From Thermoflexus hugenholtzii JAD2 (lineage in GTDB: Bacteria; Chloroflexota; Anaerolineae; Thermoflexales; Thermoflexaceae), in NCBI RefSeq assembly GCF_900187885.1, contig NZ_FYEK01000003.1, positions 124,001-188,000 on the forward strand: a DNA stretch of 64,000 nt, given 5' to 3'. This document shows positions 1-64,000 of this stretch, piece after piece. The notes beneath the pieces are model-generated. The model had not been told where the DNA came from, did not search any database, and worked only from the letters and a program-made list of their open reading frames with translations. Position 1 is the first letter of the stretch. Each line of letters begins with the position of its first letter. The position numbers and the translations under genes are program-made.

Positions 1-1035
1 GAAGAGCACGTAGTAAATCACCCCGAAGATCACCCCGACTCCCAGGAGCAACAGAGGTTGCTTGGCGATTCCGAAGTTGATGATGTAGTCGATGATCCCC
101 GACGAGAAGGTGAAGCCATGTCGGATCCCGAGGGAGATGGTGACAAAGGCGGAGATCCCGGTCAGCACGGCGTGCAGCACGTAGAGGACGGGAGCGACGA
201 ACATGAAGGCGAACTCCACCGGCTCGGTGATCCCGGTGACGAAGGAGGTCAGGGCTGCTGAGAAGAGGATGCCGCCCACAATGGGTCGGCGCTTCGGATC
301 TGCGGTCATATACATGGCCAGGGCGGCGCCGGGCAGCCCGAAGAGCATGATGGGGAAGAACCCGGTCATGAACAGCCCGCCCTCCGCGCCCCGGGTCTCA
401 AAGAAGCGGGTAAGATCGCCGAACTGGAACCAGACGATGGAGTTGATGATGTGATGAAGGCCGAAGGGGATCAGCAGACGGTTCAGGAAGGCGTGGACGG
501 CCGCGCCCAGGGGCCCGGCCTGGGTGGCCCAGTTCCCCACAGCGGCCAGCCATTGCTCCGGCCAGTGCCAGATCAGCCCGAACACAATTCCCAGGATCAC
601 CGCCGCGAAGGCGGTGACGATGGGGACGAACCGTTTGCCGCCGAAGAAAGCCAGCCACTCGGGAAGCTGGATGGTGTGGAAGCGCTCGTAGAGATAAGCG
701 GCCAGCAGTCCGCTCAGGATGCCGGCAAGCACCCCCATATCGGAAGGCTTCTCGAGGCGATAAACGCTGGTGCTGATGTCGGCCAGGACCTTCGTCAGCA
801 CCCAGTAACAGACCGCCCCGGCCAGGCCAGCCGTCCCAACGTCGGCGGTGAAGCCAATGGCCACACCGATGGCGAACAGCAGGGGCAGGTTGCCGAAAAT
901 CACCCCACCCGCATCCGCCAGCCATGGGATGTTCAGCAGGTCCGGCTGCCCGAACCGCAACAGGATCCCCGCTGCCGGGAGCACCGCGATCGGCAGCATC
1001 AAAGAACGACCGATCCGCTGCAGGGTGGCAAACAT
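1..1035 (-). CDS. PTS transporter subunit EIIC, glucose/N-acetylglucosamine type (3' end beyond window)
   Basis: The reverse strand reads open for 345 codons from ATG at 1035 to the window edge, so the C-terminus is missing. The start follows an AAGGAGG site seven bases upstream. The product is very hydrophobic, with many membrane segments, and carries the EIIC signature GITEPVEFAFMFVAPVLY near residue 265. That motif, together with the earlier stretches FHTIQLPEWLAFFGGKRFVP and FGLHHIINS, is typical of the glucose/GlcNAc (NagE/PtsG) EIIC family. EIIC forms the sugar channel in the cytoplasmic membrane and passes the sugar to EIIB for phosphorylation. I favour N-acetylglucosamine over glucose, but substrate cannot be fixed without the EIIB and EIIA domains, which may follow to the left. 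It lies 82 bp downstream of the DUF362 gene on the same strand. Confidence 0.9.
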   Translation of the reverse strand, partial: MFATLQRIGRSLMLPIAVLPAAGILLRFGQPDLLNIPWLADAGGVIFGNLPLLFAIGVAIGFTADVGTAGLAGAVCYWVLTKVLADISTSVYRLEKPSDMGVLAGILSGLLAAYLYERFHTIQLPEWLAFFGGKRFVPIVTAFAAVILGIVFGLIWHWPEQWLAAVGNWATQAGPLGAAVHAFLNRLLIPFGLHHIINSIVWFQFGDLTRFFETRGAEGGLFMTGFFPIMLFGLPGAALAMYMTADPKRRPIVGGILFSAALTSFVTGITEPVEFAFMFVAPVLYVLHAVLTGISAFVTISLGIRHGFTFSSGIIDYIINFGIAKQPLLLLGVGVIFGVIYYVLF

Positions 1036-1117
1036 GGCGACCTCCTTGAAGGTGAGATGAAGTGATACGGGAACCACCTCGCTCTCCTCGATTTCACCTC
1101 CTTTCTTAAACATTCAT

Positions 1118-2365
1118 CTACATCCGGGCCTCACGCAGCGTTCGGGGCCGGAGCCGACGCTGCAGGAAGGCCCGGAGGGATGCCCACAGGAACCCCCAGC
1201 CCAGCTCGCTTCGGAGCGAGGCCACCTGCAGGACGTAGGGGAGATCCAGCAGGAGCCGGGCCACGGGGACATGGCGGCCCGGCAGCCGAACGATCCGGCT
1301 GTATCCGCGATAATCCGCCCGTGCCGAGTCTCCCAGGAGGATCGCTGCCGCTGTGTCCGTTCGGGGCCGGTGGAGCTCTCCCACCGATCCGATCACGATC
1401 GCTGCCTCGCGGGCTTTGGCCAGGGAGATCCCCCCGTGCTCCAGCACCCAGAGGGTTTCCATCAACGCCCCGGGGATGTTCCAGAGAGGTTCAGCTTCTG
1501 AGCGATACACCCGCACCTGGGGCGGCCAGGGATAACGCTCCGGGAGCGGATCAGGCCGGATCACCTGCTCCCCCAATCGCCCCAGATCCCTCAGGGACAG
1601 ATCTCCTTGGATGCGGATCTCCGAAAGGTCAGCAGGGCCCAGGCCCTGCCGAACGGCCTCCCGGATCCAGGGGACTTCCAAAGGATCCAGGCCGTAGAGC
1701 CGGGCAGCGATCAGATCCATCGTGAGCAGGTGGGTTCCCATCACCAGGACCGAGAACGTAAGGGGCTCGCCTGCCAGCTCCCCCCCGCGGTGGAGCACCT
1801 GGGTGGCATCCAGGATGATCAGGTGCGGCGGATGTTCTTGCAGGGTCTGGAGGATCACCTCCGGCAACCGGGGGTAGGCGTGAAGATGCTCGGTGGGGTT
1901 CAGCAGGAACATATGATGCCGCGCCGCCCCGGCGAACCCCAGGAACCCGCTCCCGGTCAGGCGAGGCAGGGCGATCCAAAGGTCAATGCCCCGAAGAAGG
2001 TCCGGCCATCGGGAGGCTTGCCCATCGAAAACCTCGTCGAGGGGGATCAGGGGGATGCGATGGCGCCGAGCCCAATCCCCATAACCTGCTTGCTGCATCG
2101 CATAACGGGCCGGGAAGCCCGGGAGACTTCCTGCCCCCACAATGATGGAACAGTCGATGAACAGCGAGCGCAGCGCTTCCAGGAGCGCGACCGGGGTGAA
2201 CGCATGGGGAGCGAAGCGGGGATGAGCCCAGGGGCAAGCCGGCTGGAGGAAGATCCGCCGCCCGGTCGGGAGGGAGATCCCCAGCGCCTCCAGGCCACGC
2301 CGGATCGCGGCCCGAATGGCTTCCAGGGAGGGCTCTGAGGCGAAGGCCACGAAGATCTGTTCCAT
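1118..2365 (-). CDS. DUF362 domain-containing protein
   Basis: A 415-residue soluble protein with the DUF362 layout. It has a central segment (about residues 125-260) in which DLWIALPRLTG and HHMFLLNPTEHLHAY precede a 'lpe.il..l...pP.liilDat' stretch and then a 'vlvmGth.l.mDliaarl.Gldp..v' segment ending in GLGPADLSEIRIQGD. These match the conserved order in DUF362 proteins. No ferredoxin-type CxxC cluster is visible, although many DUF362 proteins have one. The biochemical role of the family is not settled. The ATG lies about 27 bp downstream of the transcription start predicted from a near-perfect promoter, so this gene probably opens a transcript that could continue into the PTS gene. Confidence 0.75.
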   Translation of the reverse strand: MEQIFVAFASEPSLEAIRAAIRRGLEALGISLPTGRRIFLQPACPWAHPRFAPHAFTPVALLEALRSLFIDCSIIVGAGSLPGFPARYAMQQAGYGDWARRHRIPLIPLDEVFDGQASRWPDLLRGIDLWIALPRLTGSGFLGFAGAARHHMFLLNPTEHLHAYPRLPEVILQTLQEHPPHLIILDATQVLHRGGELAGEPLTFSVLVMGTHLLTMDLIAARLYGLDPLEVPWIREAVRQGLGPADLSEIRIQGDLSLRDLGRLGEQVIRPDPLPERYPWPPQVRVYRSEAEPLWNIPGALMETLWVLEHGGISLAKAREAAIVIGSVGELHRPRTDTAAAILLGDSARADYRGYSRIVRLPGRHVPVARLLLDLPYVLQVASLRSELGWGFLWASLRAFLQRRLRPRTLREARM

Positions 2366-2398
2366 CCCCCACCCCCGGAGAGGAGGGGTTCTTTTTGG

Positions 2399-2426
2399 AT
2401 TATACCAGATTAACCCATTATGTCAA
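2399..2426 (-). promoter_or_regulatory. Near-perfect sigma-70 promoter for the DUF362 gene
   Basis: On the minus strand there is a TTGACA at 2426-2421, a 16-base spacer and TATAAT at 2404-2399. A TG dinucleotide one base before the -10 makes it an extended -10. Transcription should start near 2392, leaving a leader of about 27 bases before the ATG at 2365. Confidence 0.85.
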
Positions 2427-2525
2427 TTCGCATCGCCTCCCTGACTGTTCCAGGGTTAGCGGGTGGAGTTGGAAAGGAATGGACCTCCCGCTGAAGTCCG
2501 AGGAGACCCCTACCCGTCTGAGCCT

Positions 2526-3212
2526 TTACCTCCTGCCTGAACCGATATGCCGGCGGAGGATGGGAAGAAGGATCTGGATCAGAGAGACCATGTGCCGGCT
2601 TTGGATCAGGAGGCGAGCAGGCCCTTCTACCTCCACCACCAGGCCTTCGCCGCCGAAGAGGATGGTCTTCAGACCCCCAACCGCGCGGATCCGATGTCGA
2701 GCTCCCTCCGCCATCCCCACGAAGTGGAAATTGTCCACCGTGACGGTCTCCCCGGCCGGCACTTCGATCTCCTCGATGGCCCCGAACGCGCTGACCCACA
2801 CGCCTCCGGTGCCACGGACTTTCAGCCACACCAGCTCCCCCTCGGTCAGGAAGCCCCGGAAACCTCGCCAGGCCACCGAAACTTCCACCGAACCATGGTG
2901 CGCCAGGTAAGCGAAATCCTGCAGAACAAAGGATTCCCCGTTCAAAGGGACGTAGTGAATGTCGCCGATGCCTGCCGGCGCGAGCCATACCTGGGCCGGG
3001 CCTTCTGCTCGGAAAGTGTTGAGGAAGACAGATTCTCCTCCCACCAGGGAGCGCATGAGCCCCTGAAGGACCCCACCTCGGATGCCTGTGTTCACTCGAA
3101 TGGGTCCCTGCATGAGGAGAAGGGCGCCCGGCTCTGCCACCACTTCTTCCCCCCGCTCCAGTGAGACGCGCAACACCGGATAAGTCCGCTCCGGGGCAAT
3201 TTCCCAGTGCAT
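2526..3212 (-). CDS. AIM24 / TIGR00266 family protein
   Basis: A 228-residue protein of the AIM24 (TIGR00266) family. It opens with 'MHWEIAPERTYPVLRVSLERGEEV' style sequence, followed by EPGALLLMQGPIRV, then GGVLQGLMRSLVGGESVFLNTF. This matches the family's conserved 'aeaGamv.m.g.v...t...GG...gl.r.l.gGEsff.n.f'. AIM24-like proteins fold as a beta-prism; in mitochondria the eukaryotic member affects inner-membrane structure, but the bacterial role is unknown. The start ATG at 3212 has a GGAGG site. It follows the enoyl-CoA hydratase gene on the same strand, with a palindromic repeat in the 64 bp gap. Confidence 0.85.
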   Translation of the reverse strand: MHWEIAPERTYPVLRVSLERGEEVVAEPGALLLMQGPIRVNTGIRGGVLQGLMRSLVGGESVFLNTFRAEGPAQVWLAPAGIGDIHYVPLNGESFVLQDFAYLAHHGSVEVSVAWRGFRGFLTEGELVWLKVRGTGGVWVSAFGAIEEIEVPAGETVTVDNFHFVGMAEGARHRIRAVGGLKTILFGGEGLVVEVEGPARLLIQSRHMVSLIQILLPILRRHIGSGRR

Positions 3213-3247
3213 GGGCCACCTCCTGAATAAGGATTTGCAATGTGGAT

Positions 3248-3273
3248 GTAAGCCGAAACGGATTTCGGCCTAC
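3248..3273 (-). repeat. Imperfect palindrome (hairpin) between the ech-like and AIM24 genes
   Basis: An 11-base arm at 3248-3258 and its near complement at 3263-3273 enclose a 4-base loop. Read as minus-strand RNA the only imperfect pair is G-U; on the plus strand it would be an A-C mismatch, so it is better suited to minus-strand RNA. It could act as a terminator, attenuator or 3' stabilising element, or be a dispersed palindromic repeat. Confidence 0.5.
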
Positions 3274-3276
3274 CGC

Positions 3277-4095
3277 TCACTCTGGGGAGAGATCCTCCAG
3301 CGGCCAGCGGGGTGGTCGTTTCTCCCGGAGGGCTTGAAGGCCCTCCCGGGCATCGGGGAGGCGGAAGCCCAGGAACTCCAGGGCGGTGGAGACGTCGAAG
3401 AGGGGTCCTGCCAGCCGGAACCAGTTGTTGAGGGCGTATTTGGTCCAGCGGATGGCAGAGGCGCTCCCCCGGGCCAGGCGCCGCGCGATCTCCAGGGCCA
3501 CCTCGTAAGCCTTCCCATCTTCCACGCACAACGAAACCAGCCCCAGCCGCTCGGCTTCCTCTCCGGTGAGAGGCTCGTTGAGGAGCAGGTAATATTTCGC
3601 CTTGGCCATGCCGATCAGCAACGGCCAGACCAGCACGGCGTGATCCCCCGCCGCCACCCCCAGGCGCACATGGCCGTCCAGAAGGCGCGCCCCGCGGGCC
3701 GCCACCGAGATGTCCGCCAGCAGGGCCACCGCCAGGCCTGCCCCCACCGCCGGGCCTTCGATGGCGGAGACGATGGGCTTCTCACAGTTGATCACGTTGT
3801 AAACCAGATCCCGCGCCTCCTTCCAGACCCGAAGGCACGCCCGGGGATCCGTCATGATCTCCTCGATGAGGGAGAAATCGCCCCCGGCGGAGAACGCCTG
3901 CCCCGCCCCTCGCACCAGCACCACCCGCACGGAGGGATCCGCGTCGATCTCCCGCCAGACATACGTCAGCTCCCGATGGGCCACCGCGTCCAGGGCGTTG
4001 AGGGTCTCCGGTTGATGCAGGATGACCTCCAAAATGCCCGGCTCGGTCTCCTGTAGGATCAGACGCCGATAGGCGGAGGTCCAGGATCCCACCAT
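3277..4095 (-). CDS. Enoyl-CoA hydratase/isomerase (crotonase) family protein
   Basis: A 272-residue crotonase-fold protein. The typical crotonase stretches appear in order: [12 protein letters not shown], then [19 protein letters not shown] (the oxyanion-hole segment), then [29 protein letters not shown] (second oxyanion loop and helix). Members hydrate or isomerise acyl-CoA thioesters in the cytoplasm. The exact acyl-CoA cannot be read; a glutamate typical of true hydratases is not clearly placed in the second loop, so another crotonase reaction is possible. I place the start at ATG 4095, after GGAGGG five bases upstream. A longer frame begins at 4233, but its first 46 codons run through repeat DNA and show no family similarity. 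Confidence 0.85.
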
Positions 4096-4439
4096 GGGTT
4101 CCCTCCAGGTGTTCGGCGGATCGGTCGCGTTGAAGCCACCTCTACAGGATTGATTTTTGCAGGAGGGTCTTTCGCCCCGAACTTCCCATCTTCGATAGCG
4201 CGGGGTCGCGGCTGAAGCCGCTCCTACGAACACATCGATCTTTTTGTAGGAGGGGCTTTTAGCCCCGAACCCGCCTTCAAGATCTCAGAGGGTCGCGGAT
4301 GAAGCCGCTTCCCACAATCCCGAGTCTTCCGTCTTCGGTGGCGCAAGGGTCGCGGCTGAAGCCGCTCCTACCGCATGGATTTTCCTGTCGAAATGAATTT
4401 CGACCGCCTCGGACGGAGGGAGCGCCCCGAGCTCGGGTT
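4096..4439. other. Intergenic region with dispersed palindromic repeats
   Basis: No supportable gene. The 344 bp between the cupin and crotonase genes hold several copies of REP-like elements (listed separately). Their spacing and mixed orientation suggest an insertion hot-spot for small palindromic elements. I see no clear promoter for the crotonase gene here. Confidence 0.7.
4157..4371. repeat. Cluster of REP-like short palindromic elements
   Basis: Two identical 23-base copies of an element with the core GCGGCTGAAGCCGC lie at 4205-4227 and 4349-4371; a variant lies at 4292-4315. Each core can fold as a 6-bp stem with a 2-base loop. A second, inverted-type element containing 'AGGAGGG.CTTT..GCCCCGAAC' appears at about 4160-4181 and 4248-4270. 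Their arrangement resembles REP/BIME clusters. No RAYT (REP-associated transposase) gene is in the window. Confidence 0.7.
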
Positions 4440-4787
4440 CTATTCGCTTAGCGCCGTCATCTGCAGGCGCTCGAGGAAATCTTCCCGAGGGGGCTGGAAC
4501 ACATCGAAGACCAGAGCGTCCTCCAGGAACGTGACCTCGTGCTCCACCCCTGAGGGGATGTGCACGATCTCCCCTGGCCCGAGCTCCGTCTCCTCCCCCG
4601 CCATCCGCAGCCGCAGACGCCCCTGGATGACGAGAGTGATCTGTTCGTGGGGATGGGCATGGGGCGGGACCACCGCGCCAGCCGGCGCCTCCACGCGCAC
4701 CACCATGGCTCGCTCTCCTGTGAACGGCCGCAGGATCAGATCCCCGGCGCGAAAACCGGGCAGCGCGTCGGTGCGGGCGCGATGCAT
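4440..4787 (-). CDS. Cupin domain protein
   Basis: A 115-residue single-domain cupin. Cupin motif 1 is seen as PPHAHPHEQITLVIQGRLRL (two His, one Glu-type position and the conserved Gly) at about residues 41-60. Motif 2 is GEIVHIPSGVEHEV at about 72-85, with a further metal-binding His. Such small cupins bind a metal and act as isomerases, dioxygenases or ligand sensors; function cannot be narrowed. Start ATG 4787 is preceded by TAGGAGGC, and that same TAG is the stop of the transaldolase gene upstream, so the two are almost certainly cotranscribed and translationally coupled. Confidence 0.85.
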   Translation of the reverse strand: MHRARTDALPGFRAGDLILRPFTGERAMVVRVEAPAGAVVPPHAHPHEQITLVIQGRLRLRMAGEETELGPGEIVHIPSGVEHEVTFLEDALVFDVFQPPREDFLERLQMTALSE

Positions 4788-4797
4788 GGCTTGCCTC

Positions 4798-5919
4798 CTA
4801 TTTTAGGATGGAGAGCAACTGCGCACGCTTCTCCTCCAAGGCAGCGAGGAGGGCGTCGTAGGAGCGGGCGAAGGCCGCCACTCCCTCGACCTGGAGTTGC
4901 TCCAGGATCACCTCCAGGTCGATCCCCAGCCGGGCGAGGGTTGCCAGATCCGCCTTCGCCGCCTCCCAGCCCTCCAGGGCCGTGTCCCCGCTCACCCGGC
5001 CGTGATCCTCAAAGGCCTGAAGCGTGGCCATAGGCATCGTGTTGACCGTATCCGGTCCGATCAGCTCCTCCACGTATTTCACGTCGGAATAAGCCGGGTT
5101 CTTGGTGCTGGTGCTGGCCCACAGGACCCGCTGCGCCCGCGCCCCCCGCCCGGCAAGCTCTGGAAAGGCCTCCGGAAGGAAACGCTCCCGAAAGCGCCGG
5201 TAGACTTGCTTCGCCACCGCCACGGCGATCCGTCCCCGCAGTGCAAGGGCCTCCGGCGTCCCCAGGGCCTCCAGGGCGCGGTCGACCGCGGTGTCGATGC
5301 GACTGACGAAGAACGAGGCCACGGAGGCCACGGATCGGGGATCCCCGCCCCTCTCCGCTCGCCGCCGCAGGCCTCGCCAGTAGGCTTCCGCTGCAGCCTC
5401 GTAGTGGGTGGGAGAGAAGATGAGCGTGACGTTGACGTTCACCCCCTCGGCGATCAGGGCCTCGATGGCCGGGATCCCCGCCGGGGTGGCGGGGACCTTG
5501 ATCATCAGGTTGGGCCGATTGACCGCCCGCCACAGCCGCCGGGCCTCGGCGATGGTCCCCTCCGTGTCGTGGGCCAGGTGGGGCGAGACCTCCAGGCTCA
5601 CATAGCCGTCACCGCCCTCCGTTGCCTCATAGACCGGCCGCAGCAGATCCGCCGCCATGCGGATGTCCTCGACCGCCAGAGCCTCGTAGAGAGCAGTGGT
5701 CTCCATCTCGGGGTCCTGGGTCAGATGGGAGCGGATGGCGGCATCATATGCCATGCTGGTCGTGATGGCCCGCTCGAAGATCGTGGGGTTGCTGGTGAGG
5801 CCGGTCACCCCTCGTCGGATCAGCTCCTTCAGGGTTCCATCCTCCAGCCACTCCCGGCGGATCTCATCCAGCCAGACCGACTGACCACGAGCGCGCAGCT
5901 CCGTCAAAGGCGCCATCAT
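4798..5919 (-). CDS. tal: Transaldolase
   Basis: A 373-residue transaldolase of the longer cyanobacterial/actinobacterial-like type. It transfers a dihydroxyacetone unit between sedoheptulose-7-phosphate and glyceraldehyde-3-phosphate in the non-oxidative pentose phosphate pathway. Visible landmarks are GVTGLTSNPTIFERAI (residues 38-52), the Schiff-base segment LMIKVPATPAGIPAIEAL with the catalytic Lys at 141, the NVNVTLIFS strand, and the C-terminal VLWASTSTKNP. Two ATG codons are adjacent (5919, 5916) after GGAGGG. It sits between a small unknown gene (16 bp upstream) and the cupin gene (10 bp downstream), which looks like one operon. Confidence 0.95.
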   Translation of the reverse strand: MMAPLTELRARGQSVWLDEIRREWLEDGTLKELIRRGVTGLTSNPTIFERAITTSMAYDAAIRSHLTQDPEMETTALYEALAVEDIRMAADLLRPVYEATEGGDGYVSLEVSPHLAHDTEGTIAEARRLWRAVNRPNLMIKVPATPAGIPAIEALIAEGVNVNVTLIFSPTHYEAAAEAYWRGLRRRAERGGDPRSVASVASFFVSRIDTAVDRALEALGTPEALALRGRIAVAVAKQVYRRFRERFLPEAFPELAGRGARAQRVLWASTSTKNPAYSDVKYVEELIGPDTVNTMPMATLQAFEDHGRVSGDTALEGWEAAKADLATLARLGIDLEVILEQLQVEGVAAFARSYDALLAALEEKRAQLLSILK

Positions 5920-5935
5920 GCTTCCCTCCGTCTCC

Positions 5936-6337
5936 TTAACACCGTTCCAGTTCCGTATGATCCACGAAGATCCCGCGCCGCCGGAAGGCCGCGGGGCTCT
6001 CCACCAGGGCCATGGCGTGCAGGCTGCGGAAACGGGTGGGAAACCACCAGCGGTCCAGGAAGCGCCCGGGCTCCTCCACCCACCGGGGGACCCTCAGGCC
6101 GTGATGAACGGCCAGGTGTTCGGCCAGGGCGGCCAGGTAGGCCTCGAAGCGGGGGTCCCCGGTGGGCTCCGGGCGGGCCTCGATCATGGCCTGTCGGACC
6201 TCCGGGGCGGCGGCGCGGAAATCGTCCAGGAACTCCCGGATCGGCCGCCAGGCGTCCGCTTCTCCCCCTTCCGGATCCGTCAGGGCCTCCCGGATCCGCC
6301 GTGCGACCTCCTGGAGGGTCAGCGGCGCGTAGCCCAT
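5936..6337 (-). CDS. Hypothetical protein, conserved C-terminal 'SPAAFRRRGIFV' motif
   Basis: A 133-residue protein I cannot assign to a named family. It is soluble, rich in Arg, Glu and Trp, and begins MGYAPLTLQEVARRI. The C-terminus has WWFPTRFRSLHAMALVESP followed by AAFRRRGIFVDHTEL; similar endings occur in small bacterial proteins that I recall but cannot name. The start at ATG 6337 follows AGAGGG. A longer frame to 6565 would overlap the superoxide dismutase gene and its terminator and is unlikely. It is probably the first gene of a hyp-tal-cupin transcript. Confidence 0.55.
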   Translation of the reverse strand: MGYAPLTLQEVARRIREALTDPEGGEADAWRPIREFLDDFRAAAPEVRQAMIEARPEPTGDPRFEAYLAALAEHLAVHHGLRVPRWVEEPGRFLDRWWFPTRFRSLHAMALVESPAAFRRRGIFVDHTELERC

Positions 6338-6417
6338 CGGAAATCCCTCTCGAACGTCCTGGCGTTCATCCTGACATGCCTTCGGCCTTCTGGCAACCGA
6401 GTACCCGAGGAAACCAG

Positions 6418-6449
6418 CGCGAGCCCGGCCTTCCCGGACCGGGCTCGCG
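6418..6449 (-). terminator. Hairpin terminator after superoxide dismutase
   Basis: A perfect 11-bp inverted repeat (6418-6428 with 6439-6449) with a 10-base loop lies 35 bp past the sod stop codon. There is only a short T stretch beyond it, so rho-independent termination is likely but not textbook. Confidence 0.7.
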
Positions 6450-6483
6450 GATCTTCGGACGGCGTCTCTTCCTCGCCGGGGGT

Positions 6484-7122
6484 TCAGGCGCGGACGCCGG
6501 TGCGGATGGCCTCGAGGGCCTTCGCGTAGTTGGCGGCCACCTGATCCCAGTTCACCACGTTCCACCAGGCCTGGACGTAATCCGCCCGCCGGTTCTGGTA
6601 TTTCAGGTAGTAGGCGTGCTCCCAGACGTCCAGGCCCAGCAGGGGGAACAGGCCTTCCATCACCGGGTTGTCCTGGTTCGGGGTGGAGTGCACCACCAGC
6701 TTCCCGAAGGCGGTCATGCTGAGCCAGGCCCAGCCGCTGCCGAAGCGGCCCATGGCCGCCTTGGTGAAGAGCTCCTTGAAGTTGGCGAAGCTCCCGAAGG
6801 CCTTGGCGATGGCCTCGGCCAGGGCGCCGCTTGGCTCCCCGCCCCCGCCCGGCTTCATCAAGGTCCAGAACAGGCTGTGGTTCAGATGGCCGCCGCCGTT
6901 GTTGCGCACCGCCTCCCGGATGTCCTCGGGGACGCTGGGGAGGTGGCGCAGGAGGGTCTCCACCGGCACGTCCTGGAGCTCCGGGTATTTCTCCAGGGCG
7001 GCGTTCAGGTTATTGACGTACGCCTGGTGGTGCCGGGTGTGGTGGATCTCCATGGTCTGTGCGTCGATGTAAGGCTCGAGGGCGTCATACGGGTAAGGCA
7101 ACGGGGGAAGGGTATGCGCCAT
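6484..7122 (-). CDS. sodA: Superoxide dismutase, Fe/Mn family (probably Mn)
   Basis: A 212-residue Fe/Mn superoxide dismutase that converts superoxide to oxygen and peroxide. Metal ligands are seen in order: His in [12 protein letters not shown] (about residue 27), His in [11 protein letters not shown] (about 82), then Asp and His in [16 protein letters not shown] (about 169 and 173). GGGH plus the later Gln in STPNQDNP follow the manganese-type pattern rather than the iron-type one; a cambialistic enzyme remains possible. I chose ATG 7122 because it has a GGAGG site and the family's normal N-terminus; a longer frame from 7287 overlaps the MoaD gene. It has its own promoter inside the end of the upstream gene. 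Confidence 0.95.
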
Positions 7123-7154
7123 GGTGCACCTCCACGAGTTTTGGATCATCGCCC

Positions 7155-7466
7155 TTATTCTAAAACAAGACCCTTCGCCCTGTCGAGGATTGGGGTGGGA
7201 GCCGCGGCATCCTTCACGCCGGGTTCGGGTGCCCCCCCCGCGATCGGCGGGAAGATCCCCACCTCGTCTCCCTCCCGGAGCACCCAATCCGGCTCCTGGC
7301 GGATCCCGTTGACGAAGACCACCCGGGCCAGCTCCCGGGGGATAGGCAAGCGCTCGATCAGCTGCCCGACCGTCGTCCCCTCCGGGACTTCCAGGATCAG
7401 CGGCCCTTGGTAAGCGCCCGGGATATATTGGCGGAGGATCGCATAGACCTGAACCTTAACTTGCAT
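7155..7466 (-). CDS. MoaD/ThiS family protein with C-terminal extension
   Basis: A 103-residue beta-grasp protein of the MoaD/ThiS type, the small sulfur carriers used in pterin-cofactor and thiamine synthesis. [13 protein letters not shown], then [29 protein letters not shown] and [16 protein letters not shown] follow the fold's usual order. The paired glycine of active carriers is at about residues 76-77, but here roughly 25 more residues follow, so the thiocarboxylate-forming GG is not terminal unless the tail is removed. ATG 7466 has AGGAAGG almost touching it, an unusually short spacing. It is the last of three MoaD-like genes behind the AOR gene. Confidence 0.75.
7157..7186 (-). promoter_or_regulatory. 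Promoter for superoxide dismutase inside the end of the MoaD-like gene
   Basis: On the minus strand TCGACA (7186-7181), an 18-base spacer and TAGAAT (7162-7157) each match the sigma-70 boxes at five of six positions. The -10 overlaps the stop codon of the upstream MoaD-like gene. Start of transcription would be near 7150, with a leader of about 28 bases. Confidence 0.6.
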
Positions 7467-7505
7467 CCTTCCTCACGCCTCCGGCGCGATGGGTCTTGCA
7501 TCCGC

Positions 7506-7766
7506 CTAACAATACAACATCCCCATATTACGAGGGAAGACTCCCAGGCGGTCGCCGTCTCGAAGCAGGCGGGAACGGGCATGGTAATCGTAGCGCCCGT
7601 TGATGAAGATGTTGCTTACCTCGCGCTCGGGATCGATGCCGATCTCCCGTAGGAGATCCGCCACCGTCAGCCCCTCCCGATAGGGGATGCGGAGCACTGC
7701 CTCCTCCCGTGGATCCGTCTTTCCGGCGTAACGTCGCAGCTCCCCGTAGAGATGCACCTCGATCAT
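7506..7766 (-). CDS. MoaD/ThiS-like protein without terminal diglycine
   Basis: An 86-residue beta-grasp protein: MIEVHLYGELRRYAG, then REGLTVADLLREIGI, NIFINGRYDYH and RDGDRLGVFPRNM. It ends in NMGMLYC instead of the Gly-Gly needed for adenylation by MoeB/MoaE-type systems. Similar 'GVFP.NM..LY' endings are known to me from proteins encoded next to aldehyde ferredoxin oxidoreductases. It may chaperone the tungstopterin or be a subunit rather than a sulfur donor. The start is preceded by AGGAGGG and CCAGGAG. It is 48 bp from the third MoaD-like gene. Confidence 0.75.
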   Translation of the reverse strand: MIEVHLYGELRRYAGKTDPREEAVLRIPYREGLTVADLLREIGIDPEREVSNIFINGRYDYHARSRLLRDGDRLGVFPRNMGMLYC

Positions 7767-7814
7767 CTCCTGGCCCTCCTGTTCCGGACGATGGGACGGC
7801 CCCGGCGCGAACGT

Positions 7815-8105
7815 TCATCCTTCACGGGTCGCGCGGGGGGCGAAGAGGCGGATGTGCGGCATGGTCATGTTTTGAGGGAAAACGCCGATGCGATCGCCCT
7901 CCCGCAGGGCCCGCCGCATCCCTTCCGGGTCGTAGAGCCCATTGATGAAGATATGCCGGGCCTCCTCGAGGGGAACTCCCAGATCCCGCAGGGCCTCGGC
8001 CACCGTCGTGCCGGGGCGGTAGGGCAGGAGGGCGACCGCATCCTGCCGCGGATCCTCCTGGCCGATATAGCGACGGAGATCGCCATATAGATGGATCTCG
8101 ATCAT
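7815..8105 (-). CDS. MoaD/ThiS-like protein without terminal diglycine
   Basis: A 96-residue paralogue of the preceding protein: MIEIHLYGDLRRYIGQEDP, YRPGTTVAEALRDLGV, HIFINGLYDPEG and LREGDRIGVFPQNM. The end (NMTMPHIRLFAPRATREG) again lacks Gly-Gly. I place the start at ATG 8105 because it aligns with the paralogue; its ribosome-binding site is weak, and a longer in-frame start at 8183 exists. It is 115 bp downstream of the AOR gene and probably cotranscribed with it. Confidence 0.75.
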   Translation of the reverse strand: MIEIHLYGDLRRYIGQEDPRQDAVALLPYRPGTTVAEALRDLGVPLEEARHIFINGLYDPEGMRRALREGDRIGVFPQNMTMPHIRLFAPRATREG

Positions 8106-8220
8106 CGCGGATTGTGGAGCGCAACCCTTCCGGTCCTGGAGGGATAACAAGGGGATGGACAGGTGTCCGGAATACCCATCCATCCCCCGATTTCGGCATC
8201 GCGTTCCGGGAGAGCACCGC

Positions 8221-10005
8221 TCAGGCCGCGACCTCCCCTACGACCTCCTTGGGCCACTTGCTGAAGTCGTAGACCGCGTCCAGCTCCTCCGGCGGGACGT
8301 CGAAGACGGTGTTGTGGGGCGGGAGCGGCTCCTTGGTCATGAAGTCGGGGAGACGATCGTGGGCCTTGGTGAAGCCAGCGGCCTCGTTGAACAGCCGCTC
8401 CTTGCGGATGATCTCATATCCCAGGCGGATGGCGTCCTGGGTGGTCCAGTTCACCCCCAACACGCCGGCGCACGACTCCACCATCCCCTCGAAGCCCTCC
8501 GGGATGTCCAGCACGCAGAAGGCGTCGAAGAGGCAATAACCGGTGGAGTCGATGAAGGCGGTGGTGGCCTGGAAGGCTCGGGAGAGGTCCGCCTTCTGGA
8601 CGGCGAAGGGATCCGCCTTGCCGCCCACGCCCAGGATCTCTGGGGCAATGGTGTAGCCGGCGGTGTGATCGGCACCCATCGTGGAGGTGGCATAGGTCAC
8701 GCCGATCCCTTTGACCGCCCGGGGCTCGTAGGCGGGCATCCCCTGCCCTTTGACCGCCGGGACGCGCGTGACGCCGAAGGCGCGGCCGGTGAAGACACAG
8801 CCGTTGCCCAGGATGCGGCCCAGCGGGGTGCCGTGCCGGACCTCCTCGTTCAGGAGCCGGATGGCGGTGTCCGCATCGCCGAAGGCCAGCAGTCCGGCCT
8901 CCATGGCCACGGCCAGCGTGTCGCCCATCTCGATGGTGTCCACCCCGATGTCGTTGCAGAGCCAGATCAGGTCGGCGATCTTGTCCAGGTCCCCGATCCC
9001 GCAGTTGGCGCCCAGCGCCCAGACCGATTCATATTCCATCACCGAGACCTTGAAGGTCCCGTCTGGGTTGGCCCAGCGGTCGGAGCACTGGATGATGCAA
9101 CCGGGATGGCAGGGATGGCCGGTCATCCCCTCACCGTTGCGCTTATGGATGATCTCAGCCTTGGTCTCGCCGCTGATCTGGGAGGCCAGCTCGAAGCGGC
9201 CGGAGGAGAAGTTGCGGGTGGGGTAGCCGCCGGCCTCGTTCATGATGTTCACCAGGACGTTGGTGCCGTAGGTGTTCAGGGCGCCGCCCTTCTTGGTCAC
9301 GTCATGGGTCAGGGAGGCCTGGGTGAGCTTCTTGATGCCCCGCTCGAAGAGCTCGGGGTTCTTGATCTCGACGCCCGGGCCACCCCGATCGTCGATGACG
9401 ATGGCCTTAAGCCCTTTGGAGCCCATCACCGCACCCAGGCCGCCGCGGCCGGCGTAACGGCCTGCGGTGTTCTCCATATCGTTGACGCAGATCCCAGCGG
9501 CCGCCATGCGCATCTCCCCGGCGGGGCCAATGCCGATGATGGCCACGCCCTCCCCGTGTTCCTTCCAGAGGAGATCGCAGGTCTCATACATCCCCTTGCC
9601 CTTCAGGTGATCCGCCGGCAGCAGGCGGGCGCCATCCTTGTCCACCTTGAGGACGTAGAAGCGATCCTTCTCCCGCGGCTGTCCCTCCACGATGATCGCC
9701 TTGATCCCCAGGCGGGCGATCTTCTGCGAGGAGAGGCCGCCGGCGTTGCTCTCCTTGATGCCTCCGGTGAGCGGGGACTTGCCGCCGAAGGAGGTCCGGC
9801 CGGAGGTGGGGGCCTTGGTCCCGCTGACGATGCCCGGTGCGATGATCAGTTTGTTATCCGGACCCAGGGGGTGGCAGAGCGGGGGGACTTCATCGTAGAT
9901 GATGCTGGAGGTCAGGCCGCGGCCGCCCAGCAATGCGTATTTCTCCGGCACCTCCTCGAAGCGGACGGAGAGATCCGTCATGTTCACCCGGAGCAACTTC
10001 GCCAT
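8221..10005 (-). CDS. aor: Aldehyde:ferredoxin oxidoreductase (tungsten enzyme)
   Basis: A 594-residue AOR-family enzyme that oxidises aldehydes to acids with ferredoxin, using a tungsten bis-pyranopterin and one [4Fe-4S] cluster. The N-terminus carries LLGGRGLTSSIIYDEV, the family's pterin-binding region; GRYAGRGGLGAVMGSKGLKA follows at about residue 185. Cluster ligands are visible: Cys299, Cys303 and Cys307 in HPCHPGCIIQCSD and a fourth at Cys491 in DSTGYC. Spacing CX3CX3C differs slightly from the CX2CX3C of the classic archaeal enzyme but is common in bacterial relatives. Length is normal. ATG 10005 has AAGGAGG. It heads an operon with three MoaD-like genes, behind a strong promoter and structured leader. 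The aldehyde substrate is unknown. Confidence 0.93.
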   Translation of the reverse strand: MAKLLRVNMTDLSVRFEEVPEKYALLGGRGLTSSIIYDEVPPLCHPLGPDNKLIIAPGIVSGTKAPTSGRTSFGGKSPLTGGIKESNAGGLSSQKIARLGIKAIIVEGQPREKDRFYVLKVDKDGARLLPADHLKGKGMYETCDLLWKEHGEGVAIIGIGPAGEMRMAAAGICVNDMENTAGRYAGRGGLGAVMGSKGLKAIVIDDRGGPGVEIKNPELFERGIKKLTQASLTHDVTKKGGALNTYGTNVLVNIMNEAGGYPTRNFSSGRFELASQISGETKAEIIHKRNGEGMTGHPCHPGCIIQCSDRWANPDGTFKVSVMEYESVWALGANCGIGDLDKIADLIWLCNDIGVDTIEMGDTLAVAMEAGLLAFGDADTAIRLLNEEVRHGTPLGRILGNGCVFTGRAFGVTRVPAVKGQGMPAYEPRAVKGIGVTYATSTMGADHTAGYTIAPEILGVGGKADPFAVQKADLSRAFQATTAFIDSTGYCLFDAFCVLDIPEGFEGMVESCAGVLGVNWTTQDAIRLGYEIIRKERLFNEAAGFTKAHDRLPDFMTKEPLPPHNTVFDVPPEELDAVYDFSKWPKEVVGEVAA

Positions 10006-10173
10006 GGGGCACCTCCTTATATGAAAAAGGGGAATGCCAGATCCCAGGCCGTCGAAACTTCCCCTGCAGGGCGTGGGCTCCCTCTTCTCCTCACCGCCGC
10101 GATGGCCTCCAGCGGAGACCCCCTACCCGACACGCCATCGAGGAGCCTAAGGCAAAAGACGATACTTGTTCCA
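10006..10173 (-). promoter_or_regulatory. Structured 5' leader of the aor operon, possible riboswitch
   Basis: The predicted transcript has about 165 untranslated bases before the aor start codon. Three paired elements can be drawn: GGCTCC (10147-10142) with GGAGCC (10081-10076); CGATGGC (10140-10134) with GCCATCG (10106-10100), nested inside it; and GGGGAA (10064-10059) with TTCCCC (10034-10029) just before the ribosome-binding site. Molybdenum/tungsten cofactor riboswitches (moco/tuco) control such genes in other bacteria, so a cofactor sensor is plausible. I could not match the conserved moco core by eye, so this stays a candidate. Confidence 0.4.
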
Positions 10174-10179
10174 CATCTC

Positions 10180-10208
10180 ATTATCCACAAACCTGGGCAT
10201 GCTGTCAA
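10180..10208 (-). promoter_or_regulatory. Strong sigma-70 promoter of the aor operon
   Basis: On the minus strand TTGACA at 10208-10203, a 17-base spacer and GATAAT at 10185-10180. One mismatch in twelve. Expected start near 10173. Confidence 0.8.
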
Positions 10209-10326
10209 AACCAACAACAAAATTTTTGATAATGGATGTAATCGAAATAATTTCTTGTGTAAGACACCGTAATTTTCCTAAATTTGATAATTCTAATGTT
10301 GGGACTCTGGGATTTGAAGGCGGGGT

Positions 10327-10332
10327 TATAAT
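10327..10332 (+). promoter_or_regulatory. TATAAT -10 box upstream of the ParB-like gene
   Basis: A perfect TATAAT lies 54 bp before the chosen ATG (10386). No good -35 is found at 16-18 bases, so this is a partial promoter call, possibly activator-dependent. Confidence 0.4.
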
Positions 10333-10385
10333 GAGAGATGAGTCGGGTGGAAACGGTGGGATTCGAAATGGGGGAGGAAGCGCCT

Positions 10386-11264
10386 ATGTCCCAGGAGATC
10401 CCGGCGGAGATCCGGCAGCTGGCCCAGCAGGTGGAAGCAGATGGGGGCGTGGTGTGGGCCATTTATCCGGATCCCTACGGCGGCCGCTGGCAGCTCCTGG
10501 TGGAGCTGCCGTTGGACCGCGTGGAGCCCACCCCCTATCAGCGGGATCTCTCTCCCCATCACGTGGAGCGCTTGAAAGCGGTGATCCGGGCGATCGGTCG
10601 TTTCATCGACCCCATCGTCGCGATCCGAACCCCGGACGGCCGCTACTGGACCCCTAACGGCAACCATCGGCGGGAGGCGATGTTCCGGCTCGGCGCCCGC
10701 CGGATCACAGCCATCCTGATCCCGGATCCCGCAGTGGCTTATCACATCCTCGGTCTGAACACCGAGAAAGCCCACAACCTTCGGGAGAAGGCGCTGGAGG
10801 TTCTCCGGATGTATCGGACCCTGCGGGAGGAGCATCCAGAGGACCCAGAACGGTCCTTCGCTTTCCAGTTTGAGGAAGCGCATCTCATCACCCTGGGGAT
10901 CCTGTATGACCGCAGGGAGCGGTTCGCCGGCGCGGGCTACGTCCCCATCCTCCGCAAGGTGGATGGTTTCCTGGACATGCCGTTGCGGGAAGCGCTTGGG
11001 GAGCGGGAGCGCCGGGCCCAGGTGATCGAAGCCATCGACGCGATGCTGGAACCCATCCTGGAAGCCCTGCACGAGCGGGGCATCCGCTATCCGTTCCTGA
11101 AGCAGGCGGTGCTCTCTCAGGTCAACCCCATCCGCCGCAAGCGGATCGTGACGATGTCGTTCGACGAAGTCATGACCCGCATCCGTGAGGGGCTCTCCCG
11201 ATATAACGCCGAGGCGGTGACGGCGGAGGAGCTGGCCCAGGTCGCGGCGGAAGCGGAGGAGTGA
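10386..11264 (+). CDS. ParB/Spo0J-like N-terminal domain protein
   Basis: A 292-residue protein with a ParB-type nucleotide-binding domain at about residues 40-115: VEPTPYQRDLSPHHVERLKA, IGRFIDPIVAIRTPDGRYW and the core NGNHRREAMFRLGA, equivalent to the G(E/N)HR(R/W)(R/E)A box that binds CTP in ParB. A clear helix-turn-helix like that of chromosomal ParB is not evident. The remainder is helical and charged, and no parA gene is nearby, so I read it as a stand-alone ParB-like regulator or nuclease-family protein, not the chromosome partition protein. The start ATG 10386 has GGGGAGGA seven bases upstream; an in-frame ATG at 10338 would sit on the expected transcription start. Confidence 0.75.
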   Translation: MSQEIPAEIRQLAQQVEADGGVVWAIYPDPYGGRWQLLVELPLDRVEPTPYQRDLSPHHVERLKAVIRAIGRFIDPIVAIRTPDGRYWTPNGNHRREAMFRLGARRITAILIPDPAVAYHILGLNTEKAHNLREKALEVLRMYRTLREEHPEDPERSFAFQFEEAHLITLGILYDRRERFAGAGYVPILRKVDGFLDMPLREALGERERRAQVIEAIDAMLEPILEALHERGIRYPFLKQAVLSQVNPIRRKRIVTMSFDEVMTRIREGLSRYNAEAVTAEELAQVAAEAEE

Positions 11265-11412
11265 ACGAAGTAGCGGCGGGAAAGCTCTCCTCTTCACTGC
11301 CCCAGGACTTCACCCTGAGGGCCTGGGCTTCCGGGAGGCCTTGCCCCAACCCCCGGGCCGGTGTCTCCCGCGTTCGCCGACCCGGAGGCTCGTCCCTTTT
11401 CCGCGGTGATCC

Positions 11413-11441
11413 TTGACAATTTCGATCCCATTTTCTATGAT
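11413..11441 (+). promoter_or_regulatory. Near-consensus promoter of the liv operon
   Basis: TTGACA (11413-11418), 17 bases, TATGAT (11436-11441). Eleven of twelve positions match. Transcription should begin near 11448. The preceding stretch from 11265 to 11412 shows nothing else I can name. Confidence 0.8.
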
Positions 11442-11544
11442 AAATATTTGCAAGTTGTGAACCCCTCGGAAGCAGGGCAGGAAGATGGCATCTGCGAGTT
11501 CTATCAGGGGACCCCGGGGGATTCGACACGGCGGGCATGGAGAG

Positions 11545-12348
11545 ATGGGCCCGGAGGAGAGGAGGTTAACCCCCTTGCTGAAGGTGGAGGGGCTGACCAA
11601 GCGTTTCCAGGGCGTGGTGGCCTTAAAGGACTACCGCCTGACCCTCCACGAAGGCGAGATCCTGGGGGTGATCGGGCCTAACGGGGCGGGCAAGACCACT
11701 CTGATCAACCTCCTGAGCGGCTTCCTGAGGCCGGATGAGGGGTCCATCCGCTTTCAGGGCCAGGATCTCGTCCGATTGCCTGCCCATCGAATTCCAGCGC
11801 TGGGGATCGCCCGGACGTTCCAGAACATCCGGCTATTCCCCTCCCTGACGGCATTAGAGAACGTCATGGTGGCCATGACTGTTCATCATCCTCCTGATCT
11901 GGCGTCGGCGTTATTGGGCTTCGGGCCAGGACAGCGGCGGGCCCAGGCGCTACGTGAGCAGGCAATGCATCTCCTGGAACAGCTGGGGATCGCTCATTTG
12001 GCTGATCGGCCTGCTGGTGTCCTCCCGTATGGAGATCAGCGGCGGGTGGAGATCGCCCGCGCCCTGGCCTTGAAGCCCTCCCTGCTGCTGCTGGACGAAC
12101 CCACGGCCGGCCTGCACCCGGAGGAAAGCGAGGCGCTCGTGGAACAGCTGCGCCGCCTTCATCGAGAGTGGGGCATGGCCATTGTGATGGTGGCTCACGA
12201 CATGCCTGTAGTGATGCGTTTCTGTCCGCGCCTCCACGTGTTGAGCTCCGGGGCGCTTCTTGCCGAAGGGACACCGGAGGAGATCCGCAACAATCCGCTG
12301 GTGTTGGAGGCTTTCCTTGGACGGCCCAGCCATTCTGGAGCTGCGTGA
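11545..12348 (+). CDS. livG: Branched-chain amino acid-type ABC transporter, ATP-binding protein LivG
   Basis: One of the two ATPases of a HAAT-family importer. Landmarks: Walker A GPNGAGKTTLINLLSG, Q-loop region ARTFQNIRLFPSLT (the LivG-type 'TFQ' and 'LTALENV'), signature LPYGDQRRVEIARAL, Walker B LLLLDEPTAGLHP, and switch His in MVAHDM. Length from ATG 11545 is 267 residues. A TTG at 11575, nine bases after AGGAGG, gives the more usual 257-residue protein starting (M)LKVEGLTKRF, and may well be the true start. The signature has LPYG where LSYG is usual. It begins a livGFHM-binding protein operon. Confidence 0.92.
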   Translation: MGPEERRLTPLLKVEGLTKRFQGVVALKDYRLTLHEGEILGVIGPNGAGKTTLINLLSGFLRPDEGSIRFQGQDLVRLPAHRIPALGIARTFQNIRLFPSLTALENVMVAMTVHHPPDLASALLGFGPGQRRAQALREQAMHLLEQLGIAHLADRPAGVLPYGDQRRVEIARALALKPSLLLLDEPTAGLHPEESEALVEQLRRLHREWGMAIVMVAHDMPVVMRFCPRLHVLSSGALLAEGTPEEIRNNPLVLEAFLGRPSHSGAA

Positions 12349-13036
12349 GGTTGAAGCCGCCTATGGGGCGATCCGAGCCCTACATGGTCTCTCACTGAGC
12401 GTGCGGCCTGGCGAGGTGGTCGCCTTGCTGGGCCCAAACGGGGCCGGCAAGACGACCACTCTGCGCGTGATCTCCGGATTGCTGCGCCCCACCCGGGGTC
12501 AGATTCTCTACAAGGATCAGGAGATCACCGGACGATCACCGGCGGCCATCGCCCGGATGGGGATCATCCAGTGCCCGGAGGGTCGTCACGTTTTCAAGAA
12601 CCTCACCGTGTGGGAGAACCTCCTGCTGGGAGCATACCGGTTAAGGGATCGCGCGCAGGAACGCCAGAGCCTGGAGTGGGTATTCGGCCTCTTCCCTATC
12701 CTGAAGGAGCGTCTGAACCAGCGGGCGGGTCTGCTCTCCGGAGGCCAGCAGCAGATGCTGGCCATCGCCCGAGCGCTCATGGCCAAGCCCGAGATCCTAC
12801 TTCTGGATGAGCCCTCCCTGGGGCTGGCTCCCCGGGTGGTGGAGGAAGTGTTCGAGGCGCTGGCCCAACTGAAGGCGCAGGGACTGACCATGCTCATCGT
12901 TGAGCAGAACGCCGAGAAGGCGCTGGGCCTCGCCGATCGCGCCTATGTGCTGGAAGCTGGGCGTCTAGTCTTGGCGGATCAGACCGCCCGCCTACGCGAG
13001 GACCCCCAATTAGTGCGGATCTATTTAGGCCGCTGA
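12317..13036 (+). CDS. livF: Branched-chain amino acid-type ABC transporter, ATP-binding protein LivF
   Basis: The second ATPase of the importer, 239 residues from TTG 12317. That start has GGAGG seven bases upstream and matches the family's N-terminus (ILELREVEAAYGAIRAL); it lies inside the end of livG, a 32-base overlap. Landmarks are Walker A GPNGAGKTTTLRVISG, the LivF hallmark 'CPEGRHVFKNLTVWENLLLG', signature LSGGQQQMLAIARAL, Walker B ILLLDEPSLGLAP and the 'IVEQNAEKAL' switch segment. It would pair with LivG on the cytoplasmic face of the LivHM channel. Confidence 0.93.
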   Translation: MDGPAILELREVEAAYGAIRALHGLSLSVRPGEVVALLGPNGAGKTTTLRVISGLLRPTRGQILYKDQEITGRSPAAIARMGIIQCPEGRHVFKNLTVWENLLLGAYRLRDRAQERQSLEWVFGLFPILKERLNQRAGLLSGGQQQMLAIARALMAKPEILLLDEPSLGLAPRVVEEVFEALAQLKAQGLTMLIVEQNAEKALGLADRAYVLEAGRLVLADQTARLREDPQLVRIYLGR

Positions 13037-13056
13037 AGACGGGAGGGGCCTTCCCC

Positions 13057-13965
13057 ATGCACGCCATCGGTTCCCCGGAATTCTGGATTCAACAGCTGAT
13101 CAACGCCCTGGGCTTGGGCAGCCAGTACGCCCTAATGGCTGTGGGCCTGGCCATGGTGTTCGCCGTGATGCGACTGATCAATTTCGCTCACGGCACCGTG
13201 ATGATGTGGAGTGCCTACATCGGGCTTCTCCTTCTCCAGCGGGGTCTGCCCTTCCCCCTGGTCGCTGCAGGGGCTATTCTCGGAGCGGCGACCCTGGGCG
13301 CGCTGATGGAGCGCATCGCTTATCGACCGATCCGCGGCGCCCCGGATGTGACTCTTCTCCTGAACTCCTTCGCCGTAGCGGTGTTCCTGGAGAACCTGGC
13401 GGTCCTGCTTTTCTCCCCCCGATCCCGTCCCTTCCCCATGCCCGCGCTGCTCACTCAGGTTCTCCACCCCTGGGGCGATCTGTTCCTCCCCTCTATCCAT
13501 CTGTGGGCCTTCGGCGGCGCACTGCTGGCGCTGGGGGGGCTGGCTTTCTTTGTCACCCGCACCCGTGTCGGGCTGGCAATGCGGGCGGCGGCGGAGAACC
13601 CTACAGCAGCCCAGCTGATGGGCATCGAGGTGGGGAAGGTTACCCTTCTGGCCTTCGTCATCGGCTCGGCGATGGCCGGGCTCGCCGTCCTGTTCTGGGT
13701 GGCCCACATTGGGACCATCCAGCCCGGCATGGGATTCGAGCCCGTGCTGAAAGCGTTCGTGGCTTGCGTGATTGGTGGGTTCGGGACGATCCCGGGGGCG
13801 GTTCTGGGGGGATATCTCTTGGGAGCTCTGGAGATCCTTCTGCAGGGGATCCTTCCCTCCGTGGTGGTAGGCTATCGGGATGCTCTCGTCTACGCTGTTT
13901 TGATCTTGTTGCTGCTGGTGCGTCCAGGCGGAGTGCTGGGCTATGGGGAAGCAGAGCGGGTCTGA
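13057..13965 (+). CDS. livH: Branched-chain amino acid-type ABC transporter permease LivH
   Basis: A 302-residue integral membrane protein with about eight hydrophobic segments. The family stretches GLGSQYALMAVGLAMVFAVM, RLINFAHG near the N-terminus, TRVGLAMRAAAEN and the late VIGGFGTIPGAVLGGYLLG (loop contacting the ATPases) are all clear. Start ATG 13057 is preceded by GGGAGGGG. It overlaps the livM frame by 23 bases if livM starts at 13943. Confidence 0.93.
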   Translation: MHAIGSPEFWIQQLINALGLGSQYALMAVGLAMVFAVMRLINFAHGTVMMWSAYIGLLLLQRGLPFPLVAAGAILGAATLGALMERIAYRPIRGAPDVTLLLNSFAVAVFLENLAVLLFSPRSRPFPMPALLTQVLHPWGDLFLPSIHLWAFGGALLALGGLAFFVTRTRVGLAMRAAAENPTAAQLMGIEVGKVTLLAFVIGSAMAGLAVLFWVAHIGTIQPGMGFEPVLKAFVACVIGGFGTIPGAVLGGYLLGALEILLQGILPSVVVGYRDALVYAVLILLLLVRPGGVLGYGEAERV

Positions 13966-15097
13966 GATGAAGATTTTGCCGGGACGGCGGGTTGAGATCT
14001 GGCTGGGGCGTAGCCTGGGAGGCCTGCTGCTGCTCGGTCTCTATCTGCTGATCGAGCGCGGCGGGAGCGCCTACCTGCAGCGCCTGACCATCCTGTTCTT
14101 GATCAACGTCATGTTGGTGGTCAGCCTGAATCTCTTCACTGGGTTCACCGGGGTCTTCTCTCTAGGCCATATCGGTTTCATGGCGCTGGGAGCCTATGCG
14201 TCCGCTATCCTCACCATGCCGGTGGCAATGAAGGCTGTCAACTTGCCGGACCTCCCCCTGCCGCTGGCCTCCATTGCCTTGCCCTTCCTGCCTGCCCTCC
14301 TCCTCGGTGGGCTCACCACGATGATCATCGCCCTCCTGATCGGCATCCCTATCCTGCGGTTGAGCGGGCACTTCGTTGCTGTGGCAACCTTGGGCTTTCT
14401 GATCATCACCCGGGTGATCCTGATCAACGCAGAGGGATTCACCCGCGGCACGCGCACGTTCACCGGCGTCCCTCCCTATACCACCCTGGGTTGGACAGCC
14501 CTGTGGGCGCTCTTCAATGTCTACGTCGCCTGGCGTCTGAAGCATTCCACCCTTGGCCTTCAGCTCCTGGCTGCACGGGATGATCCATGGGGTGCGCGGG
14601 GAGTTGGAGTAGCCATTGGCCGGGTGCGGCTGATCGCCTTCGGGATCAGCGCCTTCTTCACCGGGGTTGCAGGCGGATTGTGGGCGCACTTCCTCACCGC
14701 CTTCTCGCCCAACGCATTCTATTTCTCAAAGACATTCGAGATCATCGTGATGATGATCGTGGGAGGGATGGGCAGCGTGACCGGATCGGTTTTGGGGACG
14801 CTGCTGGTGATGAGCGTGACCGAGCTGCTACGCAACTTGGAGCCCGGAGTTGCCGTTGGGTCATTTACCCTCGGTCCTCTTTATGGGCTGAGCCAGATCG
14901 GCCTGGCGGTGCTGCTTATCCTGCTGACGGCATTCCGTCGTCAGGGATTGCTGGGAGACCGCGAATTCCGACTGGAGGCCACGATCGAACGGCTGGGGGA
15001 CTGGGTAAGGAAAGCGCGGTTTTCCATAAAAGCCCCCTCCGCTCGTGAGGCAGACCCTTTAATAAATGAGCTCATCTCAAAACTCTCCAAGCGATGA
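13943..15097 (+). CDS. livM: Branched-chain amino acid-type ABC transporter permease LivM
   Basis: A 384-residue permease, partner of LivH. Visible are FTGFTGVFSLGHIGFMALGAY (the LivM hallmark), SGHFVAVATLGFLIITRV, RDDPWGARGVGV and VGGMGSVTGSVLGTL. An alternative ATG at 13967, directly after the livH stop, would shorten it by eight residues. The C-terminal tail of about 45 charged residues after the last membrane segment is longer than usual. Confidence 0.92.
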   Translation: MGKQSGSEMKILPGRRVEIWLGRSLGGLLLLGLYLLIERGGSAYLQRLTILFLINVMLVVSLNLFTGFTGVFSLGHIGFMALGAYASAILTMPVAMKAVNLPDLPLPLASIALPFLPALLLGGLTTMIIALLIGIPILRLSGHFVAVATLGFLIITRVILINAEGFTRGTRTFTGVPPYTTLGWTALWALFNVYVAWRLKHSTLGLQLLAARDDPWGARGVGVAIGRVRLIAFGISAFFTGVAGGLWAHFLTAFSPNAFYFSKTFEIIVMMIVGGMGSVTGSVLGTLLVMSVTELLRNLEPGVAVGSFTLGPLYGLSQIGLAVLLILLTAFRRQGLLGDREFRLEATIERLGDWVRKARFSIKAPSAREADPLINELISKLSKR

Positions 15098-15158
15098 GGA
15101 AGCAGGCAAGGTAGACGAAGCCTTGAGACGAGTTCAAATAAATGAGGAGGTGAGAGCC

Positions 15159-16361
15159 ATGCGCCTGCTGCGTCCGTCTGGAGTTCTGTTCCTGGCTTTC
15201 GTCCTTGCGGTTGCGGCCTGCGCGCCAGCAGCCACCCCGACCGCCGCCCCGGCGACTCCCACTGGCGGGCCACCGATCCGAATCGGGGCTCCGTTCAACC
15301 TCACCGGTGGGATGGCCTCCATTGACGTCCCCGCCGCCAATGGCGCTCGCCTGGCCGCGGAAGAGATCAATGCCGCCGGTGGAGTGCTGGGGCGCCCGCT
15401 GGAGCTGCTCATCCGCGACACCAAAACGGACCCAGCCACCGCGGCCACGGTCGTCACCCAGCTGATCGAGCAGGACAAGGTGGTGGTGGTCATCGGCTTC
15501 AATGACTCCGATTATGTCCTGGCGGCCGGACCGATTTGCCAGCGCGCCGGGATCCCCTTCATCACCGTAGGGGCAACCTCGCCGCGCCTGCCTGGGCAGG
15601 TGGGGGACATGCTCTTCCTGACCCCCTTCGGGGACAACGTGCAGGCCGCCGTGGGAGCGGAATTCGCCTTCGAGAAGTTCGGTAAGACCGCCTACCTGTT
15701 GTGGGACAAGGGCGCCGAATACACAACGGTGCTGGCCAAATACTTCAAGGACCGCTTTACCGAGCTGGGCGGATCCATCGTCCTGGAGGACACCTATCAG
15801 TCTGGAGATAAGGATTTCTCCGCCCAGATTGCTAAGGTGAAGGCCCTCCCGCAACAGCCGGACTTCTACTACATCTCCGCCCTGCCGGATGATGTGGGGA
15901 CCATCGTAAAGCAGTTCCGCAACGCGGGCATCACCGGCCCCATCGTGGGCGGCGATGGTTATGACACCCCTTTGTTGATCCAGGTGGCCGGTCCGGCAGC
16001 CGAGAACGTGTTCTTCACAACCCACTCTTTGCTCACGGCTGATTCGCCGAACGAGCGGGTGCGCAAGTTCGTCACAGCCTACAAGCAGAAGTATGGGACG
16101 GAGCCGGAGGCGGTCTTCGCCGCCCTGGGCTACGACACAGTCTACGTGTTGGCCGAGGCCATCCGGCGCGCCGGTTCGACGGACGGCCAGGCGATCAAGA
16201 AGGCTCTGGAGAGCATTCGGGACTTCCCAGCTGTCACTGGGGTGATCAATTACTCTCCGCAGTCTCACATCCCGCAGAAAGGGGTGACCGTCATCGAGGT
16301 CAAGGGTGGGAAGTTCACCCTGGCCGCCGAGCGCGTCCCGCAGAAGGTCCCTGCGCCCTGA
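15159..16361 (+). CDS. ABC transporter substrate-binding lipoprotein (LivJ/LivK-like)
   Basis: A 400-residue extracytoplasmic receptor for the importer. The N-terminus is a lipoprotein signal with lipobox VAAC (Cys about residue 20), followed by a Pro/Thr/Ala-rich linker. The mature part is a type I periplasmic-binding fold (Peripla_BP_6): IRIGAPFNLTGGMASID, GARLAAEEINAAGGVLGRPL and the second-lobe VFAALGYDTVYVLAEAIRRA. ATG 15159 has GAGGAGG and is preferred to an in-frame ATG at 15066 that overlaps livM. Ligand is not readable; the genes downstream suggest an amine, amino acid or gamma-glutamylated compound instead of simple leucine. Confidence 0.92.
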   Translation: MRLLRPSGVLFLAFVLAVAACAPAATPTAAPATPTGGPPIRIGAPFNLTGGMASIDVPAANGARLAAEEINAAGGVLGRPLELLIRDTKTDPATAATVVTQLIEQDKVVVVIGFNDSDYVLAAGPICQRAGIPFITVGATSPRLPGQVGDMLFLTPFGDNVQAAVGAEFAFEKFGKTAYLLWDKGAEYTTVLAKYFKDRFTELGGSIVLEDTYQSGDKDFSAQIAKVKALPQQPDFYYISALPDDVGTIVKQFRNAGITGPIVGGDGYDTPLLIQVAGPAAENVFFTTHSLLTADSPNERVRKFVTAYKQKYGTEPEAVFAALGYDTVYVLAEAIRRAGSTDGQAIKKALESIRDFPAVTGVINYSPQSHIPQKGVTVIEVKGGKFTLAAERVPQKVPAP

Positions 16362-16378
16362 GAGAAGACTCCACAGCG

Positions 16379-16416
16379 CCCGGTCCGGGGCAGGACGAAA
16401 ACTGTCCCGGACCGGG
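16379..16416 (+). terminator. Strong hairpin between the binding-protein and GS-like genes
   Basis: A 15-bp stem (16379-16393 with 16402-16416, one G-U pair) with an 8-base loop. There is no T run after it, so it may be an attenuator or RNA-stabilising hairpin that sets a high level of binding protein relative to the genes below. Confidence 0.6.
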
Positions 16417-16465
16417 AAGTCGCCCGCCGTGTTGCCTTCCACCTCACTCTATGGAGGCCAGGGAA

Positions 16466-17812
16466 ATGGCACCTGGAAAGAGCGCGGTTCTCGCCGCCAT
16501 CCGCACCCATCAAATCCGGTATGTCCGCTTCATCTGGTGCGACAACGCCGGCCTCATCCGGGCCAAGGCGGTCCACGCTGCTTTCCTGGAGGATTACCTG
16601 GAGGGAGCCGGGTTGGGCATTGCCGCCGCCCAGCAGGCCCTCCCTGTGATGATTGACGCCCTGGCCCCGGGCTCCGGGCTGACCCCCGCCGGCGAGGTCC
16701 ATATGCAGGCAGACTGGTCCACCTTCACCCCTTTGCCCTACGCCCCAGGCCACGCCCGGGTTCTCACGGACATTTACGAGGGGGATGCGCCATGGCCTCA
16801 CTGTCCGCGCTCGTTCCTCCGCCGTATGATCGAACAGGCCGGGCGGCGGGGATGGCGCATCATGGCGGCCTTCGAGAACGAGTTCTACCTGCTCCGGCGG
16901 GAGGGGGATCAGTGGCTCCCGGCAGATACCACGGTGTTCGCGCAAACCGCCGCTCTGGATGCCATGGCCCCGGTGCTGGAGGAGCTCACCGCTGCCCTGG
17001 AGGCCCAGGGGGTCCTCCCGGAGATGATCTACGCGGAATCCGGTCCGGGCCAGTTTGAGATGCCGATCCGATACGCGGAGGCCCTGCGGGCGGCCGACAA
17101 CCAAATCATCTTCCGGGAGACCGTGCGCGCGGTAGCCCGTCGCCACGGCCTGGTCGCTTCCTTCGTCCCCAAGATCTTCCCAGACAAAGCGGGCAGTGGC
17201 GCCCATCTCCACTTCAGCCTGTGGCGGGGCGATCGCAACTGCATCGCGGATCCCCGCCGTCCCGATACCCTTTCGGCCGAGGCTCGGGCGTTCATCGCCG
17301 GCATCCTCCACCACCTGCCCGCCCTGATGGCCCTCACCACCCCCAGTCCCAATTCCTTCAAACGGATCCGCCCGCGCTTCTGGAGCGGGGCTTTCACCTC
17401 CTGGGGATACGGCAACCGGGAGGCCGCGGTTCGCGTTCCCCAGCCTCCCGCCGGCCGGCCGATCACCCATATCGAGCTGAAGACCGTGGATCCCTCCTGC
17501 AATCCCTATCTGGCGCTTGGGGCGGTGATCGCCGCGGGGCTGGACGGCCTCGATAAAGGGCTCGACCCCGGAGAGCCGGTTCAGATGGATCCCGCCGATT
17601 TGCCGGAATCCGAGCGGGCGGCTCGAGGGATCCGGCCGCTGCCTTCGACCCTGGGAGAGGCCATCGCCGCCCTGGAGCAGGATGAGGTCCTCCTACAGGC
17701 CCTGGGGCCGGAGCTCGCCCGCTCCTACCTCGCGGTGCGACGGGCGGAGTGGGAGGCGATGAAGGACATGCCCCACGAAGAGGAAGTGCGAATTCTTCTG
17801 GAACGCTACTGA
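16466..17812 (+). CDS. Glutamine synthetase family ligase (gamma-glutamyl-amine synthetase-like)
   Basis: A 448-residue member of the glutamine synthetase superfamily, which joins glutamate to ammonia or an amine using ATP. The N-terminal beta-grasp domain shows VRFIWCDNAGLIRAKAV. The catalytic domain has FENEFYLL (metal-binding Glu pair), ESGPGQFEMPI, the GSGAHLHFSL motif (usually GSGMH.H.S), the glutamate-binding region with Asn in TPSPNSFKRIRP, and HIELKTVDPSCNPYLALGA. It is shorter than true GlnA and matches the PuuA/FluG-type group. Next to an amidohydrolase and a class-I glutaminase-like hydrolase it most likely gamma-glutamylates an imported amine. I chose ATG 16466, which follows GGAGG; an ATG at 16451 lacks a site. 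Confidence 0.85.
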   Translation: MAPGKSAVLAAIRTHQIRYVRFIWCDNAGLIRAKAVHAAFLEDYLEGAGLGIAAAQQALPVMIDALAPGSGLTPAGEVHMQADWSTFTPLPYAPGHARVLTDIYEGDAPWPHCPRSFLRRMIEQAGRRGWRIMAAFENEFYLLRREGDQWLPADTTVFAQTAALDAMAPVLEELTAALEAQGVLPEMIYAESGPGQFEMPIRYAEALRAADNQIIFRETVRAVARRHGLVASFVPKIFPDKAGSGAHLHFSLWRGDRNCIADPRRPDTLSAEARAFIAGILHHLPALMALTTPSPNSFKRIRPRFWSGAFTSWGYGNREAAVRVPQPPAGRPITHIELKTVDPSCNPYLALGAVIAAGLDGLDKGLDPGEPVQMDPADLPESERAARGIRPLPSTLGEAIAALEQDEVLLQALGPELARSYLAVRRAEWEAMKDMPHEEEVRILLERY

Positions 17813-17826
17813 TTCGGGAGGGCTTA

Positions 17827-18945
17827 GTGGATCTCTCCGCCATCCCCCTCGTTGACCAGCATGCCCACAACCTGCTGCGGCCGGAATCTGCGCGAGACTT
17901 CGCCTATCCTTCCGCCTTCACAGAAGGCTACGCCGCCGAGGTGGTGACCCGTCACGTCCAGGAGACGATCTTTTTCCGCCGCAGCATGCGGGAGATCGCG
18001 GAGCTTCTGGGGTGCGAGCCGAGGCTGGGGGCCATCCTCGAGGCGCGCGAGCGTCTAGGGTTCGAGGAGGTAGCCCGGCGCTGCTTCGCGGCTGCAGGCT
18101 TCGAGGTGATCCTACTGGACGACGGCTTCATGCCCGATCGGGTGATGCCGACGGAATGGCATAACCGCTTCGCGCAGGTCCGCCGGCTGCTTCGGGTGGA
18201 GTTTCTGGCCGAGCAGTTGATAGGGGCGCTTTCTTCCTGGGAAGCGTTCGAGGAGGCTTTCCGGGCGGCCCTTCACACGCCGGATCCCGAGGTGGTGGGC
18301 TTCAAGACCATTGTTGCTTACCGGACAGGCCTGGCGATCGCGCCCCCGGATCCAGAGGCGGTGCGGACGGCCTTCCAGGCCATGCGTCAGCAGGCGGAGC
18401 GGGGGGAACGCATCCGGCTGGCCCACAAGCCCCTGAACGACTGGGTGGTCTGGCAGACCCTGGAGGCCGCCACCCATCTTCGGTTGCCAGTTCAGTTCCA
18501 CACCGGCTTCGGGGATCCGGACCTGGATCTGCGATGGGCCAACCCCCTTCACCTGCGGCCGCTGCTTGAGCACCCAGGCTTCCGGCGCGTGCCCTTCGTG
18601 CTGCTGCACGCCTCTTACCCCTACACACGCGAAGCGGGATATCTTGCCGCCGTCTATCCTCATGTTTACGTCGACCTGGGCCTGGCCATCCCCTTCCTGA
18701 GCCAGACTGGCATGGCCTTCGCCGTCCGCGCCTTCCTGGAGCTAACGCCGATCAGCAAGATCCTGTTCTCCACTGATGCCCATCTGATCCCTGAACTGTT
18801 TTATCTGGGAGCACGCTGGGGGCGGCGCATCCTCGGGGAGATCCTGGAGGAAACCGTCCGCGCCGGCGATCTCACTGTCACGGAAGCCGAGGACGCAGCG
18901 GAGGCCATCCTACGGCGCAATGCCCGGGCGCTTTATGCGCTCTAA
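17827..18945 (+). CDS. Amidohydrolase 2 family protein (FluG N-terminal-like)
   Basis: A 372-residue metal-dependent TIM-barrel hydrolase. The N-terminal metal motif is VDQHAHN (H-x-H type), a later Lys/His segment is RLAHKPLNDW, then PVQFHTGFGD, LLHASYPYTREA and LFSTDAHLIPELFY with the catalytic-type Asp. The order fits amidohydrolase-2 proteins, especially the domain that is fused to a glutamine-synthetase domain in fungal FluG. Start is GTG 17827 after GGGAGG, 14 bases past the GS-like stop; a longer frame from 17749 overlaps that gene. Likely role: hydrolysis or decarboxylation of an intermediate in the gamma-glutamyl route; substrate unknown. Confidence 0.82.
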   Translation: MDLSAIPLVDQHAHNLLRPESARDFAYPSAFTEGYAAEVVTRHVQETIFFRRSMREIAELLGCEPRLGAILEARERLGFEEVARRCFAAAGFEVILLDDGFMPDRVMPTEWHNRFAQVRRLLRVEFLAEQLIGALSSWEAFEEAFRAALHTPDPEVVGFKTIVAYRTGLAIAPPDPEAVRTAFQAMRQQAERGERIRLAHKPLNDWVVWQTLEAATHLRLPVQFHTGFGDPDLDLRWANPLHLRPLLEHPGFRRVPFVLLHASYPYTREAGYLAAVYPHVYVDLGLAIPFLSQTGMAFAVRAFLELTPISKILFSTDAHLIPELFYLGARWGRRILGEILEETVRAGDLTVTEAEDAAEAILRRNARALYAL

Positions 18946-18966
18946 GCGATCTCCAGGAGGGAATAT

Positions 18967-19713
18967 ATGCATCGACCGTGGATCGGAGTCACAACGAAGA
19001 ACACACGGGAATCCAGTTCGCTGGGGCGCGCCCAGAGCGCTACCGAGACCGCCTATCTACATGCGGTATGGCGGGCGGGCGGGCTGCCGGTGATGCTCCC
19101 CAACCTCCCGGAGGCCGCCCCGGAGTTCGCCGAGCGGATGGATGGGATCCTGCTCACTGGAGGCTGTGACATCGATCCAGCCCGCTATGGGGCCTCCCTG
19201 CATCCCCGAACCGGACCGGTGGATCCACTCCGGGACGCTTTCGAGTTCGCCCTGGTGGAGGCCGCACGGGCGCAGGGGAAGCCGATCCTGGGGATCTGCC
19301 GCGGCTCCCAGGTGCTGGCGGTGGCCTTCGGAGCGGTCCTCTGTCAGCATCTTCCGGACATCACCGAACTGACCCATGACAGCGATGCGCCCCCGCCTGC
19401 CCGGGCCCATCCCGTGCGCCTGGATCCTCCGCCGGACCTCCTCGCGCTTCTGCATGCCCACGGGGTCGGCGAGGTCCTGGAGGTCAACTCCTATCATCAC
19501 CAAGCGGTCTCCCGTCGGGCTGACCTCCCGCTAGGTCTTCAAGCCATCGCAGAGGCACCGGACGGCGTGGTGGAAGCGTTCCTCTGGCGCTCGACGTCCG
19601 GGATGATCGGGGCCCTGGCCATACAATGGCACCCGGAGCTGCTCTTCGAGGATGATCCCCGTCACCTGTGGCCGTTCCGTTGGCTGGTGGAGGCCGCCCA
19701 GGGGGCCCGCTGA
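18967..19713 (+). CDS. Gamma-glutamyl-gamma-aminobutyrate hydrolase family (peptidase C26)
   Basis: A 248-residue class-I glutamine-amidotransferase-like hydrolase of the PuuD/C26 type, which releases glutamate from gamma-glutamyl compounds. The nucleophile Cys is in ILGICRGSQVLAVAFG, the catalytic His and Glu in IQWHPELLF, and the family motif DGILLTGGCDIDPARYG is near residue 60. NSYHHQAV is also conserved in this group. ATG 18967 follows AGGAGG. It closes the operon, completing a ligase/hydrolase pair with the GS-like enzyme. The converging histidine kinase gene ends three bases further on. Confidence 0.9.
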   Translation: MHRPWIGVTTKNTRESSSLGRAQSATETAYLHAVWRAGGLPVMLPNLPEAAPEFAERMDGILLTGGCDIDPARYGASLHPRTGPVDPLRDAFEFALVEAARAQGKPILGICRGSQVLAVAFGAVLCQHLPDITELTHDSDAPPPARAHPVRLDPPPDLLALLHAHGVGEVLEVNSYHHQAVSRRADLPLGLQAIAEAPDGVVEAFLWRSTSGMIGALAIQWHPELLFEDDPRHLWPFRWLVEAAQGAR

Positions 19714-19716
19714 TCC

Positions 19717-20808
19717 TCAGCGTGGCGGCTCCGCCGCCGGCAGCCGAATTCGTACCCGGGTGCCCTGATCCGGGGCGCTCTCTACTTCGATCCCCCCGTC
19801 CATGGCCCGGAGGAGACCCCGCGCCACCGCCAGGCTCAGCCCGAAGCCCGGGACCTCCCGCACCCGTGGGTCCTCCGAGCGCCAGAAGGGAGTGAACAGC
19901 TGCGCCTGATCCGACGGGGCGATCCCGATCCCGGTGTCCTCGACCTCACAAATCACGGTGGGTCCCTGACGCCCTGCCCGGACCCGGATCTCTCCGCTGG
20001 GCGGGGTGTATTTGGCGGCGTTGTCCAGGACCTTCGCCAGGATCCCCTCCAATCGCTCCCGATCCGCAGCCACCGGAGGGAGACCCTCTGGCAGATCCAC
20101 GGAGAGCCGGTGGCCCCGGGCCTCGATCTCATGTCGGACACGGCGCAGGGCCTCCTCCAGCGCCTCTGACAGGGAGACCGGCTCGATGCGCAGGCGCAGA
20201 CGTCCGGTTTCGAGGCGCGCGTGCTCGAGCAGGTCGTTCACCAGATTCGCCAGTCGATCGATGTTCCCCCGGATGACCCCGAGGAACCGGCGCTGGTTCT
20301 CGGTGAGGGGACCGGCCAGCTCTTTGAGCAGGAGGTCCGCGTAACCCTTGATGCTGGTCATCGGCAGGCGGAGCTCGTGGACGGCGGTGGAGAAGAAGGC
20401 GCCGTGGGCCTCCCGCTCCCGAGCGGCCTCCAGCGCCATCCCGATCCACAGCCTCGCCACCTCCCATCCCGCCTCATCGGCCAGGGCCTCCGGGTCCAGA
20501 TCCCGGACCCCGAGCCACTCCGAAGGCGCTTTTTCCGTAAGGGGAAGGAACCACACGGCGTCCGCAACCGGCTCCCAGGGGGATCGGGCGGAGGGCGGAA
20601 GCGTCCACTCGCGCTCCCAGAAGGCCGGGTCGCCCCGGACGATGGCGCAGCGCCAGGCGCCGGGTTCCTGAAGGAGCGCGGCTCCTTCCACCGCCCCGGT
20701 TCGGGCCATCACCCAGTCCAGAGCGACACGGCGGACCTCCTGCGGATCCCGCAACGCTTTCAGGGCCCGCCCCAGCTCGACCAGGTGTTCCGTGCGGATC
20801 TCTCCCAT
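19717..20808 (-). CDS. Sensor histidine kinase (soluble, GAF-like N-terminus)
   Basis: A 363-residue kinase with no membrane segment. Residues 1-140 resemble a degenerate GAF-type sensor region. The dimerisation/phospho-acceptor domain has FFSTAVHELRLPMTSIKGYA with the phosphorylated His at about residue 143. The ATPase domain shows LDNAAKYTPPSGE (N box), VEDTGIGIAP (G1) and GFGLSLAVARGLL (G2). No response regulator gene is adjacent. It starts four bases after the stop of the Nudix gene, so the two are coupled. Confidence 0.9.
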   Translation of the reverse strand: MGEIRTEHLVELGRALKALRDPQEVRRVALDWVMARTGAVEGAALLQEPGAWRCAIVRGDPAFWEREWTLPPSARSPWEPVADAVWFLPLTEKAPSEWLGVRDLDPEALADEAGWEVARLWIGMALEAAREREAHGAFFSTAVHELRLPMTSIKGYADLLLKELAGPLTENQRRFLGVIRGNIDRLANLVNDLLEHARLETGRLRLRIEPVSLSEALEEALRRVRHEIEARGHRLSVDLPEGLPPVAADRERLEGILAKVLDNAAKYTPPSGEIRVRAGRQGPTVICEVEDTGIGIAPSDQAQLFTPFWRSEDPRVREVPGFGLSLAVARGLLRAMDGGIEVESAPDQGTRVRIRLPAAEPPR

Positions 20809-20812
20809 CGGC

Positions 20813-21313
20813 TCATCCTTCCCGGACGATCAGACGGTCCTGGACATCGTAGGTGTAACTCAGAAAGAAGGGCTCCCCGGTCTCCCGGAAGCGCAACACC
20901 CGGGGCCAGAGGGCCGGGAAATCCTCCACCACCGGCAGGTCCAGCACCCGGGAGATCGGCACCCAGGTCAGCGTCCCCTCCGGGGTGGGCCCTGCCGGCT
21001 GCGCGTCCGTCTCCCCGACGAAGACGGCGAGGAGAACCCCGGGGGAGGCGCCGGTGTCTACGGTGATCAGGCCGGCCAGCCGGAGCTCCCCGGCCGGGAT
21101 GCCCGCTTCCTCCGCCAGCTCACGGCGGGCCGCTGTGCGCAGATCCTCCCCGGGCTCCACGTGCCCGCCCAGGCCGTTGTAACGCCCCGGGAAAACTTTT
21201 TTCGCTGGGGAGCGCTGGAGCAGCAACACCTGGTCGCCCCGGAACAGGAAGCACAGCACCCGGGGGATCACCGCCCAGCGCCCATCCGAGATGCCCTGAT
21301 CCACCCGCCCCAT
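20813..21313 (-). CDS. Nudix hydrolase (8-oxo-dGTP diphosphatase-like)
   Basis: A 166-residue protein with a full Nudix box (GX5EX7REUXEEXGU) at about residues 49-71: GGHVEPGEDL, then AARRELAEEAGI. VLCFLFRGDQVLLLQRSP before it and WVPISRVLDLPVVEDFP after it match the MutT/8-oxo-dGTP diphosphatase subgroup. The enzyme would hydrolyse a nucleoside diphosphate linked to another group; exact substrate is uncertain. It is coupled to the downstream histidine kinase and lies 39 bp after the secreted hydrolase gene. Confidence 0.88.
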   Translation of the reverse strand: MGRVDQGISDGRWAVIPRVLCFLFRGDQVLLLQRSPAKKVFPGRYNGLGGHVEPGEDLRTAARRELAEEAGIPAGELRLAGLITVDTGASPGVLLAVFVGETDAQPAGPTPEGTLTWVPISRVLDLPVVEDFPALWPRVLRFRETGEPFFLSYTYDVQDRLIVREG

Positions 21314-21352
21314 CGTTTCCTCCTTGGATGCGCCGGAGATCGCGCTCTTCCC

Positions 21353-22408
21353 TCAGGGGACGCTCTCACCCAGATATTTGCGGAAGAAGGCGATGGCTCG
21401 CTCCAGGAGCAGGCGGTCCGCCGCGCTCCCAGCGGGGAACGTGTGGGGCTGACCCGGGTATTCGAACCACTCCGCCGTCTTGCCCAGGTCGCGCAGCCGT
21501 TCGTAAAGCTCCCGGGACCACTCGGGCGGCACCACAGAGTCTGCTCCCCCGTGATGGATCTGGATGGGCGTGGCGATGTCCTGGAGGTAGTAGAGGGGCG
21601 AGATGCGGCGCAGGGCCTCCTCCGGCGTGTTCAGTTCCTCGCGCCCTCGCGTCCCCCCTGACCACTGGAGGATGCGCTCGAAGTTTTTGCGCTCGTCGGC
21701 GCTCATGGAGCCGTAGAGCACCGCGGCCCGGACCCTCGGGTTCACCACCAGGACGCGAAGGGCGATCCCGCCGCCCATGGAGTGGCCGAACAGGCCCACG
21801 GCGTCCGCCCGCGCCTGGGGGAGCGTCGGCAACAGGGCGATCAGGTTCAGCACGTCCACCGCATAGCCCACGCGAAAGGGGTTGGGCCCTTCATCGGAGG
21901 GCGGGTGGTTCCGGTAGTTGGGATGGAGCACCAGAAAGCCGGCGCGGGCGAGGGCGTCGGCGTAGCGAGTCGTGTAGGCCAGCGTCGAATAGCGCGCCGG
22001 ATCCACGTAGCCGTGCAGCACGATCACGGCCGGGAACGGGCCCTTCCCTCGGGGGACGTTCATGAAGCCGTAAACCGTCAGGCCGTCGCTGGGATACGCG
22101 ATGAGGGTGCGGGTGAAGGCCGGGGTGACCGCTAGGGTGCGCTCGATCCGGATGGATCCGCCGCCGTAGGCGCGCCGGCGCAGGGCTTCCACCGTGAGAT
22201 CGGCATAAGGGTCAGGGGTGGGGGTTGGGGTCGGGAGGGCTGTTGCGGTGGGAGTTGGGACAGTAGGGGTTGAGACCGATCGCCCGGTCGGGATGGGGAC
22301 CGGGGTCGGGCTCCCGGTCGAAGGGGCAACGCCGGAGGGCGTGGGGCGCCTGACGCAGCCCACCACCATCCACCCGATCAGGATCCATCCGCACAGGAAG
22401 ATCCGCAT
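21353..22408 (-). CDS. Secreted alpha/beta hydrolase lipoprotein (dienelactone hydrolase/prolyl oligopeptidase-like)
   Basis: A 351-residue lipoprotein. The start ATG 22408 (GGAG site) gives a signal ending at GWMVVGC, with the lipidated Cys near residue 18, then about 45 residues of Pro/Thr repeats that span the wall. The mature domain is an alpha/beta hydrolase: FPAVIVLHGYVDPARYS (oxyanion), nucleophile Ser in LFGHSMGGG, Asp in HHGGADSVVP and His in YPGQPHTF. It resembles prolyl oligopeptidase-type acyl peptidases and dienelactone hydrolases; actual ester or peptide substrate is unknown. A longer frame from 22576 adds non-homologous residues that overlap the divergent gene. Confidence 0.85.
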   Translation of the reverse strand: MRIFLCGWILIGWMVVGCVRRPTPSGVAPSTGSPTPVPIPTGRSVSTPTVPTPTATALPTPTPTPDPYADLTVEALRRRAYGGGSIRIERTLAVTPAFTRTLIAYPSDGLTVYGFMNVPRGKGPFPAVIVLHGYVDPARYSTLAYTTRYADALARAGFLVLHPNYRNHPPSDEGPNPFRVGYAVDVLNLIALLPTLPQARADAVGLFGHSMGGGIALRVLVVNPRVRAAVLYGSMSADERKNFERILQWSGGTRGREELNTPEEALRRISPLYYLQDIATPIQIHHGGADSVVPPEWSRELYERLRDLGKTAEWFEYPGQPHTFPAGSAADRLLLERAIAFFRKYLGESVP

Positions 22409-22542
22409 CGCGCCGCTCCAGAGAGGATCAGGCGGATTTCGAATACAATCTATCCGGGGAGGGGGGAGCGCGCAACCGGCGCTCCGGGCTGGGGAGATAT
22501 GGGAAAGCGCCTCCCCTCGAAAGCCGCGCGGGAGGGTCACAG

Positions 22543-23541
22543 ATGTGGCGGAACTGGCTGGAGATCTATCGCACATGCAACCTGCGGGCGGATCGGCCGA
22601 TGGATTCGATCTCGAAGTGGCTGATCATCGTCCGCTGCTGCGTGTTCCCGATGACGTTGATCTCCGCGGCCATCGGGGGATTGCTGGCGGCGGCCGCCGG
22701 TCGCTTTGAACCCCTCCCCTTCGCCCTGGCCGCCGTGGGGCTGCTGCTGGCCCACGCGGCGAACAACATGATCAATGACTATTTCGATCTGGAGACAGGT
22801 CTGGACACCGCGGAATACGCCCGGGCCCAGTATGCGCCCCATCCGGTCCTCTCGGGCATGGTCACACGGGAGCAGCTGCGGCGCGCCATCCTGCTGGTGA
22901 ACGCTCTGGATGGGCTGATCGCCCTGGCCCTCACGGCGATGCGGGGATGGCCAATTCTGGCCTTTGCTCTGGCCGGGCTGTTCATCAGCGTGTTCTACGT
23001 GGCCCCGCCCCTGCGCCTCAAGCGCATCGGCCTGGGGGAGCTCGGCGTCTTCCTGGTGTGGGGGCCCTTGATGATCGGTGGCACCTTTTACGCGACTACA
23101 GGGACCCTGCCGGGATGGGTCTGGCTGGCCTCGATCCCCTACGCCATGCTGGTGTCTACCGTGCTGATCGGCAAGCACATTGACAAGCTGGAACAGGACC
23201 GCGCCCGGGGAATCTACACACTTCCGGTTTTGCTGGGAGAGCGGATGGCGCGGGCGCTGAACGCGGGGCTGATGGTGGCTTTTTATTTAGTGGTGGGAGG
23301 GCTGGCGCTCGCCAGGGTGCTCGGGCCATGGGTGCTGCTCACCGCCCTCGGCCTGCCGCGTCTGATCGACGTCCTGCGGACCTACGCCCGCCCCCGTCCG
23401 GCTGAGCCGCCTCCCGGCTATCCAGTGTGGCCTCTGTGGTATGTCTCCTGGGCCTTTGTCTTCAACCGGCGGGCCGGCGCTCTGTTCCTGGCCGGGCTTC
23501 TTCTGAACCTCATCCTCCCGCTTCGCCTCCCGGCGGGCTGA
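22543..23541 (+). CDS. UbiA family prenyltransferase (MenA-like)
   Basis: A 332-residue membrane protein with about eight or nine hydrophobic segments. The first aspartate-rich motif is NMINDYFDLETGLD near residue 82 and the second is GKHIDKLEQDRARG near 210; both bind the prenyl diphosphate through Mg. This is the UbiA pattern, nearest to MenA (1,4-dihydroxy-2-naphthoate prenyltransferase), which would make menaquinone, but other UbiA products are possible. ATG 22543 has GGAGGG. It is divergent from the hydrolase lipoprotein, with 134 bp between them, and its end overlaps the broken toxin gene tail-to-tail by 32 bases. Confidence 0.88.
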   Translation: MWRNWLEIYRTCNLRADRPMDSISKWLIIVRCCVFPMTLISAAIGGLLAAAAGRFEPLPFALAAVGLLLAHAANNMINDYFDLETGLDTAEYARAQYAPHPVLSGMVTREQLRRAILLVNALDGLIALALTAMRGWPILAFALAGLFISVFYVAPPLRLKRIGLGELGVFLVWGPLMIGGTFYATTGTLPGWVWLASIPYAMLVSTVLIGKHIDKLEQDRARGIYTLPVLLGERMARALNAGLMVAFYLVVGGLALARVLGPWVLLTALGLPRLIDVLRTYARPRPAEPPPGYPVWPLWYVSWAFVFNRRAGALFLAGLLLNLILPLRLPAG

Positions 23542-23850
23542 GAGGAGCCGCGCGTAGCTTCTCCCGAGCGAAACCCAGGAATTCCCGCAATGCTTGCACG
23601 GGATCCTCGGATATGTAACTTTCAATCACATGATCCTCACTGCCATCATGGAAATGGCGAGGGAAGGTAGATACAGATTGCCAGCGTCGATGAGGAGCGT
23701 TATCATGTCGATAGATCTGACCATCGATGGCCCGTCTCTCCCAGTGATAGCTGTAACGGCCCTTGAGTTTAAGGGAAAACCACACATCTATAAAACTTCC
23801 ATGTCTGCAAATTCATTTTCGGCAACTTTGCGTAGATTTTCGAGGCTCAT
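23510..23850 (-). pseudogene. TumE-like (DUF6516) toxin gene with a -1 frameshift
   Basis: Minus-strand ATG 23850 begins MSLENLRKVAENEFADMEV and then hits a stop. Another frame, open to 23510, continues DVWFSLKLKGRYSYHWERRA, with HDNAPH and FPRHFHDGSE, the TumE/DUF6516 toxin pattern. Adding one base in the four-A run at 23792-23795 (plus strand) joins both parts into a normal protein of about 113 residues. The gene is therefore disrupted by one missing base, either a real inactivating mutation, programmed slippage or an assembly error. The ATG overlaps the antitoxin stop (ATGA), typical of a coupled toxin-antitoxin pair. An ATG at 23785 could still give a 91-residue fragment. Confidence 0.8.
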
Positions 23851-24137
23851 CATGACAGAGTCTCAAGAAGCCTTTGAAGTTGTTCAATTTGATACTCCAG
23901 ACGATCCAATCGTTGGAGATCCCTCCAGGTGTCCGCCTCTTTCAGCGTGCCCTCCCGGTATCGAGCCTCCATCTCTTCGACGCCGGCCACCCCGTAACGT
24001 CCCGTGATCTCTATCCACTCCGCTCGGAGCTCCCGAATCCGCTGTTCCAGAAACGCGCGCAGACCCTGCCGGATCAAATCTTCCTCCGTCAGTTGCAGCT
24101 CCTGCGCGATCTTCCTTAACAACCCCACCGCCTCCAT
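23850..24137 (-). CDS. Probable antitoxin partner of the TumE-like toxin
   Basis: A 95-residue helical protein rich in Glu, Arg and Leu. It starts MEAVGLLRKIAQELQLTEED and has LIRQGLRAFLEQRIRELRAE, suggesting a DNA-binding or dimerisation helix, with a coiled-coil-like C-terminus (LDRLEYQIEQLQRLLETLS). The start ATG 24137 has AGGAGG nine bases upstream; longer in-frame starts up to 24194 lack this. Its stop overlaps the toxin start. The antitoxin role is inferred from position and size only. Confidence 0.65.
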   Translation of the reverse strand: MEAVGLLRKIAQELQLTEEDLIRQGLRAFLEQRIRELRAEWIEITGRYGVAGVEEMEARYREGTLKEADTWRDLQRLDRLEYQIEQLQRLLETLS

Positions 24138-24213
24138 TCCGATCTGCCTCCTGTTATCTTGCAGCCAGGGGCTCTTCATGGAATGGCTCATCAAGCTGAG
24201 ACCCCCAGAGGGG

Positions 24214-24219
24214 ATTATA
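24214..24219 (-). promoter_or_regulatory. TATAAT -10 box of the toxin-antitoxin pair
   Basis: A perfect minus-strand TATAAT lies about 77 bp before the antitoxin ATG. The -35 region (around 24237-24242) is poor, as is common for autorepressed toxin-antitoxin promoters. The rest of 24138-24415 shows nothing else I can define. Confidence 0.5.
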
Positions 24220-24415
24220 CTCCAGGTTCCCGCTGAGGGATCGTAGTATCATCCACCGCTCGCGTTACGGTTTCCGGATTAGAAGGGGAGCCCTTGCATG
24301 GAATCCCTGGGAAGTCCAAAATAGAGACGCCCGGGTCGCGCTCCGAGCGGCGTGCCGGTCCTTCCGGGGTGTTCGGTGCGGCGATACTCCGATCCGGCGA
24401 GGAGGGGGAGAGCGC

Positions 24416-25807
24416 ATGGCGAACACAACGGCGAGCTCGCAGACCGAGGCGTCCACCACCGCAAGATCCACGGTTCCGGGGGAGTTCGCGTTCATCCCCC
24501 CGATGCCGCGTTCCATTGAGGAGACGGGGCTTTCCCTGGCCTTCCTGGCCGACCTCAGCCTTAAGATCCTCTACAACGCCGGTTATCTCACCGGCGGACA
24601 GCTGGCGGAGCGCCTGCGTCTCCCCTACACCGGGGTGACAGAGGTCGTTCTGGAGTTCCTCAAGCGTGAGCAACTGGTGGAGGTGCTGGGGGCGAAGGGA
24701 GTGGGGGAGCAAGCCTATCAGTATGCCCTCACCGCCCGGGGGCGCGATCGGGCCCGCGAGGCGCTGGATCGCAGCCAGTATGCCGGGCCCGCCCCGGTGC
24801 CCCTCTCGGCCTACGCTGTGGCCATGCGCCGGCAATCCCATAAAGGCACCCGGGTGACCCCGCGGTTGATGCGCCAGGCCCTCGGGCATCTGGTTCTCAA
24901 CGACCGCGTGTTCCATAAGATCGGCCCCGCCATCAACTCGGGGACCTCTATCTTCCTCTACGGCCCGCCCGGGAACGGGAAGACCTCCATCGCTGAGGCC
25001 ATCGGCCATCGCGTGTTCCAAGGGGGGATCTACATCCCCTACGCCGTGGAGGTCGGCGGGTTCGTCATCAAGGTGTTCGACGAGGTAAACCACGAGCCGC
25101 TACCGAACCAGCGGCCGGGCCAGACCGGTGTGTTGAAAACGCCGGTGGATGCCCGGTGGATCGCCATCCGGCGACCCTTTATCGTCAGCGGCGGGGAGCT
25201 CACCCTGGAGATGCTGGATCTGGCCTGGAACGAGGTCAGCCGCTACTATGAGGCACCCCTCCAGATGAAGGCCAACGGCGGGGTCTTCTTGATCGACGAC
25301 TTCGGGCGCCAGCAGGTGCGCCCCCGGGATCTCCTCAACCGCTGGATCGTCCCCCTGGAGAAGGGGGTGGATTACCTCACCCTCCACACCGGCCAGAAGT
25401 TCGAGATCCCCTTCGAGACCCTGATCCTCTTCTCCACCAACCTCAACCCGCGGGATCTGGTGGATGAGGCCTTCCTGCGTCGCATCCGACACAAGATCGA
25501 GATCCCCGACCCTACCCCGGCGGAGTTCCGGGAGATCTTCCGCCGGGAGTGCCAGGCCCGAGGGATCCCTTACGACGACCAGGCCCTGGTCTACCTCCTT
25601 CAGGAGTGGTATATCAAGCGCCGGCGGCCGCTGCGGGCGGTCCACGCTCGCGATCTCCTGTCCCACATCCAGGATATCGCCTCGTATTTCAACGTGCCTC
25701 CCGCGCTGAGCAAGGAGCTCATCGATCGGGCATGTGAAGCCTATTTTGTGGAGATGAGTGGCGCCTCCCCGGCGGCGCCCTCGCCCAAGCCCCCCGGGGC
25801 CTCATAA
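24416..25807 (+). CDS. AAA-type ATPase with N-terminal winged-helix-like region
   Basis: A 463-residue cytoplasmic protein. Residues 40-125 look like a winged-helix region (LKILYNAGYLTGGQLAERL, VVLEFLKREQLVEVLG). The AAA core follows: Walker A LYGPPGNGKTSIAEAI at about residue 183, Walker B GGVFLIDDFGRQQVRPRDLL at about 287, sensor-1 LILFSTNLNPRDL and arginines in AFLRRIRHKIEI. The C-terminal lid is about residues 370-445. The partner and substrate are unknown; it could be a regulatory or chaperone ATPase. ATG 24416 has GGAGGGGGAGA. It stands alone between the two toxin-antitoxin type loci. Confidence 0.75.
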   Translation: MANTTASSQTEASTTARSTVPGEFAFIPPMPRSIEETGLSLAFLADLSLKILYNAGYLTGGQLAERLRLPYTGVTEVVLEFLKREQLVEVLGAKGVGEQAYQYALTARGRDRAREALDRSQYAGPAPVPLSAYAVAMRRQSHKGTRVTPRLMRQALGHLVLNDRVFHKIGPAINSGTSIFLYGPPGNGKTSIAEAIGHRVFQGGIYIPYAVEVGGFVIKVFDEVNHEPLPNQRPGQTGVLKTPVDARWIAIRRPFIVSGGELTLEMLDLAWNEVSRYYEAPLQMKANGGVFLIDDFGRQQVRPRDLLNRWIVPLEKGVDYLTLHTGQKFEIPFETLILFSTNLNPRDLVDEAFLRRIRHKIEIPDPTPAEFREIFRRECQARGIPYDDQALVYLLQEWYIKRRRPLRAVHARDLLSHIQDIASYFNVPPALSKELIDRACEAYFVEMSGASPAAPSPKPPGAS

Positions 25808-25972
25808 ATCCGGCTTCCCCATCCGCACGGAGGCGGCTGGGTTTCGATAGGCGATGGATGCGCAGCGGGATGTCTTGTTCCTGAAGGCCTCCGCCCTGCC
25901 GGGTTTCCCCCGGGATCAAATTGCCCGCATAATATCCTCTGCCGGCATCCCATCTGGAGCCTCTGCAAAGCC

Positions 25973-26368
25973 ATGAGCGCCATCCATGAGGAGCGGCTTC
26001 ACCGCAGGCTGCAGGAACGCCGCCGGGTCCACCAGAGGGAGCTGGAGGAGGAGCTCCCCCGTCTGGTGGAGGAATTAAAAGCCATCGGGGTCGAGCGGGT
26101 GATCCTGTTTGGATCCGTCGTCCGCCGGACGATCGGTTTAACCAGCGACCTGGATCTTCTGGTCATATGGGATACGCCCATGGGATTCTTGGAACGAACC
26201 GCTTTCCTCTATCGCCGGTTGAACCCGCGGGTCCCCGTGGACCTGTTCGTTTACACGCCAGAGGAAATCCGGCGGCTGGCGGATCACCCTTTTATCCGTC
26301 AGGCACTGGCGGAGGGAGAGACGGTCTATGCGGCGGGATCCGAAGGCGGAGGGCCTCCGCTGGCTTGA
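25973..26368 (+). CDS. MNT-type nucleotidyltransferase domain protein (antitoxin-like)
   Basis: A 131-residue minimal nucleotidyltransferase. It has the core VERVILFGSVVRRTIGLTSD with DLDLLV, that is, GSxxR followed by DxD, and PVDLFVYTPEE as the third acidic strand. In MNT/HEPN pairs this protein neutralises the HEPN RNase, in some cases by AMPylating it. The first 35 residues are a charged helix (ERRRVHQRELEEELPRLVEE). The next gene overlaps its end by 41 bases, which marks a coupled two-gene operon. Confidence 0.85.
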   Translation: MSAIHEERLHRRLQERRRVHQRELEEELPRLVEELKAIGVERVILFGSVVRRTIGLTSDLDLLVIWDTPMGFLERTAFLYRRLNPRVPVDLFVYTPEEIRRLADHPFIRQALAEGETVYAAGSEGGGPPLA

Positions 26369-26741
26369 GCAGGGGGAGGCTGATCGAAAAGGAGGACAGC
26401 TCCTGCTGGAAGGCGGGAGCTATCACCTGGCCTGCTTTATCGCCCAGCAGGTCGCGGAGAAAGCCCTCAAGGCCTTCCTCTATGCCCAGGGCGAGGAGAT
26501 CGTCACGGGTCATTCTGTGGAAGCGCTGTGTCGTTGGGCCGCCGAGTATGATCCGGAGTTCGAAACTTTGCGCCCGGAGGTGGCCCCTCTGGATGGCCAT
26601 TATCTTCCTGCTTGTTATCCCAACAGTGTGCCCGATAGCATCCCTGCCCGTATTTATAATCGCGCGATTGCAGTGGAAGCACTGCAAATGGCTGATCGGG
26701 TCCTCGAGCTGGTGCGTCGCAAACTTCGCGAAGACCTCTAA
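26328..26741 (+). CDS. HEPN domain protein (toxin-like RNase candidate)
   Basis: A 137-residue HEPN protein: WLEQGEADRKGGQLLLEGG, FIAQQVAEKALKAFLYAQG, TGHSVEALCRWAAEYDP and ALQMADRVLELVRRKL match the four-helix HEPN bundle. It carries YLPACYPNSVPD, similar to the 'RYPn' loop of this subfamily. The strict RX4-6H catalytic motif is not obvious, so the protein may be a non-catalytic or divergent HEPN. It overlaps the nucleotidyltransferase gene and is followed by smpB 47 bp later. Confidence 0.85.
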   Translation: MRRDPKAEGLRWLEQGEADRKGGQLLLEGGSYHLACFIAQQVAEKALKAFLYAQGEEIVTGHSVEALCRWAAEYDPEFETLRPEVAPLDGHYLPACYPNSVPDSIPARIYNRAIAVEALQMADRVLELVRRKLREDL

Positions 26742-26788
26742 ACCATACGGCGATTCCCCCAGGTTCGGTGGGGAGAAGGAAGCCTGAG

Positions 26789-27259
26789 ATGGCGAAGAAA
26801 ACAGAATCCATCCGGGTGGTGGCGACTAACCCGAAGGCCTATCACGATTATCACATCGAGGAGACCTATGAGGCCGGCGTCGTCCTCACGGGCAGCGAGA
26901 TCAAATCCGTGCGCGCGGGGAAGATCAGCCTGCGGGAGGGCTATGTGCTGCCGCGGGATGGGGAGCTGTGGTTGATGAACGTGCACATCGCCCCCTACGA
27001 GCCGGCCGCACGGGACAACCCGGACCCCCGGCGGCCGCGCAAGCTGTTGCTCCACCGGCACGAGATCAACCGGCTGATCGGCAAGGCCCAGGAGAAGGGC
27101 TACACCATCGTGCCGCTGAAGGTCTACCTCAATGCCCGGGGCCTGGCCAAGGTGGAGATCGCCCTGGCGAAAGGCAAAAAGCAATACGAGAAGCGCCGTG
27201 CCATCGCCGAGCGGGAGGCCCGTCGGGAGATCGAGCGCGCCCTGAAGGGAGTGGAGTGA
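26789..27259 (+). CDS. smpB: SsrA-binding protein SmpB
   Basis: A 156-residue SmpB, which binds tmRNA and lets stalled ribosomes be rescued by trans-translation. Conserved stretches are seen from start to end: AYHDYHIEETYEAGVVLTGS, EIKSVRAGKISLREGYV, HIAPYEPA, PRRPRKLLLHRHEINRL, KGYTIVPLKVYLNARGLAK and the basic tail KGKKQYEKRRAIAEREARRE. The ATG at 26789 follows GGGGAGAAGGA. It lies between two MNT/HEPN loci and ends one base before the next start, so it is probably cotranscribed with the fused protein. No ssrA gene is visible in this window. Confidence 0.97.
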   Translation: MAKKTESIRVVATNPKAYHDYHIEETYEAGVVLTGSEIKSVRAGKISLREGYVLPRDGELWLMNVHIAPYEPAARDNPDPRRPRKLLLHRHEINRLIGKAQEKGYTIVPLKVYLNARGLAKVEIALAKGKKQYEKRRAIAEREARREIERALKGVE

Positions 27260-27260
27260 G

Positions 27261-28124
27261 ATGGGCGTGCGGGAGCGATACGGGCGCCAGCCTCCGCTTC
27301 CTTCGGATGTAGCGCACCGGCTGGAAGGCTCGGCCGCCCTCTTCCGTCGCCATCCGGTGCGGCTGGCCTATCTGTTCGGATCCCTGGCCCGCGGGGATCC
27401 GGGCGCGGCGGATGTGGATCTGGCCGTCCTGCCGGACGAAGGCCTTTCCTGGCATCTCCTGTATGCCGAGCTCTCAGAAACCCTGGGGACCGATCGCCTG
27501 GACCTCCTGGATCTCCGGCTCGCGCCGCCTTATCTGAAGGCGGAGATCCTTCAAAGCGGCCGTTGCCTGTTCGCTCGGTCGGAGGCGGAGCGCGAGGCTT
27601 TCGAACGAAGCGCCCGCGCCGTCGCTCGGGACGAGGCGCTCCGCATCCGGATCCAGGCCCATCGGGCCCGATGGGGGATGGTGCCTATGCCCCTGCGAAC
27701 GGATTTCCTCTGGTCTGCGCTTCTGGAGCTCGAACGGATCGCCGAGGCCATGGAGGCCTATCGCGCGCTGACCGCCCGTGATCTGGAGGGAGATCTACAC
27801 CGACGTTGGGCTGCCGAGCGAGGGCTGATCGCCGGGCTCAACCTCATATTCCAGATCGCCGATCACATCCTAGTCGCCCGGTTCCATCGGGAGGCACCTA
27901 CCTATGAAGACCTGCTGAAGGACCTTCGACAGCATGAGGTGATCTCAGAGGAGCTGTATGGGCTGCTGCGAGGTGCCGGAGGCCTTCGAAACGTTCTGGT
28001 TCACGAATACATCCGGATCGATCCGGAGCGGGTCGCTCAGGCGTTGCGGGACGCCCCGGACCGCTTTCGGCGCTTCGCCCGGGAGATCCGCGCCTGGCTG
28101 TCGGAGCAGGCGGAGACCGGGTGA
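27261..28124 (+). CDS. Fused MNT nucleotidyltransferase-HepT (DUF86) protein
   Basis: A single 287-residue ORF combines both halves of a MntA/HepT-type toxin-antitoxin system. Residues 25-110 are the nucleotidyltransferase: LAYLFGSLARGDPGAADVDL (GSxARG and DxD) and DRLDLLDLRLAPP. Residues 145-280 are HepT-like: LLELERIAEAMEAYRALTA, LNLIFQIADHILVARF, and LRNVLVHEYIRID with the RX4H (Arg-Asn-Val-Leu-Val-His) catalytic motif of HEPN RNases. About 35 residues join the two. It begins one base after the smpB stop. Fusions would keep a toxin permanently tied to its antidote, so it may act in another way. Confidence 0.85.
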   Translation: MGVRERYGRQPPLPSDVAHRLEGSAALFRRHPVRLAYLFGSLARGDPGAADVDLAVLPDEGLSWHLLYAELSETLGTDRLDLLDLRLAPPYLKAEILQSGRCLFARSEAEREAFERSARAVARDEALRIRIQAHRARWGMVPMPLRTDFLWSALLELERIAEAMEAYRALTARDLEGDLHRRWAAERGLIAGLNLIFQIADHILVARFHREAPTYEDLLKDLRQHEVISEELYGLLRGAGGLRNVLVHEYIRIDPERVAQALRDAPDRFRRFAREIRAWLSEQAETG

Positions 28125-29005
28125 ACGCCATGGGCGATCCTCTCGGATCCGAAGCTACGTTCCCGCGGTGGGGACCTGGGATGGAGATCGAGATCCAATC
28201 CGACCGCTTCGTGGTGGCGGGTCGCCCGCTGGCCTCCCTGCGGGAGATCCACCGGCTGCCTGAGGAGGCGCAGCGGGCCATCTATCGCACGCTCATCCCG
28301 GATTTCCTCCTGGAGCGTTACGGCATCGACCCGGTCACGCTGTGCGATCCGGCCGGGCGGCCGCTGGTCCGCATCCATGGGGAGAACGCGGAGGTGGAGA
28401 TCGAAGTCTGGCGACGGGTCGACGATCGGGATCCGCTGGTTTACCTGCACTTCGCGGAGACGCTGCATAACCGCATCATCGTGCTCCTCTTCATGACCAA
28501 CGACCCGGAATCCCCCCGCTTCGACGTGGATCGGGACCGGGAGGGGCGGCCCACGAAATACGGGACGGTGAGCCGGAACATCGAGGCGGAGATCGCCGCC
28601 ATGCAGTTTGGCCTGGCCCCGGGCCAGGTGCGCCGAGGCCTGCGCCTGACCAAACACATGCTCCCGCTGTTCGAGCAGTTCATCCGCCGCCTGGGCCACG
28701 ATCTGTTCCTGGTGGAGCCCCTGGCCTACCATGCCGCGATCCTCTTCGAGCGCTACGGTTGCGGATACATCGAGGGGCGCATCAAGATGGAGTGGATCCA
28801 TCGGGAGTTCCAACCGGGCGGCGTGCTCCACCGTCGGCTGGATGGCTCCACCCCCTTCCGGCAGCCCGGGATGGAGCGAACGGTGCGCGGCCGCTCCTGG
28901 GCCATTTACGACGGCATCCTGGGGGAGCCCTTCGACGGGGTCCGGATGTATAAGCGGGTGGGCCACCACGCGGGGATCTGCACCTTCCCGGACGCGGTCT
29001 GGTGA
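28121..29005 (+). CDS. Hypothetical protein
   Basis: A 294-residue soluble protein I do not recognise. It is rich in charged residues with no signal or membrane segment. Clear patterns are DFLLERYGIDPVTLCD, then YLHFAETLHNRIIVLLFMTN, YGTVSRNIEAEIAAMQFGL (residues 145-165), VRRGLRLTKHMLPLFEQFI and the end GVRMYKRVGHHAGICTF. The start GTG 28121 has GGAG five bases upstream and overlaps the stop of the fused MNT-HepT gene; ATG 28130 is an alternative. It is followed four bases later by the MscS channel gene. Function unknown; cotranscription with smpB-linked genes is likely. Confidence 0.65.
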   Translation: MNAMGDPLGSEATFPRWGPGMEIEIQSDRFVVAGRPLASLREIHRLPEEAQRAIYRTLIPDFLLERYGIDPVTLCDPAGRPLVRIHGENAEVEIEVWRRVDDRDPLVYLHFAETLHNRIIVLLFMTNDPESPRFDVDRDREGRPTKYGTVSRNIEAEIAAMQFGLAPGQVRRGLRLTKHMLPLFEQFIRRLGHDLFLVEPLAYHAAILFERYGCGYIEGRIKMEWIHREFQPGGVLHRRLDGSTPFRQPGMERTVRGRSWAIYDGILGEPFDGVRMYKRVGHHAGICTFPDAVW

Positions 29006-29008
29006 GCG

Positions 29009-29800
29009 ATGGGACGATTCCCGATGGAGGCCGGCACGCTGATCCTGGTGTTGCGGATCCTGATCCTCATGATCTTCGCCGGCGCCCTCTGGTGGGGGGT
29101 CGGGCGCGTGGTCCAGGTCCGGCTTCCCCTCTCCGATCCGGAGCGCGTCCGGCGGATCCAGGCGGTCCTCTCCCTGGGCCGCAGCCTGCTGCGGGCGGTC
29201 ATCCTCGCCGTGGCCCTGCTGATGGTCCTCGACCTGATAGGGCTGAACGTGGGGCCTCTGCTCACCGGAGCCGGCATCCTGGGGGTTGTGGTGGGGCTGG
29301 GGGCCCAGAGCCTGATCCGGGACCTCCTGGCCGGCCTGACCATCGTCTTGGAGGGCCCTTTCGGCATCGGGGACGTGATCCGCACGGCGGGCGTGAGCGG
29401 GAAGGTGGAGCGCATCACCTTGCGGGCCACCTACGTGCGGGATGCCGACGGCACGCTGCACATGATCCCGAACAGCATGCTGGGGGTGATCAGCAACCTC
29501 AGCCGGGAATGGGCCCGGGTGATCGTCGACCTGCCGGTGCCCCGGGGGACCCGGCTGGAGGCGCTGCAGGAGGCCCTGGAGCAGGCGACACGGGCGCTGC
29601 GGGAGGATCCGGAGCTTCAGGGTGGATGGCTGGAGCCCCCGACGGTGGCTGGCATCGAGGCCATCGGGGAGACCACTTTCATCGTTCGAGTGGAGGCGAA
29701 GACCCGGCCGGCGGACCGCTGGACAGTTGCGCGCCGGTTGCGATATCATCTGCTTCAGGTGCTGCAGACCGAGTCAGGCTCACTGTCCGCGCCGGGATAG
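29009..29800 (+). CDS. Mechanosensitive ion channel, MscS family
   Basis: A 263-residue small-conductance mechanosensitive channel. There are three hydrophobic segments: two N-terminal (about residues 8-28 and 60-82), then the pore helix TM3, GILGVVVGLGAQSLIRDLLAG, with the Gly/Ala packing typical of MscS. It is followed by the beta domain EGPFGIGDVIRTAGVSGKVE, ITLRATYVRDADGTLHMIPN and SNLSREWARV. Such channels open under membrane tension to release solutes in osmotic downshock. The length is near the E. coli protein's. Confidence 0.9.
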   Translation: MGRFPMEAGTLILVLRILILMIFAGALWWGVGRVVQVRLPLSDPERVRRIQAVLSLGRSLLRAVILAVALLMVLDLIGLNVGPLLTGAGILGVVVGLGAQSLIRDLLAGLTIVLEGPFGIGDVIRTAGVSGKVERITLRATYVRDADGTLHMIPNSMLGVISNLSREWARVIVDLPVPRGTRLEALQEALEQATRALREDPELQGGWLEPPTVAGIEAIGETTFIVRVEAKTRPADRWTVARRLRYHLLQVLQTESGSLSAPG

Positions 29801-29827
29801 GGATCTGCGGAAACCTGGGAGGTTGCG

Positions 29828-30547
29828 ATGCGGATCAGAACAGCGGCAGCATGGGGGATCCATGCCCGATGGAGGATCGTCGGGCTCATCGCGCTGCTCA
29901 GCCTGCTCACAGGAGCCTGCGGAGGCGTCCCCTTCGGGGCGCCGGTGCCGCCCACGGCGACCTTCCCGCCGACCCGCACGCCGCGCCCGACGGCGACGGC
30001 CACCTTCACCCCCACGATCACGCCGTCGCCGACCCCTACGTTCACGCCGACCCCCACCGAGACCCCGACTCCCACCCGCACGCCCACGCGGACCCGGCCG
30101 CCCTTCACCCCCACGCCGCGGCCGACGGCGACGCCCACGCCCTCCCCCACGCCGGCTTTCGATTTCTACCCGCAACCGATGGCCACCGCTCCCAACTGTG
30201 GGACGGTTTACATGGAAGGTTACATCCGGGATGCAGCGGGGAACCCCATCAACGGAGTATGGTATCGTCTGCGGATGTTCTTCCCTTCCGGCGGGGGATA
30301 TGAGCAGGTCTGTCTTTCGCCCGGCGATGGGAACTGCGAGGATTACAAGCAGAGCGGCGGTCGGGCTCCCGGCATGTGGGGATTCGCCCCGCTGAACCCA
30401 GCAGATTATCACAAACCATTCCGGTTCATCATCGAGATTGTAGAAAGCCCGAGCAATCCCCGGCCCCTCTCGCCGCCTGTGGTCATCGATCACCAGGACT
30501 GCAATCAGATCGGCCAATACGTCTTTGACTGGAAGCGTCGATACTAA
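29828..30547 (+). CDS. Thr/Pro-rich surface lipoprotein
   Basis: A 239-residue exported lipoprotein. The signal ends at LLSLLTGAC (lipidated Cys near residue 31). About residues 40-110 are Thr/Pro repeats, a flexible linker coded by a low-complexity stretch. The mature C-terminal domain (about 115-239) has CGTVYMEGYIRDAAGNPINGV, resembling a carboxypeptidase-regulatory-like beta sandwich, and ends in VIDHQDCNQIGQYVFDWKR. Such domains carry ligand-binding or structural roles; no enzyme motif is seen. A terminator follows. Confidence 0.75.
   Translation: MRIRTAAAWGIHARWRIVGLIALLSLLTGACGGVPFGAPVPPTATFPPTRTPRPTATATFTPTITPSPTPTFTPTPTETPTPTRTPTRTRPPFTPTPRPTATPTPSPTPAFDFYPQPMATAPNCGTVYMEGYIRDAAGNPINGVWYRLRMFFPSGGGYEQVCLSPGDGNCEDYKQSGGRAPGMWGFAPLNPADYHKPFRFIIEIVESPSNPRPLSPPVVIDHQDCNQIGQYVFDWKRRY
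29940..30155 (+). repeat. Low-complexity Thr/Pro-coding stretch
   Basis: Repeats of the type CCGACC/CCCACG encode the Thr/Pro linker of the lipoprotein. Similar stretches, also in signal-bearing proteins, are at 22205-22330 (minus) and 47966-48130 (plus). Their pattern is coding, not CRISPR-like. Confidence 0.8.
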
Positions 30548-30559
30548 ACGCTAAACGAT

Positions 30560-30597
30560 GGGGTCCGATCAGGCGCCTCAGGCGCTTGGCGGACCCC
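30560..30597 (+). terminator. Terminator hairpin after the lipoprotein gene
   Basis: An outer 8-bp stem (30560-30567 with 30590-30597) encloses an inner 5-bp stem with a 3-base loop (30573-30585). It lies 13 bp after the stop codon. There are few T residues behind it. Confidence 0.65.
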
Positions 30598-30628
30598 TCT
30601 CCGGCCTTTGTGCCGAAAGGAGATTCCC

Positions 30629-33600
30629 ATGCGTTCGACATCCCGGCCCTGGCGAAGGATCGGGGGGGCTTTCATTCTATTGTTGCTTCTCCTCGATGCC
30701 TGCCGCCCGGCTCCCACCCCCACGCCCACCCCGGTGATCTCGCGGTTGCCGCCGGTTCTGGTCGCCCGCACGCCGGAGCCCGGGCAGGAAGCAACCCCGG
30801 AGATGCCCCTGCGGCTGGTGTTCAGCGAGCCGATGGATCGTGCCTCGGTGGAGGCCAACTTCCGGGTGATCCCTGCCATCGCCGGGCGCTTCGCCTGGGA
30901 GGCCGGGGACCGCATCCTCCGGTTCATCCCTCAGGCCCCGTGGAAACCCGACGCCGAATATGAGGTTCGCTTGGAGAACGCCCGGGCCCGGAACGGTCAG
31001 GCCCTGGCCCGACCGGTGGCCTTCCGCTTCCGCACCGCTTCCCCCCTCGCCGTGGTCGAGGTCATCCCCTCCCCCGATGCCCGAGATGTGGATCCCCGGG
31101 CCTCGGTCACGGTGATCTTCAATCGCCCCATCGTCCCGCTGCGCAGCGACCTCGCCCCCGGCGATCTCCCGCAACCCCTCACCTTCGATCCACCCATCCG
31201 AGGGACGGGACGATGGATTAACACCAGCATTTACACCTTCCAGCCGGAGGGAAGCTGGGAGGCCGGGCGGACGTACATCGCGCGGGTGGCCGCCGGGTTA
31301 AAGGATCTTTCCGGGGTCACGCTGGAGCGGGATTACACCTGGACGTTCACCATCCGCCGTCCGGCGGTGGTGGATTATACCCCCCGACCGGGCCGGGCGA
31401 TGGATCTGGATCTGAACACGCCGATCTCCATCACGTTCAACATGGAGATGGAGCGATCCTCGACCGAGGCCGCCTTCGCCTTGCGAGAGGGCGCGGAGGA
31501 TGGGCCGGCGATCCCCGGGCGCTTCGAATGGATCAGCCGGACGATGGTGTTCTGGCCCGCCCAGCCGTTGAAGATGGAGACCCGCTACTTCGTCCGTCTG
31601 GAAGCCCGCGCCGCGGCCCCCTCCGGAGCCACCCTCGAAGGCCCGCTGGCGTGGGCCTTCACCACGCCGGCCTACCCCCGGCTGCGGAGCGCCAGCCTGA
31701 GCCCGGAAGGGCCGAACCGCCTCGACACGGACTCCTCCATCGAGCTCCGCTTCAGCTCTGGATTGATCCGCCCGGAGACCATCTGGCCGAACCTGCGCTT
31801 CGACCCGCCCATCTCCGTCACGCGGGTGGTGACCAGCTGGAACCCGGAGGGTGGGGAGTTCATCATTTACGCGGACTGGAAGCCGGGGGCGGTTTATACC
31901 CTTACGGTGGGCCCGGGGATCGAGGATCGCTACGGCAACCGGCTGGATCGCCAGCATGTGTTCACATTCACCGTTGACCATCTGGATCCCCTCGCCTACC
32001 TGAACATCGGCAGCCCCTATACCCCCATCGCCCTGGTGGGGACTTACACCGGGACCACAGCGTTCCTCTCCACCCGCAACCTGAATCGTGTGGACCTCAC
32101 CCTCGCCCGCCTGAGCCTCGCTTCGTTCGTCACCATGACCCAGAACCCGGAGGCGGTCTCTCGCTACATCGCACCGCCCTCCCAGGTGTTCGCCCGATGG
32201 ACCTTCACGGTCCCCGAGGTGATCACGGACGTCATCATGCTGAATCGCATCCCTCTGGCCGGGCCGGGCTGGCCCACGCTCCCAACCGGGTTGTATCACC
32301 TGCGCCTTGACGCTCCGGTTTCCCTGCAGGATCGACCCGCTCGCTATCTGATCGCGGCGACCGATCTCCACGTGGCGATCAAGGTGGCGCCCCAGGAGGC
32401 CCTGGTCTGGGTCACTGACCTGGCCTCCGGGCGTCCCGTCCCGGGCATCCCGGTCCAGCTCTTCGAGGTTGTCGAAGAACGCCTGGAGGCCCGCGGGTCC
32501 GGGACCACGGACGCGGACGGGATCGTGCGGTTCACGTGGGCGGAGCCGACGCCCCTCTGGCGGATGCGGGTGGCCGTGGCCGGGACCCCCGGTGGTCGCT
32601 TCGGGATCGGGGCCAGCACGTGGTCGGACGGGATCGAGCCGTGGAGCTTCGACATCCCCGCGGATTACGAACCCATGCGATTCCGGGTCTACTGGCAGAC
32701 CGATAAGCTCATCTACCGGCCGGGCCAGACCGTTCGCTTCAAGGCCATCGTCCGAGTCGATGACGACGCCCGCTACACCTTGCCGACCACTCCGATCCTG
32801 CCGATCCGGATCCAGGATCCAGAGGGTCGGGAGGTTTATTCCGCCACCCTCCCGCTGAGCGATTACGGCACCGCAGAGGGCGCCTTCGCCCTGGCGGAGG
32901 AAGCCCTATTGGGTTCCTATACCCTCATGGCGGATCTGCCGCCGGGCCCCTACGCCCACACCATCTCCTTTCTAGTGGCTGCCTACCGACGCCCGGAGTT
33001 CCAGGTCACCCTGACCCCCGATCGCCCCGCCTACGTGGCCGGCGAGACCATCCAGGCCCTGCTCCAGGCCACCTATTACTTCGGAGGACCGGTCGCCGAC
33101 GCGAAGGTGGAGTGGACCGCGCGCATGCGCCCCTTCTTCTTCGAATACACAGGGCCGGGCTATTTCTCCTGGTCCGACGTCGATCCTTACAGCGCTTATG
33201 AGGGGGAAGGCGAGGAGGTGGTCGCCAGCGGCAGCGGAACCACCGACGCCCAGGGACGGTTCCGGATCCGATTGCCGGCGGACCTGGGCAAGCGCACCGG
33301 AAGCCAGGTGGTGATCCTGGAGGCGAGCGTCACCGACCTCAACGACAACGTCGTGGCCGGGCGGACGGAGGCCGTGGTCCACGCAGGACGCTTTTACATC
33401 GGGCTGCAGGCGGAGCGCTACGTCGGGGAGGCCGGCCAACCCCTCACACTCACGGTGCGGACGGTGGATTGGGAGAGCCGACCGGTCGCGGGGATCCCGC
33501 TCACCTGGACCGCCTATCGTCGGGAGTGGTTCAGCGTGATGCAGGAGACCGACCGCGGCCCGATGTGGACGTGGACCTACAGCGACACGGCCATCTTCAG

Positions 33601-36577
33601 CGGCACCCTGCAGACGGATGCGGAAGGAAGCGGACGCTTCGCCTTCACGCCTCCCGATCCCGGCACCTACGTGGTGAAGGCCGAGGGGATCGATGGGGAG
33701 GGCCATCGAATCCGAAGCGCGGAGTTCGTGTGGGTGAGCGGGCGAGGGACCGTGGCCTGGCGCCAGGAGAACAATGACCGCATCGAGCTGATCGCGGACC
33801 GCCGGGAGTATGCCCCCGGGGACACGGCCACCCTCCTGATCCCCTCCCCGTTCAGCGGGACGGTCACCGCCCTCATCACCCTGGAGCGCGGGCGGATCCG
33901 GCGCTACGAGGTCCGGACCCTGGAGGGGAACGCCCCCACCCTTTCCATCCCCCTCACAGAGGATGAAGCCCCCAACGTCTTCGTCACCGTCCTGCTCGTT
34001 CAGGGGGTGACCCGGGAGAACCCAGCGCCATCCTTCAAGATGGGGATGGTCAGCCTCCCGGTGAAGCCGGTCCGGCAGCAGCTTCGCATCGAGCTGATCC
34101 CCGACCGCGACGTCGAGGCCGGCGCCCACTACGGGCCGCGGGAGACGATGACCGTGACGGTGCGCACGGCCGACGCGGATGGCCGGCCGGTCCCGGCGGA
34201 GGTCGCAGTGGCCGTGGTGGATGCCTCGGTGCTGGCCCTGGTGGACCCCAACGCCCCGCCCATCCTGGAGGGCTTCTATGCGCGGCGGCCGCTCTCCGTG
34301 CTCACCGGCGTGGCGATGGTTTACAACCTGAACCGGGTGACCGTGCGGATCGCCCGGGAGCGGAAGGGAGGCGGCGGCGGGATGGAACAGGCCTTCGGGG
34401 AGATCCGCCGGGAGTTCCCGGACACCGCCTACTGGAACGCCCGTTTGCGGACCGATGCCAGCGGGACGGCGACCTTCTCCGTGCGGCTGCCGGACAACCT
34501 CACCACGTGGCGCATCCTCGCCAAAGGCGTCACCGCGGACACCCGGGTGGGCGAGGCGACCCGGGATGTGCTCAGCACCAAAGACCTCCTGATCCGACCC
34601 AGCGTGCCCCGCTTCTTCGTCGCCGGGGATCGGGTCACCCTGGGCGCCGTGGTGCATAACGCCACCACCCGGACCTTGTCCGTCGCCGTCCGACTGGAGG
34701 CCCGGGGCCTGGCCCTGGAGAGTCCGGCCGCCCAGGAGGGGACCATCCCGGCCGGCGGCGTGGCCCGCTTCGAGTGGACCGGCGTCGTGCAGCCGGTGGA
34801 GGCTGTGGATCTGACGTTCTTCGCGGAGGGAGGCGGTTTTCGGGACGCGACCAAACCCACCCTCGCGCGGCCGGACGGCACCATTCCGGTGTTGCGTTAC
34901 GTGAGCCTGGAGACGGTGGCCAGCGCCGGGATGCTGGAGACGGCGGAGCCCCGTCTGGAGATCATCGCCATCCCACCGGAGCCCGAGGTCGTCGGCGGGA
35001 GGATGATCCTTCGTCTGTCGCCCTCCCTCGCTGCGGCGACCCTCGACAGCCTCACGTGGCTTCAGCACTTCGAATACGAATGCACCGAACAGACCATCAG
35101 CCGTTTCCTGCCGAACATCGCCACCTATCAAGCCCTCATCCGCCTGAACCGGATGCGGCCGGAGCTGGAGGAGCCGCTCCGGCAACAGATCGCCATCGGC
35201 CTGCAGCGCCTCTACGCCGGCCAGCACGCCGATGGCGGGTGGGGCTGGTTCACCTCGATGGGAAGCGATCCGCTGACCACGGCCTACGCGGTCTTCGCCC
35301 TGGCCCAGGCCCGGGCGGCGGGGTTCGCCGTCGCCGACGAGGTGCTCGCCCGCGGCGTCTCCTTCCTGCGCCGATCGCTGGAGGCGCCGGCGGATCTGCC
35401 GGAGTGGAAGGCGAACCGGCAGGCCTTCATGCTCTTCGCCATGGCCGAGGCCGGCGCGGGCGACGCCGGACGGATCGTCGCCCTGTGGGAGGCGCAGAAG
35501 GATCGCCTGGCCCTCTACGCCCGCGCCTTCCTGGCCATGGCCCTCGCCCGAGTCCAGCCGGACCATCCGCTCATCCCCACCCTGCAGAGCGCGGTGCTGG
35601 AACGCGCGGAGGTCACCGCCACAGGGGCCTTCTGGCAGGAGCAAAAGATGGACGACTTCAACTGGAACACCGACACCCGCACCACCGCCATCGCCCTGCT
35701 GAGCCTCCTGCGCCTGGATCCGGACCACCCCCTCGCCTTCCAGGCGGTGCGGGGGCTGATGGCCGCGCGGCGGGCGGACCGCTGGGAGACCACCCAGGAG
35801 ACCGCCTGGGCGCTCATGGCCCTCACGGAATGGATGGTCCAGACCGGCGAGCTGGAGGGGAACTACACGTGGACGGTCCGCTTGAACGATGCGTTCCTGG
35901 GCTCCGGAACGGTGGACCCGGCGCACATCCAAGAGACCGTCACCCTGCAGCAGGACATCGCCGGTCTGCTGCGGGAGGTCGGCAACGCCCTGGAGCTTTC
36001 CCGGAGCGCCGGCCCGGGTGTGCTTTACTACACCGTCCATCTGGCTCTGGAGGAGCCGGTGGAGCGGATCGCGCCGCGCGCCCGGGGCCTGACGGTCAGC
36101 CGGCAGTATGTGCGGGCGGACGATCCATGCCTGCGGGATCGGCGGCAGCCGTGCACGCCGGTGACCTCGGCACGGGTGGGAGATCTGCTCACCGTGCGGC
36201 TGACCCTGATCGCGCCCCGGGCGGTGCACCATCTCGTGCTGGAGGATCCGTATCCGGCCGGCGCGGAGGCCATCGATCCCTCCCTGAAGACCTCCCCGAC
36301 GGCGGGGCGTCCGCCGGAGCTCCAGCGGGTGGATCCCTCGGATCCCTTCGGGGGCTACGGGAGGTGGGGCTGGTGGTGGTTCGGCCATGCGGCCCTTTAC
36401 GATGATCGAGCCGCCCTGTTCGCCAATTACCTGCCGCCGGGAACCTACGAATACACGTATCTCATCCGGGCCGGGTGGGCCGGCCGGTTCCAGGTGCGGC
36501 CCGCGCGCGCCTATGCGTTCTACTTCCCCGAGATCTACGGCCAGAGCGAAGGAACGATCTTCGAGATCACCCGATGA
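30629..36577 (+). CDS. Bacterial alpha-2-macroglobulin lipoprotein with thioester
   Basis: A 1,982-residue bacterial alpha-2-macroglobulin, a protease trap that binds attacking proteases covalently. The start ATG 30629 (AAAGGAG site) gives a lipoprotein signal with Cys25 in LLDAC, then four bacterial Ig-like domains up to about residue 440 (for example VARTPEPGQEATPEMPLRLV, ending in FS). Macroglobulin domains follow; the conserved DTAYWNARLRTDASGTA is near 1265 and LPDNLTTWRILAKG just after it. The reactive thioester motif CTEQ (Cys1485, Gln1488) is intact, followed by the helical thioester domain with GGWGWFTS. It should sit on the outer face of the membrane. No partner peptidoglycan synthase PBP1C (pbpC) gene is near, unlike in E. 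coli. Confidence 0.93.
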   Translation: MRSTSRPWRRIGGAFILLLLLLDACRPAPTPTPTPVISRLPPVLVARTPEPGQEATPEMPLRLVFSEPMDRASVEANFRVIPAIAGRFAWEAGDRILRFIPQAPWKPDAEYEVRLENARARNGQALARPVAFRFRTASPLAVVEVIPSPDARDVDPRASVTVIFNRPIVPLRSDLAPGDLPQPLTFDPPIRGTGRWINTSIYTFQPEGSWEAGRTYIARVAAGLKDLSGVTLERDYTWTFTIRRPAVVDYTPRPGRAMDLDLNTPISITFNMEMERSSTEAAFALREGAEDGPAIPGRFEWISRTMVFWPAQPLKMETRYFVRLEARAAAPSGATLEGPLAWAFTTPAYPRLRSASLSPEGPNRLDTDSSIELRFSSGLIRPETIWPNLRFDPPISVTRVVTSWNPEGGEFIIYADWKPGAVYTLTVGPGIEDRYGNRLDRQHVFTFTVDHLDPLAYLNIGSPYTPIALVGTYTGTTAFLSTRNLNRVDLTLARLSLASFVTMTQNPEAVSRYIAPPSQVFARWTFTVPEVITDVIMLNRIPLAGPGWPTLPTGLYHLRLDAPVSLQDRPARYLIAATDLHVAIKVAPQEALVWVTDLASGRPVPGIPVQLFEVVEERLEARGSGTTDADGIVRFTWAEPTPLWRMRVAVAGTPGGRFGIGASTWSDGIEPWSFDIPADYEPMRFRVYWQTDKLIYRPGQTVRFKAIVRVDDDARYTLPTTPILPIRIQDPEGREVYSATLPLSDYGTAEGAFALAEEALLGSYTLMADLPPGPYAHTISFLVAAYRRPEFQVTLTPDRPAYVAGETIQALLQATYYFGGPVADAKVEWTARMRPFFFEYTGPGYFSWSDVDPYSAYEGEGEEVVASGSGTTDAQGRFRIRLPADLGKRTGSQVVILEASVTDLNDNVVAGRTEAVVHAGRFYIGLQAERYVGEAGQPLTLTVRTVDWESRPVAGIPLTWTAYRREWFSVMQETDRGPMWTWTYSDTAIFSGTLQTDAEGSGRFAFTPPDPGTYVVKAEGIDGEGHRIRSAEFVWVSGRGTVAWRQENNDRIELIADRREYAPGDTATLLIPSPFSGTVTALITLERGRIRRYEVRTLEGNAPTLSIPLTEDEAPNVFVTVLLVQGVTRENPAPSFKMGMVSLPVKPVRQQLRIELIPDRDVEAGAHYGPRETMTVTVRTADADGRPVPAEVAVAVVDASVLALVDPNAPPILEGFYARRPLSVLTGVAMVYNLNRVTVRIARERKGGGGGMEQAFGEIRREFPDTAYWNARLRTDASGTATFSVRLPDNLTTWRILAKGVTADTRVGEATRDVLSTKDLLIRPSVPRFFVAGDRVTLGAVVHNATTRTLSVAVRLEARGLALESPAAQEGTIPAGGVARFEWTGVVQPVEAVDLTFFAEGGGFRDATKPTLARPDGTIPVLRYVSLETVASAGMLETAEPRLEIIAIPPEPEVVGGRMILRLSPSLAAATLDSLTWLQHFEYECTEQTISRFLPNIATYQALIRLNRMRPELEEPLRQQIAIGLQRLYAGQHADGGWGWFTSMGSDPLTTAYAVFALAQARAAGFAVADEVLARGVSFLRRSLEAPADLPEWKANRQAFMLFAMAEAGAGDAGRIVALWEAQKDRLALYARAFLAMALARVQPDHPLIPTLQSAVLERAEVTATGAFWQEQKMDDFNWNTDTRTTAIALLSLLRLDPDHPLAFQAVRGLMAARRADRWETTQETAWALMALTEWMVQTGELEGNYTWTVRLNDAFLGSGTVDPAHIQETVTLQQDIAGLLREVGNALELSRSAGPGVLYYTVHLALEEPVERIAPRARGLTVSRQYVRADDPCLRDRRQPCTPVTSARVGDLLTVRLTLIAPRAVHHLVLEDPYPAGAEAIDPSLKTSPTAGRPPELQRVDPSDPFGGYGRWGWWWFGHAALYDDRAALFANYLPPGTYEYTYLIRAGWAGRFQVRPARAYAFYFPEIYGQSEGTIFEITR

Positions 36578-36586
36578 TCCACGAGC

Positions 36587-36634
36587 CGGATGGAGAGGGA
36601 CCGGACGCCTCAGGACCTGTTCCCTCTCCATCCG
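36587..36634 (+). terminator. Terminator hairpin after the alpha-2-macroglobulin gene
   Basis: A perfect 14-bp stem (36587-36600 with 36621-36634) with a 20-base loop, starting 10 bp beyond the stop codon. Confidence 0.7.
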
Positions 36635-36664
36635 TCCATCGGCCCCCCTGAAAAGTCCACGCCT

Positions 36665-36693
36665 GGACAATTCCCCCCACTGTTGTTAGAATA
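36665..36693 (+). promoter_or_regulatory. Sigma-70 promoter of the CBM9/DNRLRE surface protein
   Basis: TGGACA (36665-36670), 17 bases, TAGAAT (36688-36693): one mismatch in each box. Expected start near 36700, giving a leader of about 40 bases with GGAGGGAGGGG just before the ATG at 36742. Confidence 0.75.
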
Positions 36694-36741
36694 TAGTTAG
36701 TTTGATTTTGGTTTGAGACTAACCCCACGAGGAGGGAGGGG

Positions 36742-38211
36742 ATGTCCCGTTCGGTGGCGGGGCTGGCAATTCTGATTCTGTTCCTGGGCGGAGGCCTCTT
36801 TTCCGACATCCCGGGCGGGAGAGCCCGGGAGAGGATGCGGCCCATGGAGGACGGTTCTCCCTCTCCATCCGCCAGCCCCACCTTCTCGATCTACCTTCCG
36901 CTCGTGCTGCGGGGAGCCGGGACAGCGCCGGCCCGCCAAGTCAATGTGCCTCAGCTTGTCGATCCCCTGGGCGCAGAATTCTCCCGTATGGCCATCTTCT
37001 GGTTCGGGAAGGTCACGCCCGTCGCGAACTACGCGGACGTCCGCGCAGCCTACACGGCCTCCGAGCTGGTGGTCTACGTGGCGATCTTCGATCGGCGGCT
37101 CTGGTTCAACCCGGACCCCAGCCCCTCTACTCTGACATCGTGGGATGCGGTCACCCTGTTCCTCCATCTGGAGGGTAACGTCGGGAGCGCACCAACCCCT
37201 TCCTCGTATCGCTTCATCGGCGGGCTGAGCAACGGGGATCGCTCCGGCCGGTATCAGACGGCGGAGCAGGGCACCGGCACCGGATGGGCGGCCCGATCCA
37301 TTTCGTTCACCGCCCTCGCTGGCTGGCGGGGGGAGCGCCTGAACGATGACGGAGACGACCGGGGCTGGGCGATGACCTTCCGGATCCCCTTCGCCAGCCT
37401 GGGGCGATCCGGCCCGCCACCGGAAGGAACGGTCTGGGGGCTCGCCGTGATGGTCCACGACCGGGATGACGCGGCCGGCACGCCGATTCCGGTCACCGTC
37501 TGGCCGGAATCCATGAACCCCAATGTGCCCGCCACGTGGGGGCGGATTCATTTCGGGATGCCCGTCTACACGCCACCTTCCGCCCGACCCGGGGGGACCG
37601 TGACCATCCGCCACGGCCTGAACGGCATGGTGGTCCGGGATGCCGGCATCGGGGGATACACGAACTGCGGGGATGGGCTGGATTACTGGACCCAATGGGG
37701 TGAGACCCCCGATCCGGGACGGCCGGACTTCAACATCCAGAACCAGGTGGACATCGCGGACTGGCCGTGCTTCTCGAAGTATTATGTGATCTTCCCGCTG
37801 GACGCCATCCCTCCGGGCAAGGTGATCCTCTCCGCCACGCTCACGCTCTACCAGATGGGGAACGCCGGATCGAACCCGCCGTCCTCCTGGATCCAGGTCC
37901 TGACGACGCGGGAGGACTGGGAAGAGCGGACGCTGACCTGGAACCGCGCGCCGCTGGCCTGGGAGAACATGGGGGGGACGCGAGTGGATCCGGTGCGAAA
38001 CTGGCCCGGCTGGCCCGGCATTCCTTATACCTGGGATGTGACCCGGGCGGTGGCGGAGGCCTACGCGGCCGGCCAGCCCCTCCGCCTGGCCCTTTATTCC
38101 GCCGATGGAGATTACCATTCCGGGAAATACTTCGTCTCTTCGGATACGGAGGATTGGAACGCAGGAGGCCGCCCGACCCTCACGGTGCAGTGGGGAGATC
38201 CTGCTCCCTGA
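36742..38211 (+). CDS. Exported CBM9-like/DNRLRE domain protein
   Basis: A 489-residue secreted protein. A signal peptide (VAGLAILILFLGGGLF) is followed by a Ser/Pro linker and, unusually near the N-terminus, the motif FSIYLPLVLRG (residues 48-58). Residues 70-275 resemble a carbohydrate-binding module family 9-like domain (AIFWFGKV.., LVVYVAIFDRRLWFN, WDAVTLFLHLEG, GWAMTFRIPFASLG). Residues 290-489 fit a DNRLRE domain: YYVIFPLDAIPPGKVILSAT, LTTREDWEERTLTWNRAP and the C-terminal FVSSDTEDWNAGGRPTLTV. A structural or glycan-binding surface role is likely. It has its own promoter and converges on the HEPN/MNT pair. Confidence 0.75.
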   Translation: MSRSVAGLAILILFLGGGLFSDIPGGRARERMRPMEDGSPSPSASPTFSIYLPLVLRGAGTAPARQVNVPQLVDPLGAEFSRMAIFWFGKVTPVANYADVRAAYTASELVVYVAIFDRRLWFNPDPSPSTLTSWDAVTLFLHLEGNVGSAPTPSSYRFIGGLSNGDRSGRYQTAEQGTGTGWAARSISFTALAGWRGERLNDDGDDRGWAMTFRIPFASLGRSGPPPEGTVWGLAVMVHDRDDAAGTPIPVTVWPESMNPNVPATWGRIHFGMPVYTPPSARPGGTVTIRHGLNGMVVRDAGIGGYTNCGDGLDYWTQWGETPDPGRPDFNIQNQVDIADWPCFSKYYVIFPLDAIPPGKVILSATLTLYQMGNAGSNPPSSWIQVLTTREDWEERTLTWNRAPLAWENMGGTRVDPVRNWPGWPGIPYTWDVTRAVAEAYAAGQPLRLALYSADGDYHSGKYFVSSDTEDWNAGGRPTLTVQWGDPAP

Positions 38212-38220
38212 AGTAGATCT

Positions 38221-38260
38221 CCTGGCGTAGAGGCGGAAAATTTTTCGCCCCTATGCCAGG
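38221..38260. terminator. Bidirectional hairpin between converging genes
   Basis: A 15-bp imperfect stem (38221-38235 with 38246-38260) with an AT-rich 10-base loop that overlaps the stop of the minus-strand nucleotidyltransferase gene. It can serve transcripts from both sides. Confidence 0.65.
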
Positions 38261-38577
38261 CGAAGGCCTTCCTGGGCCACGGCCCCGGCGATCCCCCGCC
38301 CGGTCCGACGTCCCTCCTCCAGCTTGTGGGCCGATTTCACGAACACCTCCACCGGCACTGGCGCCTCGGCGAAGATCCAAATGGCCTGCTCCCGGACGGC
38401 CTCCCGGAGGGCGGGATCTTCCTCGGCGATCTCCACCACGATGTCCGCATCGCTGCGCGGCGTGGCCGTCCCCGTGGCGAAGGAGCCGAACAGGTAGATG
38501 GCGACGACCGCGGGGCACTCCGCCCGCAGCCGCTCAGCGCAGCGGCGCAGCGCCTCCAGAACCGCCTCCCGCCGCAC
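38251..38577 (-). CDS. MNT-type nucleotidyltransferase domain protein
   Basis: A 108-residue minimal nucleotidyltransferase with IYLFGSFATGTATPRSDADI (GSx10-11DxD) and VPVEVFVKSAHKLEEGRRTG. The start GTG 38577 lies inside the upstream HEPN gene (44-base overlap); the frame can be opened further to 38676, but that part reads as HEPN antisense-like low-quality sequence. It would be the antitoxin-type half of a HEPN/MNT pair, here in reversed gene order compared with the pair at 25,973-26,741. Confidence 0.8.
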   Translation of the reverse strand: MRREAVLEALRRCAERLRAECPAVVAIYLFGSFATGTATPRSDADIVVEIAEEDPALREAVREQAIWIFAEAPVPVEVFVKSAHKLEEGRRTGRGIAGAVAQEGLRLA

Positions 38578-38962
38578 GAACCTGCTGCTCGCAAAATACG
38601 TAAATCCGTCGCGCATCCTCGAGCGCCTGCTGGGCCTCGCCGAAGGTGTAGTAATCGACCGGAGCGCCTGTGTCAAAACCGTTAGGATAGCGGGTTGGGA
38701 TGTAGTGTTTATCCAGACGCTGGGCCGCGCGGAGGAGAGCGTCAGGGATCTGGACCTGCTGCTTCAGATCGCGGAGCAAACGTGTGAGGGAGTATCCCCA
38801 CCCCTCCCCTCCCATGGCCAGAAACACGGCCTTGACCGCTTTCTCCGCCGCCTGATGTGCGGCAAAGCACGCCCAATCATAGTCCCCATCCTCCAGGGCT
38901 TGCTCCGCATGCCTGAGGTCATGCGCCGCTGGCGTCAGCCAGTCCCCCGCTCGATGACCCAT
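38534..38962 (-). CDS. HEPN domain protein (toxin-like RNase candidate)
   Basis: A 142-residue HEPN protein: WLTPAAHDLRHAEQALEDGD, CFAAHQAAEKAVKAVFLAMG, LLRAAQRLDKHYIPTRYPNG and ALEDARRIYVFCEQQV. It is a relative of the HEPN at 26,328-26,741 (same Y-P-x-x-Y-P-N loop). ATG 38962 has AAGGA; an in-frame ATG at 38992 is an alternative. It precedes and overlaps the nucleotidyltransferase gene. Confidence 0.82.
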   Translation of the reverse strand: MGHRAGDWLTPAAHDLRHAEQALEDGDYDWACFAAHQAAEKAVKAVFLAMGGEGWGYSLTRLLRDLKQQVQIPDALLRAAQRLDKHYIPTRYPNGFDTGAPVDYYTFGEAQQALEDARRIYVFCEQQVRAAGGGSGGAAPLR

Positions 38963-39248
38963 CGCATCCTTGCCCTCTGGATGACCGGGCACCGCTTGTC
39001 CGTCATGATAATCCAGATTCGTGTGTGCTCCCTGCGCGCTGACTTCCTCTCTGCAGCCTTTTCAGAGGACAGCCGGGGCCAAGCTGGAAGCGAAGGATCC
39101 CGAAGTCACCCCAGGCTCCGCTGGTTAGACTCCTCTGCCTCGTCCGCGTGGATCCCCTCCACGTTTTCCTAACGCTTCGTTTATCCCAGCCCAACCCCCC
39201 TCCTATACGCTCGGCATTGAAAGATCCTGCCTTCGGGAGTCCATATTG
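38963..39248. other. Intergenic region upstream of the heptose/surface cluster
   Basis: About 286 bp without a supportable gene between divergent operons. I found no consensus promoter in either direction. A very small hairpin (39147-39163) followed by four T residues is present, but no plus-strand gene precedes it. Confidence 0.5.
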
Positions 39249-40253
39249 ATGCTGCTCATCGCCCGCGCACCGGTTCGGATCAGCTTTGCGGGCGGGGGGA
39301 CGGATCTCCCCGCTTATTTCATGCGCTATGGCGGGCAGGTCCTGAGCGTCACCCTGAACCGTTACGTCTACACCATCCTCTCCCCGGCGCCCCGAGCAGC
39401 CCATCTGATCTCGGCCAATTACAGCCTGTTCCACCAGTATGCGCCGGATCGGGATGCGATGTGGGATGGGAACCTCTCTCTCCCACGGGCGATCCTGGAG
39501 GCCTTTGGCAGCCCCGGGGGGATCGATCTGTTCATCGCCGCACAGGTGCCTCCGGGCACCGGCCTCGGTTCCTCGGGCAGCCTCGCGGTCTCGATGATCG
39601 CCGCCCTGGCGGCGTGGAGCGGTTGGTCCCTCTCCCGGGCGGAGATCGCGGAGCTGGCCTGTCAGATTGAGATCGAGCGGCTGGGGATGCCGGTGGGGAA
39701 GCAGGACCAATACGCAGCGGCCTTCGGGGGCCTGAACCGGATCCGGTTCGATCCCCATGGGGTCACCGTGGAGCGTGTCCACCTGGCTCCGGAAATCCGT
39801 CAGGCCCTGGAGCGACGGCTGCGGCTCTTCTACACCGGCCAGGCCCGTCCGTCCTCCCGCATCCTGAAAGCCCAGCAGCAAGCCACGGCGGAGGAGGACC
39901 CCCAGGTGTTGCGGCGGCTTCATCTGCTGAAAGTCTTGGTGGAGGACATGGAGGAATGTCTGACGATGGGGAACCTGGACGGCTTCGGTCGTCTGCTCCA
40001 TGAGGCATGGACCCTTAAGCGCGGGCTGGCCTCCCCGATTTCCAATGACTTCATCGATCGCTGTTACGCCGCCTCCCGAGAAGCCGGGGCTCTGGGGGGA
40101 AAGATCACCGGGGCGGGCGGAGGGGGTTTCCTCCTGCTGTATTGCCCAGAGGACGCCATCGAGCGGGTGACCGAGACGATGACCCGGATGGGCCTGAAAC
40201 CGATGGACGTAGCCTTCGATGACGAAGGCGTCCAGGTCTTTCGAGTGGAGTGA
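39249..40253 (+). CDS. hddA: D-glycero-alpha-D-manno-heptose 7-phosphate kinase (GHMP kinase)
   Basis: A 334-residue GHMP kinase. LIARAPVRISFAGGGTDLPAYF at the N-terminus is the hallmark of HddA-type sugar kinases; the ATP-binding motif is PPGTGLGSSGSLAVSMIAAL at about residue 102, VGKQDQYAAAFGGLN follows, and KITGAGGGGFLLLY is the third GHMP motif near 284. HddA phosphorylates D-glycero-D-manno-heptose 7-phosphate at C1 in GDP-heptose synthesis. The assignment is supported by the two heptose genes that follow (gmhA, gmhB). Fucokinase-type relatives share the N-terminus, so activity is not certain. Confidence 0.87.
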   Translation: MLLIARAPVRISFAGGGTDLPAYFMRYGGQVLSVTLNRYVYTILSPAPRAAHLISANYSLFHQYAPDRDAMWDGNLSLPRAILEAFGSPGGIDLFIAAQVPPGTGLGSSGSLAVSMIAALAAWSGWSLSRAEIAELACQIEIERLGMPVGKQDQYAAAFGGLNRIRFDPHGVTVERVHLAPEIRQALERRLRLFYTGQARPSSRILKAQQQATAEEDPQVLRRLHLLKVLVEDMEECLTMGNLDGFGRLLHEAWTLKRGLASPISNDFIDRCYAASREAGALGGKITGAGGGGFLLLYCPEDAIERVTETMTRMGLKPMDVAFDDEGVQVFRVE

Positions 40254-40257
40254 GGCC

Positions 40258-40890
40258 ATGTGGGGGGAGTGGGTTGAGGAGTATTTCAACGGCATCCATC
40301 GGGCGCTGGAAGCACTGCCCCGGGAGGTCCTGCTCCAGATCATCGCGCAGATCGAGGCGACGGCGCGGGACGGGGGGATGATCTTCCTGTGCGGGAACGG
40401 CGGCAGCGCGGCCACGGCCTCTCATTTCGCCTGTGACCTGGCCAAAGGCACCCGTCGGCCCGGCGCGCCCATGGTCCGGGTGATCGCCCTGACCGACAAC
40501 GTCCCGTTGCTCACCGCCTGGGCGAACGACACGGAATACCGCCGGGTGTTCGCGGAGCAACTGCGCCCCCTGATCCGCCCGGGGGATCTGCTGATCGCCA
40601 TCAGTGGGAGCGGCAACTCTCCCAACGTCCTGGAGGCGGTGCTCGTGGCCCGGGAGGCCAGGGCCTTCACCATCGGCCTGACCGGGTTCGAGGGCGGGCG
40701 GCTGCGGGATCTGGTCGACCTGTGCCTGATCGTCCCCAGCGCGTGCATGGAGCAGATCGAGGACCTCCATCTCATCCTGCAACACACCATCACCACCGTC
40801 CTGCGCCGGACGTGGGAGAGCACGGCGGTGGCAGTGCCGATCCTGAACCAGGAGCCATTGCCGGATGCGCGCCATCTTTCTGGATCGTGA
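40258..40890 (+). CDS. gmhA: Sedoheptulose 7-phosphate isomerase (SIS domain)
   Basis: A 210-residue SIS-domain phosphosugar isomerase. FLCGNGGSAATASHFACDLAKG (first part residues 43-60), ALTDNVPLLTAWANDTEYR, FAEQLRPLIRPGDLLIAISG and SGNSPNVLEAV match GmhA, which turns sedoheptulose 7-phosphate into D-glycero-D-manno-heptose 7-phosphate. The start ATG 40258 is four bases after hddA's stop. Its end overlaps gmhB by 26 bases, showing tight coupling. Confidence 0.9.
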   Translation: MWGEWVEEYFNGIHRALEALPREVLLQIIAQIEATARDGGMIFLCGNGGSAATASHFACDLAKGTRRPGAPMVRVIALTDNVPLLTAWANDTEYRRVFAEQLRPLIRPGDLLIAISGSGNSPNVLEAVLVAREARAFTIGLTGFEGGRLRDLVDLCLIVPSACMEQIEDLHLILQHTITTVLRRTWESTAVAVPILNQEPLPDARHLSGS

Positions 40891-41470
40891 CGGGGTGATC
40901 TGCGAGAACCGGCCGGACCACGTCAAATCGTGGTCCGAGTTTCAGTTTCTGCCTGGGGTGTTGTCGGCCCTGCACCGCCTGGCCCAGGCCCCCCTGGCCA
41001 TCGTGGTGGTCACGAACCAAGCCATCATCCGCCGCGGCATCGTCCCCGCTTCGGTGGTGGAGGAGATCCACGAGCGGATGGCCTGGCATGTGCGCCGGGC
41101 CGGAGGACGACTGGACGCGGTCTACTACTGCCCGCACCGGCCGGACGAGGGCTGTTTCTGCCGCAAGCCGCAGCCGGGCCTGCTGTTCCAGGCCGCGTGG
41201 GATCTGGGGCTGGAGCTGGGCCGCTCGTATCTGATCGGCGACGCCCTCACCGATATCGAAGCCGCCCGGGCGGCCGGATGCCAGCCCCTCCTGGTGCGCA
41301 CCGGACGGGGAGCCGCCCAGGCTGAACAGGTCCTCCGGCGCTATCCAGAAGTCCCCATCTTCGAGGATCTGGCAGAGGCTGCGGCCTGGATCTTGAGCCG
41401 GGAAAGCCAGTGGATCCTGACCCCCTCATCGCGAGGCGTTTATGCGCCGTTGGCCCTCCCGCTGGGTTGA
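40865..41470 (+). CDS. gmhB: D-glycero-D-manno-heptose 1,7-bisphosphate phosphatase
   Basis: A 201-residue HAD phosphatase of the HisB/GmhB type. Motif I is FLDRDGVI (nucleophile Asp6, acid Asp8), motif II VVVTNQA, the zinc-binding loop YYCPHRPDEGCFCRKP (Cys/His pattern CxH...CxC), and the final motif LIGDALTDIEAARAAGC. GmhB removes the 7-phosphate from heptose 1,7-bisphosphate to give the 1-phosphate. With hddA and gmhA it forms the GDP-heptose route, but the last step, a guanylyltransferase (hddC), is missing from the window. Confidence 0.9.
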   Translation: MRAIFLDRDGVICENRPDHVKSWSEFQFLPGVLSALHRLAQAPLAIVVVTNQAIIRRGIVPASVVEEIHERMAWHVRRAGGRLDAVYYCPHRPDEGCFCRKPQPGLLFQAAWDLGLELGRSYLIGDALTDIEAARAAGCQPLLVRTGRGAAQAEQVLRRYPEVPIFEDLAEAAAWILSRESQWILTPSSRGVYAPLALPLG

Positions 41471-42239
41471 AGCGCTGGATCTTTACATCCGCGCCCAGTC
41501 CACCGGATGGGGCGCTTATCTTCTGGAGCAGTCCCTGATGGCGGTGCTCCGGGATCTCCCCGGGCTGTTGGGGATCGCCCTGAGAGGCATGGCCTATCGT
41601 CTGATTCTGAACGCTTGGGGTTTCCCCTACATCGCCCGGGGCGTGCGCCTCGCCCAGCCCCGGCGGATCACCCTGGGGCGCGGGGTCTATCTGGATGAGG
41701 GGGTTTACCTCCACGCCTGCCCGAACGGCATCGTCATCGGCGAGGGGACGGTGATCATGCACGGCTCGGTGCTCCACGTCTACAACTTCCGGGGCCTGCC
41801 AGGCTCCGGCATCACCATCGGGCGGCGTTGCTTCATCGGCGAATACAACGTCATCCGGGGGCAGGGGGGCGTGACCATCGGGGATTTCGTCTACACCGGC
41901 CCGATGGTCCAGATCCTGGCGGTCAACCATGTGTTCGCGGATCCAGATCGGCTGATCGCGGAGCAGGGCATCACCGCCCGCGGCATCGTCATCGAGGATG
42001 ACGTCTGGCTGGGCGGCGGGGCGGTGGTCCTGGACGGAGTGCGCATCGGGCGGGGCGCCGTAGTGGGCGCGGGAGCGGTGGTCACCCAGGACATCCCTCC
42101 TTACGCCATCGCGGTGGGCGTCCCGGCACGGGTGGTGGGCAGCCGGCGGGAGACCCCCCGGCCGGTGGAGGGTCCGATCTTCCACGGCGGTCTCCCAGCC
42201 GTTCAATCCATGGTTTTATCCCGGGAGGGATCTCCATGA
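41442..42239 (+). CDS. Left-handed beta-helix acyltransferase (hexapeptide repeat)
   Basis: A 265-residue acyl/acetyltransferase. Hexapeptide repeats ([LIV]-G-x4) are seen from about residue 70 on: ITLGRGVYLDEGVYLHA, IVIGEGTVIMHGSVLHV, ITIGRRCFIGEYNVI, VTIGDFVYTGPMVQI, then after a loop with AVNHVF, IVIEDDVWLGGGAVVLDG and VRIGRGAVVGAGAVV. It ends with the usual IPPYAIAVGVPARVVG. Such enzymes acetylate sugars or amino sugars in surface glycan synthesis. It overlaps gmhB and the glycosyltransferase (ATGA), so all are one operon. Confidence 0.87.
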   Translation: MRRWPSRWVEALDLYIRAQSTGWGAYLLEQSLMAVLRDLPGLLGIALRGMAYRLILNAWGFPYIARGVRLAQPRRITLGRGVYLDEGVYLHACPNGIVIGEGTVIMHGSVLHVYNFRGLPGSGITIGRRCFIGEYNVIRGQGGVTIGDFVYTGPMVQILAVNHVFADPDRLIAEQGITARGIVIEDDVWLGGGAVVLDGVRIGRGAVVGAGAVVTQDIPPYAIAVGVPARVVGSRRETPRPVEGPIFHGGLPAVQSMVLSREGSP

Positions 42240-43477
42240 GCACGTTATCGATCGTGATCCCCGCCTACAACGAGGAGAGAGCCATCGGCGCTGTGCTGGA
42301 GCGGGTGCGGGCCGTCGGCCTGGCGCTTCAGGAGGCCGGCTTCACAGACTGGGAAGTGATCGTGGTGGATGATGGCTCGCGGGACCGCACGGCAGAGATC
42401 GCGGCCGCTTATCCAGAAGTCCGATTGATCCGCCATCCGGTCAACCGGGGATATGGGGCCGCGCTCAAGACCGGCTTCGCCCACGCCCGGGGGGAATGGC
42501 TGGCCTTCCTGGACGCCGACGCTACCTATCCCCCGGAATCGCTCCCGGATCTCTACCGGGCTGCGCGGGCCAGCGGGGCGGACATGGTCGTTGGATCCCG
42601 CATGGGCAGTGCGGAGTCGGAGATGCCCCTGGTCCGGCGCATCGGCAACTGGGGGTTCGCCTTCCTGCTGCGGGTGCTGGGGAGCGCCGCGATCAGCGAC
42701 AGCGCCAGCGGGATGCGCCTGTTGCGCCGGGAGACCCTGGAACGCTTGTATCCCCTGCCCGATGGCTTGAACTTCACCCCGGCGATGAGCGCCCGGGCCA
42801 TCTACGAGGGCCTGCGCATGATCGAGGTGCCCATCCCCTACCGGGAGCGCCTGGGGCAATCCAAGCTGCACCCGCTGCAGGATGGAGTGCGCTTCCTCCA
42901 CGCCATCGTCTGGACGGTGATGACCTACAACCCGGTCCGGGTGTTCGGGATGGCCGGTTTCGGGCTGATCGTCGCCGGCGCCGGGCTGGGGCTCAGCGCC
43001 TTTCTCTGGCCCGGCCCTGGGGGCTGGCCCTTCCCCCGACTGTTCGCCGCGGTGGTCCTGGGCGCCCTGGGGGCCCATCTGTTCGCGGTGGGCACGCTGT
43101 TCAATTACCTAGTCTCGCTGTTCCACAAGCGGCCCATCCGCCAGGGGCTGTTCGGGCGCCCGCTGTTCCGCCAGCCTCTGGAGCGTCGGTTCCTGCCGCT
43201 GGGGCTCCTCAGCGTCGCCGCCGGCCTTATCCTCTACGGGTGGGCGGCCATGGCTGGGCTGACCGCACCTCCGTTCCCGGCCCCCTGGTTCGTCCCTGCG
43301 GTCAGCGCCTTAACTGTGCTGATGGGCGTGGACCTGATCACCGCTTGGATCCTGGTGCGCGCGCTGTCCGAGCTCAGCCAGCGGGAGCTGCGGATCCGCC
43401 AGGATCTGGCCGCCGGTGCGGTGACCTCACCCACGGAGCCCCTCCCTCAACCTCTCTCCATCTCCCACCCAGCGTGA
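42236..43477 (+). CDS. Glycosyltransferase family 2 membrane protein (DPM1-like)
   Basis: A 413-residue enzyme with a GT-A domain at the N-terminus: LSIVIPAYNEERAIGAVLE, VIVVDDGSRDRTAEIA, then NRGYGAALKTGFAHARGEWL and the metal-binding DAD in AFLDADATYPPESL. The C-terminal part has about four hydrophobic segments (residues 230-390) and PIPYRERLGQSKLHPLQDG in between. The layout matches polyprenyl-phosphate-sugar synthases and undecaprenyl-phosphate glycosyltransferases, which make lipid-linked sugar donors for surface glycans. ATG 42236 follows GGGAGGG and overlaps the acyltransferase stop. Confidence 0.9.
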   Translation: MSTLSIVIPAYNEERAIGAVLERVRAVGLALQEAGFTDWEVIVVDDGSRDRTAEIAAAYPEVRLIRHPVNRGYGAALKTGFAHARGEWLAFLDADATYPPESLPDLYRAARASGADMVVGSRMGSAESEMPLVRRIGNWGFAFLLRVLGSAAISDSASGMRLLRRETLERLYPLPDGLNFTPAMSARAIYEGLRMIEVPIPYRERLGQSKLHPLQDGVRFLHAIVWTVMTYNPVRVFGMAGFGLIVAGAGLGLSAFLWPGPGGWPFPRLFAAVVLGALGAHLFAVGTLFNYLVSLFHKRPIRQGLFGRPLFRQPLERRFLPLGLLSVAAGLILYGWAAMAGLTAPPFPAPWFVPAVSALTVLMGVDLITAWILVRALSELSQRELRIRQDLAAGAVTSPTEPLPQPLSISHPA

Positions 43478-44745
43478 TGGGACGCAGGAACAGCGCGGTC
43501 ACGCGCGAGATCGGCCAGGGAACGAGATCCCAGGAGCCTCGCCGGCTGCGTGTCCGGGGATGGGAGATCCTTCTGTTGCTGGCATGGCTTTTTCCTCTCA
43601 TCAGAATCGAGCATCCGGCGCAGGGAGCAGGGGGTTTCTCCCTTCGTTTCTATGGGAACGGGGGCGGGGACATCGATCGGGTGAAGATCCCGGTGGAGGA
43701 GCGATCCATCAACCTCGGCGGGGATCTCACCATCGAATGGTGGATGAAAGCGCTGCAGGAAGAGAACCCCAGCTCGGCGTGCTTGTCGGCGGAGGGGGAC
43801 CTCTGGATCTTCGGCAACATCCTCTTCGACCGTGATGTCTTCGGGCCGGGCGACTACGGGGATTACGGGATCTCCCTGGCCGGGGGACAGATCGCTTTCG
43901 GAGTGAACCGGGGAGGAAACGGATTCACCCTGTGCGGATCCATCTTTGTGGCAGATGAAAACTGGCATCACATCGCCGTCACCCGGCGCGGGAGCGACGG
44001 GCGGATGCAGATCTTTGTGGACGGAAGGCTGGATGCGACCGGCTGGGGGCCCGCGGGCGACATCCGGTATCGGGACGGCCGGAGCACGAGCTATCCGAAC
44101 GATCCTTATCTGGTGATCGGGGCGGAGAAGCACGACGTGGATCGCACCACCTATCCCTCTTATAGCGGATGGATCGACGAGGTGCGGATCTCCCGGATCA
44201 TCCGGTATGAGGGGGAGTTCACCCCGCCCCGCGCCCCGTTCACACCGGACGAGGACACCGTGGCCCTCTATCATTTCGATGAGGGGCCGGAGGGCCCATG
44301 CAGGGACACCGTGACGGATGCCACAGGCATGAACCCCGGGATGTGCCGCTATGGATTCATCGATCGCTCACCCGGACCCGTTTATTCCTCCGACACTCCC
44401 TTCTCGACCCCTCCTCCACCAGTGATCCTCTCGGGACCGGTGGTCTTCCCTCTGGCCACGAGCGCCGTGGTGACTTGGACCACGGATGTGGAGGCCACCA
44501 GCGAGGTCCGATGGGGGAACGCCTGCGGGTCGTGGAGCCGATCCCTGTCCGATTCAGAGCTAAAGCGAACGCATTCCCTGGTTCTGGACGCGTTGAGCCC
44601 CGGGGTCTTTTACTGCCTGCAGGTGCGATCGGCGAACGCCGGGGGGAGCAGCGACTGGACCCCCGGGGATGGCCTGGGGTTCACCACTCGGGCGGTTGAG
44701 TTCCGAACCTATCTTCCGCTGATCCAGCGCGCATCGGATCGGTAG
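43477..44745 (+). CDS. Exported LamG/fibronectin-like domain protein with C-terminal YLPL motif
   Basis: A 422-residue exported protein. The start ATG 43477 overlaps the glycosyltransferase's stop (TGATG). An N-terminal charged stretch leads to the signal-like WEILLLLAWLFPLI. Residues 55-300 form a LamG/concanavalin-like domain (INLGGDLTIEWWMKAL, WHHIAVTRRGSDGRMQIFVD, DEVRISRIIRY, TVALYHFDEGPEG). Residues 325-410 look like a fibronectin/purple-acid-phosphatase N-terminal-like domain (SAVVTWTTDVEATSEVRWG). The end is EFRTYLPLIQRASDR, the motif shared with other exported proteins here. It likely binds glycans at the cell surface. The same frame stays open upstream to 42496, but that is antisense-free overlap with the glycosyltransferase and not part of this protein. 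Confidence 0.78.
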   Translation: MGRRNSAVTREIGQGTRSQEPRRLRVRGWEILLLLAWLFPLIRIEHPAQGAGGFSLRFYGNGGGDIDRVKIPVEERSINLGGDLTIEWWMKALQEENPSSACLSAEGDLWIFGNILFDRDVFGPGDYGDYGISLAGGQIAFGVNRGGNGFTLCGSIFVADENWHHIAVTRRGSDGRMQIFVDGRLDATGWGPAGDIRYRDGRSTSYPNDPYLVIGAEKHDVDRTTYPSYSGWIDEVRISRIIRYEGEFTPPRAPFTPDEDTVALYHFDEGPEGPCRDTVTDATGMNPGMCRYGFIDRSPGPVYSSDTPFSTPPPPVILSGPVVFPLATSAVVTWTTDVEATSEVRWGNACGSWSRSLSDSELKRTHSLVLDALSPGVFYCLQVRSANAGGSSDWTPGDGLGFTTRAVEFRTYLPLIQRASDR

Positions 44746-44778
44746 CGCGGGATCGCCGGAAGGGAGTTGAGGTGATGG

Positions 44779-46086
44779 ATGGGGACAGCGAGGAAGGGGA
44801 TCCGGAGGATCGGATGGTGGATCCTGGGGATGGCCATCGGGCTGGCACCCGGGAGGTTGGAGATCGTGGCATGGGCCAGCCCGCCGGCCGCCGGGAGCTG
44901 GGAGAGCTGGACGGTGTCCTGGCGGGGGGAAGCCCAGGAGGTGCGGATCTATCGTCCAGCAGGGTTCCCAGCTCACGCGCCCTACCCGGTCATCTATCTG
45001 CTCTCCGGATGGGCGATGGGGTTGGGGATGTGGGAGCGGACGGACCTGGAGCAGGCTGCTGACGCGGCCCATGTAATGCTGGTGGCATTGCAGGGGGAGG
45101 ATGATGGAGTTCCTTCGTATTACTCGATCTATGCAGGCCTCCCATGGCCCGGAGGATCCGCCTGGCAGGTGTCGTTCTACGACTGGTTCTTCCAGGGGGT
45201 CCTTCCCTGGGTGGAACGCCGCTACCCAGTGCGGCGGGATCCGGGGGGGCGGGCGCTGGTGGGGTTCTCCATGGGGGGGAAGGGCGCGTTCTCCCTGGCG
45301 GCCCATCGGCCAGACCAGTTCGCGGCGGCGGTCTCCATCGCGGGGGTTCTGGATCTCACGCGCCATGACTCCACTGCACTGCGGGCCGTTTACGGGCCAC
45401 CCGGAGCTGATCCCCTTCGGGTTGGGGCGGATAACCCGATAGAGCTGGCAGGGAACCTGAAGGGGCTGACCCTTCTCATCTTCCACGGCGGGGCGGACCC
45501 GGAGGTCCACCCGGCTCACAGCCGGCGGATGCATGAGGCCCTGGAAGCCCTGGCGTATCCCCACCATTGGGAGGAGATCCCCGGTCTGGGGCATGAGGTC
45601 TCATCCCTGGAGATCGCACGGATCTTCGAATATCTGGTGCCGATCTTTCGGGGAGCCCGATCCATCCCCTATCCGTGGTCTTACCGGTTCGCGATGGCCC
45701 GGAGCCGCACGGTTTATGGGATGACGATGGCTAGGACCCGAGCGGACGCGTGGTCGGAGGTCCGGGAGGTCACGCCGCAGGGCTTCGTCGTTCGCACCGA
45801 GGATACGCTGACGGTGATCACGCCGGTCTGGTATCCGGTGGGTTCACGGGTGCGGGTGGAGGTGTTCGATGAGCAGACAGGAGCGCAACTCGTCCGGCGG
45901 GAGGTGAGGGCCATCGGGGGACGCCTGCGACTGGATCTGCCGGCGGGCCACTGGCGTGTGGCATTCCAGCTCATCCGCCCTCGCCCTGACCTCAGGCCTG
46001 CGTCTCCGAACCTCCTGGGGCGGATGTCCCGCAAGCCGCTGTGTCCGTGGGAGGACCTCATCTGCTATTCGGTGAGGGAGCCATGA
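44779..46086 (+). CDS. Exported putative esterase (alpha/beta hydrolase, EstD/FrsA-like)
   Basis: A 435-residue secreted protein. A hydrophobic N-terminus (GWWILGMAIGLAPGRL) precedes a putative-esterase domain: VRIYRPAGFPAHAPYPVIYL (oxyanion strand), nucleophile Ser in ALVGFSMGGKGAF, Asp in IFHGGADPEVHP and His in IPGLGHEVSS. These are all catalytic parts of the esterase family related to antigen 85 and feruloyl esterases. About 150 further residues at the C-terminus form a small beta-rich domain. A role in trimming acyl groups from surface glycans is plausible because it sits between glycan genes and a deacetylase-like gene. Its stop overlaps the next start (ATGA). Confidence 0.82.
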   Translation: MGTARKGIRRIGWWILGMAIGLAPGRLEIVAWASPPAAGSWESWTVSWRGEAQEVRIYRPAGFPAHAPYPVIYLLSGWAMGLGMWERTDLEQAADAAHVMLVALQGEDDGVPSYYSIYAGLPWPGGSAWQVSFYDWFFQGVLPWVERRYPVRRDPGGRALVGFSMGGKGAFSLAAHRPDQFAAAVSIAGVLDLTRHDSTALRAVYGPPGADPLRVGADNPIELAGNLKGLTLLIFHGGADPEVHPAHSRRMHEALEALAYPHHWEEIPGLGHEVSSLEIARIFEYLVPIFRGARSIPYPWSYRFAMARSRTVYGMTMARTRADAWSEVREVTPQGFVVRTEDTLTVITPVWYPVGSRVRVEVFDEQTGAQLVRREVRAIGGRLRLDLPAGHWRVAFQLIRPRPDLRPASPNLLGRMSRKPLCPWEDLICYSVREP

Positions 46087-48908
46087 TTTCCATTCGCAGA
46101 TCTCGCTGGATCGGGATCGGATGGCTGGGATGCGCTCTGATGCTGGGGATTCTGCTGTTCCTGCCCCCCTCCTTCAGAACACGAGCGCAAGGCGGAGGCG
46201 GCGTCCGGCTGGCGCTCCTGACGGATCCAGGGGCTCCGAACCCCTTCGGACCCTATCTGGCTGAGATCCTCCGAGCGGAGGGCTGGGTCGCTTACGATGT
46301 GGTCTCCCCTTCCTCCCTCTCCCCCACCCTCCTGCAAATGTATCCGGTCCTTCTGGTGGCCGAGATCCCCCTCAACACGACGCAGGCCGGGATCCTACGG
46401 GATTACGTGTGGAACGGAGGTCGTCTCATCGCCATGCGTCCCTCGCCGGAGTTGCGAGCTGCTATGGGCTGGAACACCGGCGGGACCCTCTCGGAGGCTT
46501 ACGTCCGGTTTGAGCCGGGGCATCCGCTTGTTCAGGGGCTGGTCACGGAGAGCCTTCAGTTTCATGGGGTGGGAGATCTTTATGTCGCGGATGAGGTGGA
46601 AGTGATCGCCTGGTTTTATCAGGATCGGGATACGAACAGCGGGTTCGCAGCCATCGGGCGTGTGACCCGAGGGAACGGATGGGCAGTGTTCTGGGGCTAC
46701 GATCTGGCCCGCAGCGTGGCCCTGACCCGCCAGGGGAATCCAGACTGGGTGGGACAAGATCGGGAGCCGGATGGGATCCTTCGCACCACCGATGTGTTCA
46801 GCGGATGGATCGATTTGGAGCGTATCGCCATCCCTCAAGCCGATGAGCAAATGCGGCTGCTCTCGCGGCTGATCCGGGAGGGCCTGGCTGCAGCCGCTCC
46901 CATGCCTCAGCTTTGGTATTTCCCGAACGGCGTCCTCAGCCTCCTGATCCTCACCGCGGATGCCCATGGGAACCCTCAGAGCTATTACGAAGGGGAGCTT
47001 GCCAGCATTGAGTCCTTCAACGCCCGTGTGACGTTCTTCCTCACTCTGAACTTCGATTCATGCCCAAGCGCGCCTGCGCCCGATTCGGTGAACGCATGGC
47101 GGGCAGCCGGACACACCGTTGGGATCCATCCTTATGTCGGCACGGATGAATGGGGGAACGACTTCAGGGATTTCCGGACCAGCACCATGCGCACCCGCGA
47201 TCGCTTCCTGCGGTGCTACGGCCCGCCGCTTTCCCCCACCATCCGCACCCACCAGATCCGGATGGGGACCGGCTGGGTGGGCAACGCACGCGTGCACGCG
47301 GAGTTCGGTTTCCCCCTAAACCTGGATTACTACATGCGCGGCGACGTGACCGCACGCCCGGATGGGACCCAGGCCCATGGGTATCTGACCGGGAGCGGGC
47401 TCCCCATGCGCTTTGTGGATCTCAATGGGGAGATCCTGCCGGTCTATCAGCAGCTGACCAACATCGTGGACGAGCAATACATGGCTCAGCCTTTTTACCC
47501 GGACTGGCGTCGGGATGCGGATCAGGTCATCGCCATGATGGACGCAGGGCTCAACGCTTACTATTCCGCCTTTGTGGCCAACTTCCACGTGGACTATTAC
47601 AACTAGGGGGAGATCCGGCCGTGGGCAGAGGCGATTATGGCGGCGGCACGATCTCGCGGCATGCCGATCTGGACCGCGGACCAATGGCTGGATTATGTGC
47701 TCAATCGGGATGCCGCGCGAATTCAGGATGTGCAATGGGATGAGACCTCAGGGCGCCTCTCGTTCGCCTTTGTCAGCACGCCCACGCTTTCCTTTTCTCA
47801 TACGCTCTGGCTTCCGCAGCGCTTTGGAACATGGGAAGTCCGCGAAGCCCGTGTGGATGGCCAGCTCGTTCCGCTCATGCCTCAAACGCTCCGGGGGATC
47901 CCGGGGGTCTTCCTTCTTCTGAGCCCTGGCTCTTATGGGCTGGAGGTTTCCTTCGGGGGGCAAACGCCCACACCCAGCCCCAGCCCAAGCGTTATCCCGA
48001 CGTCCACGCCCACTTCCAGCCCGACGCCCACTGGGACTCCAAGCCCCACGCCAACTTTCACACCCCAGCCGAGCCCGACTCCAACAGCGACCCCGAGTCC
48101 GAGGCCCAGTCCCACGCCGACGCTCCCACCGGTGGCCTGGATTCAGGGGAGCGGGGGATGGAGCCCGGCGTCCCCGGTGGCCGGCGAGCCGGTGACCCTG
48201 ACCCTTATCCTGACGAACACCGGGCCGACAGAAGCGCGGGGGTTGAATGTCCGCTCCGTGCTTCCGCCCTTCGCCACTACCCGCACATGTAGCCCATCCC
48301 CATGCCAGATTGAGGCGGCCGCGTTGAGCTGGTGGATAGACCGGCTGTTGCCTGGCCAGGCGCGGATCCTGACCGGCGCTCTGGATCTACAGCCGGAGGC
48401 ATTAGGGGAGTTCGCCGTCCCCACAGAGGTTTCTTCAACCGAAACCGTGCTGCAGGGGGAGACCCGCTTCACCATAACCGCTTCGATCACTGCGCTCGTT
48501 GATCTGATCCTGTCCGGCCAGGTGGAGCCGAACCCCGTGATCGCCGGCCAGCCGATCACCTTCACCGTGGTCCTGGAAAACACAGGGCCCAGCACCGCGC
48601 GGACCGTGCAGCTGGAAGCTTCATGGCCGCCAAGTCTCACGCTGGAGACCTGTGCCCCTCCATGCGCAAATATGTCAGGGACGCGCTGGGATCTGGACGC
48701 TCTTTCCCCCGGAGGACAGACCGTGTTTCGAATCGGGCTCCGCGTGGATCCAGACTTCACTGGGATCGCCCGCCTCAACGTCCAGGCCCGATCCGCCACG
48801 ACGGAGACCGATCCCCATACGAATTCCAAACAATTTGACCTCCAGGTCCTAACTCGGTTCCGCTACCGTGTATTCATGCCAATGATCTTGCACACCGGGC
48901 CTCCATAA
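46083..48908 (+). pseudogene. Exported deacetylase-like/DUF11 protein interrupted by one in-frame TAG
   Basis: Codons 1-507 (46083-47603) and 509-941 (47607-48905) lie in one frame, split only by TAG at 47604-47606. The N-part has a signal peptide, a GATase-like domain (LALLTDPGAPNPFGPYLAEI) and a polysaccharide-deacetylase-like domain (LLILTADAHGNPQSYYEG, AAGHTVGIHPYVG). After the stop come [20 protein letters not shown], a Thr/Pro linker, two DUF11 repeats and the end [16 protein letters not shown]. The paralogue at 55,281-57,269 runs straight through the equivalent position (AHVDPFAIGGEAAETQARWL...GIPIWSAQRWLEF), proving both halves are one ancestral gene. A nonsense mutation, stop readthrough or sequence error are all possible. 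If translated as two, the second part may start at ATG 47637. Confidence 0.85.
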
Positions 48909-48945
48909 GGGATGGAATTCCTTCTGTCAAGGAAAGGAGTCAGGG

Positions 48946-50610
48946 GTGGCGACACGAACACAGGTTCCGGTCGTCGGCGAGGAGGAGCTGCGGCGCAACC
49001 TGGGGACGCGACGGATCCCGCCGTTGCCGGCGCCGCGCTTCCCGGATGCGAGCCCAGTGATCCAGCGGCTGCGCCGGCCGCGATCGCCGGAGGCAGTGGA
49101 TGTGCTGCTGGTGAACCCTCCCTCCCCGGATGGAGCGGTCTGGATCCGCAGCCAGCATCGGGTCGGGCGTCGCTCCCGGGAGAACATGATCTGGCCCCAG
49201 GTGAGCCTGGCCCAGATGGCCGCGATGCTCCACCCCGATTACAGCGTGGAAATCGTGGACGCTATCGCGCTGCGGATGGACTGGAAGGAGTTCGAAGATC
49301 TGCTCCGCCGCAAGCAGCCGAAGTATTACATCACTCAGGTCACTGCCCCCACGCTGACCAACGACATGTATGGCGCCTTCCTGGCCCGCAGCCTGGGGGC
49401 CAGGACCATCGCCTTCGGTACCCATGTGACCCCCATGCCCATCCCTACCATGGAGGCCTATCCGGCCCTCGATTTCGTGCTGCGCGGGGAGCCGGAGCTC
49501 ACCCTGCGGGAGCTCATCGACACCCTCGAAGGACAGGTTCCCGAGGGCCGGATGCGGCGGCTCTTCGAGGACAGCGACCCGGAGTGGTTTCCTCTGAACG
49601 AAGGAGAGGCCCGGGAGTGGCCGCTGGCGGAGAAGCTGGCGCGCATTAAGGGGCTGGTCTGGCGGCACAACGGAGAGATCCGCGTGAACGCCGATCGCCC
49701 CTTCATCCGTAACCTGGATGATATGCCGCTTCCCCTGCACCACCTGCTGCCGCTTTATCACTACCGGGCCCCGCTGATCCGTGGGCCTTACACCTTCATC
49801 GTCACCAGTCGGGGCTGCACGGCGGGATGCACCTACTGCATCAAACACGTGAGCTATCAATACTCCATCCGCCTCCGCTCCCCGGAGAACATCGTGGAGG
49901 AGATCCGCCAGCTGGTGGACCTGGGGATCCGCAACATCCACATGTATGCAGATCTTTTCACCATCAGCCGGGAGCAGGTGGTCGGGCTATGCGATCTCCT
50001 GATCCGAGAAGGGATCCGGATCCGGTGGACCTGCAACAGCCGGGTGGACTACGTGGATCGGGAGATGCTGCACAAGATGGCCCAGGCTGGTTGCTGGCTG
50101 ATCTCCTGGGGGATCGAATCGGCCAACGAACAGATCCTGAAGGGCGTGCGCAAGGGGTATCGGCTGGAGCAGGCTCCGCAGGCTCTCCGTTGGGCGAAGG
50201 AAGCGGGCATCAAGAATTGGGGCTACTTCATCATCGGCCTGCCCGGGGAGACCGAGGAGACCATCCGGCAGACCATCGAGTTCGCCAAGTCGCTGCCGCT
50301 GGACCTCGCCCTCTTCCACATCGCCGCGCCCTACCCCGGGACCCCGTTCTTCTTCCAGGTGGTGGAGAACAACTGGTTCCGCCCCGGCACAGCCTGGGAG
50401 GAGGTGGATATGGACCGCTCGACGGTCCTGGATTACCCCGGGCTGCCGGCGGAACGGCTGGAATACTGGCAGAAGCGGGCCTTCCGCGAGTGGGCCCTGC
50501 GCCCCGGCCCGATCCTCACCTTCCTAAAGGGCGCAATGGATCCCGCGGTCCTGGGATCCGCTCTGGAGGTGGCCACTCGCCATGCGCGCTGGCTCCTGGG
50601 GATGGAGTAG
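48946..50610 (+). CDS. B12-binding-type radical SAM protein
   Basis: A 554-residue enzyme of the cobalamin-dependent radical SAM class (BchE/HpnP type). Residues 50-180 are a B12-binding-like Rossmann region (VDVLLVNPPSPDGAVW, VSLAQMAAMLHPDYSVEIVD, IAFGTHVTPMP). The SAM cluster motif is CTAGCTYC (Cys291, Cys295, Cys298), followed by RSPENIVEEIRQLVDLGIRN and SWGIESANEQILKGVRKGY, then FIIGLPGETEETIRQTIEFA. Start GTG 48946 follows AAGGAAAGGAG. The substrate is unknown; among exported and glycan genes it may modify a lipid carrier, sugar or peptide. The classical DxHxxG of the B12 domain is not obvious, so cobalamin use is uncertain. Confidence 0.85.
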   Translation: MATRTQVPVVGEEELRRNLGTRRIPPLPAPRFPDASPVIQRLRRPRSPEAVDVLLVNPPSPDGAVWIRSQHRVGRRSRENMIWPQVSLAQMAAMLHPDYSVEIVDAIALRMDWKEFEDLLRRKQPKYYITQVTAPTLTNDMYGAFLARSLGARTIAFGTHVTPMPIPTMEAYPALDFVLRGEPELTLRELIDTLEGQVPEGRMRRLFEDSDPEWFPLNEGEAREWPLAEKLARIKGLVWRHNGEIRVNADRPFIRNLDDMPLPLHHLLPLYHYRAPLIRGPYTFIVTSRGCTAGCTYCIKHVSYQYSIRLRSPENIVEEIRQLVDLGIRNIHMYADLFTISREQVVGLCDLLIREGIRIRWTCNSRVDYVDREMLHKMAQAGCWLISWGIESANEQILKGVRKGYRLEQAPQALRWAKEAGIKNWGYFIIGLPGETEETIRQTIEFAKSLPLDLALFHIAAPYPGTPFFFQVVENNWFRPGTAWEEVDMDRSTVLDYPGLPAERLEYWQKRAFREWALRPGPILTFLKGAMDPAVLGSALEVATRHARWLLGME

Positions 50611-50632
50611 ATCACAGGAGGCGATTTCGGCA

Positions 50633-51877
50633 ATGTCGCTTGCTCCCACTTCGACGCCCGGAGCCCCCCGCCTGCCCTGGCTCCCCACGATGCGGGGCCT
50701 AGCGATCCTGATGATCGTGCTCTATCACATCACCATCGCCATCTACGGGACACCCTGGTTCGCCCACCCTCGGAGCGACTGGCCGGATCCGGCGGCCCGG
50801 ATCGCGCAGCTCCAGCCCATCCCTCAGGAAAACCCGGTGGCTTTCCTGCTGGCCAACCTGTTCCGCTATGCGGGCTGGCTGGGATATCAGGGCACTGGCG
50901 TGTTCCTGGTGATCAGCGGGTTCGGCCTCACCTGGGCGCTGGTCAGCCGCTCCCCGGCCGCCCTCCTGGACCGCCGAGCTTTCTACCTGCGGCGCTTCCT
51001 GCGCCTGTTCCCCCTTTACTGGGCCGGGCATCTGTTCTTCCTGGTCTTCAACAACCTGGCGGGCTGGCGGCCGTTCTCTCCGCTGGATCCCCGCTTCGCC
51101 CTCAGCCTGCTCGGGCTCCGGTTCCTGCCCGGGGTTTTCCATTTCATCTCACCCGCATGGTGGTTCATCGTCCTGATCATGCAGCTCTACGCGGTCTTCC
51201 CCTTCCTTTGGGAGGCCCTGAAGCGATGGGGGGCTATCCGCTTCGGGTTGGGCGCGCTGGCTCTTACCCTGCTCAGCCGGGCCATCGGCTTCTTCCTTCT
51301 GCCCGTGGACCCCGAGATGTGGTCCCGGGGCCTGCTTTTCACCTCGCGTCTGGGGGAGTTCGCCCTGGGGATGATCCTGGCCTGGTGGGCGGCGGGGGAC
51401 CCGGCGCGGGTCCAGGGCTGGCTGTGCTCGCTGCGCTCCAGGCTGGCCCTCCTGCTCCTGTATGGGTGCGGGATAGGGCTCTCCTTCACGCGGCCGGGGG
51501 CTGTGATCGCGCCGCTCCTGGTCACCCCCGCGGTGAGCGGTTTCCTGGCCCTGGCAGCCCGGGACCTTCTGCCCCGCTGGCCCCGCGTGGCGTGGCTTTT
51601 CTCACAGGTCGGTGTCTTCTCTTATGGGGTGATGGTCTTCCATCAGCCTCTCCTTTGGGTGCTGATCATCTGGCTGTGGCCATTCCACATGCCGTTGCCG
51701 ATTCGCATGAGCCTCATCGGAGCAGCCACTGTGTTCATCGTAATCTTTTCAGCGGTTATGGAGACCGGGGTGAATCGCCTGCTGGGCCGCTGGCCCTTCA
51801 ACCGCATCTTCCCACCCCTCGGCCCTTACGCCCGGATGCCTGTCCAGAATGTCCCGCTTTCAGCCTCACGGTCCTGA
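50633..51877 (+). CDS. Acyltransferase 3 family membrane protein
   Basis: A 414-residue polytopic membrane protein of the acyltransferase-3 (OafA/NodX-like) family, with about ten hydrophobic segments. The N-terminal catalytic-type segment TMRGLAILMIVLYHITIA carries the conserved RG...H, and LVISGFGLTWALVSR and RFLRLFPLYWAGHLFF follow, with the family's 'R.R.lR..P.y' pattern. These enzymes move acyl groups from the cytoplasm to extracellular polysaccharide. ATG 50633 is 22 bp after the radical SAM stop. The preceding sequence has AGGAGG. Confidence 0.88.
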   Translation: MSLAPTSTPGAPRLPWLPTMRGLAILMIVLYHITIAIYGTPWFAHPRSDWPDPAARIAQLQPIPQENPVAFLLANLFRYAGWLGYQGTGVFLVISGFGLTWALVSRSPAALLDRRAFYLRRFLRLFPLYWAGHLFFLVFNNLAGWRPFSPLDPRFALSLLGLRFLPGVFHFISPAWWFIVLIMQLYAVFPFLWEALKRWGAIRFGLGALALTLLSRAIGFFLLPVDPEMWSRGLLFTSRLGEFALGMILAWWAAGDPARVQGWLCSLRSRLALLLLYGCGIGLSFTRPGAVIAPLLVTPAVSGFLALAARDLLPRWPRVAWLFSQVGVFSYGVMVFHQPLLWVLIIWLWPFHMPLPIRMSLIGAATVFIVIFSAVMETGVNRLLGRWPFNRIFPPLGPYARMPVQNVPLSASRS

Positions 51878-51889
51878 AAGGAGGAAAAA

Positions 51890-54800
51890 ATGAGAGGAAT
51901 GCGACAGCTTCGCCAAGGCGGGTTAACCTTCCTCCTGGCCGGGATCCTCCTGGCCCTCTTGATCGGCGCGCTGGGGATCCTGAGCGGCACGCCCGTCCCG
52001 GTCGCCCGGGCGCAGGGGACCGGCGTCATCACCCACACCCGTGTGGCGGATTTCGCCGTGGGGTGCGCCATCTCCACCGGCATCTCCGTCGGCAACGCGG
52101 AGGGAGGGGAGTTACACCTCACTGCGAGTGTGGAGGACGATTTCGACGGCACCGCCATCGATGGGGCACGCTGGGTGATCAGCATCTCCAACCCGGCGGC
52201 AGGCCCCTATCAAGCCATCACACTGGCCAACGGCCTGGTCTCCCTGGATGGCATGTATCTGCGCTCGGTCCTCACAATGACCCAGCTCCCCCGCTTCTTC
52301 GAGGCTCGGGCCCGGCTGATGCGGATGCCCAACACCTCTGGCGAACCGGATCTGGGCTTCTACCGAGAGGTCGGCCCTGCATACAACCCATTCACCCCCA
52401 CCAGCTCCATCCGATTGTTCATCTTAGGAAATGGCGACATCAACAACCTGATCGTGCGAGCCCGGGATGGCGATGGGCCGATCGCGGATGTGGACATCCC
52501 GGATCCTGATGAGACACAGTTCCACGTCTTCCGCATCGAGTGGGAACCCGAGGCCACCCGCTATTACATCAACGGGGTTCTGCAAACCACCATTCCATCC
52601 CCCACTCTGGTGGTCACCTCGTGGGTGTTCCTGTATCATCAGACCCCCTCCTTTTACGGCTCCACCCCCACCGACATCGACTGGGTGCGCGCTGGCCAGT
52701 ATGTGGGGAATGGGACCTACACCTCGTGCCCGCAGGACGCCGGCCAGAAGGTCCGCTGGGATACCCTCGCATGGAACGCAGTCATGCCGCCAGGCACAAC
52801 CCTCCTCTTCCGCGTCCGCACCTCTGCGGACGGTGTGACCTGGTCGAACTGGTCGGATCCCTTGCCGGCGGGCCCAAACAACATCCCCTCCACACTGGCC
52901 TTCGCACGATATCTGCAATACCGCGTGGAAATGAGCACCACCAATCCCATGCAGTCCCCTGAGGTGCAAGAGGTGGCGCTGCGATATTCAGAGCTGGCGG
53001 ATCTCGTGGTGAGCAAGAGCGCATCCTCGGACACCGTCCTCGCAGGAAACGAGTTGACCTACACTGTCCGGATCACGAACAATGGGCCGCTCCCGGCTCA
53101 GAACGTGCGGGTGACGGACACGCTGCCCGGCGGGGTGACGTGGATCACGTCCACGCCTTCCCAGGGCACATGCACCACCCTCACATGCAACCTGGGGACC
53201 CTGAACCCGGGCGGCGTCGCCACGGTCAATATCCGGGTCCGGGTGAACAGCAATACCCTTGAGGGAACCCTGGCGAACCAGGTGATCGTCGGCACCGACA
53301 CCCCGGACGATCCCGCCAACAACACCGCGACGGTCTCCACGGCCGTCCAAACCCAGGCGGATCTGAGCCTGACGCTTCGGGACGAGCCCGATCTGGTGAT
53401 GGCAGGGGATCTGCTCACCTACACCCTGACCCTGACTAATGCCGGCCCCTCGGATGCCCGAGGGGTGCAGATCACCCTCACCCTTCCGAGCGGCCTGACC
53501 GTCCTCAGTCTCTTCCCCTCCCAGGGATCCTGTGCCGGCACCACCTGCACCCTGGGGGACGTGCCGGCGGATGGGACTGCCACTCTTCTCCTGCGCGCCC
53601 GGGTCAACTCCAGCACCCCGGCGGGGAACCTGACCCTCTCCGCCCAGGCGTCTGCCACCACCCCGGATCCCAACCCGGCCAACAACACCGCCAGCGAAAC
53701 CACCACCGTCCAAACTCAGGCCGATTTGGCCCTGACGATGAACGATGCCCCTGACCCTGTGCTGGCTGGAGCGTGGCTCACCTACACCCTCACCCTGGCC
53801 AACACCGGGCCTTCCGACGCCCAGTCGGTGGCGGTCGATCTTGCCCTCCCCGACGGCGTGACGCCCATCGCCTGGATCCCCTCTCAGGGGACCTGCGCCG
53901 ACACCACTTGCACCTTGGGCACCCTCCTCGCCGGGAACATCGCCCGCATTACTGTCACCACCCAGATCAGCAGCAACATCCCGCCGGGCACCATCCTCTC
54001 CGCCATCGCCCAGGCCACCTCCCCTACTTCCGACCCGAACACGGCCAACAACACGGCGACCGCCTTCACCACCGTCCAGACCCAGGCGGATCTGAGTCTG
54101 ACGATTCGGGACGAGCCCGATCCGGTGATGGCAGGGGATCTGCTCACCTACACTCTGACCCTGACTAATGCCGGCCCCTCGGATGCCCGAGGGGTGCAGA
54201 TCACCCTCACCCTTCCGAGCGGCCTGACCGTCCTCAGTCTCTTCCCCTCCCAGGGATCCTGTGCCGGCACCACCTGCACCCTGGGGGACGTGCCGGCGGA
54301 TGGGACTGCCACTCTTCTCCTGCGCGCCCAGGTCAACGCCGGCACCCCGGCGGGAAGCCTGACCCTCTCCGCCCAGGCGTCTGCTACCACCCCGGACCCC
54401 AACCTGGACAACAACACCGCCAGCGAAACCACCACCGTCGAAACCCAGGCCGATCTCGTCCTGACCTTGCAGGATGAGCCGGATCCGGTGGTGGCGGGAC
54501 GTCTCCTCACCTACACCCTTACCCTGACCAACGCCGGGCCATCCGACGCGCAGGGGGTGGTCCTCACGCTGACCCTGCCTATCTCATGGCAGGTGAATGG
54601 TTTCACCCCGATCAGCGGCTGCAGTCTGGACGAGGACGGGAACCGAATCATCTGTGCTATGGGAACCATGCCAGCAGAAGCTGTTCAGACGCTCCTCGTC
54701 ACCGGGACCGTGCCAGCAGAGGTCCCTGAAGGCACGGTGCTGATCGCCCAGGCAGAGGTTCGGGCGGGGACCCCGGATGCGAACAGCGAGAACAACGAGG

Positions 54801-55216
54801 CGCTGGCTTCCACCGAGGTGCGAGGGGAGGCGGATCTGCAGCTCCTCCTCTCCGGGGAGCCGGAGCTCGTCTTCGTTGGCGAGGTGGTCACTTATACCCT
54901 GGCTCTGACCAACACCGGTCCTTCCCTGGCGCCAGGGGTGCAGGTCACGCTCACCCTGCCCGACGGTGTGCAGGTTCTGGACGCGACGCCTTCCTTGGGC
55001 TCTTGTGTAGAGGCTTCCTGCGCCCTCGGGGATCTCCCGGTTGGAGAGAACGCCACGGTCCGGCTGCGCGTGCGGGTCGAGCGGTGGACCAGCCCGGAGA
55101 TCCGCGTCCGGGTTGAGGCCGTTTCGCGGGCGGTGGACCCTACACCCGCCTCCGCGGAGATCCAGACGCAGGTTCGCCTCCGCCTGTTCCTGCCGCTGGT
55201 TATGCGCGGCGGATGA
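51890..55216 (+). CDS. Large exported DUF11-repeat protein with C-terminal FLPLV motif
   Basis: A 1,108-residue secreted protein. AAGGAGG precedes ATG 51890, and a signal peptide ends near residue 41 (VPVARAQG). Residues 80-270 form a concanavalin-like domain (VEDDFDGTAIDGARWVISIS, FHVFRIEWEPEATRYYINGV). About residues 366-1090 hold six DUF11 repeats of roughly 120 residues, each with 'TYTLTLTNAGPSDA' and a disulfide-type CAGTTC-like pair. The end is RLRLFLPLVMRGG. DUF11 arrays form long cell-surface stalks in S-layer and adhesin proteins. The gene is probably part of the surface cluster; it is 12 bp after the acyltransferase. Confidence 0.85.
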   Translation: MRGMRQLRQGGLTFLLAGILLALLIGALGILSGTPVPVARAQGTGVITHTRVADFAVGCAISTGISVGNAEGGELHLTASVEDDFDGTAIDGARWVISISNPAAGPYQAITLANGLVSLDGMYLRSVLTMTQLPRFFEARARLMRMPNTSGEPDLGFYREVGPAYNPFTPTSSIRLFILGNGDINNLIVRARDGDGPIADVDIPDPDETQFHVFRIEWEPEATRYYINGVLQTTIPSPTLVVTSWVFLYHQTPSFYGSTPTDIDWVRAGQYVGNGTYTSCPQDAGQKVRWDTLAWNAVMPPGTTLLFRVRTSADGVTWSNWSDPLPAGPNNIPSTLAFARYLQYRVEMSTTNPMQSPEVQEVALRYSELADLVVSKSASSDTVLAGNELTYTVRITNNGPLPAQNVRVTDTLPGGVTWITSTPSQGTCTTLTCNLGTLNPGGVATVNIRVRVNSNTLEGTLANQVIVGTDTPDDPANNTATVSTAVQTQADLSLTLRDEPDLVMAGDLLTYTLTLTNAGPSDARGVQITLTLPSGLTVLSLFPSQGSCAGTTCTLGDVPADGTATLLLRARVNSSTPAGNLTLSAQASATTPDPNPANNTASETTTVQTQADLALTMNDAPDPVLAGAWLTYTLTLANTGPSDAQSVAVDLALPDGVTPIAWIPSQGTCADTTCTLGTLLAGNIARITVTTQISSNIPPGTILSAIAQATSPTSDPNTANNTATAFTTVQTQADLSLTIRDEPDPVMAGDLLTYTLTLTNAGPSDARGVQITLTLPSGLTVLSLFPSQGSCAGTTCTLGDVPADGTATLLLRAQVNAGTPAGSLTLSAQASATTPDPNLDNNTASETTTVETQADLVLTLQDEPDPVVAGRLLTYTLTLTNAGPSDAQGVVLTLTLPISWQVNGFTPISGCSLDEDGNRIICAMGTMPAEAVQTLLVTGTVPAEVPEGTVLIAQAEVRAGTPDANSENNEALASTEVRGEADLQLLLSGEPELVFVGEVVTYTLALTNTGPSLAPGVQVTLTLPDGVQVLDATPSLGSCVEASCALGDLPVGENATVRLRVRVERWTSPEIRVRVEAVSRAVDPTPASAEIQTQVRLRLFLPLVMRGG
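53349..53697 (+). repeat. Nearly identical DUF11 unit, copy 1
   Basis: DUF11 unit 2 of the large exported protein. The DNA is almost identical to the unit at 54,078-54,426, with only scattered changes, whereas the other units are far more diverged. This suggests a recent duplication or gene conversion. Confidence 0.8.
54078..54426 (+). repeat. Nearly identical DUF11 unit, copy 2
   Basis: Repeat partner of 53,349-53,697, shifted by 729 bp (243 codons), so two repeats further along. Protein differences are few (for example DEPDLVMAG against DEPDPVMAG). Confidence 0.8.
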
Positions 55217-55280
55217 GAGACATCGGGGGCCGGCCGCGCTCCCGGCGCTGTCCGGCCCCCATCCAGATGAAAGGTCGTGT

Positions 55281-57269
55281 ATGGGTTCCATCACCCGACG
55301 CCAGTTCCTGAAGATGAGCAGCGCAGCGGGGCTCACCGTAGCGGCAGTAGGAGCCCTCGGCGGCTACCGCCTGTGGGAGGACACGGACGGAGAGCCTCTG
55401 CCTGTGCGCGCTCCCTTTGCCGAGCCGCCGGATCGACGGTGGCCATTGAGCAGTCGTCCCGCTCCGATCCTGCTGATCACGAACGAACAGGCGGATCCTC
55501 CCACCGGGGCTTATCTCGCGGAGATCCTGCGGGCGGAGGGCCTGAACGCGTTCCGGGCGGCCTCCCTTTCGGCCCTACGCATGGAGATCCTGGAGCGCTT
55601 CCTGATGGTGGTGCTCAGCGCGGGCCCTCTGGAGGTTGTCCACGGGGAGACGCTGCGGCGCTACGTCGCCCGGGGCGGCCGCCTGCTCGCCATGCGGCCG
55701 CCCTCTCACCTGGCGGATCTCTTCGGGCTGGAGCCGACCTCCGGTCAGACCGCCGAAGGGTATATCCGGATCCGCCCGGAGCATCCCCTGGGTCGGGGTT
55801 TCTCTCGAGAGACGATCCAATTCCACGGCGTGGCCGATCATTACCGGCCGGCTGGCGCGGAGGTCGTCGCCTTCCTGGCCGGGAAGACCGGGGATCTACC
55901 CTTCCCGGCTGTGACCCTGTATCCGTTCGGAGAGGGCCAGGCCGGGTGTTGGGCCTTCGATCCGGCCTGGAGCATTGCCCTGACCCGTCAGGGCAACCCC
56001 GATCTTGCCCATCAGGAGCGGGATGGGCTCCATGGCCTGCGGGCCCATGAGCTCTTCGACGGCTGGATCGATTTGGACCGCATCGGGATCCCCCAGGCGG
56101 ACGAGCTGATGCGGCTGCTGGGCCGGATGATCACCGGGATGCTCTTGGACCGCCTCCCGCTCCCACGGATCTGGTATTTTCCGGACGGTGCCCCGGGGAT
56201 CCTGGTGGCGACCGGGGATGCCCACAACATGCCTCCGTCGGCGGTGGAAGAAGTCCTCCGCCGGGTGGAGGCGCGTGGGGGGACGTTCAGCGTGTATTAC
56301 GCCCCGCAGCCCCGCAATCGTCTTCAGCGTGCATGGCATCGTCTGCGGGATTGGGTCGATCAAGCGGCTGCACATGTCGTCCTGCCGGATCACGTGTGGC
56401 GCTGGCGGGCCCGTGGCCACGAGTTCGGGCTCCACCCCTATGTCGAAGAAGGCCTGGAGGCTGGCTGGCGGCGCTACTACGAAGTGTTCACCGGGATGGG
56501 CTACCGTCCGGTCCCCCCTACCGTGCGCACCCATCGGGTCCTGTGGAGCGGCTGGGTGGAGACCGCACGATTCCAGGCCGCCTGTGGGATCCGGATGAAC
56601 CTGGATTTCTATCATGTCGGACCGATGTTTCGAAAGCCAGACGGGGAGTGGGTCTTCGGCTACTTCACCGGCAGCGGGCTTCCGATTCGTTTCGTTGACG
56701 AAGAGGGCCGCGTCCTGAACATCTACCAGCAGCTCACCGCCCTGGTCGATGAGCAGCTGATCGGGCGGACCTGGCCGCAGGCGCCACAGTTTCCGCTTCC
56801 CATCGCCCTGGAGATCTCCAGGTCCCTCATCCGCCGAGGTGTGGAGCAGGGCGAGGCCCTCGCCCTTCAGGCCCATGTGGATCCGTTTGCCATCGGCGGG
56901 GAGGCCGCCGAGACCCAGGCCCGCTGGCTGGAGGGGATCCTGGACGAAGCCGTCGGGTTGGGCATTCCGATCTGGTCCGCGCAACGCTGGCTGGAGTTCG
57001 TGGAGGCCCGCGATCAGACGGAGCTGGAGGAGGTGCACTGGGATCCCGAGAGGCAGGCGCTCCATCTGCGGATCCGCTCCCCCGTTGCCCCCGCTCGTCT
57101 CACCCTGGCCCTCCCCCTGGAGATCCCGGGCGGGCGCCTCCATGAAGTGCGCATCGATGGCTCCTCCGTCCCCTATCGCGAGCGAAGCTGGAAGGGCATT
57201 CCCTGGGCGTGGATGGAGCTGCGGGGAGGGATCCTTTCGCTCTCGGCGTTCTACGGGCCCTCCGGGTAA
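55281..57269 (+). CDS. Tat-exported deacetylase-like protein, paralogue of the TAG-interrupted gene
   Basis: A 662-residue protein. The N-terminus MGSITRRQFLKMSSAAGL is a twin-arginine signal. Residues 55-245 form a GATase-like region (ILLITNEQADPPTGAYLAEI, LRAEGLNAFRAASLS), followed by a polysaccharide-deacetylase-like (NodB-type) part: GILVATGDAHNMPPSAVEEV, RARGHEFGLHPYVEEGLEAG and TVRTHRVLWSGWVETARFQA. The D-H-H metal triad is suggested by the Asp in GDAH and His in GLHPYV. It lacks the DUF11 tail of its paralogue and ends in an Ig-like beta region. ATG 55281 has AAAGG. It may deacetylate surface glycan or act on a nucleotide sugar-linked polymer; substrate unknown. It overlaps the converging gene by 19 bases. 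Confidence 0.83.
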   Translation: MGSITRRQFLKMSSAAGLTVAAVGALGGYRLWEDTDGEPLPVRAPFAEPPDRRWPLSSRPAPILLITNEQADPPTGAYLAEILRAEGLNAFRAASLSALRMEILERFLMVVLSAGPLEVVHGETLRRYVARGGRLLAMRPPSHLADLFGLEPTSGQTAEGYIRIRPEHPLGRGFSRETIQFHGVADHYRPAGAEVVAFLAGKTGDLPFPAVTLYPFGEGQAGCWAFDPAWSIALTRQGNPDLAHQERDGLHGLRAHELFDGWIDLDRIGIPQADELMRLLGRMITGMLLDRLPLPRIWYFPDGAPGILVATGDAHNMPPSAVEEVLRRVEARGGTFSVYYAPQPRNRLQRAWHRLRDWVDQAAAHVVLPDHVWRWRARGHEFGLHPYVEEGLEAGWRRYYEVFTGMGYRPVPPTVRTHRVLWSGWVETARFQAACGIRMNLDFYHVGPMFRKPDGEWVFGYFTGSGLPIRFVDEEGRVLNIYQQLTALVDEQLIGRTWPQAPQFPLPIALEISRSLIRRGVEQGEALALQAHVDPFAIGGEAAETQARWLEGILDEAVGLGIPIWSAQRWLEFVEARDQTELEEVHWDPERQALHLRIRSPVAPARLTLALPLEIPGGRLHEVRIDGSSVPYRERSWKGIPWAWMELRGGILSLSAFYGPSG

Positions 57270-60200
57270 ACGATCGCCTTGTGGATCCTCACCGGCCGGG
57301 GGCGCTCGGAGCGGGGCGATCCCTCGGCGATCCCAAGGCCCGTGCCGAAGATGATCATAAACGCCAGAGCCAGATCGATGAGGAAAAAGCCGTGATCCAC
57401 CAGACCGTGCCCCAGGAGATCGGCCATCGCCCCGGCGGCCCCCCAGCGCCAGGGATCCCCGGAGATCCCGGCCCGGACGACCCGACGCCAGAACAGGACC
57501 TGCCAGGCCAGCCCGGCGATCAGCCCCAGCAGCCCCGTGCGCGCCCAAAAGTCGAGAAAGACGTTGTGAGGGTGAGAGAGGTTGGGCTCCTGCCAGGCGT
57601 CTGGACGGATATAGCGGCTCCGATACCAGTAGAGGAAATTGTCCGGCCCCACCCCGAAGAGCGGATGCTCGCGGATCAGGTCCAGGGTGCTGGCCCACAG
57701 GCGGGCGCGGAAGAAGACGGTGCTGCCTGGGGTGGCGGCGCGCCGGGCCAGGGCCTCCCCGATGCGCGGCGCCAGCGCTCCGGCGAAGAGGAGGATCCCT
57801 CCCACCGCCATGAGGATCAGCCCCCAGCGGACCCCTCGTGACAGCCCTCCCCAGCGATCCCACAGCCACAGCCCGCCCATCGCCATCAAGGCCGCCGGGA
57901 TCCCCAGGAACCCGGCTCCCTCCGAACAGGTTCCGATCAGCGCGGCGCCCACCATCAGCAGGCCCAGCCCGGCCAGAAGGCGCCCGCGCCGGGAGCTCCC
58001 ATTCAGGGTTAGGGCCAGCAGGAACGGGAAGACCCGCCCCAGATAGAGGGCCAGATTGTTGGGAGAACCGTAGGGCCCTCGGATGCAGCGCGCCCCGGCC
58101 TCTCCGGTGATCAGCCCCGTCCCCGTGATCCACTGGAGCAGGCCCACGCCGGCGACCCCGATCCCTCCCAGCAGGAAGGCCTGAAGCACGGCCTCCCATT
58201 CCGCCCGCGAAGGCCGCATCGCCCGGGCCAGGAAGTAGAAGAGCAACGGCTCCAGGATCACCAGGCGCCACTCCCGCCAGGCCACCCGCTGGAAGGCCGC
58301 CAGGGCAGTGCTCAGGGTGGCCGCGCCGAAGAAGATCAGCATCCAGCGATCGGCCGGCTCCCAGGCCCAGCGCCCCCTTTCCCCCCTCCCCCAGCGGATC
58401 CCGCGATGCAGGATCCAGGCGGCCGCGGTGAGCAGTAGCATGAGCTCGTTCATCGGGAACGCCTTCTGGAAGAAGGGCTTCGGATACAAATAGAAGGGGG
58501 CCCAGAAGGCGGTGAGCGCCAGGCCGAGGGACGGGCGTCGGATCAGCACCATCAGGAGCAGGCACGCCGCCAGGGCGGTGAGGGCCACCCGGGGGGCCAG
58601 ATAGAAAAGCCCGCTCAGGGCCAGCCCCAGTCCCAGCCACCCCACCTCCCCCGCGCGCCGGAGCCCCCATGGCTCCAGCGAGATCCACCACATCCCGGCG
58701 TAAACCAGCCCGGAGAGCCCCCACGCGCCCCACAGGCCCAGCCGGTGGGCGATGGCCTGCAGGATCTCCTGCAGGGGAGGCCGACGGGCCCGAACCAGTC
58801 CGGTGACGAGCAGCCATCCCCCCATCCCCACCCCGAGCAGGCTCAGGGCCAGGGCGAGGCGATACCGGAGTGGATCCGGCCCGACCCCCGCGATGCTCCA
58901 GCCCACCAATGCCCACTGCCCCCAGCCCCGCTCGGCCTCGATCCGAACGGTGTGAAGCCCGTAGGGCAGACCCTCGGCCACCGGAACCGTGACCACCTCC
59001 GGGGTCGCGTAATCGGGGGAGGTGAGGATCAAATACGCGCCGCGGGCGTCGCGGGGAAGCCGGTTCGCCGGCTGCCCATCCACCGACACGTAAAGATGGG
59101 CGCGATACCCTCCCCGCCGGACGCGAAGGGCCAGCCCGGTCCCCTCAAAGGTGAAGCGCAGGCGATCCCCCTCCTCCCGGCCGATATCCGCTCCCAGGGC
59201 GGAGAAGCGCCACGCGCCCTCATACTGCGCGCCCGGCGGCGGCCCATAGCCGGATCCGTCCGCTTGCAGGATGGCCGCCGGGTAGTATCCGGGGGTGAAG
59301 ACCGCTTCGTCTGCGACGGCCCGCAGCGCCTCCGCCGCCGGCCGGAGCCGCCCGCGGGGATCGACCATCGCAAACCCCCAGTAGGGATCGTCGGGGGGCA
59401 CATTCGGGCGCCAGCTCTCTAAGAACATCGTCCCCATCCAGGGCCATTCCCGCCGGACCCGCTCGACGGCCTCCCGGATGTAACGGGCCTGGGTGGCCTC
59501 GTCCACCTGCCCCCAGATGGAAGGGCGACCGCTCCAGCCCGGCGGCAGGGCGTTCCAGCCCCAGTGGCTGGCCCAGAGGGGTTTCCCCTCATCGCCGTAT
59601 CGCACCATGACCTCGCGCAGCAGGATCGCCCGGGAGAAATTCAGTACCTCCGGGTCCACCCGGCGGTCCTCCGGTCCGGTGTCGAAGCCGTAGGGCTTGG
59701 CAGCGACGATGTCGAAGGACTCCCGGGCGCCCAGCTGATACAGCCGCTCCAGGAACAGCCAGTCCGCCAGGTTCCACGGGCCCTGCTCCACTGTGGGGGC
59801 CAGGCCCGCCAGGAGGATCACCGCGTCCGGGTCCGCGGCGCGGATCGCGGCCGCTGCCGCTCGCAACAAGGTGGCATAGGCAGCGGGATCCGGAGCGCCC
59901 CCGCCCCATCCGATGGTCAGGTTGGGCTCGTCCCAGATCTGATAGAACCGCACCCACGAGCCATAGCGCGCGGCGAAGGCCCCGGCGAACCGGGCGAAAT
60001 CCTCCGGATCCAGCGGCGGGGCCATCGGCCCGATCCGTCGCGCCGCCCATGCGGGGCTGCCCCCCAGCACCACCACCGGCTCCAGGCCAGCGGCCCGAAT
60101 GTCGGCCATCACCTGGTCTGCCTCGGACCAGTCCCAGCGATCCCGCGTCGGCTGGATCGCCGACCAGGGGAAGAAGACGCGGATGCGGGAGATGCCCAAC

Positions 60201-60445
60201 CCGCGGACCTGCTGCAGATCCCGATGGCGATCTTCGGGGTTCTGTCCGAAGAGGTAGAGGTTGAGGCCCACGCGGGGTTCGCCCGACCAGGGGATCGGCG
60301 GGGGGAACCCGGCGATGGTCCCCCGCCAGCGGGCGCGCAGGATCCCTCCTGTCAGCCCCAGGCTGAGGAGCCCCAGGCTGAGGCACAACCATCCGATCCC
60401 CATCCGCACGACCGGCCGCATCATGCCTTGCCCTGGAAACCTCAT
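57251..60445 (-). CDS. Glycosidase-like TIM barrel fused to O-antigen ligase-like membrane domain
   Basis: A 1,064-residue single ORF. A signal-anchor (GIGWLCLSLGLLSLGLTG) leads to a GH-A-type TIM barrel (about residues 35-390): VGLNLYLFGQN, ISRIRVFFPWSAIQPTRDRW, acid/base-type YQIWDEPNL near 170 and a second glutamate in GTMFLESWRP near 342. A beta domain follows (about 400-530). From about 540 there are ten or more membrane segments with O-antigen ligase/Wzy_C features: GPYGSPNNLALYLGR near 790, GVGPDNFLYWYRSRYI and HPHNVFLDFWARTGLLGL near 955. It may assemble or transfer a surface polymer at the outer face and trim it. The start is uncertain (60445, or 60424). Upstream sequence to 60667 is unlikely to be coding. 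Confidence 0.82.
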   Translation of the reverse strand: MRFPGQGMMRPVVRMGIGWLCLSLGLLSLGLTGGILRARWRGTIAGFPPPIPWSGEPRVGLNLYLFGQNPEDRHRDLQQVRGLGISRIRVFFPWSAIQPTRDRWDWSEADQVMADIRAAGLEPVVVLGGSPAWAARRIGPMAPPLDPEDFARFAGAFAARYGSWVRFYQIWDEPNLTIGWGGGAPDPAAYATLLRAAAAAIRAADPDAVILLAGLAPTVEQGPWNLADWLFLERLYQLGARESFDIVAAKPYGFDTGPEDRRVDPEVLNFSRAILLREVMVRYGDEGKPLWASHWGWNALPPGWSGRPSIWGQVDEATQARYIREAVERVRREWPWMGTMFLESWRPNVPPDDPYWGFAMVDPRGRLRPAAEALRAVADEAVFTPGYYPAAILQADGSGYGPPPGAQYEGAWRFSALGADIGREEGDRLRFTFEGTGLALRVRRGGYRAHLYVSVDGQPANRLPRDARGAYLILTSPDYATPEVVTVPVAEGLPYGLHTVRIEAERGWGQWALVGWSIAGVGPDPLRYRLALALSLLGVGMGGWLLVTGLVRARRPPLQEILQAIAHRLGLWGAWGLSGLVYAGMWWISLEPWGLRRAGEVGWLGLGLALSGLFYLAPRVALTALAACLLLMVLIRRPSLGLALTAFWAPFYLYPKPFFQKAFPMNELMLLLTAAAWILHRGIRWGRGERGRWAWEPADRWMLIFFGAATLSTALAAFQRVAWREWRLVILEPLLFYFLARAMRPSRAEWEAVLQAFLLGGIGVAGVGLLQWITGTGLITGEAGARCIRGPYGSPNNLALYLGRVFPFLLALTLNGSSRRGRLLAGLGLLMVGAALIGTCSEGAGFLGIPAALMAMGGLWLWDRWGGLSRGVRWGLILMAVGGILLFAGALAPRIGEALARRAATPGSTVFFRARLWASTLDLIREHPLFGVGPDNFLYWYRSRYIRPDAWQEPNLSHPHNVFLDFWARTGLLGLIAGLAWQVLFWRRVVRAGISGDPWRWGAAGAMADLLGHGLVDHGFFLIDLALAFMIIFGTGLGIAEGSPRSERPRPVRIHKAIVYPEGP

Positions 60446-60566
60446 CGATCTTCCGGAAGAATCCTGGTCTTCGATGACGCAAGAGTCACAGCCATCGATC
60501 CGCGAAGGGGCAAGGATCGCCGGCCGCGCTCCCCGCCCCGGACGATCCGGCGATCCCAACGCGCGG

Positions 60567-61496
60567 CTATGGGCGGATGAGATGGCGCGCCACAAACCAG
60601 AGGTTGGCCGGACGCTCGCCCAGGCGGCGCATGAAGTAGGGATACCATTCGGTCCCGTAGGGCACATATACCCGGATGACGAACCCCTGGCGCGCCAGCA
60701 TCACCTGGAGGTCTCGGCGGATCCCGTAGAGCATCTGGAACTCAAAGGCCTCCCGCGGCACCGTCCACTCCTCGATCCGCCGGAGCGCATGCCGGATGAT
60801 CCGCTCATCATGGGTGGCGATGGCGATGAAGGCGCCCCGCGCCCGGGCTTCTGCCGAAAGCAGGCGTTCCATCAGCCGGATGTAGCTGGCGTCCACATCC
60901 CGCTTCCGCGGATACGCGATGTGGGGCGGCTCCTGATAGGCGCCCTTGCACAGGCGGATCCGGGCGATCCCCTCCTCGATCAGACGCTCCACGTCCTGGG
61001 CGCTGCGATAGAGATAGGCCTGGATGGCCACCCGGGTGTTGGGATAAACCGGGGCCAGCCGCCGATACAGCGCGAGGGTCCGTTCGGTATACGCGCTGCT
61101 CTCCATATCGATCTCCACCACCGTCCCGGCCTCGGCCGCCCGCTCCACCACGCGCCGGAGGTTCCGTTCGCAGAGCGCCTCCCCGATGTCCAGCCCCAGA
61201 TGGGTCAGCTTGACGGCCAGATGGGGACGCAGCCCCAGCGCCGCCAGCCGGTCCAGGGCCAGCAGGTAATCCTCGGTCGCCCGCTCGGCATCCGCCGGGG
61301 ACTCCACGTTCTCCCCCAGATGGTCCAGGATGCCCCGGATCCCCTGGGCTTCCAGCTCCCGGAGGGCTCGAATGCCGTCCTCGAGGGTCTCGCCCGCCAC
61401 GAAGCGAGCGGCTGCCCGCCATACAAACCCCCAGCGCATGACCCGATGCTTCAGGGTCCGGTTTCGAGACAGGGAGACAAACACCGCGCGCCACAT
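60567..61496 (-). CDS. putA: Proline dehydrogenase
   Basis: A 309-residue stand-alone proline dehydrogenase (PRODH domain only), like those of Thermus and Deinococcus. It oxidises proline to pyrroline-5-carboxylate with FAD, passing electrons to quinone. The barrel shows GIRGILDHLGENVESPADAE, LAVKLTHLGLDIGEALCERN, VVEIDMESSAYTERTLALYR, VAIQAYLYRSAQDVERLI, RIRLCKGAYQEPPHIAYPRK and the C-terminal FEFQMLYGIRRDLQ with VRVYVPYGTEWYPYFMRRL. The start ATG 61496 has AGAGGG. The partner P5C dehydrogenase is not in the window. It lies downstream of pbp2. Confidence 0.93.
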   Translation of the reverse strand: MWRAVFVSLSRNRTLKHRVMRWGFVWRAAARFVAGETLEDGIRALRELEAQGIRGILDHLGENVESPADAERATEDYLLALDRLAALGLRPHLAVKLTHLGLDIGEALCERNLRRVVERAAEAGTVVEIDMESSAYTERTLALYRRLAPVYPNTRVAIQAYLYRSAQDVERLIEEGIARIRLCKGAYQEPPHIAYPRKRDVDASYIRLMERLLSAEARARGAFIAIATHDERIIRHALRRIEEWTVPREAFEFQMLYGIRRDLQVMLARQGFVIRVYVPYGTEWYPYFMRRLGERPANLWFVARHLIRP

Positions 61497-61538
61497 GGGA
61501 AGTCCCTCTGTCCTCAGGGATCACGGGGCCATCGCCGC

Positions 61539-63551
61539 TCACCGCCGGAAGTAGGCCTCCAGGATCTGACGGGCCACCGGCGCTGCGTTCTGGGAACCTT
61601 CCCCTCCGTTCCAGATGAAGACCAGCACCGATATCTCGGGCGCCTCGGCCGGCGCGAAGGCGACGAACCAGGCGTGGCTGGGCAACCGCCGCCCGGCGCA
61701 AAGCCCCATCCGGAGCGCCAGGTCGTCGCAGAACTCCGCCGTCCCGGTCTTGCCGGCGACACGGATCCCGGGGATCTGGGCCCGAACGGCGGTCCCCCGT
61801 TCCACCGCCGCCACCATGCCCTCCCGGACCACGGCGAGGTGCTCCGGGGCGATGGGGAGGCGGCCGATGACCTCCGGCTGGAAGGATCGGATGATGTTCC
61901 CCTGGATGTCGGCGATCTCCCGGACCAGGAGGGGCCGGTAGAGGGTCCCCCCGTTGGCGATGGCGTTGATGGCGTTCAGCAACTGCAACGGGGTCACCAG
62001 CAGATACCCCTGCCCGATCCCCAGGTTATACGTGTCACCGGTGGACCAGGTCTCCCCGAAGGTGCGGCGTTTCCATTCCGGGTCCGGCACCTGCCCAGCC
62101 GCCTCCCCGGGCAGCTCCACGCCGGTGGGTTTCCCCAGGCCGAAGGCCCGCATATAGCGCACCAGGCGCTCGATCCCCAGCCCCTCGAAGACCGGCTCCC
62201 CAGGCACGTCATAGCCCCCCGCCACTTTGTAGAAGAAGACGTTGCAGGAATCGGCCAGGGCATCCACCACATCCTGCCAGCCGTGTCCGGAGCGCAGCCA
62301 ACAGAAGAAGCGCTGGGCCATCCCGGGATCGTTGGGGTAATACCGGTTGGGGATGAGGATCTCCCCGGGATCGAACAGGCGGGTCCGCGGGGTGATCACC
62401 CCCTCCTGGAGGGCGGCGGCCGCCACAATGGGCTTAAAGGAGGATCCCGGCGCGAACTGGGAGGCGACGGCGTGGTTGAGCAACGGCCCGAAGGGATCCT
62501 CCAGCAAGCGAGGATAGGCCTGGGGCAGATCCGGGCTGACGAACACGTTGTTGTCGTAGTCCGGGAGGCTGACCATGGCCAGGATCTCCCCGGTGGCCGG
62601 CCGCATCACCAGGGCCACCCCCCGCCGCGTGATCTCTCGTCCGGCGATGCGGTTCAGCTCGTCCAGCTTGGCCTGCAACGCAGCCCGGGCCGCCGCCTGC
62701 AGGTCGAGATCCAGGGTCAGCGTGACCTGAGCGCCCGGCTGCGGCGGGATCTCCGCCCGCACTCGCACCGGACGCCCTCGGGCGTCCTCCTCGACATAGC
62801 GGGCGCCCTTCACGCCCCGCAACCAGCGCTCCAGCGCATACTCCAGGCCGCTGAGGCCCACCCGGTCCGTGGCCAGATCATACCCTTCCGCCTGATAGCG
62901 CCCGGCTTGCTCCGCCGGGATCCGACCGATGAAGCCCACGACATGGGCGGTCAGCGCCCCGCTGGGATAGCGGCGCTCGAGGAAGGGTTCCACCCGGACG
63001 CCGGGCATTCGGACGGATTCCTCCATCAGCCGGAAGGCGAGCTCCCGGTCCACCGGCTCCTTCAGAACCAACGGGCGGAAGGGCGCCTCCCGGGCGGCGG
63101 CCTCGATCCGCTCCCGGAGCCCTTCGCGGCGCTGTCCGCGGGCGGAGGCCTCCTCGCGTTCCAGCGGCATGCCCAGCCAGGCGCTCAGCCGGCGGAGGAT
63201 GGCCTCCCGCTCCTCCGGCTCCTCCGGGAGATCGCCGGGGACCACCAGGATCCGGAAGGCAGGCTCGTTACGCACCAGCAGACGGCCCTGGCGATCCCGC
63301 AGGATCCCCCGCGGGGCCTCCAGGGGGATCACCCGCAGGCGACTGCGCTCCCCCAACGCCTGATAGCGAGGGGCCTCCCGGATCTGGAGCTGATACAGGC
63401 GATACCCCAGCCCCAGGAAGGCCAGAAAGAGGAAGAAGCCCCACAGGAGAAGACGGAGGGTGGGGGATGGACGAGGCGGCGGAGGCGGTCGGAACACCGC
63501 CACGCTGTCCAGCGCTTCCGGTTCCAGCCGGGATGGATAGGGCTCGGACAT
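61539..63551 (-). CDS. mrdA: Penicillin-binding protein 2 (peptidoglycan transpeptidase)
   Basis: A 670-residue PBP2 that cross-links peptidoglycan for side-wall growth. One membrane helix (about residues 33-53, LRLLLWGFFLFLAFLGLGYRL) follows a Pro-rich cytoplasmic head. The dimerisation region has APRGILRDRQGRLLVRNEPA. The transpeptidase motifs are SSFK (Ser370 nucleophile), SCN in ALADSCNVFF, and KTGTAEF near residue 595. Extracytoplasmic loops YPSGALTAHVVGFIGRIP and DRVGLSGLEYALERWL are typical. ATG 63551 has GAAGGG. It is preceded by mreD, as in rod-shape operons. Confidence 0.94.
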   Translation of the reverse strand: MSEPYPSRLEPEALDSVAVFRPPPPPRPSPTLRLLLWGFFLFLAFLGLGYRLYQLQIREAPRYQALGERSRLRVIPLEAPRGILRDRQGRLLVRNEPAFRILVVPGDLPEEPEEREAILRRLSAWLGMPLEREEASARGQRREGLRERIEAAAREAPFRPLVLKEPVDRELAFRLMEESVRMPGVRVEPFLERRYPSGALTAHVVGFIGRIPAEQAGRYQAEGYDLATDRVGLSGLEYALERWLRGVKGARYVEEDARGRPVRVRAEIPPQPGAQVTLTLDLDLQAAARAALQAKLDELNRIAGREITRRGVALVMRPATGEILAMVSLPDYDNNVFVSPDLPQAYPRLLEDPFGPLLNHAVASQFAPGSSFKPIVAAAALQEGVITPRTRLFDPGEILIPNRYYPNDPGMAQRFFCWLRSGHGWQDVVDALADSCNVFFYKVAGGYDVPGEPVFEGLGIERLVRYMRAFGLGKPTGVELPGEAAGQVPDPEWKRRTFGETWSTGDTYNLGIGQGYLLVTPLQLLNAINAIANGGTLYRPLLVREIADIQGNIIRSFQPEVIGRLPIAPEHLAVVREGMVAAVERGTAVRAQIPGIRVAGKTGTAEFCDDLALRMGLCAGRRLPSHAWFVAFAPAEAPEISVLVFIWNGGEGSQNAAPVARQILEAYFRR

Positions 63552-63582
63552 GGCGAAACCCTTCGGGATTCGAAAGCCCTCT

Positions 63583-64000
63583 TCATCCGCCCAGCTCCGG
63601 CCGCTCCGGGCGCGGCCGGAGCCGGCGCAGGGCCGGATAAAGCGCCAGCATCCCCAGGGTGTTCCAGAGGATCTCCGGGCCGATCACCTGGCGGAGGGCG
63701 TAGCCCGGATCCACCGGATATTGTAAAACCGCAAGCAGGATCCCTCGAACCCCTTCCATCAGCAAGGTGCCTCCGGCGGCCACCGCCGCCGGCATCACCA
63801 GACGGCCCCGGAAGACCGGGCGGCTCAATCCGTGGGCCAGCGGGACCACGGCGAGCAGCGCCAGGGCGCTCACGCCCAGAGGCCCTCCCGAGAACAGGTC
63901 TAGCCAGAGACCCCCGCCGACCGCCCATGCGAGCCCCTCCTCCAGGGAGCCCAGGAAGGCCACCGTGGCCACCACCAGGAAGACCAGGTTCGGCCGCCCC
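63583..64000 (-). CDS. mreD: Rod shape-determining protein MreD (5' end beyond window)
   Basis: The reverse strand is open from the right edge to the stop at 63583, encoding at least 139 residues; the N-terminus is missing. The product is a membrane protein, with a GSLEEGLAWAVGGGLWLDLF stretch, then SGGPLGVSALALL and the ending LGMLALYPALRRLRPRP, which matches the C-terminal half of MreD. MreD belongs to the elongasome with MreC and PBP2. Its stop is 31 bp before the pbp2 start, so they are one operon, and mreB and mreC should lie just beyond the right edge. Confidence 0.85.
   Translation of the reverse strand, partial: GRPNLVFLVVATVAFLGSLEEGLAWAVGGGLWLDLFSGGPLGVSALALLAVVPLAHGLSRPVFRGRLVMPAAVAAGGTLLMEGVRGILLAVLQYPVDPGYALRQVIGPEILWNTLGMLALYPALRRLRPRPERPELGG

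Follow-up and report, generated by a model that had tools for sequence, protein, structure and literature searches.

In-frame stop codons that interrupt genes are reported to be widespread in bacterial genomes and short-lived (Belinky et al. 2021, PMC7918605). In the cases described in that study, one in-frame stop interrupts a gene that is intact elsewhere, dN/dS is low, the stop persists only briefly in evolution, and flanking sequences are near-identical in relatives; all of this likewise holds for the gene presented here. We see no substantial difference between them and our case, in which the stop is confined to one genome and no argument for persistence or readthrough can thus be drawn from conservation. 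A TAG inside a gene is also the feature shared with amber recoding genomes, which employ pyrrolysine or a suppressor tRNA. Thermoflexus hugenholtzii JAD2T, the host of the interrupted gene, was isolated from Great Boiling Spring, has 48 tRNA genes, and was described as the sole cultured representative of its order (PMC8129789). Here, we analyzed a 64-kb window, i.e., the whole stretch of DNA under study, from the draft genome of this isolate (3,216,964 bases in 78 scaffolds, 97.7% complete). In our judgement, a recent Trp-to-amber nonsense mutation that is private to the JAD2T lineage, or that arose in culture, very likely explains the interruption; this and the other likelihoods given below are judgements and were not computed.

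The frame at 46083-48908 of the forward strand is open except for one TAG at 47604-47606, which is codon 508 of 942. Its translation yields 507 sense codons, the TAG, and another 433 sense codons that end at a TAA, as had been stated in the preliminary description of two intact segments with a single TAG between them. At the G+C content of the window (66%), 433 open codons would be expected by chance with a probability of about 3e-5. In relatives, the gene continues in the same frame with a homologue of the part behind the TAG (81% identity in the nearest relative G004). Because it contains DUF11 domains and its in-frame match to relatives sets in directly behind the stop, the tail does not represent a chance frame. 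The tail was also correctly described as free of further damage. Comparison with G004 revealed no frameshift in the gene; length differences amount to whole codons and are confined to the linker and to the N-terminal end of the aligned proteins. The linker (47973-48152) varies in length by whole codons among the species. Scans for tandem repeats and for promoters and terminators added no information. The features of the locus are compiled in Table 1.

Table 1. Features of the interrupted gene and its paralogue in the JAD2T window.
Feature	Position	Strand	Basis or remark
First open segment, codons 1-507	46083..47603	+	N-terminal hydrophobic export signal, GATase1-like alpha/beta domain, most of NodB-like barrel
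In-frame TAG, codon 508	47604..47606	+	Trp in 5/5 readable congeners; TGG in the four with codon printed
Second open segment, codons 509-941, same frame	47607..48905	+	Marks of purifying selection
Last helix and strand 8 of NodB-like barrel	47613..47675	+	AlphaFold2 model of congener orthologue (helix 477-490, strand 495-497), transferred by alignment
Beta-sandwich domain behind barrel	47718..47960	+	Model strands 512-592
Thr/Ser/Pro-rich linker	47973..48152	+	18 codons shorter than in G004, in-frame gaps
Two DUF11-type domains, the second at 48501-48833	48153..48857	+	Pfam search, DUF11 E = 1.3e-20
C-terminal tail [11 protein letters not shown], (F/Y)xxxLPL type	48858..48905	+	Sequence inspection; also ends neighbouring exported proteins
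Natural terminator TAA of full frame	48906..48908	+	
Intact paralogue, 662 aa, 43% identical	55281..57269	+	

The site of the stop was readable in five congeners, namely G004 and the genomes G001, G008, G005, and G003, which correspond to Candidatus T. tengchongensis, Candidatus T. japonica, Candidatus T. sinensis, and Thermoflexus sp. SKYG36, respectively; two more distant Chloroflexota (G014, G041) served as outgroups. T. hugenholtzii was represented by JAD2T alone in this comparison; three MAGs of the species are also known from the same spring (GBS85_2, GBS70_5, GBS60_20). The gene is uninterrupted in all five congeners, which have Trp in the alignment column of the stop. The printed codon is TGG in G004, G001, G008, and G005, while Trp of G003 was read from the protein alignment. 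The orthologues of both outgroups are likewise uninterrupted, and the comparison of the same gene in related genomes, as proposed in the preliminary description, hence recovered the TAG in none of them. The nearest relative, G004, is 94% identical before the stop, and the wider locus is syntenic between it and JAD2T. Among the genomes compared, the TAG is private to JAD2T and one transition away from the TGG of the relatives. The preliminary description had contrasted the stop with the paralogue, the only other relative of the interrupted gene found in the JAD2T genome. This paralogue indeed reads intact past the matching place, but it is not this 43% identical gene that is informative; it is the orthologues, whose motif HVDYYNWGE or HVDYYSWGE aligns with HVDYYN-stop-GE in JAD2T.

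Purifying selection is seen behind the stop. A comparison of JAD2T with G004 gives a dN/dS of 0.10 for the codons preceding the stop and likewise for the 121 codons that follow it, and of 0.29 for the linker and DUF11 part. With G001 used for polarisation, codons 509-941 acquired 28 synonymous and 9 non-synonymous changes on the JAD2T branch and 31.5 synonymous and 12.5 non-synonymous changes on the G004 branch; the JAD2T branch thus has no excess of amino-acid changes and no relaxed selection after the stop. Dating by parsimony on the 37 changes suggests that a stop aged at least 20% of the JAD2T branch is unlikely under neutrality (P = 0.005), with a limit of about 10% at P = 0.05. As far as can be judged from these sequence changes, the stop has probably been present for at most about 10% of the JAD2T branch, counted from the split with G004. 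The absence of other lesions, which had been considered notable in the preliminary description, is unsurprising for such a recent stop; it is predicted by a recent mutation and is therefore no evidence for readthrough. The selection signal is no argument for readthrough either, because it most likely predates the stop.

A recent nonsense mutation, which was among the options initially offered, is favoured because the TAG is private to JAD2T and a single transition from TGG, and because neither another lesion nor relaxed selection is apparent. A single recent substitution of TGG to TAG, in the JAD2T lineage or in culture, would stop translation at codon 508 and give a protein of 507 residues, and full-length product would be formed only through background misreading.

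The likely consequences for the protein can be viewed on an AlphaFold2 model of the T. tengchongensis orthologue (mean pLDDT 82.5, pTM 0.87), which comprises a GATase-type alpha/beta domain, a putative NodB-like barrel, and a beta-sandwich. Among solved structures, this intact orthologue is best matched by PelA, an enzyme that modifies exopolysaccharide (9cgy, Foldseek E = 1.1e-11, TM-score 0.41 by query length). Further fold matches are the polysaccharide deacetylases 3rxz and 5zns and GH42-type enzymes, with low whole-chain TM-scores. The H(S/T)xxH metal motif that is usual in NodB-like enzymes of family CE4 cannot be made out as such by eye. Pfam matches to Polysacc_deac_1 and GATase1_like are weak and under the curated cut-offs; the profile matches to chitin deacetylases are weak as well. 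The Polysacc_deac_1 score, the sequence criterion for family CE4, is 12.6 bits compared to a cut-off of 23.1, and we do not claim membership in this family. The surrounding genes code for proteins of the sugar-kinase, glycosyltransferase, acyltransferase, esterase, and O-antigen-ligase types, which makes a role in an exported polysaccharide a reasonable inference. The exported protein is probably polysaccharide-modifying. Several of the exported proteins encoded at 43681-55216 carry the (F/Y)xxxLPL-type tail ([27 protein letters not shown]), which is perhaps a shared surface-anchoring signal. In the model, the TAG falls after barrel strand 7 (462-468) and before the last helix and strand 8. 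The truncated product would consequently have an incomplete barrel and neither beta-sandwich, linker, DUF11 domains, nor C-terminal tail. As it lacks the end of the catalytic-type barrel and all that follows, the gene is probably non-functional in JAD2T.

Among the alternatives to a recent mutation, an error of base calling or assembly in the deposited sequence, with an intact gene in the strain itself, fares best, yet we regard it as unlikely. An error would be in line with the draft state of the genome (78 scaffolds), with a single-base difference that adjoins a G run, and with a gene that has no other lesion. However, the change is a substitution, whereas a G run predicts a change in length, and a mixture of strains is unlikely in the genome of an isolate. 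The consensus also looks clean in the neighbourhood. Of the approximately 47 window genes common to JAD2T and G004, the interrupted gene alone contains an internal stop in JAD2T, and the comparison revealed no frameshift there. These clean surroundings argue against a consensus of poor overall quality, while they leave room for a single error. One recent nonsense change per approximately 50 genes is not remarkable in a pairwise comparison. The comparison with G004 was used instead of a screen for split genes in a 464-kb sample that was based on coding scores only, as same-frame neighbours mimic the signal in such a screen. Two other differences between the genomes were observed in the window. 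A gene for a HEPN-domain protein at 26328-26741 is intact in JAD2T (137 aa), and its G004 counterpart matches over the first approximately 60 residues only, followed by an apparent internal deletion. The long protein encoded at 57251-60424 on the reverse strand combines an O-antigen-ligase (Wzy_C) domain with a weak match to GH42; a TAG shortens its counterpart in G004 by five residues, a trivial difference at the C-terminus.

Amber readthrough, either programmed or efficient, would produce a secreted short form alongside a long form that bears the DUF11 domains and LPL tail, and had been raised as an option in the preliminary description. It could be invoked because both segments are open, with the distal one under apparent purifying selection, and because in-frame stops with low dN/dS have been reported in bacteria (PMC7918605). 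We nevertheless consider it very improbable. The TAG occurs in none of the five congeners and is hence not conserved, and purifying selection behind it is accounted for by its recency. Based on the model, the short form would break off inside the barrel, i.e., within a folded domain, while a programmed form is expected to end between domains. RNA around the site is not clearly more stably folded than shuffled sequence in JAD2T (z = -1.6 and -0.6; approximately 0.2 for the congener segments), although folding alone leaves room for a context effect. The translation apparatus offers no support either. We followed the earlier proposals to look for amber suppressor tRNA genes and to count TAG usage, and a covariance-model search with the Rfam model, combined with ARAGORN typing, identified no tRNA with CUA anticodon among the 48 tRNAs of the 97.7% complete draft. 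TAG is an ordinary terminator in this genome: in sampled stretches totalling 464 kb, it terminates 58 of the 370 genes predicted with a rough codon-usage gene caller. One tRNA encoded outside the window was typed as a selenocysteine tRNA with anticodon UCA; such a tRNA reads UGA and not UAG. That JAD2T reads the new amber at a useful rate, and would thereby export a mix of tail-less and tailed enzyme, is by the same measure hardly to be expected.

Re-initiation behind the TAG, e.g., at an in-frame ATG at 47637 that lies 31 bases past the stop and opens a 423-aa ORF, would yield two separate polypeptides; this two-gene reading is highly unlikely and was rejected, as this ATG corresponds to an ordinary methionine conserved inside the congener protein (AIMAAA or SIMAAA), the second piece would have no export signal, and the split would fall inside one modelled fold. 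Amber recoding or reassignment of TAG was rejected on account of the lack of a CUA anticodon among the 48 tRNAs found and the normal use of TAG as terminator in the 464-kb sample, which set JAD2T apart from the amber recoding genomes.

A private stop of this kind is an ordinary finding. For a single in-frame stop in an otherwise undamaged gene, recency should be the first reading, and close relatives should be consulted before readthrough is proposed. For the annotation of Thermoflexus, our analysis indicates that the gene in JAD2T is probably a recent pseudogene or contains a consensus error, while its copies in the sister species are intact.
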